From: Phalacrocorax aristotelis
Lineage: Eukaryota; Chordata; Aves; Suliformes; Phalacrocoracidae
Assembly (NCBI RefSeq): GCF_949628215.1
Contig: NC_134286.1
Location: 1,054,001 to 1,118,000, forward strand
DNA: 64,000 nucleotides
Direction of reading: 5' to 3'
Both the position numbers and the translations under genes were made by a program. The notes under the pieces were generated by a model, which did not search any database, was not told the origin of the DNA, and saw only the letters and a list, made by a program, of their open reading frames with translations. Of this stretch, positions 1-64,000 are shown one piece after another. Within the stretch, counting starts at the first letter, position 1. Every line of letters begins with the position of its first letter.

Positions 1-1433
1 CTGAGCGAGTGTGTGTTCCTACCCGTGCTTTCCCATAAGACAATTGGCGTTGGCTTGCCTGCTTACTCTGGGGAGTGTCGGGAATACCAGAGGACCCACA
101 AGAGGATGTGTCTCAAAAGCAAGTGGTTGTTAAAGCAACTTGGTGGGGCGGAAGGAATCATCCAGGAGACGGAGAGAAGAACAAATCTTGAAAAGGCACT
201 ATGGCTGTTTTCTGGGCAAATTTATGGGCAAAGGAAGGCTGGGTGGAACACAGAGCATGGCAAACGCTCGCGGATTCTGCTAGAGCGAAGCAGCTGTAAT
301 GCAGCAGGCAATTCACCTCCTTGTTCCCCCAATGCTGATGGTATTGGGAGCATCAGGACCAGCCCTATACCAGGTCCCAGTCTGACTTGCTCACAAGACA
401 TGAACCTGGGAAGCTGCTATGAAACTGGGGGCAGAGCCAAAACCAGGGAAAGGATCATTCACCTTGTTTGAAAAAGGTGGTTGGTGCACGGGACTCGTTG
501 CAGCAAAGCACCTCTGAGACTTGGAGCTTGGTGCGAGTCAGAAAGGACGTAATGCTTGAGTCCAGAACTACACCCCGCTGGGCTTTTGGCGTGGGAGAGC
601 AGACAGGCTTTCCACTCCACGGAGGGACTTCAGAGACCTGGGAGGTTTATGCCATGCCTGGGTGAGGCACGCAGGGCTTCACACCCCTTTATTGCCCGCT
701 GTGGTATACACCGAGGGTGCTGTTCTTTGTGGCACACGGCAGCTCTCAGCGGGCAGTGAGAAGAGGGAGCTGCGCTGAGCTGTAAGGGTAATAATGCAGC
801 ATGTGTGTAACAAAAAAATACGATTTTAGTCGGCTCCAGCTGAACCACTTTGATCTTTGAATAAGCACAGCTGAGATATTCGCGCTCTGCTGAAATGCCA
901 TCACTGAGCTCGAGAGAGGATACTGTGGCATGACAGATTAACCCGCCCATTGCCTTGCCCACATCAATTTACATGAGGTTCTCACGTGGAAACTTGTCTT
1001 TTCTGCCATGAGATGAGGCTGAGTTTCAAGAAACTGCTATAATGCATGGGTCAGATCAGATCTGCAGTCTGTATGCTTCAGGCTGGTGGATTGCAAGAAG
1101 GAACCTCGTACAGACTATTCAACTTAAAAAAGCTAAACAGGTTTTCTGAAGTGCCCATGTGTTTGAGAAGCCCATTTCTCAAGGATGCACTCTTGAGTAG
1201 CTCACAGTGATTGGGGAACTGTGGCCTTAAATGTAGATGACGAATGGGGACATCTCTTCCTTATTACATATAGACCTTTTTTTTCTGTTGTGCCTATGTC
1301 CAGGTCCCTGTACAATCAAATCAAAAAGCTGATCCATCTGAAAATTAAATAAAGTGTTATCAGCTGGATTGGTTTCCTGACCTGACCCATAGCATGGCTG
1401 AACCTTTTTCTTTCCAGGGAAAGCTCAAGGAAC
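1..1433. other. No gene recognised
   Basis: Ordinary mixed-composition DNA. If the minus-strand first exon at 2201 is real, this is part of its first intron. Open frames are short and without family resemblance. Confidence 0.6.
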
Positions 1434-1620
1434 AAGTCACAGAATCATAGAATAGCTCACATTGGAAGGGGTCCATAAGGATCATTGAGTCCGACTCCCT
1501 GCTCCTCCCTGCCTCACACAAAACCATATGACCAAGAAAGTCACCCGGACGGTCCCTGAACTCTGCCAGGCTTGGTGCCATGACCACTTCCCTGGGGAGC
1601 CCAAGGAGAATGGAGGAGCT
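1434..1620 (-). mobile_element. CR1 LINE fragment
   Basis: 'agaatcatagaatagctcacattggaaggggtcc', then 'gatcattgagtccgactccctgctcc' and 'ccatgaccacttccctggggagcc' give the reverse complement of a CR1 3' end. The far boundary (about 1620) is estimated from loss of similarity to the pattern. Confidence 0.88.
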
Positions 1621-2191
1621 TAAGGTGATGGAGCTGTAACCTGATTTTCTAACACGAAATTTCTCCTCAGATCTCTCTGTGTCCAGTAAAGCTTTACCTT
1701 CAGTAAGCGTTGAAGCTCTCGGCATTGGCCGCTGCCTTGGCCAGGACCACAGGTGCAGCAGAGAGGACACTCCTCCCCTCCTGAAAAAGGGTGTGTTTAA
1801 ATGCAGGTCATCCTGATGGGTTGAAATACAATGGTTTCATGCAATAAGAGAGTTTAGATTTCAGTTTTTATAACTTGATACAATGTGAAGGAGCAGAGAG
1901 GAAAAGCCTCGCGCCGCACGACTCCTAGCTCGTCTAGTCTCTGGTTCAAACAGGTTGGCTGAACACTCCCGGCTGCGGCCGCAACGGTTTTTTCCTGACG
2001 CAGAAACGTTAACCGTCCGCTCTCGCAAATTTAGAGACACCTTTCCAACAGCCGCCTGCCAAGCCGTGTGAACCCCGGGCAGAAGGCAGCGCTCGCCGGA
2101 CCCGGCAAACCTCTGCGCCGCGGCGGGCGCGCGTTACACGCGCTTTCCCCCCAAACCCAAGGACACAAGCCACACGCCCCCCATCACTTAC

Positions 2192-2201
2192 CCTCCGCCA
2201 T
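2192..2201 (-). CDS. Candidate first coding exon (ATG-GCG-GAG-G), minus strand
   Basis: On the minus strand ATGGCGGAGG is followed directly by GTAAGT (2191-2186), a consensus donor. It lies about 80-150 bp downstream of the GC-box cluster, as expected for the end of a short first exon starting with Met-Ala-Glu. The rest of the gene would lie to the left, in 1-2185 or outside the window; I cannot find a second exon. The gene is unidentified. Confidence 0.45.
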
Positions 2202-2653
2202 CCGGCTAGCCACATCCCCCTGCCCCGATCCCTCCGGGCAGCGGCGGCTCCTCCGGGTCCGGGCAGCGACCCCCGCCCGCCCCGCCCCGCCCCGCCCCGC
2301 CCCGCCCGCCGCGTGCGGGCCGCCAGCCCGGGGGCGGGGCGGGGCCCCGGCAGGGGTCACTACTCCATTCATAAAAAAAGCGCCGGGCGCGTCCCCTCAG
2401 CCCGGGGGTCCCCCGGGCCCCCCTCGGCCCCCGGTAAAGCCGCGCTGGTGGAAGCGGCCCCGCTCCGCCCGGGGCGAGGCTGGGCACGGCGCCGGGCTCC
2501 GGGGGCGCGGCTGGTCCCCGGGCAGGTGCGCCCCTGGTCGGAGGGCAGCGCCACGGGTTGGCCATTCTTTTTTGAGTTGCTTCTGTGCCACAGGTTTGCA
2601 TGTACTTCAGAGGCATTAACAGATGCGTCCAGGCAAAGAGAGGAGTTTGCAGC

Positions 2654-2709
2654 ATGGAGAACTCGGCAGGAACCGTAACGCGTGCATTCCCCTACGGCGT
2701 TTTAGCCGG
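2654..2709 (+). CDS. Candidate first coding exon, plus strand
   Basis: An ATG at 2654 in a strong context (A at -3, G at +4) opens 18 codons plus two bases (MENSAGTVTRAFPYGVLA) and meets the donor-like GG|GTAAAG at 2710. A TATA-like box lies about 280 bp upstream. Without the splice, the frame ends at TAA after 19 codons. I do not recognise the peptide and no downstream exon is identified. Confidence 0.25.
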
Positions 2710-3884
2710 GTAAAGAGCTGCTTACAAGTCTCATGTTACTCTTTCATTTCAAAAGTGTAAGAAACCACAGATAGCATGCTCGATATGTGTAGTGACAATT
2801 GCTACTCTTCCTCTTGAAGATGAGCTGTTTGTAAGTACTTGTGAAAACGGGACAAGACTTTTTTCCTCTTCTAAGAGATTGGGCTGCTCTCAACAGTCAG
2901 TAACAGGAGCTAGAATAATACATTGGTGTTTGTTTTTTTCTTCTGCGTGGGTTGCCAGAACATATACATGCTGATGCTGAGGATGAAATTCTCATCTCCC
3001 CACATTAATTCCCAGACCAGCTGGTTTGGAAAGTCAGTGCCTGTGCCACCTTTCTGAAAGGGGATTGCTGAAAAGCCTGATTCAACGCCCAGCAAGCTCA
3101 ATGTTGATCTTTGTGTTGGCTTCTCTGGGCTCCAGATCCAGTGCCCAGGCAGAGCTGTGGTGCCCGCAGCTGCCTGGCGAGGATGCGGCAAGTGCCAAAG
3201 AGCAAAGTCTGCCGCTGTTGCTGTGCTGCAGCGCTGCAGGCACAGAACCAGGCTGGGTGGGCTGCAAATGTGGGTCCTTCGCTGCCTTTTCTGGTAGGGA
3301 ACATCTGTGTGTGCAGAGATACAGGCAACGTAATTAATGTAAGCAGAAAAAAAAAAACCCAACCAAACCTTTACAAAACTCTCCAAGCCTGAATTCCTGA
3401 AATTAGGCTCTTAATGGCTTTTTCAGCACTGATGGATTGTTCCTAGATAAGTGTTTTTTCCACATCTGGTGTCCTCTTGACAGAAGCTGACACAAATGTG
3501 GAAAAAAAAAAAAAAGAGACAGTTTAGGTTTCAGGCAAAGATTTTAGATTACTTATTTTTAAACTAGATAGCATCGTCTTTCTAATTTTGCGTGCTGTGT
3601 CTCACTCACACCTTACTTAAAAAAAAAAAAAGAAGGTTTTGTCTTCTGCCCACTTCCAGTCACCTCTGTGACCTCCCAACCCTGCCCACGGCTCCTTTCC
3701 CACTGTCCATTTCTCACCCTGCTCCGCTGTGGCCCTGTCACGCCACGCGGAAGGCTGGCTCCGGGCGCATGCCATCGGCAGGGGAGTAGCTACAGGATGG
3801 GGAGCACATGGGAGGGCCGTGGGACATGGAGAACGTGCCTCCTGCTAGATTCAGAATTTTGTGAAAAGGTCACACACTGATGTG

Positions 3885-4060
3885 TGGAGCCAATAATTCA
3901 AATTTATTGTGAGTCTGAGGTTTAACAGGCCAGTCCAATTCAACAAGCAACTGTTTGTAGTCCTGTCTTTTACAATGATAACAACACTTTTATTTTCCAA
4001 ATGATCTAACTATTGCTAATTCCAATTAATAATGCATTTAAAATTGTTATACACAGGTTT
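3885..4060. other. Conserved-element-like block
   Basis: Contains ccaataattcaaatttattg, acaatgataacaacac (SOX-like ACAAT cores) and gctaattccaattaataatgc. An AT-rich island between GC-richer flanks. Speculative. Confidence 0.28.
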
Positions 4061-6639
4061 CCTAACATCTGTCCTGTTCTCTGGCATTAAGTTCACCTTT
4101 TCTGCATGCTGTTAGAGCAAGGAGTTGGTGTCTCCGGGAAGACAGACTCGTCTCCAGTAGGTGTTGCCACCAAGAGTTACAAAACCATAATCCAGAAGCA
4201 TCCTCGAGCTCTGTTTCCTGATCCTGGGAAGCTGAGGTGGCGCTGGGAAGACGTAACTCAGGCCATGGCCTCTCCTGCGCTGCCCAGAGCCAGAGCTGCT
4301 GGCGGCCGTGGAGCCACGTGCGGGGCCGGAGCGGTGGGTCCTTGTGCTCCCGCTGCTCCCCAAGCCTTGCCACGATCACCTGCCCTGGCTCTAGCGCGCG
4401 CCCTAGTCTCTGGGCACATTTGTAACCTCTGTCAAGGCAAGTAAATGGTGATGATAACTGGAAGATTTTTTTTTTTTCCCCAGTTTGGGTATCTGTTTGC
4501 CATGAAGCAGGCTGAGCATCCCAGCTTGCACTGCATCAGACGGGCTTTTTGAGAAACCGGCGGAGATCTTCCTGGCAAGTTGGAGAACAGAGAGCCTAGA
4601 CAGCGATAGGAATTCCTTCTGTGGGAGGAAAGCTATGTACACTTGATGCATGTTTACAGGGAACCAGTTCTTTACTCAGAATTTTGTATTTATTGCTTCC
4701 CAGGGTCTCAAAGCTGTTCCAGTTCAAGGCTGTGGCAAAACTCCAGTTGCTTTCAGCAGAAGCAGAATGAAGTTTTGTATTTACTATGTAGAGTTTCTTG
4801 CCTGAGGGCTGTAGAAAGGACATGCTGTACATGTATTATCATTTCAACAAGGTGATCTGGAAGGCTTCTGCTTTTTTTTCCCCCCGAAGTCATTCTCATC
4901 ACGACTGTGAGATTCCCATGCATCTGAAGAGTCATTATCCTCTCGTATTTTTCTTGCCTGGCACATATTATTACTGGCTTTATAACTCCAAGTATACTCA
5001 AAGAGGAAAGCTATGAGTTTAGACTAATCAAATTTCCGGCAAAATCCCAGGCACGTTATCTTTCTCCAGGTGCAAATTATTTAATTACAGGTATGGGCTG
5101 GAACCTCTTGAAACAGTGTAGCACTCACTGGTTGAAGAATTAAGACTTGGTTCATTACAATTGCTGCATCTAGCCTTCCTTTGTACAACAATAATCCTTC
5201 TTAACCCTCCTGACTGGGGACAGAGACTCTTCCCTCTGCAGTTGGTCCCCTATTGCTCACTTACGCCTTACCGCTTGCTTGGTTTCTGGATTGAGCATAG
5301 GGAAGAAGCTGAATGTCCGCTGCTCCTCCTGGCTTTTCCTCTTGCCCTGGATTACTGCCTCTCTGCTCGGTGAAGGGGGAAGAGGAAGGGATTTGGCCAG
5401 GAGCCGCTCACCTTCTCCACCCCACTCTCTCTGTATGCTTTCTTGGTGGCTAAAACTGACCTTCCATGCTCAGCCAGCTGCCCACAGCCTCCAGCACAAC
5501 CCTGACGGCAGTCACTGGCCGAGGTGATTCAGCAGAGCATCATCCTCAGGTCCCAGTGCTGCGGCAGGTTTGATCTGTTGCAGTCACTGACCCTGTGTGT
5601 GCCTCGATGTCTCGATGAACTGAACATCTCAGACAGTTTGCAACCTGAAATCCAAGCGGAGACTAAAACCATTGTCAGCCACGTTCCCAAGGGCATGATT
5701 CAAAGCATTTGACTGAAATCAAGCTATTTTAAAGAATTCATAGCAATGAAATGAGTCTTCCTTTGCTTCAAGGTTCCCAAGACATTAATGCTTTGACTGA
5801 TGTTGGCACTGCGCACTCTTGCCTTTGCTCCGCACCAGCTGCCTCCCGTCCCAGGGATGCTCGACAGAGTTGCCAATCCTTTGTATTCTGTGTCATTAGC
5901 AAAGCGTCTAATTGATGCTTATCTGCTTTTTTTGCTATTGGAAAGCATTTTAGGAGGAGGAATGGCTGTGTTGTGGAATAAAATTGCTTAGAGTTTTCTG
6001 CCTGTTTTTCTTGGGCAAAATTCAAGTTACCTGCTTGTCTCCGTGGAGACTTTGCAAGCTGGAGATATTAAAGACATTCAGTATCTTTCCTTCTTGTGTC
6101 TTACTTTTAAATGTCAGAAGGTCTTTTTGCTTCCTGGAGGGCTAGATGCCCTCTAGACAGATGAATTAATAATACCACAGATACAGAGTCACCAGAGGCA
6201 TTGTAACTTATGAGCCGCAAGAACTCCTCCTTTCGCTCTCAAACATTGGTGTCTATTATCACCACCAGATTTTAAGGCACAAAAGGTAGAGCTGAGTCCC
6301 TGAAATATTTATTACCAAGCCTTATACCTGCACGCACTCATTAATGTGCAGAGACGGGCAATGTGTAGGTCACTCACCCCTTCTCGGTCCCGAGGCGCAC
6401 ATTTAAAAAGCCGGCTCGGGTTTACCTAAGGCGACGGCAACACAGCCAGGGGTTGAATTAATAACTTTTGAACTGCAGGGCAAGATCTTCAGCACCAGAC
6501 CGCTTCCCTTTGTCCTACTGTTTCACCTGAGCTCGGCTCACTAAGCATGGACTACAAGCCTCCCTCCGGACGGAGCCACTCCGCAGCAGCCATGCAGAGG
6601 CTTTCCTAACCTGGATAAACACGCCAACTTCCTAAACAA

Positions 6640-7100
6640 CCGACATTTCACATTTAATTTCACATTTAAACTCATCTGCTATCTTAAGTTAAATTAGAAT
6701 TAAGGTGGTAGGAACTGGGAAGTGCAACTGATCTTCCAGTGATAATCAGGCACAATTTCCCCAGGGCCAGAGTATGTTCTAGCATTAGCTGCCCATCTAA
6801 ATGGGACAGTGCTTCCAAACACATTATTTCAGATTAAAGTCTGCCATTAGCACATATTCTACATAGCACTTATATTCATGACGAGCGAGTGGGTGGAGGG
6901 GCGAGTTTTACAGAATGGGCTTCAATGGGAGAAATAAGAAAAGAGCAACAATGCAATAGCAATTGCATTTGATTTTCTGTGGACAGTTGCAATTTAGACT
7001 TTATTATTCAAAATATAAATGGCAAGTACGTAATAGCTACTAATAATGGAACTTCAGAGCGGTTGGAAAAGAAAGGCTTTAAAATGGATTTGATAGTCCT
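6640..7100. other. AT-rich conserved-element-like block
   Basis: Low-GC, repeat-free sequence with transcription-factor-like words: repeated cacattta, several attag and taatag cores, and an exact inverted pair ATGCAAT/ATTGCAT at 6951-6968 (C/EBP- or POU-like). It resembles vertebrate conserved enhancers in texture only; conservation itself cannot be seen here. Confidence 0.3.
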
Positions 7101-10100
7101 TGAATTTTCAGCTGAAAGGCTTGCGTGACAGAACAAAGGAATCCAATATGACATGGTAAATCTGCCCTCTCCCTGAGCTGATGGGTATTGTCTAGTGACT
7201 CCACTGGGGTCTGGATCTTCAGCCTTGATTTTTTATTTTATTTTTTTCCTTTTTTTCTCCTTGAAGTCTTACAGAATGCCACTGACAGCATGTTCAGTTC
7301 CTGCCTGACAGCTGGCCACATGATTTCCATTGTGGTACGGAAAACCAGCAGGCAGCAGCGGCAGACAGCCAGTTCCTACCTGTGCTGCCGAGGGCTCCAG
7401 CCTGGCTCCCTGCGCAGGTCAGCAGCCTTCTGTCCTTAAGGATGGAAGCAGCCCGTCTGCGGGGGAAGACCAACCCCTCCGACGGTCTCTGAAGAATGCA
7501 TCTCCCTTTGCTGTGGCAGACTCTTGGCTCCAAGCCTTTAACATCCCTTAGTGTATGTTTTCTTCTTAGGAGGTTCTTCTTTAGCTCTTCTCCACCCTCT
7601 GTGTAGGAGTACAGGGCAGAAAAACAAACAAACCAACACACTGTGTTTTCCTTAACAGAAAACTCGTTGCCAATAGAAGTGGCCTGACAATGAGTGGAGA
7701 GGATAAGTAATTTCTTGTGTGTGATGTACCTACGACTGTTACTGTGCACATCTATTTCTTCATCTCTGACTTGGGTGCACCAGCCAGTGCGTATTGTTTT
7801 TAGCCTGTCTGTGAAGATACAGAAGCAGTAAACGGGGACGCTCCCAAGTTCAGGTGAGAACATGCAAAACCTACGTTTAAAACCACACTTCACTGCGTTT
7901 ACAAGGAGCCCTGCTGCCTTTGATGAAAAGTTCAAAACTCATTCACAGTCTTAACACTAAGCCCGCCTACAAGTGCATTGCTGATTTGAGGCCAGAGAGC
8001 TGAAACTCTGCAGGTAAGGTTTTGCAACAGGAGCGCTCGCATTTTGAACCCTTTTGAAGGTGTCTGAGACCAGAGGCGAGCGTGCCGGCAGACACCGCAG
8101 AGACCTCTCATGTGCACCACACCCCTCACGAGCTAAGGAGGCAAAGCCTGAGATCTGGATGCATTTGGCAAGGTGAGAAAAACTTAGGTAGCACCTTAGC
8201 ATTTGCAGTACATTTTCCTGGATTTTTAAATAGTGGCATCCTGTAATGGCTCATCATCTCCGTTCCCTTCAAAGGCCTGATGGGTTTGCTGGGGTGACTC
8301 ACATACCAAAGGAAGGAGGAATGAAGGAAGGTGAGACTCAAAAAGTAGTGATAAAATGTACATTTACTTCAAAGCTCTGTCCCTTTGTGCAGCTCTGACC
8401 AAGGGAAGAGAGGTGACAAAGGCAAAGGCTGCGTAACCCAGCAAAGGGCGCTGATGTAGAGAAGCTGACAGCAACTGCAGCGTCCTTCTGAGCTCTGACT
8501 GGGTCCAAGTCACCCACCAGGCCCCTGATTTGGGGACCTTAGTGTGGTGGCAAATGTGTCTGTGGGTAGCTGTTAACAGCTGTGTCAGGTCAAAACTCTG
8601 ATCTGTGGAGCTCTGGTGAAAGCTCACCCGGTCAGCTGGGAAGGATCTCTGTGCGTTTTCCCCACCCCCTGGAAAAAGTGGCTAAGCGTCAGTGACAGAT
8701 ATTGTCCTGCATCGCCCCTGCACTTTGCCTTGTCCCTTTTCCCATACGGCGTGTGCAGAGGCTTGCCCTGCCCCGGGTGGGCTCTGCCCGCGCAGCCCGC
8801 GGCGGCCAGGGCTGGGGCACCAGCAGCGGCAGGGGTCGGAGGGTGCTGAGGCTGTGGCGGGTCCCAGCACGTCAGCAGCGTGCTCACAGGGAGGACGGGG
8901 GACGAAAGCCTTTGCAAAGAGGAGATCCGGCGGGTGACGGGAGAGGTTTCAGCTCTACGTCACTCTGTATTTGCAAACAAAAGGCAGCAGAAGCAAAAAC
9001 AATCAGGAAAGGAGGAGAGTTTTGACAGTCACTTGTTCTGAAGCATTTAGTATTTAGTTTTCAGCTAATTCACTCAGAAGAGGTTATGAAATTATAATAG
9101 TGAAATCTGAAGAGCATACTCCAAATGGCACTTCCCCAGGAGGTCTAAAGAGCTCAAACACAAAATTACTAATACTTATGCTTTTTAATTTATAAGTTAA
9201 ACCTGCCTTACCACCAAGGGAAGAGAAAATGGCAAATGTGGCAACCTTTCTAAGATGGGCTCCAGAGGCAATCCTGGTTATTTTACATCTAACGTCCCTT
9301 CCAAGCATCCTGAAAAATAAGATTAATACACACGTGGAGAAATGTGATTAACTGGAGGAAAAGTCCAGACACCCTCACTGTAGAGAAAAGATCTCCTTGC
9401 CTGAGGAGGCAACGTGGATAAGGAGGACCCCCCTACGCACGGGCGCATTGGGTCCCCAGGAAGATTTCGGCTGGGTTTCTCAACAAAGGCTTTTGAAGAA
9501 GCTGAGCTGCCGCGGGACCACGGGCACGAGGCAGCCCAACCAGCCCCAGGGGCAGGCAAGCCTGGTGGAGGGCAATCGACTGCCTGCCTCACCTGTCCCA
9601 CGATAGCATCAGTCTGCATGCACAGGACACACGGACAACCAGGGCAGGGCTGTCGGCGCCAAGAAATCCTTCAGGGGAAACGCTGCAGCGAGAGAGGAAT
9701 AACTTAACTGATCTGAAACGAACAGGTGCATTTTTCAATGCTGTGAATAGCCTCAGCTTTGCTGAACAGTGCTGGCACTTTCCTGAAGGGCTGGCCTTCA
9801 GGTGCTGGAAAAAATACCACAGTTTAGACGTGTAGTTATGCACCACACCTGCACCTCTACATCTTTAAGCACACAAACAGTTCAGGGACTATAGTGTCTT
9901 ATCAAAACACAGTGCTTCAGAAAATTGGAGCCTCAAAATCTTAGTTCTAAGGAGCTAAATAAAAGCACTGGGGAGTGATCGCTGGACCTGGGACCAAGCA
10001 ATACAGAAGGATTTCCAGAGCTGCTTGGAGACTTAGATTTCTGTAGTAATTGTGGACAAGGTGGTAATTTTCCATTACTTTCCCTACTGGTACAGAATCC

Positions 10101-13100
10101 TAAACAACCCAGGCAAGAAACACACAAATGACCCAGCTGGCATGTGGTTGTAGAACAGAGCTACCCAGATGCTCTGTGAAGACTATTCCTAGCCTCAATT
10201 ATTGATCAAAACATGTAATGTGTTTGAACTTTGGCTCTTTTATCTGCAATGTTTTGTACAACTTACTTTAACGGCTACAGTTGCACGGTGTGAAGTTAAG
10301 GCCCATCAATATGCATTTCACTGCTGGGTAAATTGGGCAGATTTTTTCCTCTTCACTATGATATTAGCATACTCGTAATTTTTCTAGGGGAAAAAAAGGC
10401 ATAAATACAAATTTTTAAAATTTAAAATTTTAAAAAGGCAGTTAGGTTATTTCTTAAAAAATCAGGCATCCAAAGGAAACCAGAGAGCTTAAACTGGGAA
10501 TGAAGTCAGGCACTGGCCAGTGCCTTCCTCTTTCCCTCCCCCAGGAGCCAGCCAGGGCTCCGGGCTCAGAGCCATGTGGGCACGAGCCGTCGCCGCCATT
10601 GCTCACCTTCCTCCAGTGGTGGCCGCATGTTGCACCCTTGTTGCTTTGGGTTTTAAACTTAAATATTCTGGAACTGGGATTGGGGAACAAGTGCAGAAGC
10701 CAGCAAAAACGGAGGGGAAACACATTACAGTGTACTGCCTCTTGCTGGTTCATGGTCTCTGTCTCAGACAGACACGAAGGCCTGAAACAGCTGCCCTCTC
10801 TGGCCTCTAACCACCAGCCTCGCTCTGCCTTTGGTCGCTGGGGTCTCCTTCCGCAGAGACCTCCGGCGTGTGGTGGTGGGTGTGCGTCTGTGGGGGGCGA
10901 ACCCAGCCATGGGCGCTCGTGCCCGGCCAGACACCCTGCGTATTTACCTGCACACCCTCCCTTCGGGTTTGTTATCTCCAGGGAAATACCAATTCTGCTA
11001 AATCCTGCTTAACTCAGCTTAAGGAAAAAACACACAACTTTATTACACCAGAAGATCAGGTTCTCACGAAAAAGATAAAAAAAACCCTATAATTAGCGAG
11101 CACAGCTAGTAAAGTTTCCCAAGCTGTCACACGGCAGCGGGGGTCACGTCTCAGCCACCACAGCTGGTGTGCGGCAGGAGCAGCACGCTGCATCTAGCTA
11201 TTACCCTTTGGGTTGTGGGATTTCTGCAGGACCCCCTTCCCCCGCCAAGGTGGAAAACGTTCTCCTTGCCACTGGCTTCAAATGAAGCTTCAAAATATTT
11301 TTTAAACTCTCGGATTTTCCTCCGGATTTAGAGGAGCTTTGTTCAGCTGCTTGGTACTTGTCCGAACTGACGAGAGGCTGTTAGCCCTCTCTGAAGCTGG
11401 GGTACCTCTGGTACAAGGAGAGGTTTCAGGAATCACAGTCCTGTGGGGCTCCTCCCTTTCCAGATGTGAGCGCAAAAATTACAAACCCCTTTCCTGCTTT
11501 TGTCATGTTTTGCAACGGAGAGGAGGCACGAACCGGCCAACAGTTGTGCTGCTGCTTCCTGCACGGCCAGGCTTCTCCAAGCGCCTGCCTGGGATACGGG
11601 TGAAGGAGCAGGCTTTGGCGCGAGGATGCTCACAGGGGCTGCCCACTCCACCCCTGCCTGCCGCATGGCACCCAGCACGTGCCTGGAACCCTGAAACGCA
11701 CAACATGAGGCTGCAAAGCGGTCCATATCAAAGAGGAGCAGACCTGCACATCGCAGGGGTCTCCTAGGGGGCAAAAATACAGACACCAAGCAAAGCGCTG
11801 CTGATGAAGGCTTTTCCCAGGAGGAAACGTGGAGCAGGATTTCAAAGCCTTCAGTAGGCTTAACGCTGGCCTCCCTGGAGCCAAGACCCATGCCAGGACC
11901 TCTGGAAAGCCTGCCCAAATTGTCTGTTCATCAGCCTCCCTGGCAACCCGCTGCTCATGCCAGCGATGCTTACGTACGCTACATGATGGATTAATTTGTG
12001 TAGTTGGGGCTTTTCCAATCTGGAACTCAAGTCCTACCCAGTTTTCTTCTGGCTTTTGTCCTGTCCTAGCTGGTATCTCAGTCAGGAAACTTCAAATTGA
12101 AAAAGACCCCTCTGCTTTTCTCTCCCTAGACTAAAGCATTTGCCATGGAGTGGCTGTGGGGATCAGGTGGATATATCTTGCAAACATTTTTTTTGTGACT
12201 GCACAGTGCCTGGGATTTAAACAGGCATTAATGTTCTGTGTTTTCTGTTTCACTGATGAGCTTGGCAAGCACAGAAGCCAAACCTTCCTCAGAGGCAGAT
12301 GAATGGCTGCAGAGGAGGAATACCAGGAACCCGCCTTTGTTAGCTTAAGAATATGAACACTTAAAACTGAAGAGACAGGCATTTCCTTTTCATATAGAAA
12401 ATTTATTGTCAAGTGCTGGGCCTGGGGAGCAATTTTCCTTTTTCTATTCAGTTCATTTGTGCTAATCAACAGGGTATAATCTAAGTGGAAAAAGTGCGGG
12501 TGAGTGACCCTGGTCACTGATGCGGCTTGCTGGGATGGAGGGACGCTGGCTTAGACCAGCCTAAACTGATCTGTGGACCTGAACCCTAAAAGTCTTCTGT
12601 GATGAAAGCAGTCACCTGCTGTCAGCGTGGGAGACCGCGTATGAGAGCAGAGGTCTACCACAGGGCTGGGGCCGTCTGCTTATTTTTGCAGTCTATGCCC
12701 TCCCCATCTGATTCAGGAAACAATATTGGTTTGCCTCGGAAGAGGACAAGGTCCAGAAAAGGCTGTTACAGTTGCATGGGAGCTATGAACAAAGATGGGC
12801 CGATATTCTGCTTTGCTTGCAGTTCAAGTGGCAATAAATTGACAGCTTCCCCACGGGCGAGAAGCTCATTGTCAGAAGAGATTTGCTAAAGCTAGGGGCA
12901 GTCTCTGAGACAGCTGTATCCCCACGTCTCCTGATCATGCCAGCCTGCGTTTTTTGCTCCAGTCAATCAGGACTGCAATGAAGCAATGGAAGTGACCTGC
13001 AAGGCCACCTGAGTACCTTCGTTGCCACAGTGAGGAGGATGAAGACCTTAAGCAGTGGGGTTCTTCTGCTAGGCTGCTCAGCAAGCAATTTTCGCTCTTC

Positions 13101-14067
13101 TCTCCTTAGTATATGATTGGGATCATCAATGCTGACCACGAAATTGAAAGGAAGGTTTCAAAAAGAGAGAAAGAAAGAGTTGTGTGTATGCGTGAGGAAA
13201 TAGGAACAGTGAAAGAATAGCACCCTGTAACACAGACCATGCCACAGATCGGGTGGCTTCTGCTCCGCAGAGCCAGCTGTGCTCCAGCAGCGGCTGTTTG
13301 TCAGGAGCTGGGTTAGTGGCAGCCAGCAGCTTCCAGCAGCAAAGCAGCAGCTCACTGCAGCTTCAGAGCCCGGAATTATTTCAGACTCATCTACAGTTAC
13401 TGCACTTGCTAAGGCTGCAAAGCCAAAGACACGGCAATCAATAAATGCCAGAGTGAAGTTTTCTTGTGCAACATGAATCCTTGGTGCTTATGTGTCTGTT
13501 TTATGGTAGCCTTCATTTACGCAACCCAGTACTATTTCTCCATCAGGACTTCTCCACCAGGACTGGATAACGTTTATTTAATGAGTGCTTTATCAGTATG
13601 CAGTTGCTTTCTGGAGATGAGCTGCGAGGTTATGTCAGTCTTTCTGCTAGATGACATTCAAATTTCTTACACGTTTTTTTATTCAAAAAAATAACTAGTT
13701 TTCTAATAAAAGCTTTGAATCAATCTGTAGCCCTCACTACTAGATGCCATCCTGGAGATGCTGGGGTGGAGATAAACAATGAATATTCAGAACTTCAAGC
13801 CTAGATTAAACGATGTTTTTTCTCCACGTTAGCTCGTGGCTCCTTTGTAGAAGTCAATGCATTAAAATGAAAAGCTGTTAAGCGTAACAGTACTTGAAAG
13901 AGCTTTAAAATCGACTCCAGAAAACGTCAACCCCAGTCCTTGGCAAGCATTCGCCACCCCCGCCCCCAAACGCGGAGCAGACGCTGGGCTGAGGCAGCTC
14001 GTGCTCCCTGACCCGGATGGTCCCTCCCTGCGCCCCGTCCTGCCCATCCTGCTGCTGGAGCTGCTCA

Positions 14068-14130
14068 CGAACCACAGAACCGTTTGCGCTGGAAAAGACC
14101 CTTAAGGTCATCCAGCCCAACAGTAAACCT
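14068..14130 (-). mobile_element. Short CR1 LINE 3'-end scrap
   Basis: 'ccacagaaccgtttgcgctggaaaagacccttaaggtcatccagcccaac' is the reverse complement of a CR1 3' terminus. Only about 60 bp is recognisable. Confidence 0.75.
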
Positions 14131-17100
14131 AGCAGACCATATATGATCGCCTTTAAAGGGTGCTAGAAAGCAGGATATTTTCTGAGAATTTCATTATCTT
14201 TTAGGGCTGTAGGCAATGGATTGCAACAAATTGATAAATTTCTACCTCTGTTTGCAGGCTATTTCACTTCTGAAGTGAAACTGTCACTGAAATCTGGAAT
14301 AAAACCCCTTAACACCAACGTAGTGTTAAGAAGCAGGCACTCTTTGCTGTGGCACCGGGTGCACGGAGGATATTTCCTCCTAGCGTGCATTCCCAAGGTG
14401 CGATAGACTGAGCTTATATTGCTCAGTTATCTACATATGCATTAGATTTCCCAGAATAGTTATACATATTCACTCTATTTCTTGGAGGTAACTATAATAC
14501 TCACATCTTAATTCCCCATGCATTTTTAAGTCCCTTAGGAGCCCCTCAAGAGGCATCAGGTAGTCTCCGGTGGTCCCCAGTGGTTTGTTGAAGGGGTGTT
14601 TTTTGTGTCCTTTCCACGAACCCTGAGTCCTCCGTCCACATGTGGTCATGAGCTGGCCCGTCGGGTAATTCTGTCACAAGGTGTGTTGGTTTCAGCTGGT
14701 GTTCTGTGTGCTTAGTCCCTTCTGTCTTGGTTTGGACTGGCGCCTGCTGCTAGGTTGTCTGCATCCCTCCAGGAGGTTCCCCATCAGGCTTGCAAAGATG
14801 ATGGCCTTGAGTGCCTCCTTGCCCGAGGCCCCTTACAAGATCATTGCAGAAACAAAAGAAGAAATGCCAACATAGAGTTATATTGATTTTTTTTTAAACA
14901 CAGATCAACATCTTTAACGCTGGATTACTCTATCAGACAGCAGATGTCTTTCATTTTGCTCTTTTGGTGGTGTCTGAATAATTCCTCTGCCTTCCAATAG
15001 TTCTCTGCTGCCCTGCCCTGTGTTATCCCCTGTCATCTGACCAAGCCACGATCTTCTGCTATGCTCTGCTCAAAATAGTATGGTCCTGATGTGGGGGAAA
15101 ACAGGAAACGGATGATCTAACTCAGAGCATCACCTTGCTTGTGGCCACGCAGCGGCTCAGAGAGAGAATGATGAGTAGAGATGAAGGGGAAAAATGTCTT
15201 TTGGAGCTGTTAAGTGGAGAAGCAGTTTAGAGTCTACTTAATTCCCAGAGAAAGCAAAATTGCTCAATCTGTTTAGAGAATCTTGTCTTTTTCTCCTGAA
15301 CCGAACATGCTTATCTGAGTAGCTGCTGTTTGAAACCTGAGGCCCCGGAATGAGGGGTGCCTCCTCCCCACCATGGGGTGCTGGGGTAATACGGGAAGGG
15401 CTGAGTTTTCGTGAGTTCTCGATCGGCATTTCCAAGCATCGCAAAATAGCCTATTTCTGGGCATTGCAGATCATTTATCTGGATAATTAGTGAGGCTAGC
15501 AGAGGCAAAAAGGGCAGCTGCAGCTGCTGCAGGATAATCTAATGCTACTGAATCTCACAGGACTACAGCTATGCTCAGAGAAGGGAGTTGTGAAACAGCC
15601 TTACCAACAAATGGAGAGAGGTGTTACAGAGAGATTCACAGGGGGGAGAAACCACTTCATGACTGAAAAGCAGACAAGAACAGGCAATTACACTTCTATG
15701 GGTAGCAAATAAGGCTTTTAGTTGCAAAGTGAAGTCTAAACTACTGAAACTCTAAAGTGCTTCCAGATGTGGAGACTGAAGCTTTGGCTGCCTCTGAAAA
15801 GCAGAGCCACTCGCAAGGTGCGGATACCGAACTGGAGGAATCCAGGAACAGACGTCAGGCACAACCAGACCTTGCTCTGCCTCCCCGCAGCCCCCAGCCC
15901 CGGCTCTCGGCAGCCGAGGAGGACTCGGTCATGGTGTTTCTCCTGGCCACACACGTGCCAGGCTCCACCGCCCGCAGAGCTACGGTGCAGCCTTGGCCCT
16001 TCTGCACAACTCCAGGGCTCAGGTGTCAAAAAAGCCGCTCAGAGGCATGATTCCCCTGGGAAATCTGCCCCGCTTGCCAGCAGGTGTGGGAGGCAGGGGT
16101 AGGAATTGTCCCCGCAGGGAATGTTTGTGAAGTGCACAAACTCAGGCATAGCCAATGCAGCAGGGAGCACCGTGGGGATTTCCTTCCTTTCAGGTACCAT
16201 TTTCCAGAGATGTAAATTAGACCCCACTGAGCTCCAGGCAGCTTTATTTGAGCTCCTCCTGGTATTGAAGCTTACTAAAGATGAGGATTAATCTCTTTAT
16301 TCTACACCACATTGTGCAGCATAAACCTACTCACAGCTTTTAGGACTGTGAAGGAATTACCAGACAGCCAGGAAATGTTGGATAATCTCTACCTATTCTC
16401 ATTTTCTTTGCCCCTGTAGCAGATCGCACTGCAGTTTCCTGCTGCTATGGTGCTAAAATAGAAGGAAAATTTTTTCCTTATGAATCAGCACAAGCAGTAT
16501 CTTGCTTGTTTTATCCGGCTGAGTAATTTGTTCTTGGGAGGGAGAAAATCGTGCCCATAATCCCATGAAACATCCACAAACACCCACAGACCCAAGGGAA
16601 GGTGAGCGGCTCTGGACTTGGGAGCCAAATATTGAGACAAATTTCTAATTACTCCTCCCATCTACCAGCCTTTGATCAGACCCTGCGGGCTCTGCCAAGG
16701 CGCACAGGCAGCATCTCCCGCAGTCGTAGGGGGAACAAAGCACGGAGCATCACCTGGACACCACGGTGCCATTTTGCCACGCGCTGCTGCCCGCTCCGCT
16801 CCCGCAACGGGGCCTGCTGGGTGTTGCGATACAAAGCCAGGGCGATGAGCAGAGTTAAAGTACTGCAGAGAGACCACGGCTGCTCTGCATGTTTGGAAAG
16901 TTAGGAGTTGCTGCGGAGGCATAAAGAGCAGGAGACATGACAACTCTTCTGCCTGTGACCTTAAAAAAAGACTTATTTTTATTTACAGAGAATGGATGCA
17001 GACAAATAGTCCTTTCCTGCTGGCAGCCTTCTGCAGGGTTTGGAGGTGTTGCATGCATGGGCCAGGGAGCCTTCTGCCCAGACCCCCAGGGAGCGGGAAG

Positions 17101-18270
17101 GCAAGGTGAGGGGCAAACCTCTGCAGGGTTCACAGCTTTGGGCCCAGGGACAGGGCACACAAGCTCTCACCCCCATCACGAGCCAGGGCTGCCTGGAGGC
17201 TGGCAGAGCCGCCGCAGGCAGGGAGCCCAGAGGGAGACGTCTCCCCCACGGGGCCTGGGTGCCCTCCTGGGTGCTGGAGCTGGGTGCTCTCCTGTGCGCC
17301 CTGGGGAGTCCTGCTGCAGCAGCTTCCCCAAAAGAGGCCTCGGGACAGTGTATGAAGAAGGATCCCGTGGATCTCTGCTCGGGGCAAAGGTAGGGCTTTT
17401 CCTCTCTGCCTCTGCAGAGGATCTCGTGGCGGCTGGATGAGGGAGGCTGTGTGCATTAAACATGTATGATGCGGTGAAAGCGAGTATTTTCCTATAGCAG
17501 CAGGGGTAAGGTCAGCAGCTCAGGTGATTAACAAGCCTGGGATCTTGTTCCCAGCCTGTCACAGCCCCAGGAGCAGAGCCCACCGCATCGCCCTGAGCTG
17601 TGGGATCTGCTTCCCACACGGTGCTGGCAGGTAAGCACGGTAGGGCTCCCCAGCACACACCGCTCCTGCCTTCTGTGGTGCACTTAGGTGGTGATAACGG
17701 GCACGGAGCACAACCAGGGGTAAGGGAGAGGTACAAGTTCGAGACAAAAGCTTAGCTTACATCCCTGCTTGCTGAGGAGCAGGTGATTCTGCACTGCCTA
17801 CAGCCTGAACCATAAACCAGTCTGGTGTGTTCTGACATTGGTGAAAGTCTGGATCCTGAGCCATAATTAGGAAGAAACTCACACTGACATTGATAGTGTT
17901 TTGTCCCTATCAAGCGTGGTTCTTGCCTTGGCACGTTTCTGCTGCTTGTTCCTGGAGACAGGGAGAGCCCCCCTGGCCATGGCCGTGTCACCGCTGCGGT
18001 GCTGGGGAGGGACGCCCCGAGCAGCCGGTGATGGGCAGACCCATCCCGCCACCCAAAGCAGGGGATGAGCGCTCCTAAGTCACAGATCAGCCACACATCA
18101 GGGCTCCCCTCTCCTCATGATTCCCCACAGCAGGCACCGGGCCGCATCCTGCTCTCAGCATCCCTGGGCTTCTCCTGCTGCCGGCGCTCCAGAGGTGTGA
18201 ACAGACTGATGGCCGGGTCCTCCCCCTCCGGGGCAGCCCAGCCACCAGGGCTGGCTTGTGCTGCTCCACG
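14131..18270. other. No gene recognised
   Basis: Mixed sequence with two small inverted repeats at the left. The GC-richer part (about 16.7-18.3 kb) yields many overlapping open frames on both strands, none resembling a known protein. Confidence 0.6.
14262..14330. repeat. Two adjacent short inverted repeats
   Basis: Tttcacttc/gaagtgaaa (14262-14280, 1-nt spacer) and cttaacac/gtgttaag (14308-14330, 7-nt spacer) lie 27 bp apart. They could fold as two small hairpins. No function is implied. Confidence 0.7.
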
Positions 18271-18540
18271 TACAGGGGTGTCGGGGGCAGCACAGGGCAC
18301 CGGTGGCTCCTGATGTATGGGGGTGTTGGGGGCAGCACAGGGCACTGGTGGCTCCCGACGTATGGGGGTGTCGGGTGCGGCACGGGGCACCGGTGGCTCC
18401 CAATGTATGGGGGTGTCGAGGGCAGCACGGGGCACCGGTGGCTCCCAATGTATGGGGGTGTCGGGGGCGGCACGGGGCACCGGTGGCTCCCGATGTATGG
18501 GGGTGTCGGGGGCGGCGCGGGGCACCGGTGGCTCCCAAGC
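18271..18540 (+). repeat. 45-bp minisatellite, six copies
   Basis: Six head-to-tail units of exactly 45 bp start at 18271, 18316, 18361, 18406, 18451 and 18496. Each contains 'gggtgtcgggggc.gcac.gggcac', then 'ggtggctccc.atg', with a few substitutions and no indels. The strand carrying it is G-rich. Because 45 is a multiple of three, long open frames appear on both strands; they are by-products and not genes. Confidence 0.97.
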
Positions 18541-21349
18541 AGCATGCCGGGGGCAGCCAGCACCTGCCCCAGCTCCTCCCCAGGGTGCAGGAGCAGCTTG
18601 GCCTTTTCAAACCCATGACCCAGAGCCTTCCCCCCAGCCCTGCAGGATGGTCCACCTGCAGCTCTGTCGCTGCAGAGCCAGCTTTTGAGTTTTACAGTGA
18701 GCCTCACAACAGCCACTTTTTCTTTGAAATTCTCTCTCTTGCAGTCTTATCATTTCGCAAAGAATCGTGGCTTTCATAAGAAGTGCGTTTATAATCGTCC
18801 TCTTTCCTGAGAAAATGTGACTTGACACAAGCTTATAGGGCTTTTAAAATGCTGATTAAGAGGAAGACGGAATTCATTACTGTTTATGATCACATTAACC
18901 AGGGGATGCACGTGCTTTACGAGGAGCTCATCAGGAGTACTGCCATGTAAAACCATGAAGTTCAGCAGCACGGGGCAAGCCTTTCCTTTGGGAAGACCGT
19001 AGGAGAGACAGACCCGTCTGAAGGGCAGCACTGCTGTCCCCAGCCCCTCGTGCCTGTCCCTGGGGGTGTCCCCAGTCTCCCCCGCCCCTGCTGAAAGCCA
19101 ACCATGCTGAGCTGTCCTGTTACTCTCACCCGGATCACTGGGATCGCATCCACATGAGCTCAGTCTCTCTGTGGTGCTTATTTGAAAGGTCAGGATCTGA
19201 CTCATGACTCTAGTAGGGCGATATTTTTGGCTCTGTTTTAATCATTTTCTCCTGTATGTCTGATGCACTGCCTGCCAGAACTTCTTGTCCTCCCAGTTAT
19301 GGTGAAAGTAGATTATTAGTAGTAGACTAATTCAGGAACTACTTTGGAGTTATAGACGAACACAGAGTCTAGCCCAGCATGAACTCCTCATTTATCTTCC
19401 TCACTCCAGTCCTGGTATGGGGATAAATGTTGGACCAGGTTTCCATGTTAGCTGGAGAGTAGAAAGTAAAGGAGATAACTTTTTCCTGCTGCTATGAATG
19501 TTTATCTTAAAATCCTGATGTTCAATGTTAACTTGCCAATGCAAAGACAAAAAGACCCCCATCGCTAGGAACCTTGCTATTAACTTGGGGTCTCCTTTCC
19601 ATTTCCAGGGAGAGAATTAACACTTTTCTGTACTTTGCAGAAAACCAGTGCCCTCCTCCTTAAACCCCAGTCTCACTGCACCATCCGTAGGCATTCCAGT
19701 CTGCATCACATGAACTCACAAATCTTTTTGTCATTAATTCGTATTCCTCAGTCTAGACCCATCATGCCCAGCTATTTCACCCCTGAGATCCCAACAATTT
19801 TAAAACTGCATTTTCTCTGCAGCAATTTTATTCCACATTAATATCATGTCTTTTATGCCTCATATTATTTGGCAAATGTTAATTCATACCCAGCCCTCCT
19901 GTGAAGCAGAGAAATTGCTATCATTAACCTCATTTTATGGAAAGGAGTGAGTGGCGAAATTAAGTGATTTGCTGAGGGCAAAGAGGGAGAATCAGCGTTA
20001 ATGTGGGAGTAAGAGCTCAAAGGTCTCATCTCTGAACCATCCCTCTCCTCATCATCCCTAGTGCCAGGCATCCTTTTTTGGGTAACCAGCACAGAGACCT
20101 ACATCACACTTTGCTCATATCTTCTCTTCTATTTTATCCCACATAATCTCTATAATAAACACCAGGGTTGCCCCGGCAGTGGAACAAGGGAAGCTTGCCT
20201 TCCCTTCCTCCTCTCTCTGGCAGTAATGTGCATTCAGAGTGTCTGCATTCGGTGGCCTTTTTCTTCAGCCTGAAGATGACACCATGCCCCTCCGCAGCAA
20301 GAGGGTGCTCTGTCCATCACCTGTGGCCGGTCACGGCTCTTTGTGGTGGGACCAGCTGCTGCCACGGCACCACAGGCACCACGGCCCGGCCCGAGCACGG
20401 CACAGCTCTGCTTTGGGCAGTGGCTTGCCACATCCTGGGGAGCACACCGGCATGAACCCGCGCATCACGCCAAGGCGAAACGATAATGCCGTTCCCTGGC
20501 ACAGTCACGGCCCTGGCACATGGGGCCAGTATTGCTGGTTTCCCAGAAGGCAGGGCTTTCTCAGCCGGTTTTATTTTTGCCGGGTGACACATTCGGCACA
20601 CAGGAGCGGTTGGCTGCTCCCAGCTGTCAGAGGGCTGAGCTGCGGCGAACGTGCCGACAATACTTGACGCTGGAACAAAACAAGCGCTCTCCTCGGCAAT
20701 CCCTGGGCATCCTTTTTAATTCTACACGTACTGGAAACTCGTATCTTGGCTGGCAGTAGCCCGGATTGCCAAAAACTACATCTCAGCCCATGGAGGTGTC
20801 AGAAAAGATATTTCTGAAGTTCTGGACAAGCTCAGTCAGTGAAGGGCAGTTACTAAGAAAAACTGTACAGAAGACTGATTTTGTTGCACACACAGAGGAT
20901 GCTGCACCACTCAAATACAGCCAAAAGACAAAGCAGAGCATGGGCAGCAGTTTAGGGGACACTTTCCTGTTACTAATGCCTCATAGACATTTATTGAGAC
21001 TTGAGAGAGGGGAAAGTTATCTGTACAACCAAGACACTTAATTTTCCTGTTCTGTTTCTCTCGTTTTATTTTGGAGAGGATTTTATTTCTCTGCTGTATT
21101 TTTTGTGGTCTTTGGGTATGTGTTTAGCTTTCCAATAGATGTGTCCATTAAGAGTTTTTTATAGCCTGAGGTATGACTTTACCACCAAAAAAAACCCCGT
21201 TACCCTATTTATTGATTGGCTGATTGCTAAAGGCTGAGCACAATTAATGAGACTTCTCCCCTGTTTAGGACTCATGGATGACTACAGCCATGACTAGGGC
21301 AAGGGGAAGTGTTTAAGACATGAAATGCTTTTTCCCCATAAAGAGGTGA

Positions 21350-21412
21350 AAGTTAAAATAACAGCAGTTAAAGTTAAAGTAAAAGCAGTTAAAGTAACAG
21401 CAGAAATTTTTA
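21350..21412. repeat. Imperfect tandem repeat of agcagttaaagtaa
   Basis: Three to four imperfect copies of a 12-18 bp unit ('cagcagttaaagttaaagta', 'aaagcagttaaagtaa', 'cagcag'). The interruptions suggest it is old. Confidence 0.7.
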
Positions 21413-22734
21413 GCAGTTCAGTTCAATCAGCAACTGCAGCAGGCTTCCATTCCCGGATTATCAAGAAACCCAAATATATATTAGTTTTGGTGTAGTTTTC
21501 AAATGCTTCAGTTTTTGTTAAGCAATTCACAGAAAACGAAGACGGCAAGAAAAAAAAAAAGGCTTTTCTGATCGATCTTTGACTGCTTTAATGTGATTTG
21601 TTTGCACCTGAGCGGCAGCACTCCCCTGGGGGGCCAGCCCACACCTGCCGCCAGCCCCGCCACGGCTGCCAGCAGCACCACGGCCCGTGGCACAGCGGGG
21701 CCACACGGCCACGTGCCAGCACAGGGCTGCGCCCCGTTCTGTCCGCCCTGGCACGACCAACCACAGGAAACATGGATGAAGGCATGGAAGACTGAAGGCT
21801 GGATGCACAGCAGAGTTCAGGGTTCCATTTTATCAAACAACTGGGATGCTTGTCCCTGCTGGACTTGACAGGTCGCACTTCCTGGGTCAGTGCTCAGCTC
21901 CCAAACTGGGACAAGCAGAACAGGGGCTCTGGAGCTGGGTTTAGAAATGTAAGGAAGTCTGTCCTTGCCAGGGTCCCAGGGATGCGGTATCATGCACGTT
22001 CCTGTGCAAGGTCCTGTATTCCTCCCTGCTCCCTGTGCCTCACAAGGCACAGGGCAAGGCACCGCCTCCAGCGGGGATGCTCGCAGGGCTGTGAACGTCT
22101 GCTCAGCCCCACCAGCTTGCAGCTGGTGCACCTCTTCCTATTCAGGTGATCACAGCTAAAAATTCATTGATTAGTTCTCTATAGACTGCAGCGTAGCTAA
22201 TTCTTTTTAAATTATTTTTCATTTCCACATAGGTATGAAGTAGAACAGCCTTCCAAAGGAAGGTCTGCGTTTCAAACACGGCCTTTCCGTGTGGGTGTCT
22301 GCTGGAGGCAAGGGCGTTCTCCAGAGAGGGAAGGTACACAGCCCAGGGCACCCTCCGGCTCAGGAGGAGCTTTTCCCACCAAGGAGGAAGGCTTCCCCAT
22401 TGCTGGGCAAGTAATTTAATTGCACAGTTTCAGTAGAAGCGTAGCTGTGAGGATGACTCCAGTTCTGCCTGTGTGTATCTGGCATGCCTTGTAAGAGCTT
22501 GCCTGGCCAAGGCCTCCAGAAGACACTGGTGGGAAGAAGCTCTTTTCTGTGTCCTAGCCAAATTACCAGCTTCCTAAGCATACTGCCTCTTTCCAAAGCA
22601 TGTGGCTTTCATGGGAAAACAGAGGACACTGGGGTTATTAGGAGCAACTGGAGAAGGACCTTCGATGGCTAAAGCCTTTGGAGGTTGCTCCTGCTGCTGC
22701 AATATTCCCTCAAGATGGATGATGAGACATGCAT

Positions 22735-22990
22735 AACGGTGTCAGCCAGTTATGCTCCTGGCCCTTTAAGCCTTGATCTGAAATGTAATACTTCAGGAAT
22801 ATGAAGTTTAGACAATTTTAGTCAGTGAGTCAGTTCCGGATTATCAGCCTACAGCAGGAGGGTAGTGACTCTCCCTCATAAATTAGCAACCAACAAGCTC
22901 TTCCCTTTGATGAATGTTATTTTAAAGACTCATCTCACTTATTAGCTCCAAATACACTGCCCATTAATCACTGCAAAGGAACATTGCACC
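22735..22990. other. Conserved-element-like block
   Basis: Contains gccctttaagccttgatctgaaatg-type sequence, ccctttgatgaatg (TCF/LEF-like core), cataaattagcaacc and gcccattaatcactgcaaag. No repeat or coding signal. Speculative. Confidence 0.28.
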
Positions 22991-23871
22991 CTCCTCCCAC
23001 CGATGGCTTTATTTCTGGGGATGGGATGACTAGTTCAGCATCACCAGAAGGGAAAAGAAGAAAGAGAGCAGGAAACAGAAAAGATGGGGTCCCACCAGAC
23101 GTGGGGAAGTAGGTGCCACTGCAGAAAAGTCACCTGAAGTGATGAGAAGGATGGGAAGTAACTGCAAGGCTTCCAGACCTAAAAATATTGGAAAACAACT
23201 AAACCTATGCCTGTCAAAGTTTTGCCTGGCTTGGGAAAAAGGAGTGGGAAAAGCCCTGTGCGAACATGCGAGCAGTTCAGAGCCTGGGTAGGGTCGGCTC
23301 TAGTTGCCTCATCTGACAGCATCTTATCAATTGCCACAGACCCTCTAAGTTTTTGTGAGCTATGCGTATTTCCACTGACTGTAGCTGTCTCACCAGGATT
23401 TAACTCTTCCACTACTTAAATGAGCTCCTTAGTTTGGCCATGAATCTGTACTTCTGTTGCTCTCCACAGGCTGTGATTTACTGAGGAGAATATCAGTGAC
23501 AGTAGACGAAGCTGCTCAGAAACAAGTTCCTTGCACATGGTTTGGATTTCATGTCTCAGTTCCTAGAAACCGAGAGAATCTGTGACTGTCCCTAAAGTGA
23601 ACTTAGTGATACTAGTGAAGAGCCTCTGGGTATGTCTGAGCAGAAAAAAAAAGTCCCAGAAGTATCAGTTCAGTGAATATTTGTTCTGACTCGCAAGGCA
23701 TCATGGAAGGGTGGTGACTGCAACAGCTGCCAAGATGTGATCCAATCTCCTAAGATCTCAGACCAAATTTATTTGTAGTCTGAGTCCACTAGTTTCTGTG
23801 AAGACAAAAGGCTTGCCCTTCACACTCAGTATCGATGAAGGGGATCACATTTCAAATGAGTCTTGTATATT

Positions 23872-23918
23872 TATGTACATATACATATATGTGTATATGT
23901 ATACACACACACACACAC
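23872..23918. repeat. Alternating purine-pyrimidine (TA/TG/CA) microsatellite
   Basis: 47 nt of unbroken purine-pyrimidine alternation: a mixed TA/TG part (atgtacatatacatatatgt…) followed by about ten AC units. Such tracts can adopt Z-DNA and are length-variable. Confidence 0.93.
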
Positions 23919-26900
23919 TTTCAAGGGTGAGGAAGGGGGAACCGCACTCTGACACTGTGGTGCTCGAGACTGGTGCTGCTTCATATTTGATTCAGAGTGC
24001 GGTGAGGGATTCACCCCTGGTTTAAAAGGGCTCGTGAAGCAATAGATTTTGCCCAGTCTGGCAGATGCTGGGCCTTTTCAAGAATGACACTACCCAGATG
24101 CTCTGCTCCCGTTATGATGTGGTAGCAGAGGAATGCTGATGGCGTGCTCACAGCATCATTTCTATTTATGCCTCACAGGCTTCGTGCCACCCTAGAGCTG
24201 GCTCAGCTCAGACAAGCTAAAGCATAAGCTTATTTGGAACAGTGTTTTAAACTCTTAACTCTTCCAGGTGAAATCCATCTTTCCAGAAACTCCTTTTTTC
24301 TGCTTTCCCAGGAGTCTCTCTAAATTTCTTGAACCATTCTCCTCTACTGAGACAACTCCTTCCTATACTGGAGTATTGTTTGGAGGTTGGTCCTTTGACA
24401 AGATCGGCAAGATTTGAGGGTCACAGCCAGTGCCGGTCTTGCAGACTTGCCCATTGGCTCAGAAGTTTGCGGACCCCACAGGCAACACTGCTCCTGGCAC
24501 TGCTTGCTGTTGCTTCAAACCATTCACTTTAAATTCTAGTTTGATGATTGGCAAGTCAGTAAAATGCATTGACAAGAGAAAGCAAATCTTCACCTGGCTT
24601 ATGTTCTACCACTATCAGCAGAGAAAGGATGTCAGTTATAAACCTTACATGACAGTGGGACCGGAAAAGGTCCCAAAGCACGTTAACCAAGGGAATTCCT
24701 CTAGCATGCCTTGGTAAAAATGAAGCATCCGAGGCCTGCTGACACTCATGGGAAGGTGAATCCTCTTTCCTGATCCATAGGCCAAGGAAGTTTCACAGGA
24801 TTTTTAAAGCCCTGATCAGAGCTCATTGAAATTTGTTTCAACAGGCTTTAAAATCAGGTAATAAAAGGTCACGGGTGTCCTCCCATGAACTTCTCTCGGT
24901 CTAGCAAAATATTACCTTTAGTTTTACAGTTATTTTTTTTACCATTGTTTCTGCATTTCACCTTCCAGATATTTCTTTTTTCTGTGGCTTAAATTGCATT
25001 ACCAAGTGCTCCCTGAAGAAGGCAAAGGAGACTATCGCATTGTTATTAGTTTGGCAGGCTCATTAGCAAAGATATTAAGAGCAAGTTTGAATGTTTCAAA
25101 ATTAATAAAGCCAAACTGTGGTGTATCCAACACCTTTAAAATTGTACAGGCTACAGGAGGAAAATGGGGCAAGCGCCTGCCTGGCGGCAGGGGTGGCCCC
25201 AGAGGAAGTGATTTTCCAGGGAAAGAGACCTGCCGAGCGGGACCAAGGTCCATATGAAGCAAAGGGAAGAGTTTCTTTCATCACGGACTTGCTCACTTAA
25301 TGAGGAAACCTTCGAACTAAGATCGATGAGGTTGGTGACGTAAGCCTACAGGTGGGTCCAAACCGCAGAGACCTGGAAGGAAGCCCGAGCACAGGCAGTC
25401 AGAACAGGGACAAGGAGGGAAGTAACGGCTCATTTTTGTTCACCCTCTTTGATGTCTCTGTCTTAATGAAAGAAATACCCAAGTAAGCTCTTTGCCAAGA
25501 ACAGCAGAGGATTCCTATATAAAAAATTTTCAAGCAGAAAGTCAGTTGTCTGCAATTGGAAAATATTATGAAATAGGAATATTTTTTTTAAGTTGCTGCT
25601 GGAAAACATTTTTCACCCAAGATTTTTTTCAGTTTAAGATTGATAGTGCTAGTTGGTATTTTATACTTAAAAAAATAATTGATTTTTCTATGGCAATTGA
25701 CAGCTCCTTTAGCTGGCCAGGTCTCCTGTGAAACTAATCTTTTTTCATAAAATATGTTGAAAGTCGTGCGTGACTGACAGCTGCCATACTGCCTTCACTT
25801 TTATCCCTTTCATCCCCTTCCTTAGCCCGCTGTGGCTCTGAACTGTCCCAGGGATTTCTGAGAAACTGGCAAAAAGCCTCCAGCGGCAGAAGAGCGGCCG
25901 CCCGGGACCGTCCCTCTGCCCTGCGCCCCCGCTGCCCGCCACTCTCGCCCCTCCGGCACGCAGTGCCCAGCCAGCCGGGCCCCCAGCAGCACAGGCGGGT
26001 CCAGCTGCCGCCCTGCAGAGGCACCGTGGGCAGCAGGGCGCACGGAGCCGTGCCAGCACGGTCGCGAGGGGGATCCCACACTGAGTGCCAGGTGTTTGCT
26101 GCGGAGAAAACTCTGGTGGAGCTTTTCGAGCCCGTTGGGACACAGCCAGGGACCCCTCAGGCGCCCCGACCGCTCTCTGCCACCCCCCCCCAGCAGGTTA
26201 TTACACACCCAGTGGCCTCTGACCTGAGCCGACACACGAAGGCGGCAGTCTGCTGACCGTAGCAGGCTTTCCTTTGGAAAACGCACCTCTGTGGGCTTTC
26301 TCCCTGCTGTTGCGTGCTTGCTTGGTTTTAAGGGCAGGTGAAGAATTCACAGAAAAAAATTTATAGTTAGAATTTTTCTTTACCCAGAGTTTATTGGTTT
26401 TCACTTAGTATTTCTAGAAAGAGCAGAAACAGTTGCTTGAGAAAACCATGCATGAGTTCAGAAAAAAAGAGGAAGGCCTTCATGGTTCCGATTTGAAGTT
26501 ATTTATGCTTTTTTTAAAGTTTAACTTTTCTTTCTTTTCAACTTTTTTTTTTAAAAAAAAACCTTTCTCACACAGGGAACAGAAACAGAGCTTTTTGCCT
26601 TTTAAACGCCAGATTTAGAAGCGCCCAGCAGTGCGGGGTGGAACGCGCCAGCTGGACGTCACTGACAGCCCCGGTGGAAGAGCGAGGGGGCGACGATGGC
26701 ATCGCACCAGCGGAGGCGCAGGGCAGGGGACCAGGACAAGCTCCTCCTGCTACCTGACGTGCAGCAAAGCGCCGAGGTCAGGGTTGCACCCCCGGCCCCC
26801 AGAGCTGTCCAGAGCCCTGGGCAGGGGGTAGCTCTCCGTTTATGTAGCTGCACAGCACGGATAACCGCACCCCAGCGAGCGCAATGGCTTAGGGTCTCAG

Positions 26901-27153
26901 GGAAGCAGCGCCCACGAAGAGCCCAACGCAAACTTGGCGAGGCTTTACAGGGAAACAGGAACCTCCTGCTGTGCAGAGCCTGAGCAGACAGGCCAGGCGG
27001 GCACCAGGGTGTTTGTCTCTTCAGGTAGACACAAAGGTAACGAGGACAGAGTGTTTTAACAGACAGGCAGACATTTGTTGTCGTAGGAAAGAACCAGATG
27101 GTTTAGTCCAGCTAAAAATCTCGGACCACAAAGAAAATTGAACCAACATTTAT

Positions 27154-27171
27154 ACACACACACACACACAC
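27154..27171. repeat. (AC)9 microsatellite
   Basis: Nine perfect AC dinucleotides preceded by TAT and followed by TAATTA. Confidence 0.95.
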
Positions 27172-29624
27172 TAATTACCAGGAATGTTAGCACATCATAT
27201 GAGTTCCCTAGACTGAAAATACTACACGCTGCATGTTGCTAGGCACCTTGCTTTGGGAACTGCTGCCTGAAAGCCCAGCCAGCTTCAGCAAATTAAAGAA
27301 AGGCAAAATCGTATTTAATCACAATGGTGACCAAGTTCACAGTCAGGATCCAAAAGAGCAAAGGCTAAAATATAGACTGAAAAAAATCTTCCAGGAGAGA
27401 ACAGACATTCTGGGGCAAGATTTGAGTTTTTTTTTTTTCTTGTTCAAAAGAGGAACCACAACCAAAGCAAAATTATCACGTCAACTTCCAGCCCTAGGAG
27501 TGAGCCCCAGGGCAGAAGCCAGCTCTTCTCAGCAGAGAGCAAGAAATGAAAGCACACCCCCTAATCCCAAGAAGAGGTCCCCAGAACACATCTGAAACCT
27601 GTTCTTGGAGACATGGGGGAACACAACTGGTGTCTGAATTTCTGTCACCCAGTTGTACCTGGGCTTATGCTTCACAGTGCCTGGCTTTCTCTAAACCAAA
27701 GATGTTTTCCCAAAATACCTTTTGATACATATCGTGACAATAAGACACAGAGGAATCTGGCTTAGCATCTGTTCTCTTAAGGGAAGCTTATCATCTCTCC
27801 TGCAGGGCAGGAGACCAACTCAGGAAATTGGGGAAGATGCATAAAAAAAACCCAAACCCACAAACAGAAGTAGCCACTTTGTGGCAATGAGGTCACCTTC
27901 TCCAGGAGCTGGATGCTGTGGGTCTGGGCGCCGTGGGTCTGGCCATCTGCTGCAGCTGGTGGGAGGAAAGCAGGGTGCTGAGCCAAAGGAGCTCTAGGGA
28001 GCAGGCTCCTAGAAGTAAGCCCTGGGTGACGAGGTGATGAACTGCAGCTTGCTCGGGGGACACACACAGCCAGCACCACCCCACCTGGCAGGGTCACTGG
28101 CTTCAATAAGCTTTGATTTCTTCTATCGCATTACTCAACAGCATCCACAGTCCCTTGTGGGATCCCAGTCATCGGCCAGCAGTTTGTAACCTAAAAGCAC
28201 GTATAAACTTTGAAAAAAAAGTTCTGGTTTTTTAAAGCAGCAAGCCCTAATTAGCCATCTCATCCACTGTCAGCCATCCTGACAGTAACAGCGCTGTGCA
28301 TTCCCCGGGCTATGTGTGTGCTTAACCCTGCTAAACCCCAGGAAGGATTGCTGTGCGTTCAGGCAACATATGGAGCACTCTCATCAGCTTCATCTCACAC
28401 AGGATAAAGATCCCTGGGGGTTACCTCTCACCAGAAGTCCCCTTTAACTCTGGAGTGTGCTGGAGAGAGGAGAAGAGGAGCAATTCTGGGATTTGGGGAA
28501 AGTTGTTCCTTCCTACAAAGCCCTGGCTTTAGCCTCAGAGCCCTGAGGCATCTCTCCAAACACAAGGAGTGCAGCCTGGATAAGAGGCTGTGAATAATCT
28601 TATTTAGCTGATATTTTTCTGAATTTATCAACTTTTAACTTTTTGATCACCTTCCTGAGTAAGTACAAACACTGTAAATTATAAAACTCTCGAAAGCAGG
28701 ACCTGGCAACATGCACTAAAGGAGCTGTCAGGAGTGTCATTCCAACTCGAGATGATGGCAGATCCAAAGCATTTTTAATAATTGATGATTGTTATATCTA
28801 TCTAAAAGGAAAAAGGAGAAAAAAAGTAGAAGCACACAATGAGAATCGTGTGTTTTGCTTTTACAACACACTTTAGATGAAAGCTTTGTAGCTTTTCATA
28901 CAAAATGAAATGAAGAAAGCTTTTTCTCACTTGTGTTCATGTAACACGAAGGAAGCACTCTACCAAAAGATTAACAGAAAGACCTGATCCCACATCCAGA
29001 AACTCAAAAAATACCCTGGAGGCAGATAAAATAGGGTCATATGCTGTAGGCATTAACGCAGCCAATAACTTTTATTCCAGGACCATTGGTATTCAATACA
29101 CGATGCTCTGTGTGATTGGGCTATAAGATTATCCCCTGTGGGTCTCATTCTCAGGCAGCGAGAGGCAGAGGTGATACTTTGTGAATGCCAGGTTATAGCA
29201 GCAGCTGCCGGGAGGCTGGCTGGGTGCTTGGGCGCCTGGTCCCACCGCGCTGGTCTGGGCATGGCTGGCTCAGGCGCATCTCCGGAAAACCTCGCTGGGA
29301 CCTCTGCTTAGCTGTGGTACAGCAGGCTGCGGTGAAGACTCTGTTAATTCAGCCACACAGCCCAGGAAACATTTTGTTCCTTTCCTGAAAGCTGTGGAAA
29401 CAGGTGACGACCTATAGTAATGTATTCATGGTCTGATTCTGCCACCTTGCCATACGCACCGAGCCATGCCTTGCTCCCCATACAGGGCACTTGTGTGGAG
29501 TGAGTGGTTGACTCTGACCCTTGTCGCTATTAGGTAGAAGAAGAGAAAGAAAGGTTAATGGCAAGAAATAGCAGTATTCATCACTTAAAGCATTCACAAA
29601 ACTTCTGCAAATATTAAGTAGTTA

Positions 29625-29656
29625 CTCACAATATTGAAGGTGAGCAGTATTGTGAG
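29625..29656. repeat. Short inverted repeat
   Basis: Arms ctcacaata (29625-29633) and tattgtgag (29648-29656) are exact complements around a 14-nt loop. Small and possibly chance. Confidence 0.5.
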
Positions 29657-32600
29657 GTAGGGGTTTGAGCTCTAGCCTACTCCTTCAGAAAAGCTTTACC
29701 AGGACATCCATTCAAATTATTTAAGTCTTCAGCTTTCAGATGCTAAAACGGGTGAGAAGATGGGATTTTGATCAATGTGATAAGGGAAACCAGCAAGGTG
29801 AGGAAGCGAGCGAAGTCTTGGCGTGGGAGCCCACACAGCTTCCCTTGTGGTGTGCCACAGGGCTGAGCCCCGCTCCCGGCAGCCGCTGGGCCCCGTCCTT
29901 CCCCGGCGCCCCCGTTTCCCTCTCTACTGCGACCTGTGCAGAGACTTGCCTTCAGCTCCTTCCCCCATCTCATGCTCACGCTTTTTTCCCAAATAAATCC
30001 GAGCGAGCCACGCTACAATGAGCAGAAAGGACCCGTGACCACTTTTACTTGTTACATGTCTTTTGGAATTGACACTCTTGAAAAGCTCCTTGGTCTGGTT
30101 CTTCTTCAAACGGGGCTTTGCCTGGGGCTGTGCGGGGCTCTGATACTGTGTCTGAGGGGCTCCCTAATAAGCTGATCGTAAAAAAGATCCCAAAGCTCGG
30201 GAGGATTCAGGACTTTGCCAGGTTTTGTTTCCAGCTGTGAGGTGAGGTGGTTGCACTAGCTGCACCCCACTGCTCACCCTGGGGGAGCAGTTTTCCAGAA
30301 ACGTGCTGGGCGATGAGCTGAGGGAAGTGCAATACCAGCCTGGAGGCATCAGGCCGTCCCCCTCCACGTCCAGGTTTAGCACCACTGAACCACATCCCCT
30401 GTTCTCGAGGCAGGGTTAAGGTAAATGACCCCTGTGCCAGGAGCGCGCAGAACAGCGGAGACGTGCGCGCGAGTCTGTCAGAGGCACTGAAAGTCCCCCC
30501 GTGGACCCCGGCTGTTTTTCCGTCAGGCTTGCTGCACTGACAGGAGAAGTTTTCTTTGTCTTCTCAAGATGTTTCTGAATGAAGCAGCCCGTGCGGGGTG
30601 CCTCACCAAAGCTGCTGCAGGCCCCTGGGGCCAGGCTGACCCCACCACAACAGCAGTCCCACTGCCAGCTGCCTTTGTGCCACAGCAGGCAAGTCTCACT
30701 GCCTTCGCTTTTCCTCCTCTTCACTGGCGTTAACAGTGTGACTCAGCCACCCTGAGTGCTGGGAGGAAAGCTGGAACGTGGCACACAAGCCTCTTTCTCC
30801 TGTGGTCCCAGACAGCCACACGCCCTTTCCCTTCATCCTGGTCCTCCTGAATTAGTCCAACCTCTGTATCTCAGCATCGTTCCTTCACTCCTGTGACAAA
30901 GAGGGACATTACTCTACTTTTCTATTCCTCCACTGACTTTTTAAAGTTGTCACTTTATACATTATTCTCACAAGACTAAGCCAACACCTTCTTTTCTGAT
31001 ACTTTCTGCATAGCACTATGATCTTAGCATCCTTTCTTCTGTCGGCTCATGGAAACAAACCTTGCATACCTTGCTCTTTCCATATAAAAATTGCTGAGTC
31101 TTGTGATTTCAAGACTAATGTAGAGGACTCAGGAACAAGTGGACGAAAGACAGGATGCCCACCCATGAGAAGAAATTGAGAAAAAAGATGGCATGTTGTT
31201 CAAAACAGCCTTTAGAGCGGCGTTGAAACTCTGGAAGACGTGTTAATGACAGGGAAAAATATCTGTGGGATTAATCTGTTTTAACTTCCCCAGGGCAAGA
31301 GTTTTCCAGTCGTGGGCTTCTGTGTATATTTAGGTGCACTATTACTACTAACAAGTCATAAGCTGGAGAAGAGAGACGTTATGTCAGAGGACAAAAACTG
31401 ACACCCTCAACATTTGGTTCAACTTCACCGGAAATTTGTCACCTACCTTGTCTTTTTTGGAAGAGTCCAAAGTTTTAAGTTCAGTGTATCAGTGGTATTT
31501 GGCTACTCTCTGCTTTGGCTGACCGTTGCAATTTAGCCGTCAAGGCCTATTTTTAGTCATATGAATGACGAAGGACTTTTGGAGTGGATCCTGAAACGTC
31601 CTGAGACTCAACAAGAATGTGATAGTGGCACTCAGCGGAGCTTGCTTGCAAGTACTTTGTTTGTTCATTCGCACAGTGCCTTTTTATCCCAGTGTTTGTG
31701 GTGAGTCACATTTCCTCTGCCCACGGTTTCCTTGTAAAAAGTAGCATAATAATGAGGTACTCTTTTGCTAACTTAGTATGCAGCGTAGGTCCAGGAAGTT
31801 AAGCTTTTCTATTGATTGTTTTCTATGGTTGTGAGTACAAAAGCCCCTGCCAAAGTCCTCTCTGCCAGGCTGGCTGGTTCAGATCTGTCAGTGAAGTGCT
31901 TTGAACATAATTGCTCCACTTCCTTTGCTGATCTCTGCTATCACTTCTGGGAACTCAGGCTCGGTGTAGTTATCCAGCTGGGCTGCATTAGGAACTCGAG
32001 GTCAGGCTACCTTATCTTATTTATTTTAATGTGTTCTTTTAACTTAGATACAGAACTCCTCAGATGTGTATTATGTCTGAGGCCCAAGCGATCTCTGCCA
32101 AGGCGGTAGGCAAAGCTCCAGAATTACAGCACTGGCGTTAGCAACGAGTGGTTTAAACTGAGGCACACCCCTGAAAAAGGATGGTTGTATGGCTTATCGG
32201 GACCTTGGGTTTCTTGAATTGCAGGTGAGCTTTCAGGGACATGCACGCACATGCACAAGCAATGTCTTACCGTATATTGATAATCTCATCTCCTATCACA
32301 GATGGCTAAAATGTTCCAAATAGGTGCCCAAGTTCGTATTGTATTTCTCAAGTCTCAAGTTATATTTTGATATGATTTTGCAAATTCTCTGAGAAATCAT
32401 TCTTCACTCATACTGCTACAGCACGACTGAAAACCAGCGTTTTTATAAAAGGGCTGTGTATGATAGCCTTTATCCTACTTTCCATTGCCAAAGCAGCTTG
32501 AAAACAAATATTGTTGCCCAGCTTGGGTCACAATTTGGAGGACAATACAACATCCCTTGCTGGCTATTTCTGCTCCCGTACCAGACACCTTGGGGGAAGG

Positions 32601-35600
32601 CAGCGAGGGGACCACTTCTGGCTGGGGTAGCACCAAGTCAACTACTTGAACATCTTATTGGTCCCATAACCTGCTGCCATGTGGATGATGTAATGCTTGA
32701 CATTTATTTTGACTGATTTTGCGGTGTTGTTTCAGTCTTGCCCGTGTCTAATCTCAGCCAGTGATGGCTCCTCAAATGCCGTTTCAATCAGGCTCTAGGC
32801 AGTACTTTCAGTACCCCTTGGTGAGTCACGAGGCAGAGCTGTAGCGACAGGTTATTTTAAAGCATCCTGCATCTGTCTGGCCTTCCGACAAGGTAGGCAG
32901 GTTTCAGCGCCGCTTTTTCATCCGGCGTGTTGATAACTCTTCCACCAGACCCTTTGGAGTGGCCGCCGTGAGGGGGCAGGGGGCACCAGGCCCGCTGACC
33001 ACCTCCCCTGGGACGAGCGTGCCCAGCAGCGAGCGGGCATCCCTGGCCCTGTGGGCCGTGCTCAGCAGAGCTCCAGGAAGGCAGTGCCTGGCCCCGGATA
33101 GAGTTGCTAATCTCTGATAGCTTTTCTCATTTTTGTGCCTCTTTACTCTCTCCTTGCTCTTTCGTCTCTTGCAGAACAGGAGGAAAGGCAACCAGTAATA
33201 CGTGCTGGTGAAGAAAAATACGGTCAAAGTGCAGCTCCCACAACAACACACCTGTGAAAGCAACACACTGGAACAGAGACCAGACAGCCTGTAGTTTAAT
33301 ATTATCCTGTGGCAGGATCAGAGCTAATTCTAAACTTGTTGATAAAGTTACCAGAAATCTGCCCCTCGTACTGTGGAAATCCAGACAAGCTATTTTCCCC
33401 GGATGTATTTATCCTTTACCTGAGGAAACTCTTCTCATGCACCCTCCTTGTTTCTTCTTGCCAGGTGTCCCAGCGCCCCCAGCTCTGCCAGCCGTGGGCT
33501 GCACTTGCACAACTCAGAATTTCTTCCAGCTGATGCCGGTGGCAGGCAAGGCAGGAGTTGGGGCCCTCACGCTGTTGTGGTGCTTACGGCGCGGGCACCG
33601 TGAGCCCCCAGACCTAGGGCCCTGCTGGAGCCAGTGCCCACCCATTCGACGTCTGGGGGGAGGGAGCAGTGGAGAGCAAGTGCTGAGGGTTGGGTCCTCG
33701 CCTCCCTGTCTCCAAGAGCACATATTCCAGGCGTTGCTCTTCCGTCTAAAAAACCGTCTTCCAGCCTAGCCCATAGCTGTGGCTCAGTGACCGCAGGTGC
33801 CGGGAGGTGGGAGAGGTGCAGGTTGCGAAAGCCACCCCCAGCCAGGCAAAGAACAGCCAAGGCCCCCCCAACGCAGGGAGTGCAGGCAGGGACCGCGACG
33901 CCCCGTCCTGCCGGCAGCCGCTCGCACTCGCCCCGTGAGGGCTGCCACGGCTGGGCACGGCTCCCCTTGCTTCTGGAGGAGTGGGAAATGGCTTTTGTTA
34001 CAAAAGGCTTGGACCTGAGCAGGAAGCTACAGGAGTAACAACAATCTTGGATGCTTTTTCATTAACAGTGAGTTCTCAAAGCCACTTTGATATGATCCTC
34101 GGAGCATTTTTCCTCCCTTTTGGACTCTGTTCACTTTAAACACAAATATGATTTCGTGGAACATTTTTTTTACCGTCTTGCCTCTGACACCTTTTGTTTT
34201 TTCTCGTTGCCACAGTGCTCTGACACACGCAACAGAACAGCGGGTGGGTGCCGCAGGCAAAGCCAGGCAGCAAGAGGGACCCTCGCTCTTCCCTGCTGAG
34301 CCGTTCACAGCCCCGGGACGCTCCAGGGAGTTCTCTCCACCCTAAAAACAAATAGAACATTTGGACCAAGTTGAAAAGTTAGAATGTAACACAAACGGTT
34401 GTCTGAAGGAGGGATAATGGAAAAAAAAGAAAGCAGCTTCTTTCTGTCTCAACATGCTGCAAGAAAACTTTATTAATACGGTCCTTTACTAGGAGTACCC
34501 TAGTAGATGTACAGGAGCATTACTGGGAACATCCTGAAACTCATTATTCTGTCCAAAGATGCTGGCTGTTGTGCTTCTCGGTGGCTCTGATTCAGAACCC
34601 ATCATTAATTGTCAGTATCTCAGCTCTGGGTTTCATGGAAGCTCTTATGCAGATGAGACCTGCTATATTTTCACGCTTATTTAATGCAAAACTTCCATTA
34701 GGAAATAAGGTGCTAAGTGAGATTTGAATCAGCAGGGCAAAGCCTACGGAAGTTACTTCCAAGCCACGGCAGGCCGGTCAGAAACGTCCGAACTGGCAGT
34801 GACCGGGGCCATCAGTTTGCCTCACTTGAAAAATCCATTCCACACCTCATTGAAATACTCTGGAATAAAGCAAACCACAGAGAAACCGCTGCATTTCAGC
34901 AAATGGACAGAGGTGAAACAGTGAAGTGCCGTTGTAGAAGCAAAACAAATGAGCAGTGTTGGTAATGCTGATCTTATAAGGAATTACAAGACCTTCCATA
35001 ACGTCAGGACCTCAGTGTGGCACATTCCAGCTGAAAAACAGACTCCAGTCTTCCAGGCCTTTGGATTTATGGTGGGGGAGAGATGAGACGTGACATAGCA
35101 CGTGTTGTGTGCCACCCTCCAGGCCCTCAGGCCTTCGAGGGTTGCCAGCAGCCCGGTCCCCTCCTGGCTGTCCATCGTGCCTCCCCTTGCAGCGTCTCTG
35201 CTTCCGCAGACATGCTCTCACATCTTCCTTCGCAGAGGCGCACGCAGGAACGGTACCTTGCCGATGAACAGCCTGTGGGATTTTAAGCCATCAATGGGAC
35301 AGCCTTACACCGGATTTCTGAGAGATGAATGTCAATACAAACCCCATCTACTCTTGTCCACTTCTTGTCAGAATATTAAAAATGAAGATGAATAGGGACA
35401 GTTTAAGGGTCAGCGCAGATGCACCAGATGAGGATTTTCTACTTGATAAAATAGAGATTTTTTTTCTCTTAAAAAAAAAAAAAGAATTACTTTCATTTTG
35501 CCATGTAAAATATTGGGTCCACCCCTCCTCACCTTATCAGACACCAGTCTCTGTGCAGATAATGGCATCATGAGAACGCCTCTCTTGCAAAGAAAAAATC

Positions 35601-35629
35601 ATCAACAAGGTCCAAATCTGGAATCTGAG

Positions 35630-35845
35630 TCGGTGATCAAAAATTCAAAAAATGGACAAAGCTGCAGTAGAAGTAAAGTCGCTATTAGTTTTGCCAGCGT
35701 CATCATCACACGATTAGCTAATAATTACACCACTGGCAAGTTTATCTCCTGCACAATGAGCACGGGATTATTTAGTAATAGCAATAATCCTAAACTGAGT
35801 CTAAATTTAGGTTACCAATCTGACATGTTGACAGTAATGGCTTTG
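35630..35845. other. Conserved-element-like block
   Basis: Repeat-free, balanced sequence with gattagctaataattacac, ctattagttttg and attatttagtaatagcaataat. No coding signature. Candidate enhancer by texture only. Confidence 0.3.
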
Positions 35846-38800
35846 GGAGGTGGAGAGCCTTACAAGTGAATCCTCAGATTTCTTCTTGTCACAGTTAAAG
35901 GCAAAATGAGGGTGACCCTCCATGGATGGAAATATTTCCCCATTCCTCTTGCTTACAGATACCTCTCGCTTTCTACCTCTCCCTGTTTTTCAAAATAAAG
36001 GCATTTGGCCCTGATTAAGAGAGAGCCATAATGCTTTGCGCTTTAATGGTGCTGTGAAGTGAACCCAGTGAAGTGGTACAGTTCTAATAGCTCAGGATGT
36101 GACTAATTCCCCCTAGCCCGTGGCATTGCATCCTGCACCGGGAGAATGTGAGGACACCTACGCCGCCTTTCTCTCCACGGTGGGGGCAAGTCACAGAGCA
36201 CACACGCTGCCTCCTGTGCCAGATGCTCGATGCAGACCTGCCTGAAATCAGCAAGGGCTTTTCCATTGAATTTAAGGACCTTTGAGTCGGGTTACGGAGG
36301 AAGGAAATGAAACAGCTTTTGTTGCTTTTAGCTTTTGCTAAAGGAGGAAAACACATCCCTGTAAAGCAGCGTCATTTTTAGACCTCTGGGGCTTTTTACA
36401 AGTAGTATATAGAAAAGAAATCAGGTTGCTGCTGCAGGATTATGTGATATGGCACAGACTATTCGCACAAAAAAAAGACAGTTCCGTATTAAAAGAAGTT
36501 ATTTGGTGCCAAACTTGCTTTACCTGTTTCTCAGAATGACGGGTGTTTCTGTTGTGCCGCAAGACAACACCATTCTTCACTGAGCTTTCCAACAGAGGGG
36601 AAAAAAAAATATTTTCACACAACCTCTCTTACAGAGGTCTTGCTCTGGTTTCACAGCACATTTCACACCATCATATGCTATTAAACCTCTGTCAGATGCT
36701 ATGAGCCACCGAGGCAAACCCAGGCACGCAGGTCGGTATCCAGGATGGCAGCCGCTGCTTTCAGGGTAAAACAAAGACAAGGGCTGCCTTCCCTGCTGCA
36801 CCAGCTCAGCCTGAGTGGCGGGGGGGAGGTGTTGGAAAGCTGGCGTCCTTGTTCCCTGCCCAGCCCTGGCTGGAGCGTGGGCAGCCTGGGCTGCAGGACG
36901 CCGGCACTGGGCGCCCGCACCGTGCTCACGCTCAGCTCCTTGTACAGCCGGCACCCTCTGCGCTGGGAGGCGTGGGGTGCAGCAGGGGGCCAGCTGTGCT
37001 GCTCTCTGTCTCCTGGGCAACTCCCCCTGCTTGTACAGCATTCCGTCCTTCTGAAAGGGTTTTGCACCGATGTCATACGGAAGGGGACTGACCTTTATGC
37101 TGCCCGAACCACCTTCTGGGACAGACTGGACAGAATGCCTTGGCTGTGGTACTGTGGGGTGCTTACCCCCATTGTCTAGTGCTTATATTCACCTCACTGT
37201 ATTCAGTGACTTAAAATATTTACACAAACATCGGACCCTTCTCCAGAACGGGGAGTCTTCTGACCCTTCTGGAGCTGCATCCAGCTGATCAGAGCTGGTT
37301 AAATGATTTGCAGCTGCAAAGGTCCTTACTCCGTTTGCAAAGTTTCTTCAAAAGGAGAGATATAAGAAATGGCTACCCAGAAATGACAATAAAATGTTAT
37401 TTTCTTTTGGTATGGTTGCCTATTTTTAACACTTTGAACACTGAAGGGTTGTTCAAATGTAGATGTAGGGCGCTATATATTTGGCATATTGCTTTTTGTT
37501 ATCCGTAGGTGCGGACCTGGGAACGGGTGTAGCAACTTCAGTAACCAGGTTACCTGCCTCAGACCTTGGTGCCGTGCTTCCAGCTTTGCCCGATCACACT
37601 GCAGTGTTGCTACCAAGCAGTTACTCCCCCCAAAATAGACTTCATTAACCAGTTTCAAAGAGTGACAGAGATGTAACAGCCTCAGCGGTGCACGTTTCCT
37701 ACCCTATTTGCTTGGTGGCAGGTGAGGGAGAGCGTGAGGTCCCCAGCGAGGGGAGGGGGACCCATGAGAGGGCTGAGGATCCTGGCGGGAGCGCTTGGGA
37801 GGAATGCACAAGAAATCAGGCTGTGCTTCTGCTCATGGAAGTGTTTATTGGAGAATAGTAGGAGTTAAGTTCAAGTTAGGTGTGCCCCTGCTCCTGTCTG
37901 GATTGAGGCATCCAGGTGAAGAGAAGTGAGACCGACTTTTACTGCATGGAGCTGCAATGAAATGCAAGGGGATGAAAGGTCATTTATAGCCGGCACACGT
38001 CCGCAGCTGACTCCTCATCTGGGTAATCATAGCTCCGCTTTTACAAAGGCCTTTTCATGCTGCAAGATGTCAAAACAAATGCAGACGTACGGTTTGGTCG
38101 TGGTTTTGAGGCTGTCGGGAGCAGCAGTCTATGCTTTCCTGTTAATTCTCGTGCACGTAATCAAGAGGGGATATCTCCCTTCCAAAACTTTAACATTCAT
38201 TATGTCTTTTCCAATAAAAGCCACAGGAGAGAGAGGGTCCTAAACCAGATATTTTATTTGGCTGTTATTAGTCCCAAAAAAGCATCAGTGAATAGAATCT
38301 TGTTGTATTACAACCATATGGAAATTTTAACAGAGCTCATATTAAAGCAAGAGCATCCAGCAGAAGGTTGCACATAATGATGATGAAGTTCACCAGACTT
38401 TTACACAAATGTAAGCTTTTGACAGTTACCTCAAGGGAAAAATATTTTTTAAAGGCAGCTCAACATTGCCAGACTGCAGATTCTCACTGAAGAAAGCACT
38501 GCTTGCGTAAGGGTTAGCATAGGGGGTGTGTTAGGACTCCAGCATCAGCTTTCTGGGAGCAAACTGTCCCCTAGAGAAACCTTGCCAGGCGAGGGATGTC
38601 TCTGCCGCCCACTGCTGCTGCACAGGCAGATGGTGGATTTGACCTTGCATCCCTCCATGCAAAGGCTGAAGGAAGCCGGACCCAGCTTGCTGTCCTGTTA
38701 AAAAGCTGAGCAGCAAGAACAGACTCTGTTTCTTTGATTTGTTCCAGAGTGATGAGTTCCAGCGGTTCTCTGGGCATGCACTGGGATATACATGCAAACC

Positions 38801-40682
38801 GCATTATTTAATTTCATTGAATTTTTCCAGTGTAAAAAGAAGAACATTCGAATGAGAAGATGTTTCATTAAATTACTCACCTTAACAATGTTGTATTTGG
38901 GTTTGTGGTTTGCTTGTTTTAACAAGAATAATTTTCTTTATAGAAACCTTCCAGACAGTTACTTTATGAACATGACATTTGCAGTGGTATAAATTCCAAG
39001 TTTTCCAGACAGTAGAAAACCCCAACTTAGTAGTAATATCAGGTTTATGCTGTTATTTATGTCTAACATACAATGAAAGACTCGGATGTCTGCCTCCACT
39101 GTGCCGGTTCCATTCAGGTCTCCACTTACCCTTCTTTATTAGTGTAAACAAAATAAAGGCTCACATGATAAAGCCCACAGGAGAAAGCCTGTTCAACACA
39201 TTTCTTGTAGGTGAATCGGAGAAGACATCTGAGTCTGGGGTGCTCGTTCTCCAAGGAGATTTTCCCTCATTCATTTTCCTCCCCTAAGTGCATCCTTCTG
39301 CAGAGCAATTCCTGCAGACGTGGTAGGGACGAATGACCACTGCTTTAAGAGGGGAGCATTCACTTGAAGCGCTACCATTGCAAATGCCAGTGTGTTTTGC
39401 AGTATCTCAAGCCACGTGAGGTCTCTGTTCCTTGTCTGGTGTCCTTTCCCTTCCCACAACTGTCTTAGGAAGAAGCAAGATTTGCATTACACCTCTCTTT
39501 CCTCAGCTTCACAGTCTCCTTTTTAGGTGCAAATACATTCTCAGGTCACACGTCAACAGTTTTGACCCTATCAAAGCATCTTGATTTCCAAACTTAAATA
39601 GTCTCTCACTCAGATTGGCAACTGGAGCAAACTGCCGGTCTTCAGTGGAAATGCCAAGCTGTAGACGTGTAATTAGTATTGTTTTGCCTAGGAAGGAGGA
39701 AACTAATCTTCCTTTCGCTGATTTGAGGCTAAACCCTTTGCCATCACAAGGCCAAACCAGCACTGAATGGTCACAAATAAGGAAATTGGCTATTCTTTCC
39801 GAGGAAGAGAAAAACGCAGCTTTAGTGACTTTTCAGAGCCATTAGTTTGAAGCTGGCCACATGCTCCCACTTGATATGTGTCACTGCTGATCCAAATCCA
39901 GCTCTGAGCTCCCACTGTGATCCATCAGAGCAGCAGCTGCCTGCACCGGCTGTCCAGGCACCGCGGGGCCCGTGCCCACGAGCCAAGGCATCTCAGCTAT
40001 TTTGTTAGGTATGGAGAGCCCATGCTCAAAACAGTATCAACGCTGCTGAAAGCACTCGGCCACCACCAAGAGCAGCAGGAATGCAGGCATCAGTATTTGA
40101 GGCAATTGCTGTGGCACATTATCAAATGCTCAGCTTTATTGAGCGGGGGAGTGTATAAAGGTTTACAAATGACCTCCTTTATCTAGTGCCAACTCTTCCT
40201 GCCCCCTGCCTTTTGGTTTTAGAAGCTGCAGATCTGTTCCCAACGCTGGAGTTACAATGCAGGTTCCACCTCAGGCGAAGCAGGGTGCCCCGCTCAGCAG
40301 CTGCCAAGCAGCTATCGCTGCTGCCCGGCGGGTTACTGCCAGGACAGACAGGCTGACACCCGGGGAAGGGCTGCCAGTCTGACAACGAAGCCATGAGGGA
40401 CACAGTTCCTGAGGGCTAGTAAAAAATAAGATATTATTGAAACTGAAAATAATTTAAACTTTTCTCTAAAATGTCAATTAACAATGTTAAAACACAGCAA
40501 TAATCACTTTTCTTAGGAAATATAATGATGTGAGACACTTTTGAGGGAAAGCCTAGAGACGATAACAAAGCCCTACGTGTATCAGCAGAGCAGGTACCTA
40601 CGGGCCAACACCCCTCTTGGCTCCACATACAGCCTGGCAAGGCAATTCAGACTTCACCACCTCTGAGTGCTCACATGTTCTT

Positions 40683-40688
40683 TTTATT
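40683..40688 (-). terminator. Nearest canonical AATAAA downstream of GPR83
   Basis: Reading down the minus strand from the stop at 42076, this is the first AATAAA I find, about 1.4 kb downstream. Either the 3' UTR is long or a variant hexamer nearer the stop is used. Confidence 0.25.
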
Positions 40689-41917
40689 CTTAACCGTGAA
40701 GTTTTTTGTGGAATAGGTAAAAAGCTGTATTTGTGCAGCATATTTATGTGGGCCTTACAGCCCTTACACGAGCGTGGCATCCACCCTCCCTTGCACAAGG
40801 AGCGGTACCCCCAGTTTGCTTGCCTACGCTCCCAGTGCTAGAGAAACTGGTGACAGCCCAGTTCCCACCCTGGCCTGCCAACGGACGCCCCTGATTCAGA
40901 AGGTGAGGAGGGAGGTTGGTCTCTGAAGTCCACGGCCCGAGGGCCTCCTCCGAATGTACCCAACGGGCCACTGTCATCCAGCCTGGGAAGCTGCGCCGAA
41001 GTCAACCAGCTTAACTCGCTGGGACCAGTGAGCATGACGGTCACGCTGTTAGACTCAGACTGGTGTCTCCACTGGTACAAGCTCCATAAAATTGTTTTGA
41101 CTGGCAACGTTTGACTTCCAGTTTGGTATCTCCTATGCAGATAATAGAGATACATCAAAAGAGAAACATGGTAGAATGTGCAAAAATGAAAAATGCCTCC
41201 GGAACCATTTCTATTTCTTGGGTGGCTGGTGGTGTTTGGTGGGTGGGCATCAATTTAGTCCTTAGCAAAATGACAGGTTGTGTATGTTTTAAGAAAGGGT
41301 TGGTTCCTCAGCTAGTTAGTGCTTGAGAATAAGCTCACTTGCATAATTTCCTTCTTGACCACAAATTGCAGTACAAGCAGTGTCTCAAGGTGACCACTAG
41401 TAACGCTCGCAGAACAAAAGAAGCCCCTGAAAGAACAACACCCATAAAAATGGAGCGAGTTTTCGCTGCCCTGCTTCTCAGCTGTGTTCCCGTTGTGATT
41501 CTTGAGACCCTTCCCCCTCCACCAGCAGGCACGGCCACCTGCGGTGCTGCAAGGAACGCGCCGGCGCGGCAGCGAGGCGGACGGCAGAGCTGCGGCGCTT
41601 CTCTAGCGGCAGAGTAAGCAGCTGAGATGCGCTGGGTATAAATACGGGAATGGCTGTAAATGTTATTCATCTTGAACAAATTACAAATAAATTAAAAGAA
41701 GGAATCAATACAGTGTTTCTATATGCATAAACAGCCATTTTCTTTAAAACAGTGTGCATCAGTTGGCGTGTGTATAATCGGTGTCGGTGCCCTTATTTGC
41801 CGAGGCTGTGGAAGATTTTGTGTGCTGTTTAAAGAATTCTCTTAATTTTTGCTGACTCTTCCAATGAAACATTCACTCGACGCCCATCATTCTGGAGCCT
41901 ACAAGTGGGCAGCCCAT

Positions 41918-42058
41918 GGCCGGAGATTTTTGAAAACCTGACTGGACCAGGTCCTGGACAACCCAATCAAAGGTAGAAGTTAGCTTACTTTGGGTGGAAG
42001 GTTGGACTAGAGGGTCTCCAGCAGCCCCTTCCAGCTCTGTTTTCCCCATGATGCTGCC
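41918..42058 (+). mobile_element. CR1 LINE 3'-end fragment, probably in the GPR83 3' UTR
   Basis: The plus strand reads 'gattttt..aaaacctgactggacc.ggtcctgg.caac', then 'ggttggactagagggtctcc' and 'ccccttccagctctg', the usual order of a CR1 3' end. It begins 18 bp past the GPR83 stop codon on the opposite strand to CR1 transcription, so a GPR83 transcript would carry it in antisense. Diverged and 5'-truncated. Confidence 0.8.
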
Positions 42059-42075
42059 TGGCCATCAGACAGGGT

Positions 42076-47669
<5,594 letters not shown>

Positions 47670-50600
47670 GGTTGCAAACTACATAGAAGAGTTGATAAAT
47701 GGGTCCTTCCTGTGTTGATTACGCGTGAGCTTTGCTCCAGGGACTCTCCAGCTGCTGTTCCTTTTCAGTCCCTTATGTCCTATATACAGAAGCTGATTCA
47801 GATGCTGAAATATCAGAGATCCCCAAACACTTTTTCTCTTCGCCTAGGAAGAAATCATAGTGAATATTTCCTTTTGGGCGCTGTTCTGCTTCTCTCCCAC
47901 AGCTTCTCCTTGGAAATCTCCTTTATTGGTTTTCCACATAGTCCTTCATGTGTCAGGTCTCTGTTTCCCAAGAGTTTTCAGAGCTTGTCACAATCGAAAA
48001 AGCAAGAGCAGCCTTTCCCTTTTCTTTCTGTCCTCAGAGTATCTCTGAGCTATACACTGAAGCAGCTTTGCTCAGAGGCTGAGTGGTCCCTGCTTTCCTA
48101 GTGATATATACAGCCTGCCAGATGACACACCGCATATCAAATAGCCAATAGTGTATCTCTTCCTAGTTTATCCTGAGGTGTATTGCAACCCCTCACGTAG
48201 ACGATCGGAGAGCCTGACATGCAGATCTAGCAGAGCAGCAAAATACAGAAAGAGTGGATGTGCCCTGATCTTCCCTGCCTCCTCTCTCCTCCTCCTTCTT
48301 TCTGGGTACCCAGCACAGCAGCTACGAGGCGTGAAGCATCTTTACTGATTTGCAGCATCTTTCTTTCTCACCATTCCAGAGTTTTAGCAGAAGAGAACAT
48401 CGAGGATTTCTGCCTCCAGCGATCTCCCAGCTTTGTGCCTGGCACCGTCCCCTTCTGCTCCCCCATGGCACGGAGGACAGTGTAAAAAGCAAAATGCAAC
48501 CTGAAAATGAGAACAGAAGTTTCAGGATGCTGTTGAGTGTCCAGGGAGACTCTTGCCGCAGCTCAGCATGTGTCCTGAGCCAGGAGGTTGGGAGAGCAGG
48601 AGCAAATAGCAGCAACGTGAGTGGAGATCCCTTCTCTTTTCCTTCCCTTCCTTTGCAGACACAGTCATTCGCAGAGCAGCCTCAGGCTCCAAGCTCGGAA
48701 ACTCAAGCGCAAAGAGCCTCTCTGTGCTGCCTTCCTGCGGTGAGCCCCACGCCCAGGCTGGGGGCAGGTCATCAGCACTGGCTGCTGGGCCCGCAGAAGG
48801 AGCTGAGTGGGAAACAGGTGGGCTTTCATATGGGATTGGAGGTAAAAGTCAGCTTCTCATTTCTGACCCACTCAGCATCCCAGCATTCCCTTGGCAAGGC
48901 AGGATGCCTTTTGCCATCAATGTTTTTGTCACATGCGTCTTCAGAGATGTCACCAGGCCCCTCCACCCTTCCTCAGCATCCCCAGACCCCTTTTTTCTCC
49001 TGGCCCACAGCCAGCCCATACCTGCACCCTGCTGGGGGGCTGAGCCAGGCGTGAACCGACAAACAGGCGGTTTCATCTTTTTCTTCACAGTTTCTGTTGC
49101 ATAAGGAACCAATCAACTCACCCGGGATTTTATCTGGAGGATGGCAGATCATGGACACATCACTTACAGCCATAAAGGTGGAGGGCTGTGGCACGTACGA
49201 GATCAGAAGCAGGGCTCTTCCTACCAAGGGAGAAATGGCAACCCCTTCCCTGCACACGTCTGATGGAGACGCAGGCTGCCAGCCGTGGCTGCTGGTGGCT
49301 TGGCGGTGAATGCCACCACAGGTATCTATGCAAGTGCTTTCGCACACTTGCCCCAACACGTGCAGCGGGCAGGTGCCTGTGCCGCAGCCGTCGCAGCCCC
49401 GACGCGGCTGGGAGCCTGCGCTGACCAGCGCTGGTGTGGGCGAGCACCCGCGGGCATCTCCACGGTGGCACTACAGAGGCTTGTAGCTAAGTAACTCGTG
49501 TTTAGATTTAGATTTAATTTGGAATTAAAATTAATTTATTTACCACAGTAAGTTGTAAATAAAAAAGAAACACGCGGGGCTTCGTCCTCGAGCTCCCTCG
49601 CTTTGTGGTTACAGAGTGCTCATTTGGCAGCGTTCCCTTTCATTTCTTTGTCATGCATTAGAAAGACGTCTTGGCAGAAAAGCATTTAGATGCGCACGCA
49701 CAAACCCCTTGTGAAATGCCCCCGGTGCCATGCTATTCTCATACTACAGTATTCTTTGCAGAACTGATTTATTCTGTCAAAGGTTCAAACACTTAAGCAA
49801 TCACGTGCTGTTTTGCTGCAGTTATTATCCACTTACAAATATTCTGAGCTGCTTCGGCAGGCCTCGCTGTTTGTCATGCGCCGTAACTGAACGCTTGCGC
49901 TGGCTCCTCTTGGCCAAACAGAGAAAGCAAGGGAGAAATGTACTTTTTCAAACACACCCATTTGAATTGCGCAGAGTCAACTGTTTCTACAGAAGAATTT
50001 TGGCTTTCTCCTTTTGACACTACTTGAGTCAAAAATTTTTGGAACTTTTCATTTTCATGAGATTATTTAGCATTTTCATTTTTGGTGCTTTTTTGTGTCA
50101 AAAAGAAACGTCAAACTGCTGAAATTCCAGTTGACGTGAAGATTCCCTTCCTGAATAAATCTAATGTACGCTACATATTGATGAGGGCCAAAGAAGTCCG
50201 ATCCTTGCTTCGTCAGCAGTCTAGCAAATCTAAATACCAAAGAACCAAAGCATTTATATTAAGAAATAAAATACGCGCATTTGATTGGAGTTTGACAGGT
50301 AAAATAAGGAATGGTCTGAACTCCTCAGTTAAAATTTTCCAGCGCTCTCACCAGATGCTGGCCACACAAGCTACGTTGTCAGCATACGCGATGTGACTCG
50401 ATCCCTGTCCCTGATTTTGTAATCCACCTGAGAGCTGGCGTATGCATTCTTAAAATATAAATGCACATCTCATCAGTGCAGCTACCCAGTCTGTTAGGAG
50501 AGTAGCTGGCTCTGGCTCTGTAAGCTCTCGGGCATTTCATCCCACTCGGGAACATTAAAACACCAGATTATGAACATTTTTACAGGCCATTGCTGCGGTT

Positions 50601-51871
50601 CATTTTTAGACAGTGTTTCACTTGCTCTTCATCTTTCTCGCTCAGTGAAACCTATGATCTTTCGAGCAAAAGCGCGGGCTGCGTTGCCTTTCCTCAGGGA
50701 GGCCAAGTCGGCTGTTAGGGATGAGTCACCGGACTTTGTGGGTTCATGGTACCTTCCCAGTACTTGGCTGCAGGGACTTTTTCCTGTCTGACACAGATAT
50801 GTCAGATAATTCAGCAATCAGTTTCATTGTGCAGTATGTAAGAGTGGCCAGGGTCAAAGTTGCTCACTCTTGCACCTTAATTTAAGATAATTTTAAAGAA
50901 ATGGCTTCTAAAGACAGGGTTCATCCTCATTACTGGACAATACTTAATGAGGAGCCAAACCATGATGGTAACGGAATCTGTCTCCTCAGGCTGTGTTACC
51001 ACAGTCTTAGCAGGTGTATGTTTTAAAATGCTTGTCCACGTCTGCTCCCCTGAAGAGCTAAAGAAAATGCTTTCAAAGCTTGCAAAGCCAAATAAAATTA
51101 TCCCTATAGGTCCCTGCAGATTATTATGTTTCATTTTTATGAGGTACGTAAAGACCTCGTAAGAGGGCATAAGAGAAATACTGAGAATACAAGGCCATTA
51201 CATTAAACGTTTTCCTAATGCAAAAGTTCCCATCGCGCCCCAAAGGTGCGTTTCTCAGCTCCTTGTCTGCGGCTCTGTCTGTCCTTCTCCCAGCGCCACT
51301 GTTGGCGCCGAGCACGGGCCTCCCACGCCGGTGGGGACAGGTCGTGGGAGCTGTTAGCGAAAAAGCTGCTGCTTGAAGCCGCTCCCGCTTTTGCACCGTT
51401 CCTGCCTAGAGCCTCCATAGAGCAACGCGCAGAGGAACCAGCCGTGCCACCAAGAGCATCCCCTGCCCTCGCAGGCGGCTGAGCCACAGGGGAGGGAGCA
51501 CGCAAATTACGGCAAAACTTAAAATAAGGACTTCTGGTACAATAACGGAATTTCTGGCTTGAAAAGGAAAATGTCTCTGCTTTGCCATTCAGAGTTGAAA
51601 GCAGCTGGAGTAGGTGAGAAGTTTCAGTGCTTGAGCCTTGTCCGGAGGGAGAAAATTCAACAGCTAAATTCTCAGGTCTAAATGAGGAAAGATTCACTCA
51701 ATGTGCCTGTTGCATCAGGGAGCCGTTTGAAAGATTCCTGTTCCCTAGAGAAGTTAATGGTTTACACTTTTCTGTTTTAAATACAGGTTTGATAAATAAC
51801 AGAAACAATGAGAGCTATATATCAATCCCTAGATCTCCTCCTTTCAGTCAAAAGGTGTGCTATAAGTAAGA
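47670..51871. other. 5' flank of GPR83, no other gene recognised
   Basis: TATA-like motifs occur at 47781 and about 48105 for the minus strand. An open frame of 234 codons on the plus strand (48350-49054) has no recognisable domain and a composition typical of chance frames in S/P-rich GC sequence. Confidence 0.6.
47781..47786 (-). promoter_or_regulatory. TATA-like sequence upstream of GPR83
   Basis: TATATA on the minus strand, about 255 bp upstream of the receptor ATG. A start site about 25-30 bp downstream would give a 5' UTR of about 230 nt containing the uORF. No CpG island is seen here. A second TATATA near 48105 is an equal candidate, so this is a weak call. Confidence 0.2.
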
Positions 51872-52094
51872 GTTTGGACGGCCCTTGGAAACCATGATCT
51901 GGGAACTTTTTCTCTTCTCACGTTTGCTGTAATGCGCTGGGGACCCCCAGTAAGCGCATGCGATGCTGACCTATATTCCGGCACTCGGGAGGGAGGCCGG
52001 GGTTTCGACAGGCTCTCGGGATGGATTCCCAGTGGGCAGGCCCAAAGGCTGCACAGAACTGCGCAGTCTCCAGGCAAGGCAGTACACGGGGCAG

Positions 52095-52643
52095 CTCAAG
52101 AAAGAATTTGAAAAACTATGGATGGCAGCAGGAAGGGATAAGGGAAAAGTTCCACCTGTCTGGGACCCAGGAACAGCAATGGTGACATCCGAGGAGCCCG
52201 GCGGTGAGGAACCAGTCTCAGAATGGGAGATACCCGCTCCAAAAGGCATCTCCTGTAACTGGAGAAAATAGGCGTTCAGGGAATGGGCCAAGCTGGTTTC
52301 CCAGGGCCGTGATAGTTCCAGCTTTGAGAAGGACAAGATCAGTTACAACTGGTGAGAGTTTTGCAGGTGCATTCCCCACAGAAAACTCATTGCTGCGTTA
52401 CAGTTGAGAGAATTTCCAGCAAGGGGTACACAGGAAAGTAAAATTAAATCTTGTCGACACTGTCAAGCGGAGAATGAGTCCTGCGCACATGTTATTGGAT
52501 ACTGCCCAGCAGAAGAGGATGCCAGGATTAAAAGGCACAATCACTTATGTGAATTTTTTGCTGAAGAGGCAAAAAAGAAGGGCTGGGTAGTATTCCAAGA
52601 GCCACCGCTGCGAGATGAACAGAATGAACCACATAAACCGTAA
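52095..52643 (+). pseudogene. R2-like remnant: linker and CCHC zinc-knuckle segment
   Basis: One reading frame runs from about 52095 to the TAA at 52641-52643, interrupted by only two stops (52269, 52353). The zinc knuckle is CRHC at 52452-52463, followed after eight residues by H and after four more by C (HVIGYC), a C-X2-C-X8-H-X4-C arrangement typical of RLE-type elements. It continues with DARIKRHNHLCE and AKKKGWVVFQEPPLRDE, the hallmark run between the knuckle and the endonuclease. Confidence 0.8.
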
Positions 52644-52985
52644 TCATTAAAGGCGACCAAGCCCTGGTCGCGGACGTTGCAGTTAGGAGTGAAAGCAAAT
52701 TAACATCTTTGGTGGATGCAGCAGCAGCGAAGGTTAAGAAACACCAACACCTAAAAGAACAAGTGCAGGAACTGACTAATGTTAATATCATCAAATTTAT
52801 GGGATCTCCGTTAGGCGCACACAGAAAATGGTATCAGGGCAACTACGAGTGATTGAAAGAACTTGGACTTTCTGGCTCCCAGCAGAAGTTATCTCCTCAG
52901 TTATCAAATCAGGCATTGTTCTCTTAAGTGGACATTATGCATAGGCTTGCTAGTAAAGTAAGAACCATTGTAAAATCTTAATGTT
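52640..52985 (+). pseudogene. R2-like remnant: broken restriction-like endonuclease domain
   Basis: After HKP the frame breaks exactly where the first catalytic aspartate of the P-D...D-V endonuclease motif is expected. In the next frame it resumes as IIKGDQALVADV, which carries the second aspartate (52673-52675). Then follow DAAAAKVKKHQHLKEQVQEL and IKFMGSPLGAHRKWYQGNYE before TGA at 52850. The end matches the last residues of R2 proteins. The domain cannot be active. Confidence 0.78.
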
Positions 52986-55900
52986 TGATGATAACTCTGT
53001 TATATGATGATTTGTAAATAAACTGACCTTTCCTCTCTATCTAAGGTGAGAGCCTGACCCCCCTGGAGCTGCCAAGGGTGACAAAAGCTTGTGATAACAA
53101 GGGCGAGAGTAAGTAGGGATGTATTAGGTCACGGTATCACGATGTGTAATTCCTGCCAAAAAGACAATTTTCACTGTTTTTTACCAAGATGGACAGGCCA
53201 CCTATACTTAACCCAGAAAAGGAACACGCATATATGTTCAGTAAATAGTCATGCCAAAGTAAACATCACTAATTACTTTCAGGTCCTCCTTGTAGTTCCA
53301 TGGTTTCTTTTCAGTGGAATGGATTGCCTTGAGCTAGACAGACACCGTAGAGTTTGTCTTTTCTTAATAGGAAAGAAAGAATTATTCTTTGTGGGGATAA
53401 AACATGAATGACATGCTGGGTACAGACTGTTTTTCTGCCAAGGTACTCAATTAAATCTCCCTGAAAAAGTACTTGAGCTTTTATTCTTACGGCTTTCCTT
53501 GGAGGTAGTAAAATATAATTCCCATTTTGCAGACAAGGACGAAAGATCAGACAATTTGTGTGGGATTACCCAGGACACTGGTGTGCGGAGTTAGGAGATG
53601 AAAATTACTTCTTTGGATACGCTGGACCAGCCTTTCCATAGTGACGGCTGACATACAAGCATCGTGTAAAACTACCCACAGCAAACTGGTGGCGTGCTGA
53701 GGAATGACACGACCTTGTGATCCAGGTGCTGTATTATCACGGGCCACATTTTGCCAACGTAACTAAAGGAGCCATGCACAGCACCCCGTACGTTTGCCCT
53801 GGAACACCTAAAATACCCAGCTCCGCAGCCTGGAACCAGCGCAATCTTTCTAATATTGTGCGCTAAGAGACATTTGAGTATGTTTGCCACTTTCTTTTTT
53901 GCAGTATCACCTAGAGAGAGGTCTTGGCTAGATTGTGTCCCTTGCCAGGAGAGGGAGAACTTCCCAAATCAAGAGAGGGAGTCGGCTCTGGCCAACCGCC
54001 TTTGTAAAGCTTGACACAAATGTACCTGACAGGCTTTCCGTGACTTCTCTAATGTGCCTGCAATTATTTCTAATTCAGTGCGCCAGACGCACAGCAGAGA
54101 TCAGCTGTAGTACATATAGGTCACCCACAGCAAAATGCTCAAGCGGGTTACAGGCACATAATTCTAAGCGGTGAGAGAGTACAAAATAGCATTCTAAAAT
54201 TTCATGTTATTTCCTATTTCCTATTACAATCGAATGGCTTTAAAGTAAAAACAAGGTAAAGTAACCAAGGGGCACGCGATAAGTTCAGAACATGAGATCT
54301 GACATATGGTAATCCTGAAGATTTGCCCTTGACAAGGAAGACTTGATTGATATAGCGGAGACAAGACATACAGAGGCGGCAATCATCACTGATGCTGCAG
54401 CTGATGATCACAGTCCATCAGGAGGAGGAAACGAGCACTGCCAGGTTCAGGCAATGTTGTGGGATTCTTCCCAGTGCAGAGGATTCAACACCAGGAGAAA
54501 AAGCCAGGCAGGCTGTTCTGGAGCCAACTCCACTGGCAGAGGTGGGTGAGTTGCTGTGGAAGCTTCTGTTGTGCCTTTTTTTCTTTAGTTTGAAGAAAAC
54601 CCCTCTGGGAGGGTGGGACGATGCACTAGACTAAAAACTGCTCTGAAGGTTCTAAAAAACAACCAAAAAAAAGGCCTGGTCTGATTTTACCAGCAGCTAC
54701 AAATGTGCAAATGGGAACCAAGAGCCCTGTTCCTTTAATAGGTGATGCAGAAGATAAAATACTATTTGCTAGAAAAAGTGAAATAAGAAGCCTTGAAATG
54801 CTTCTGAAGACTCCCTGGAGGCAGGGATGACATGAGCCTTAAAACACACAGTTGCAAAGCCTCTCCTTGAACAGCAGCTTGCTTTATCAGAAAGTGACCC
54901 GAGAACCGATGGTGTTCTGCAGGTTATGGCTGTGCTCTGAAAAATGCTGGTTTTTCACTGAAAATCTGAATGAAAGCCAGGATGTAAAAGTAATCAATGC
55001 CGATCTGAAATTTTAGCTATGAGCAATAAGTTTTACTCCATTCCATTAAATTATTTTTTTAAAATCCTTTTCCCTTAAGAAGCCAATATTTCTCTGCAAA
55101 AGCAAAATTTCACCTCAGCCTCTCAAGCCAGACTAAGGTTACTGAGTGTGGCTGCTGCCAGCTCCCAGGGATCTTGCCACGGAGCTGGAGGAGGCAAACA
55201 GCTTCAGAGGACACAGCCCTGTGCCAGGAGCACGTCTTTCAGGGAGGGAAGTCACAGCTGAATCACAGCCAGAAGCAGCAAAGTGCCTCGTCTCAGGTAT
55301 GTGGAAGGTCGCTCTGGCAGCGGCGCACCCTGAGACAGCATTCCTTACCTTCACCTGACCAGCGCCCATCTGCTCTGCAGCATCCTTTTACACCTCCTCT
55401 AGCCTGGGCGTTTCCCACTGGGATTCTTTTGTACCTATAATATTCAGCGTCTCTTTTGGTGGCTCTTACCTGAAGAAAAAAAGATATCCCAGAATGAGTA
55501 TCTCAGTCTTTCAGAGGTTACATTTTTGAAGATGGCTGTTCCAGCTTGGATTAGTTTGCGTTCATATTACGAAAAACATTTCTTGCATTCAGTCCCTTCT
55601 CGCTTTTCAACTGCACTTCATTCAACTCTGCTCCAAGAAGGGCAGAATTAGGCAGTGCTTTATTTTCTCTCCTCAGTATTATTGCCACTTCCCCAGCTGC
55701 GCTCACTAAAATTCCTGGCTCTCAAGAAAAAAAAAAAAAAATCTACATCTACTATTTCCTTTAAAGGCCTGATGCTGCATTCACATTCCTGAATGATGTA
55801 TGAACCCCCGTATCTCCTTTTCAGTATCCAAAAATTCAGGGATAGAGACACCACGCGCTCCAGAAGGCAAGCCTTGCTCTGTTGCTAACGGGCATAGGGA

Positions 55901-58900
55901 GGTGAGGACACCGGCACCAGGAAGAGCCTTTTCTCGAGACCCATCTCCGACTCTCCGTGCTCCAAACAGCTCGCTGGCAAGCTGCAAAATTCATGGCAGC
56001 GGTTTTCACTTCGGTGCCCAAAAACTGAGCACCAGAAAAGGGCCTGTTAGCCGGAGAAGAATTCGGCAGAATGTTTTCGTAAGCACCCTTCTGCCTGCCC
56101 TTGCAGTGGGGAGCTCAGGGGCTGCCAGCGGGCAGCTGCTTTTAAGGGGTTGCTGGCCACCTCCCAGCTAAATTTTACCCCCTGCCACCCTGTGCCTGGG
56201 CATCTCTTTACGGAGATGTAAGCCAATTGCAGGAATCAAAGTAAGACCCACGGCTTCACTTCCACACCTGACCAACGGCTTATGGTTTTTAACAACCCAT
56301 TTCTCACAACGATCCATTTCAAATGCAGTCCAACCATAGCTGCATCAGCCACACGAAAAACCAATGTTACTATGGTGCAAGAATGAGCTGAAACCTCCCA
56401 AAATTGCTTTGTTATGTAAAATTACACAGCTGCTACCTTCTCTCTACAGTATCCTAGCTTCCTCTTCTTTGCCTCTGGGATTCTGCTGCCTTTTTCCTCA
56501 TTGTGGGAAGCCAGGTGGATCGCATTAGCAGTTAGCTCAGGGAAACTGAGACAGGGAAAGCTCAAATGCAGAGCCTAGAACGCACTCCCCTGGCTTTGCC
56601 TTTCAGCAGTATGGAGGTTGTGTTTTCAGAGGAGTTCTCCCTGGGCGAGGGCAGAGTGGAGGTATTTCCCACATGCCTTGGGGGACAGGAGCCAGCAGCC
56701 CCCTGCCCCACGGCCCAGGGCTGGTCCCACAGCTCCACCAGGCAGTTCCCATCCCGAACCATCTGAGCTTCCCTGGAGCGACGGCCCCGCCCAGGAGCCA
56801 CTGCAGCAAAGCGCAGGTGGCAGCAAGTGTTTGTCTTAAGGGACTCCAGGTGAAACCTGGATTTGAAAGAAAATTGGGGAAAAAAGAAGCAGAGCATGTA
56901 TCCAGGAAAAGATGATTTAGCTAGTTCTAAAGATCACAAGATATTAGAAAAAACACAAAACCCTCTCAAAGTATGATTTTTCCTTTTCAGTCTCATGATT
57001 CTTTCCTTGTTCTGCCTCCTGCCACACAGGCCTCGTGCGTGGCACCAGGGCACAGGGCTGTGGCGATGTCCCTGGCCTGGGCCAGCCCCAGCGGGACCCC
57101 TCCAGCCCTGCCTGCAGAGGAAAGGGAAGGCCGAAAGGAGTTAGCTCAAAACCAGTAGCATGGATTTGCAAGAGTAGTGACTGAGCTAAGGCAGCTCTTA
57201 AAGATAGGAATGTTTTCAAAGCATGCAGAAATAGTGAAGTCTTTCACCTGGGAGACCCAAGATTTGGTTCCCCAGACCAAATTGGTTTCACATGAGTAAA
57301 GCCTCCAGGAGCTTCTCTTCAGGTGTTTTCTCCGCTGCAGCCCCTGCTCTTCAACGGGCAAGTTATTCCAGCAGCCCTCCTCACTCCCTCATCCTCAGAG
57401 CCGGCTCATGCAGGCGAGACAAACCAAACCCCACACTCCCAGCACCTTCCCCCCAGAGGAGGGGGCAGCCTGCACCAAGGAGGGGCTGGGGGCTGAGAGC
57501 CCCCAACGGCAGCCCTGTCCCCTGAGGGGCGGCAGGAGGGAGGAGACTCACGGCTCATTAGCAGTGTTGATTCCAATTAACTGGGCTGTGACGATTTCAT
57601 TACTGGTTTTAATAATCTTAATTAAATACTAAGTGATAACTTACTAATTACATTGGGATAAATTAGCCCCTCTTTCTTTATCACTAATTATTTTAAGGTG
57701 GAGCCTGAAGTTCTGAACCGAGCAGTCCTACCCTTCCCACCAAAGGCGGGGGATGCTTTGGTGCTACCCTGAAGAGGGGGGCTCAGGCCGAAGGGCTGCT
57801 TAAGCAGCGGCTCGTGACGAGAGCCGAGATGCCGCTGGCAGGGCAGCGAACGGGGACCGATGCACAGACCTAGACGTGCCGCCTGTTGCTGCAAGGGGCA
57901 AGGCTTCAGCACCGACGTGGCAGGCGTGCACATCCCTGCTAGCTGAAACGGGGAACGGCTCTGTCTTCAAAGCACTACCAGTTATCTCACGTGGTGGCCA
58001 GGCACAGGCACGATTACAAGGTGAACACGGGGTGCGTTTATAAAAATTACTGCGTAAAAGTATTTTCAAGAGAAGAGTGTGACCAGTTGGGCCTGATCCA
58101 GCTCTCTGTTGCTCTGCTGTGCCAGTTCCACGCTGGTAACAGCCTTCCCTCAGCTTCACCTCTCAGGGTATTTCTGCCAGCCCACCACACGCTTGGGAAA
58201 TTGTCCCTTTCCAAAGAGCCATGTGGATGCTTTCTTCTAAATAACAGGCTGGTGTGTTGCTAACCACGGGGATGTTTTCTTCTAAGTAGATGGCTGGTTT
58301 AAAGCTAACAGCTATAAACTAGATAACACCTTTGTGAAAACAAATTCTACTTCTTGTGCTCATCTCTTTGTCCCGACACGGTGGTGCGGGGTTGAATGGT
58401 GCAAATCCCCGAGCGGCTGGGCTCACAGCTGCAATTCGCGGGACCCCGCAGGACGCTGCACCATAGAGGGGGATGCAGGCAGGGCTGCTGTAGCAGCCTG
58501 GAGCCAGGCAGCTCACTGAGCACAGGCAGTGTCAAGCACACAGACAAGCCCTCTCCCCCAGGCATGGCCCCCAGTCTGCTCTCCAGGCACGCTGCCCACA
58601 GAAAGCAGAACCAGCATTACATGGCACAACTGAGCCGCACTGGGGGGTCTCGATTTGGGGCCAGCAGCCCGCAGGGACACAAGGAGGAGCCCGCAGCATG
58701 TGTGGGAGGATCAGGAACTCCGGAGCAAGCCAGTGCAAGATGCATCAGCTGTGCCTGCCGTAAAGCACCGAGCCTCGCGCCCGCCGCCCGCCCCAGCCTG
58801 GCTCCGAGCATCCAGGGGGGCTTGGGACACCCAGGCCAAATTCTCCACCCACCACTCTCAAAGGGCTGCGGGCACCAAAATGCTTTCAAGGAACAGGGCT

Positions 58901-61216
58901 TACCTGACCTGTCTCCGTGCTGCTACTCCCAAGCATCACCCCCGCCTCCAGCGCAGCTCTGCTTTGGGTCAGTGACAGCACTAGGCGGGTCTGATCCGCC
59001 AGTCACTCCTGCGGCCCCTCCACCATCGCCTCCGTCTCAAACATTTCCCCAGTAAGCCACTTTCCCCTTAAAACCTCTCTTGAAACTATTTTTTAATTCC
59101 AAGTCACTTTCATTTTAAAGTTCTTGGTGATATTGTAAATTACTAGTGATCAGCAGAGTAGAAATTATTTGGTCGTCTTTTTCTCCCCAGCGCACAAGTA
59201 TTCAAGAAGAGCTACTTGGAAGTGAGTGAAAGAATAACAGGTAAGTACCTGTGCTTATCTATTTCTCCATGATGCGATTTACAAGAGTGAATGCAAGAAA
59301 AAAAAATTCAAAGAGGCTCCCTTGTACCTTGACCAGCTAAAATAAGAAAGGGACGAGAAGGACATTTGCGTGTTGCGTTCCCTATGAATCAGAAGGAAGA
59401 CAACTCAGCAAGACCCATTAGCAAGCTCTGAACTATTCACTGTCCTTGAAGTAACTAATGTAACAATAAAGCAAAAGTGCTCCGAAAGATAGATAAAGCC
59501 ATTCTTTTTCTTTATTGGGCTGTTTTAGGAGACTGAGGGTTGAGTCACTGAAAACAGGAGCCCATTGGTGCAGGGACGCACGTGTTAGGGAAAGAAAAAA
59601 GTGACCAAGTCGAACTATCCTAAAGGTTTTGCTTTATGACGCAGTCTGACAAGACCTCACATGCCTCCAGAAAACATTTTTTAAGATAGAGTCGCTCAGG
59701 TTTTTAACACTGGTGAATTGCAAACAGGAACGCTGTCATCGGGGCTGCAGTCATCATCGTAATTAATTTCCTACAAAGAATGCAACTGTGTCTAGGAATT
59801 TAGGAGGCTCTCAGCTTGGAAGGAAGGTTTGAAAGGAGGCAACTGCAGATGAGAAAGAAAAGTCTGAGATTGTATTACCTCCGTAACAGTCAGAATTTGA
59901 AAAGAAATACAAAAATCTGTGGGAGAGTTCCTGGGTGCGAGGTTTCCAACACAGCCTACGGCTTCCTACATTTTTTCTTTCTGCTGCTGGTTACTTAAAT
60001 CAAGGAGCTTCTCTTCAGGGTGTACAGACTCGGGCACTAAACAAACGCAGGCAGTTTCTCTGAGGGTTTGTGTTCATCAATAGATCAAACAGCAATTGCA
60101 GCTGCCCTGAAATCAGCTGGCAGGAGCAATTCTGGGGAGTCAAATAACCCAAGTTAGAAATATTTCTCCCCATTCACTTTTTAGTCATTTGGTTTGACTC
60201 ATTTCAGCTTTACCTTGCAGGTCTGTGGTACGTGAGGGGAATAAGGGAGGAACAAGAGCAGAGCTGGCCAAAGCCACAAGCCACTCACCTTCTAGAGAAG
60301 CTCCCAGGCTCCAGGTCTCTTAAGAATGTGCTTTCAGACAAACAGGAACCATGCAGATTTTCAGTTGGAAAGAGCTCCCCTGCAGCCTGGGCACCTGAGG
60401 AACTACTTGCCATTAAGCAAGGCTTCTTTCATATAATTGCCAGTTAATTATTCATCTCTGTAAAACTAGCACCTGGGACTCTCTTTAATGTGTCAGACCA
60501 AGAACAGCTGCGATTACACTAACAAGAGAGTAAGTGGCAGTCCTAGCAACAGCAAGGTGGGTTTTGCAAAGCACAATACTCTGCCCCCAGCCTTGGAGCT
60601 GCTCATCCAGTCGGCCGTGGGTCCACCGTGCTGGGCACTGTCGGGGTGCTACTGCAGAGCTGGGCTTCTGGGGTGTGCTGCTTTGGCGCTCCGCTGCTGC
60701 TGGCACCGAGGAGATGGTGAATAGGAGAAGGATCAGCTGGAGGAAGGTGGTTTACGTACTTGTGGTAGGTATTGCTTTCCTTTAGCTCAGCTGAGTTGAA
60801 GAATGTTTGGAAGCACAAGTCCAGTTGAAATGACATCCCAGCAGCTCAAAAGGTGCTGACCAAAGACTAAGCCAAAATACAGAGAGATGCACCTAATTTC
60901 ACAAAAGTAGCTTAGAGGTGAAAACATTTATTCCTCTCTTTAGCTCTAATCCTGATCCTCTAAAATTAATGGCCTTCTTATTGTTTGTGTTTTCCTAAAA
61001 TTTACCAGAATTTATACCCATGAAAGATCAGAAATACCAATCCAGTTGGGAACAGGATGTCTCATTTCATACACTCAAAACAACAGCACCTCTAATGCCG
61101 GCCAAAAAAGGTTTTATGTGGCTGGCCACCAGGGCGTATCTGATTTGCACATAAGTCTTGCCTCCAGAAGGTGTTATGAATTTTTAATTATAGACAATCT
61201 GAAGCAAAGTAGCCCT
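52986..61216. other. No gene recognised
   Basis: The first about 60 bp may be 3' UTR of the R2-like element. The remainder is unremarkable except for an AT-rich homeodomain-site block at 57545-57705. No exons can be supported. Confidence 0.6.
57545..57705. other. Homeodomain-site-rich conserved-element-like block
   Basis: Within 160 bp there are at least four TAATTA-type cores (ccaattaact, cttaattaaat, ctaattaca, ctaattatt) plus ttaataatc, flanked by GC-rich sequence on both sides. This sharp AT-rich island in a GC-rich setting is the texture of a developmental enhancer; the function is inferred. Confidence 0.35.
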
Positions 61217-61276
61217 GGGTTACATCCAAACTTCTCCCAAGCTGGGCAGAGGGTTCTGTTGCCTGGCAGTTTTTAA
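61217..61276. repeat. 60-bp direct repeat, left copy
   Basis: Begins gggttacatccaaacttctc and ends ggcagtttttaa. It is identical over 60 nt to 62017-62076. Flanking bases on both sides differ between the copies. In the plus strand both copies read in the same frame to a TAA stop, a property of the repeat itself. Confidence 0.97.
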
Positions 61277-61862
61277 GCCCTTCCAGCCAACTTACCAGGA
61301 TAATGCTCAAACAACGCTGAGAGTCTTGAATGGAAGTGGCTGTTAGCAAAAAGTTATTGTTATCAGCAACAGCATCTTGAGTTGCTGAACCTCAGATTCT
61401 AGTACAGAATGTCTCCACGATTAAATATTGGCTCTTTCTGAGTCATATTGGAACATTTGCTGTGAGTCAACTTGAAGCAAAACAACAAGCCCTGCAAAAA
61501 AAAAAAGGATCCCATGATCTGTGTTTGTGCCTTGGTGTGTGCTGGGCAGTACACTTCTGGAGCAAGCGCTGAGCCGCTAGAATTGCTGGAAGGTAAAGCA
61601 GAAATAATCATAAGCAGCTGGCCAAATTTTCAAGAACATTGAAAAGATCGCTCTGCATGTGAAGAAAAGATCAAAGAAAGTACTTCTGCGTGAACATTCG
61701 GTTTAGGATTTTTATTTGGTTTGCTGCTTTTTGCTATAGAAAAGGCATGCCAAGTGAAGCCAAAACCAGCCCTGAATTTCTGGTCTCCACCTTGGTCGGT
61801 CTGTTACTAATTTGCATCTCAGACAATAATGATTTTTTTTTTTTTCTCTGTTTTCTACGCAG

Positions 61863-62076
61863 CCAGCTTCTCAGAGCTGAGACACAGGACTCAGAAAGTG
61901 TGCTGATGTCTGTGCTAAATGCTTTGACAGCAATGAAAAACATGACTCAGAGTGTTTGTGAGGAATATCAGCACAAACCAAGATGTTTTGATAGCGTATG
62001 GGAAAGGTCTGGAGAGGGGTTACATCCAAACTTCTCCCAAGCTGGGCAGAGGGTTCTGTTGCCTGGCAGTTTTTAA
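61863..62076 (+). other. Exon-like open segment with strong acceptor
   Basis: A run of 13 T, then TCTCTGTTTTCTACGCAG, precedes an open frame of about 70 codons (QLLRAETQDSESVLMSVL… to a TAA inside the 60-bp repeat). Composition and acceptor look exonic, but I recognise no protein family. It could be a lineage-specific or non-coding transcript exon, or chance. Confidence 0.25.
62017..62076. repeat. 60-bp direct repeat, right copy
   Basis: A perfect copy of 61217-61276, exactly 800 bp downstream, with 740 bp between the two. It lies at the end of the exon-like open segment 61863-62076. Confidence 0.97.
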
Positions 62077-63962
62077 CTGCCCAGCCTAGAAAGTATGGGC
62101 TTTTCTCTGACGGTGCTCAGAGAATGGTGCTCATGCTACTCCAGCTCTGAAACTATCAGCCTTGTGGGCTTTTCTGGAACCTTCGTCACTGTGCACAAAG
62201 CGCAGCACTCACAGTCTCGGGCTTGCAGCTGTAAGCGCTGAGCACGGCTGGGGAACAGCCCCGGCACCACGCACCGACAGGGCTGATGACAACCCGTGCG
62301 GAGACACAGTGCCCTGGCAGGAGTGGGGCTGCGTCCAGCTCCCCAGGCAGCGGGGGGGACCCGCTCCGCCAGGCAGCTGCAGCCTCAGCTGAGCCCTCAG
62401 CCCTGCTCCAGCCGCCCCCAGCATCAGGCCAGTCCCAGCACAGGTACCCAGAAGATAACTACCACCTCCAGCACCTGTCAGGGGTCAGCGGGGAGCTGCA
62501 TCTGTGCTGGGAATGCGAGCGGAGAGAGAGCTGCAGAAACTAAGAGCTGACATGGGCATTGCCAGTTCTTCCGTTTGTTAAAGCATGCTAGAAATGAGAA
62601 ACACTTCATTGTAAACAACAGATTAATACCACCCGGGTTCATTTGGCATGGGGATCTTTCCCTTCCAGACCTGCCTTCCTGCAGCTGAGCTACCTCCTCA
62701 CCAATATACAACTGTGCCTAATAGCACACACCTGCCAGCAAATACCTATCTCGCACTTCATTTTGTGAGACATCCTATCTCTGCCCACCTTGATTTTTAT
62801 TTAAATATTAGAGAAGATAGAAAATATATGTAGGAAGGAGATAAAACAGCAGTCTGTAAGACTGTGGGATATATCATAAGGTTTACACGTTATCTAAGCT
62901 ATGTTTTTGCTTCTTGAGTGATCTTTGTCAGGATACCGCCACTCATCAGGACATGGGGAATCAGTGCCTGGGTTTCACTCGGTGCAGCAGGAAGGACAAG
63001 CCTGGGAGTTCAGGAATCTCTCTTACCTCTGCTCTGACAGAGCTGCCGGGAGCCCAGAAAAGGGACAAAACAGTTTTTCTAGAGCACGTTCCTCGATCTG
63101 ATATGATGCTAAATTTTATTCTGTTCCTTGACAACTAGAAACAAAACATATATTGGTAAACTGACTGTGTTTTTTGACTAGCTACAAAGCTCTGCAAATG
63201 CTTCTCCCTTAAAACATGACCTTCCTTAAGTAGCAGCAATCTATTCTTCGTAAGTGCAGGGAATCAGTTGTTCCCCACTCCCCCGCCACCAGACCTAGAA
63301 GACTCCTCAGGAGCAGGTCAAACACCAAGCCACGATGGCAGATGAGGAACCTGGCTTTCCCAAGTCATTCACTGGTGTCTGATCACTTTCTAGGAGTCTT
63401 TGTTTTGATGGGGAATCCTTGGCTTTCTCCGCACATGGCTCGTTAGAAGCTTTGGGTACTTGCACCTGGTAGCTCACAAGGCCTTGCCAGCAGGCAATGG
63501 ACCAGTTCATCACACAGGTTTCTCATGGAGGCATGAGATAAATTAAACTCACACCTTAAGAGAAGTCTACTTGAAAGCCATGCGGACAAACTGCAATTCG
63601 TATTTCTGACTAAGGCTCCTCCAGGAGCCTCCTTGCCTTCCAAAGCCCCTGCAGACTTTCCCTCAATTAATCCTCTACAATCTGCATCTCTGAACTGTGC
63701 TCTGCAGTCTGAGCTAATCACATTTTGCCACTGCCAGCTGACTGTTGCTGTAATACATAACTAGGGAATGCCAGGGAGGATCTTACTGAGCAGTAATGAA
63801 ACAAATTATTTCTGTACCTTCGTAGTGTTTTAGCATCAGCATGCCAAATGCAGTATGTAGACGACCTACTAAAGAGATTCTTTTTTTATCACACAAAGCA
63901 AAAAATCTCACAGAAGGCCCCCTGAGCTCTGACACTCGCGGGATCGTGCCCTGTGGTGGGGA
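62077..63962. other. No gene recognised
   Basis: Mixed sequence with a GC-richer patch at about 62220-62440. No supported feature. Confidence 0.6.
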
Positions 63963-63995
63963 GTTTGCAGCGCTGGGTGGCCCAGCGCTGCAAAC
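63963..63995. repeat. Perfect palindrome, 15-bp arms
   Basis: The left arm gtttgcagcgctggg (63963-63977) and the right arm cccagcgctgcaaac (63981-63995) are exact reverse complements with a 3-nt loop (tgg). It lies at the last bases of the window, so the context is cut off. Confidence 0.95.
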
Positions 63996-64000
63996 ACAGT

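Follow-up and report, generated by a model that had tools for sequence, protein, structure and literature searches.

A truncated R2 copy in ordinary genomic DNA

The window, a 64,000-nucleotide stretch of the Phalacrocorax aristotelis genome, carries on its forward strand a 1,300-bp R2 copy made up of a 5'-truncated, broken open reading frame (ORF) and a 3' UTR. The features of the locus are given below with the evidence on which each was placed.

42076..47652, reverse strand: GPCR-like gene pieces outside the element; 42076-42723 resembles peptide receptors, 46793-47652 seen as ORFs only
51872..51945, forward strand: host flank; no reported match of another copy begins before 51946, though many copies extend farther 5'
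51946..53245, forward strand: 5'-truncated R2 copy, 1,300 bp; alignment to 20 of 20 copies, comparison of 5' junctions, anchored 3' end
51946..52090, forward strand: post-RT piece, R2Tg residues about 1030-1074; E 4e-10
52098..52268, forward strand: linker, R2Tg residues 1087-1143, with an in-frame stop after it; E 2.5e-4
52452..52505, forward strand: C-X2-C-X8-H-X4-C zinc knuckle, CRHCQAENESCAHVIGYC; direct reading, within the E 4e-34 match
52530..52553, forward strand: KRHNHLCE run, start of the endonuclease region; translation, E 4e-34 match
52643..52981, forward strand: C-terminal part of the endonuclease region, containing two in-frame stops; 52643-52846, E 9e-15
52982..53245, forward strand: R2 3' UTR ending ..TTCAGTAAA (R2Tg ends ..TTCGATAAA); common to most fetched copies
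53246..53248, forward strand: TAG at the 3' junction, the first three bases of the 28S target TAGCCAAATG

In a phmmer search of the sequences of solved structures, four pieces of the window, collinear and lying in two frames, matched the zebra finch protein R2Tg (9dou_A): 51926-52075 with residues 1024-1074 (E 4e-10), 52098-52268 with residues 1087-1143 (E 2.5e-4; the same piece matched 9nl2 with E 6.3e-5), 52359-52640 with residues 1174-1274 (E 4e-34), and 52643-52846 with residues 1278-1345 (E 9e-15). The edge of the first match, at 51926, overlaps the host flank. For 52359-52640, as for the reverse transcriptase (RT) piece of a sister copy, R2Tg ranked above the R2 of 9nl2 and this above 8gh6/8ibw, which we take to be Bombyx R2, and for 52643-52846 R2Tg was again followed by 9nl2. 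A further piece in the neighbouring frame (52786-52941) had no match among the solved-structure sequences, and none of five window pieces scored above the Pfam cut-off. Judged against these solved-structure sequences, the window copy appears closest to R2 proteins, R2Tg foremost.

The copy starts after the RT domain and retains the linker, a CCHC knuckle, the endonuclease region and the 3' UTR, in the order expected downstream of the RT; N-terminal zinc fingers are missing from it through truncation and are represented by a zinc-finger piece in the sister copy L041. Its ORF changes frame twice and contains four in-frame stops, and the ORF's own stop (52979-52981) falls, by hand count on the frame, at about residue 1388/1390 of R2Tg. 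The 5' junction was placed at about 51946, where 16 of 36 alignments to other copies begin within 20 bp, and the copy aligned with all 20 fetched copies at 73-81% identity. Its 264-bp 3' UTR, compared with 325 nt in R2Tg and 248 nt in R2Bm, is shared with most fetched copies and ends in an R2Tg-like manner, with some bases of the R2Tg 3' end missing.

These results uphold the segment order that the initial annotation had read from the translation, its assignment to the R2 clade, with R2Tg and 9nl2 as best matches, and its description of a 5'-truncated fossil outside ribosomal DNA (rDNA). The span it had proposed (51872..52985) does contain R2 sequence, but its first 74 bp (51872-51945) are host DNA and it stopped short of most of the 3' UTR. 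No rRNA or 28S flank was found around the copy within the window, and the copy does not sit in a 28S gene at TTAAGG^TAGCC. Because of this, and because the 28S junctions of sister copies (see below) are read as retrotransposed tails, we class the window copy as an R2-derived off-target copy and not as an rDNA-resident R2.

The receptor pieces on the reverse strand, which may belong to GPR83, the gene named in the initial annotation, include a peptide-receptor-like GPCR segment at 42076-42723 (best E 6e-25). Elsewhere in the window, 18275-18536 holds a tandem array of 5.8 copies of a 45-bp unit with 91% matches.

Dispersal of R2 through the genome

The window's own assembly (1.279 Gb, 352 contigs) was searched with four queries, and merging the results by place yielded at least 93 distinct R2 places on 20 contigs, the window included. 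Of these, 74 were identified by alignment, a few of them from short pieces and one being a duplicate pair, and the other 19 solely by exact matches to a 19-base pattern from the 3' end. The stretch first annotated as R2 gave at least 41 matches (40 of 94 candidates scored), the RT part 34 matches from 31 candidates, and the 3' UTR at least 41 matches (40 of 147 candidates scored), recovering the window 3' UTR again; the 3'-end pattern occurred exactly at 34 places, compared with 0 for the pattern read backwards. The search for further copies that the initial annotation had proposed thus placed the window copy in a family, so that it is no lone oddity. It had also named, as a finding that would count against it, hundreds of dispersed copies of a known non-rDNA family; that case does not apply as worded because the dispersed copies, of which our count is a lower bound, are R2 itself, three of them with 28S tails.

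The copies are truncated at the 5' side to different extents, and most of them have the same 3' end. One long copy, L041, lies outside rDNA, resembles R2 across about 3.9 kb of the fetched stretch and includes an N-terminal zinc-finger piece resembling R2Tg residues 206-325 (E 4e-25). The RT part of a sister copy matched R2Tg with E 5e-116 and is nearer to R2Tg than to 9nl2. R2Tg, or R2-1_TG, belongs to avian R2 lineage A, a lineage also present in reptiles, and the family described here resembles it in its collinear ORF, in this RT piece, and in a 3' end of the form ..GTTCRATAAA followed by the start of 28S; it differs in that the window copy is truncated and broken and that R2 is here widely dispersed. 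Near the 5' side of the long copies L041, L038 and L082, Rfam gave no match to an HDV-like ribozyme, and a comparison for extra shared sequence upstream of L038 and L041 found none between L082 and L083.

A tree of the copies was star-like, with long tips, mostly weak support, and unreliable long branches for L036 and L019b. Such a tree, the at least 93 places and a long non-rDNA copy with an N-terminal zinc-finger piece would be expected had a daughter R2 family lost its 28S specificity and spread as a dispersed LINE from dispersed sources, as reported for R2NS. We consider this unlikely, given three lines of evidence set out below: 28S read-through tails in three copies, residual 28S code at the junctions, and 32 compared 3' flanks in which no carried-along source sequence was seen.

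28S tails behind R2 3' ends

The 28S gene reads TTAAGG^TAGCCA at the R2 target, and a probe was built on this sequence with 29 nt upstream of the junction. It matched three places, and all three matches begin at base 30, so that each 28S fragment opens precisely at the R2 downstream junction and follows an R2 3' end. In L031 and L030 the R2 3' end aligns by BLAST right up to the 28S sequence; in L029 only the 3'-end anchor aligns (score 45), BLAST gave no R2 match, and the remainder was read by eye. Rfam recognized 28S in L029 and L031 and not in L030. By eye and Rfam combined, the tails are about 190 to 500 bases long. Those of L029 and L031 appear by eye to stop at nearly the same point in 28S (..GGGTTTTAAGCAG), which might be a favoured end of the RNA.

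The tails are best read as retrotransposed read-through RNAs from R2 elements residing in 28S genes. For the copies without a 28S tail we infer an rDNA source as well, the tails themselves being present in three copies. Probes for the upstream part of 28S and for 18S gave no match to intact rDNA or an rDNA-resident R2 in the assembly, an absence that shows nothing by itself. The juxtaposition of 28S and R2 at three places could also arise if pieces of R2-bearing rDNA units had been moved by recombination or duplication, with no retrotransposition. That would leave unexplained the many 5' truncation points, three clear target duplications and few-base matches in place of 28S blocks at 48 junctions; the probes found no upstream 28S either, and we regard this origin as very improbable.

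Most junctions begin like the 28S target

The sequence immediately downstream of R2 was compared in 48 copies anchored at the same 3' end, 30 from a first set and 18 of 20 from a second. This sample excludes L021 (a duplicate of L020), L014 (3' end unanchored), the 28S-tailed L029-L031, and L017, L037, L038, L040 and L041 (no anchored 3' end), as well as L062 and L078. As printed in PMC12222951, R2Tg ends ..TTCGATAAA and the 28S target continues TAGCCAAATG.

Directly after the R2 end (..AATAAA), the anchored copies read TAG in 33/48 cases, TAGC in 27/48 and TAGCC, the start of the 28S target, in 15/48, against background frequencies in the flanks of the first 30 copies of 1.26%, 0.24% and 0.08%, respectively. 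With re-used sites collapsed, the counts were 31/45, 26/45 and 14/45. Position by position, matches to TAGCCAAATGCC numbered 43, 45, 36, 36, 25, 17, 14, 13, 9, 7, 8 and 10 of 48, decaying toward background by about position 9, and TAG is missing in 15 of the 48 junctions. R2 did not land at random. Of the 14 TAGCC junctions, 8 continue with T instead of the A of 28S, which may be chance.

Sites unrelated to the 28S target, the hallmark of R2NS, are therefore not what this family shows (TAG in 33/48, TAGC in 27/48), with the proviso that a dispersed source could still transmit TAGC and may account for part of the copies. The initial suggestion of a recorded lapse in target choice is borne out; of the other possibility it had raised, a related clade with another target, we found no sign, since most flanks open with bases of the 28S target itself and the best protein matches are R2Tg and 9nl2. 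In the window copy itself, we read the TAG at 53246..53248 as a primer/template match at the insertion site.

Target duplications and re-used sites

Clear target duplications flank three copies, L012 (up to 34 bp), L019 (up to 28 bp) and L023 (up to 21 bp), and as many as 4 bases of these lengths may come from the element itself. TAGC is present in the 5' duplicate of each of the three, and this duplicate is host DNA in L012 and L023; in L019, the site was the 3' junction of an older copy, L019b, precisely where a second R2 had inserted and duplicated up to 28 bp. The duplications show that, in these copies, the junction bases preceded insertion at the site. The window copy has no clear target duplication.

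Three insertions, L012, L022 and L024, occupy one site of a repeat that looks ERV-like by eye, each with a different truncation point. By BLAST, the upstream flank is common to all three and the downstream flank to L012 and L024 only; in L022, about 25 downstream bases match the shared L012/L024 repeat by eye. The upstream half of the site is ATAAGG in both L012 and L022 and has disappeared from L024, and TAGCC after ATAAGG is visible in the 5' duplicate of L012. Transduction of 3' flanking sequence was ruled out for these three copies because their upstream flank is shared too. Among the 32 3' flanks compared, L012/L024 was the sole shared pair, reflecting the shared target repeat, so that no source flank carried along from a dispersed progenitor was found.

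Sequence upstream of the insertion sites

Six motifs derived from 28S were scored in 26 5' flanks against 200 shuffles, with 5' junctions uncertain by several bases. GGGAGTAAC (positions -25 to -17) reached a score attained by 0/200 shuffles. GGGAGTA, from the region named in PMC12222951, scored 125 against a shuffle mean of 114.4 (5/200 shuffles reached it), peaking 3 bases off the assumed junction; GGAGTAA was likewise reached by 5/200 shuffles and the 15-mer CGGGAGTAACTATGA by 13/200. In the same 26 flanks, neither TTAAGG (151/200) nor CTCTTAAGG (156/200) was enriched just upstream, and T at -20 gave no peak at the assumed junction (5/26, mean 7.2). The upstream rule is thus weak in the natural copies.

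Divergence and selection

Setting aside L036 and L019b, copies diverge from the family majority by 4.5% to about 20%, and the window copy, at 133/1230 (10.8%), ranks 19th of 32 in rising order. Neutral rates in birds are around 1-2 per billion years; at such rates, the divergence of the window copy would correspond, very roughly, to tens of millions of years.

Counts by codon position and of majority bases leave out L036, L019b and L031. Variants shared by at least 4 of 29 copies fell on codon positions 1, 2 and 3 at 48/330, 47/331 and 73/329 sites, an excess at the third position (73/329 vs 95/661, P 0.003), whereas singleton variants were spread evenly (P 0.88). Because the bias is confined to the shared variants, selection seems to have acted on the template lineage but not on the copies. 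Recruitment of the window stretch as a host gene or as a regulatory element, for which we found no support beyond its position about 4 kb upstream of the opposite-strand GPCR-like pieces, is hard to reconcile with the two frame changes and four stops in its ORF or with its mid-range rank among the copies, and seems to us exceedingly improbable.

Probable natural off-target insertion by a 28S-specific R2

On the combined evidence, the window copy very probably arose, like many others in this genome, when a 28S-specific, R2Tg-like R2 element inserted off target in nature. On this reading, the R2 protein would have nicked sites whose downstream strand could base-pair with UAGC(C), the bases that come after R2 in its RNA, reverse transcription would have been primed at the nicked site, incomplete copying of the RNA would have produced the 5' truncations, and joining of the loose end would have duplicated or removed target DNA. 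Neutral decay of the dispersed copies would have followed, with selection continuing to act on the source lineage. At the window copy itself, the evidence runs against an off-target reading in that the junction match is TAG only (3 nt), there is no duplication, and the upstream motif matches at 4 of 7 bases.

R2 is reported to occur solely at the rDNA site in most species, among them the zebra finch (PMC11371274). Avian R2 remnants, truncated and mutated and some with non-rRNA flanks, have been described and explained as remnants (PMC5035012), and dispersed avian R2 pieces were already noted in 2016. They resemble the present copies in these respects; for them the accessible text reports neither a copy number nor a junction code, and neither target duplications nor dispersed 28S tails. 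R2-superclade elements outside 28S are also known from the non-specific R2NS families reported in planaria and in liver fluke (PMC5035012) and from R2-like elements of cockroaches (PMC7650587). These are separate non-specific families, whereas here the link to 28S persists.

The closest parallel comes from human cells. R2Tg there inserted at 1530 off-target loci with a 4-5 nt match downstream and a further match 19-25 bp upstream, including a strong T at -20 (PMC12222951), and PRINT off-targets had little sequence in common except a primer-complementary stretch downstream of the nick (PMC11371274). The natural copies share with these R2Tg and ZoAl R2 off-targets the few-base downstream 28S match and a weaker upstream match; they differ in being natural and old, with a weak upstream signal and no visible T at -20. 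The downstream rule of R2Tg off-targets is clearly reproduced by the natural copies, mostly over the first 3-7 bases. In the accessible part of the open-licence literature we found no genome-wide natural set combining this laboratory junction rule with 28S-tailed copies.

R2 is regarded as site-specific, and avian R2 proteins are under development for gene insertion in human cells. The roughly ninety stray places indicate that missed targets arise and persist in nature too, and they offer an independent test, over evolutionary time, of the off-target rule of a few-base primer match, as well as datable markers of R2 activity in the lineage. More tentatively, loose targeting to short 28S-like landing sites may have been a regular route of germline spread, partly from dispersed copies, making this a half-specific R2; we think this possible but doubtful. 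If true, it would provide a natural catalogue of off-target rules for R2 gene-insertion tools.

Contig C35 (31.3 Mb; among its copies L009, L010 and L012) holds 9 of the 93 places, one duplicate pair included, compared with 2.3 expected (P 0.0005; P 0.002 without the duplicate), and the three least diverged of 32 copies all lie on it. Judged on size, C35 and C36 might be the W and Z chromosomes, which slower mutation in the female line would fit.
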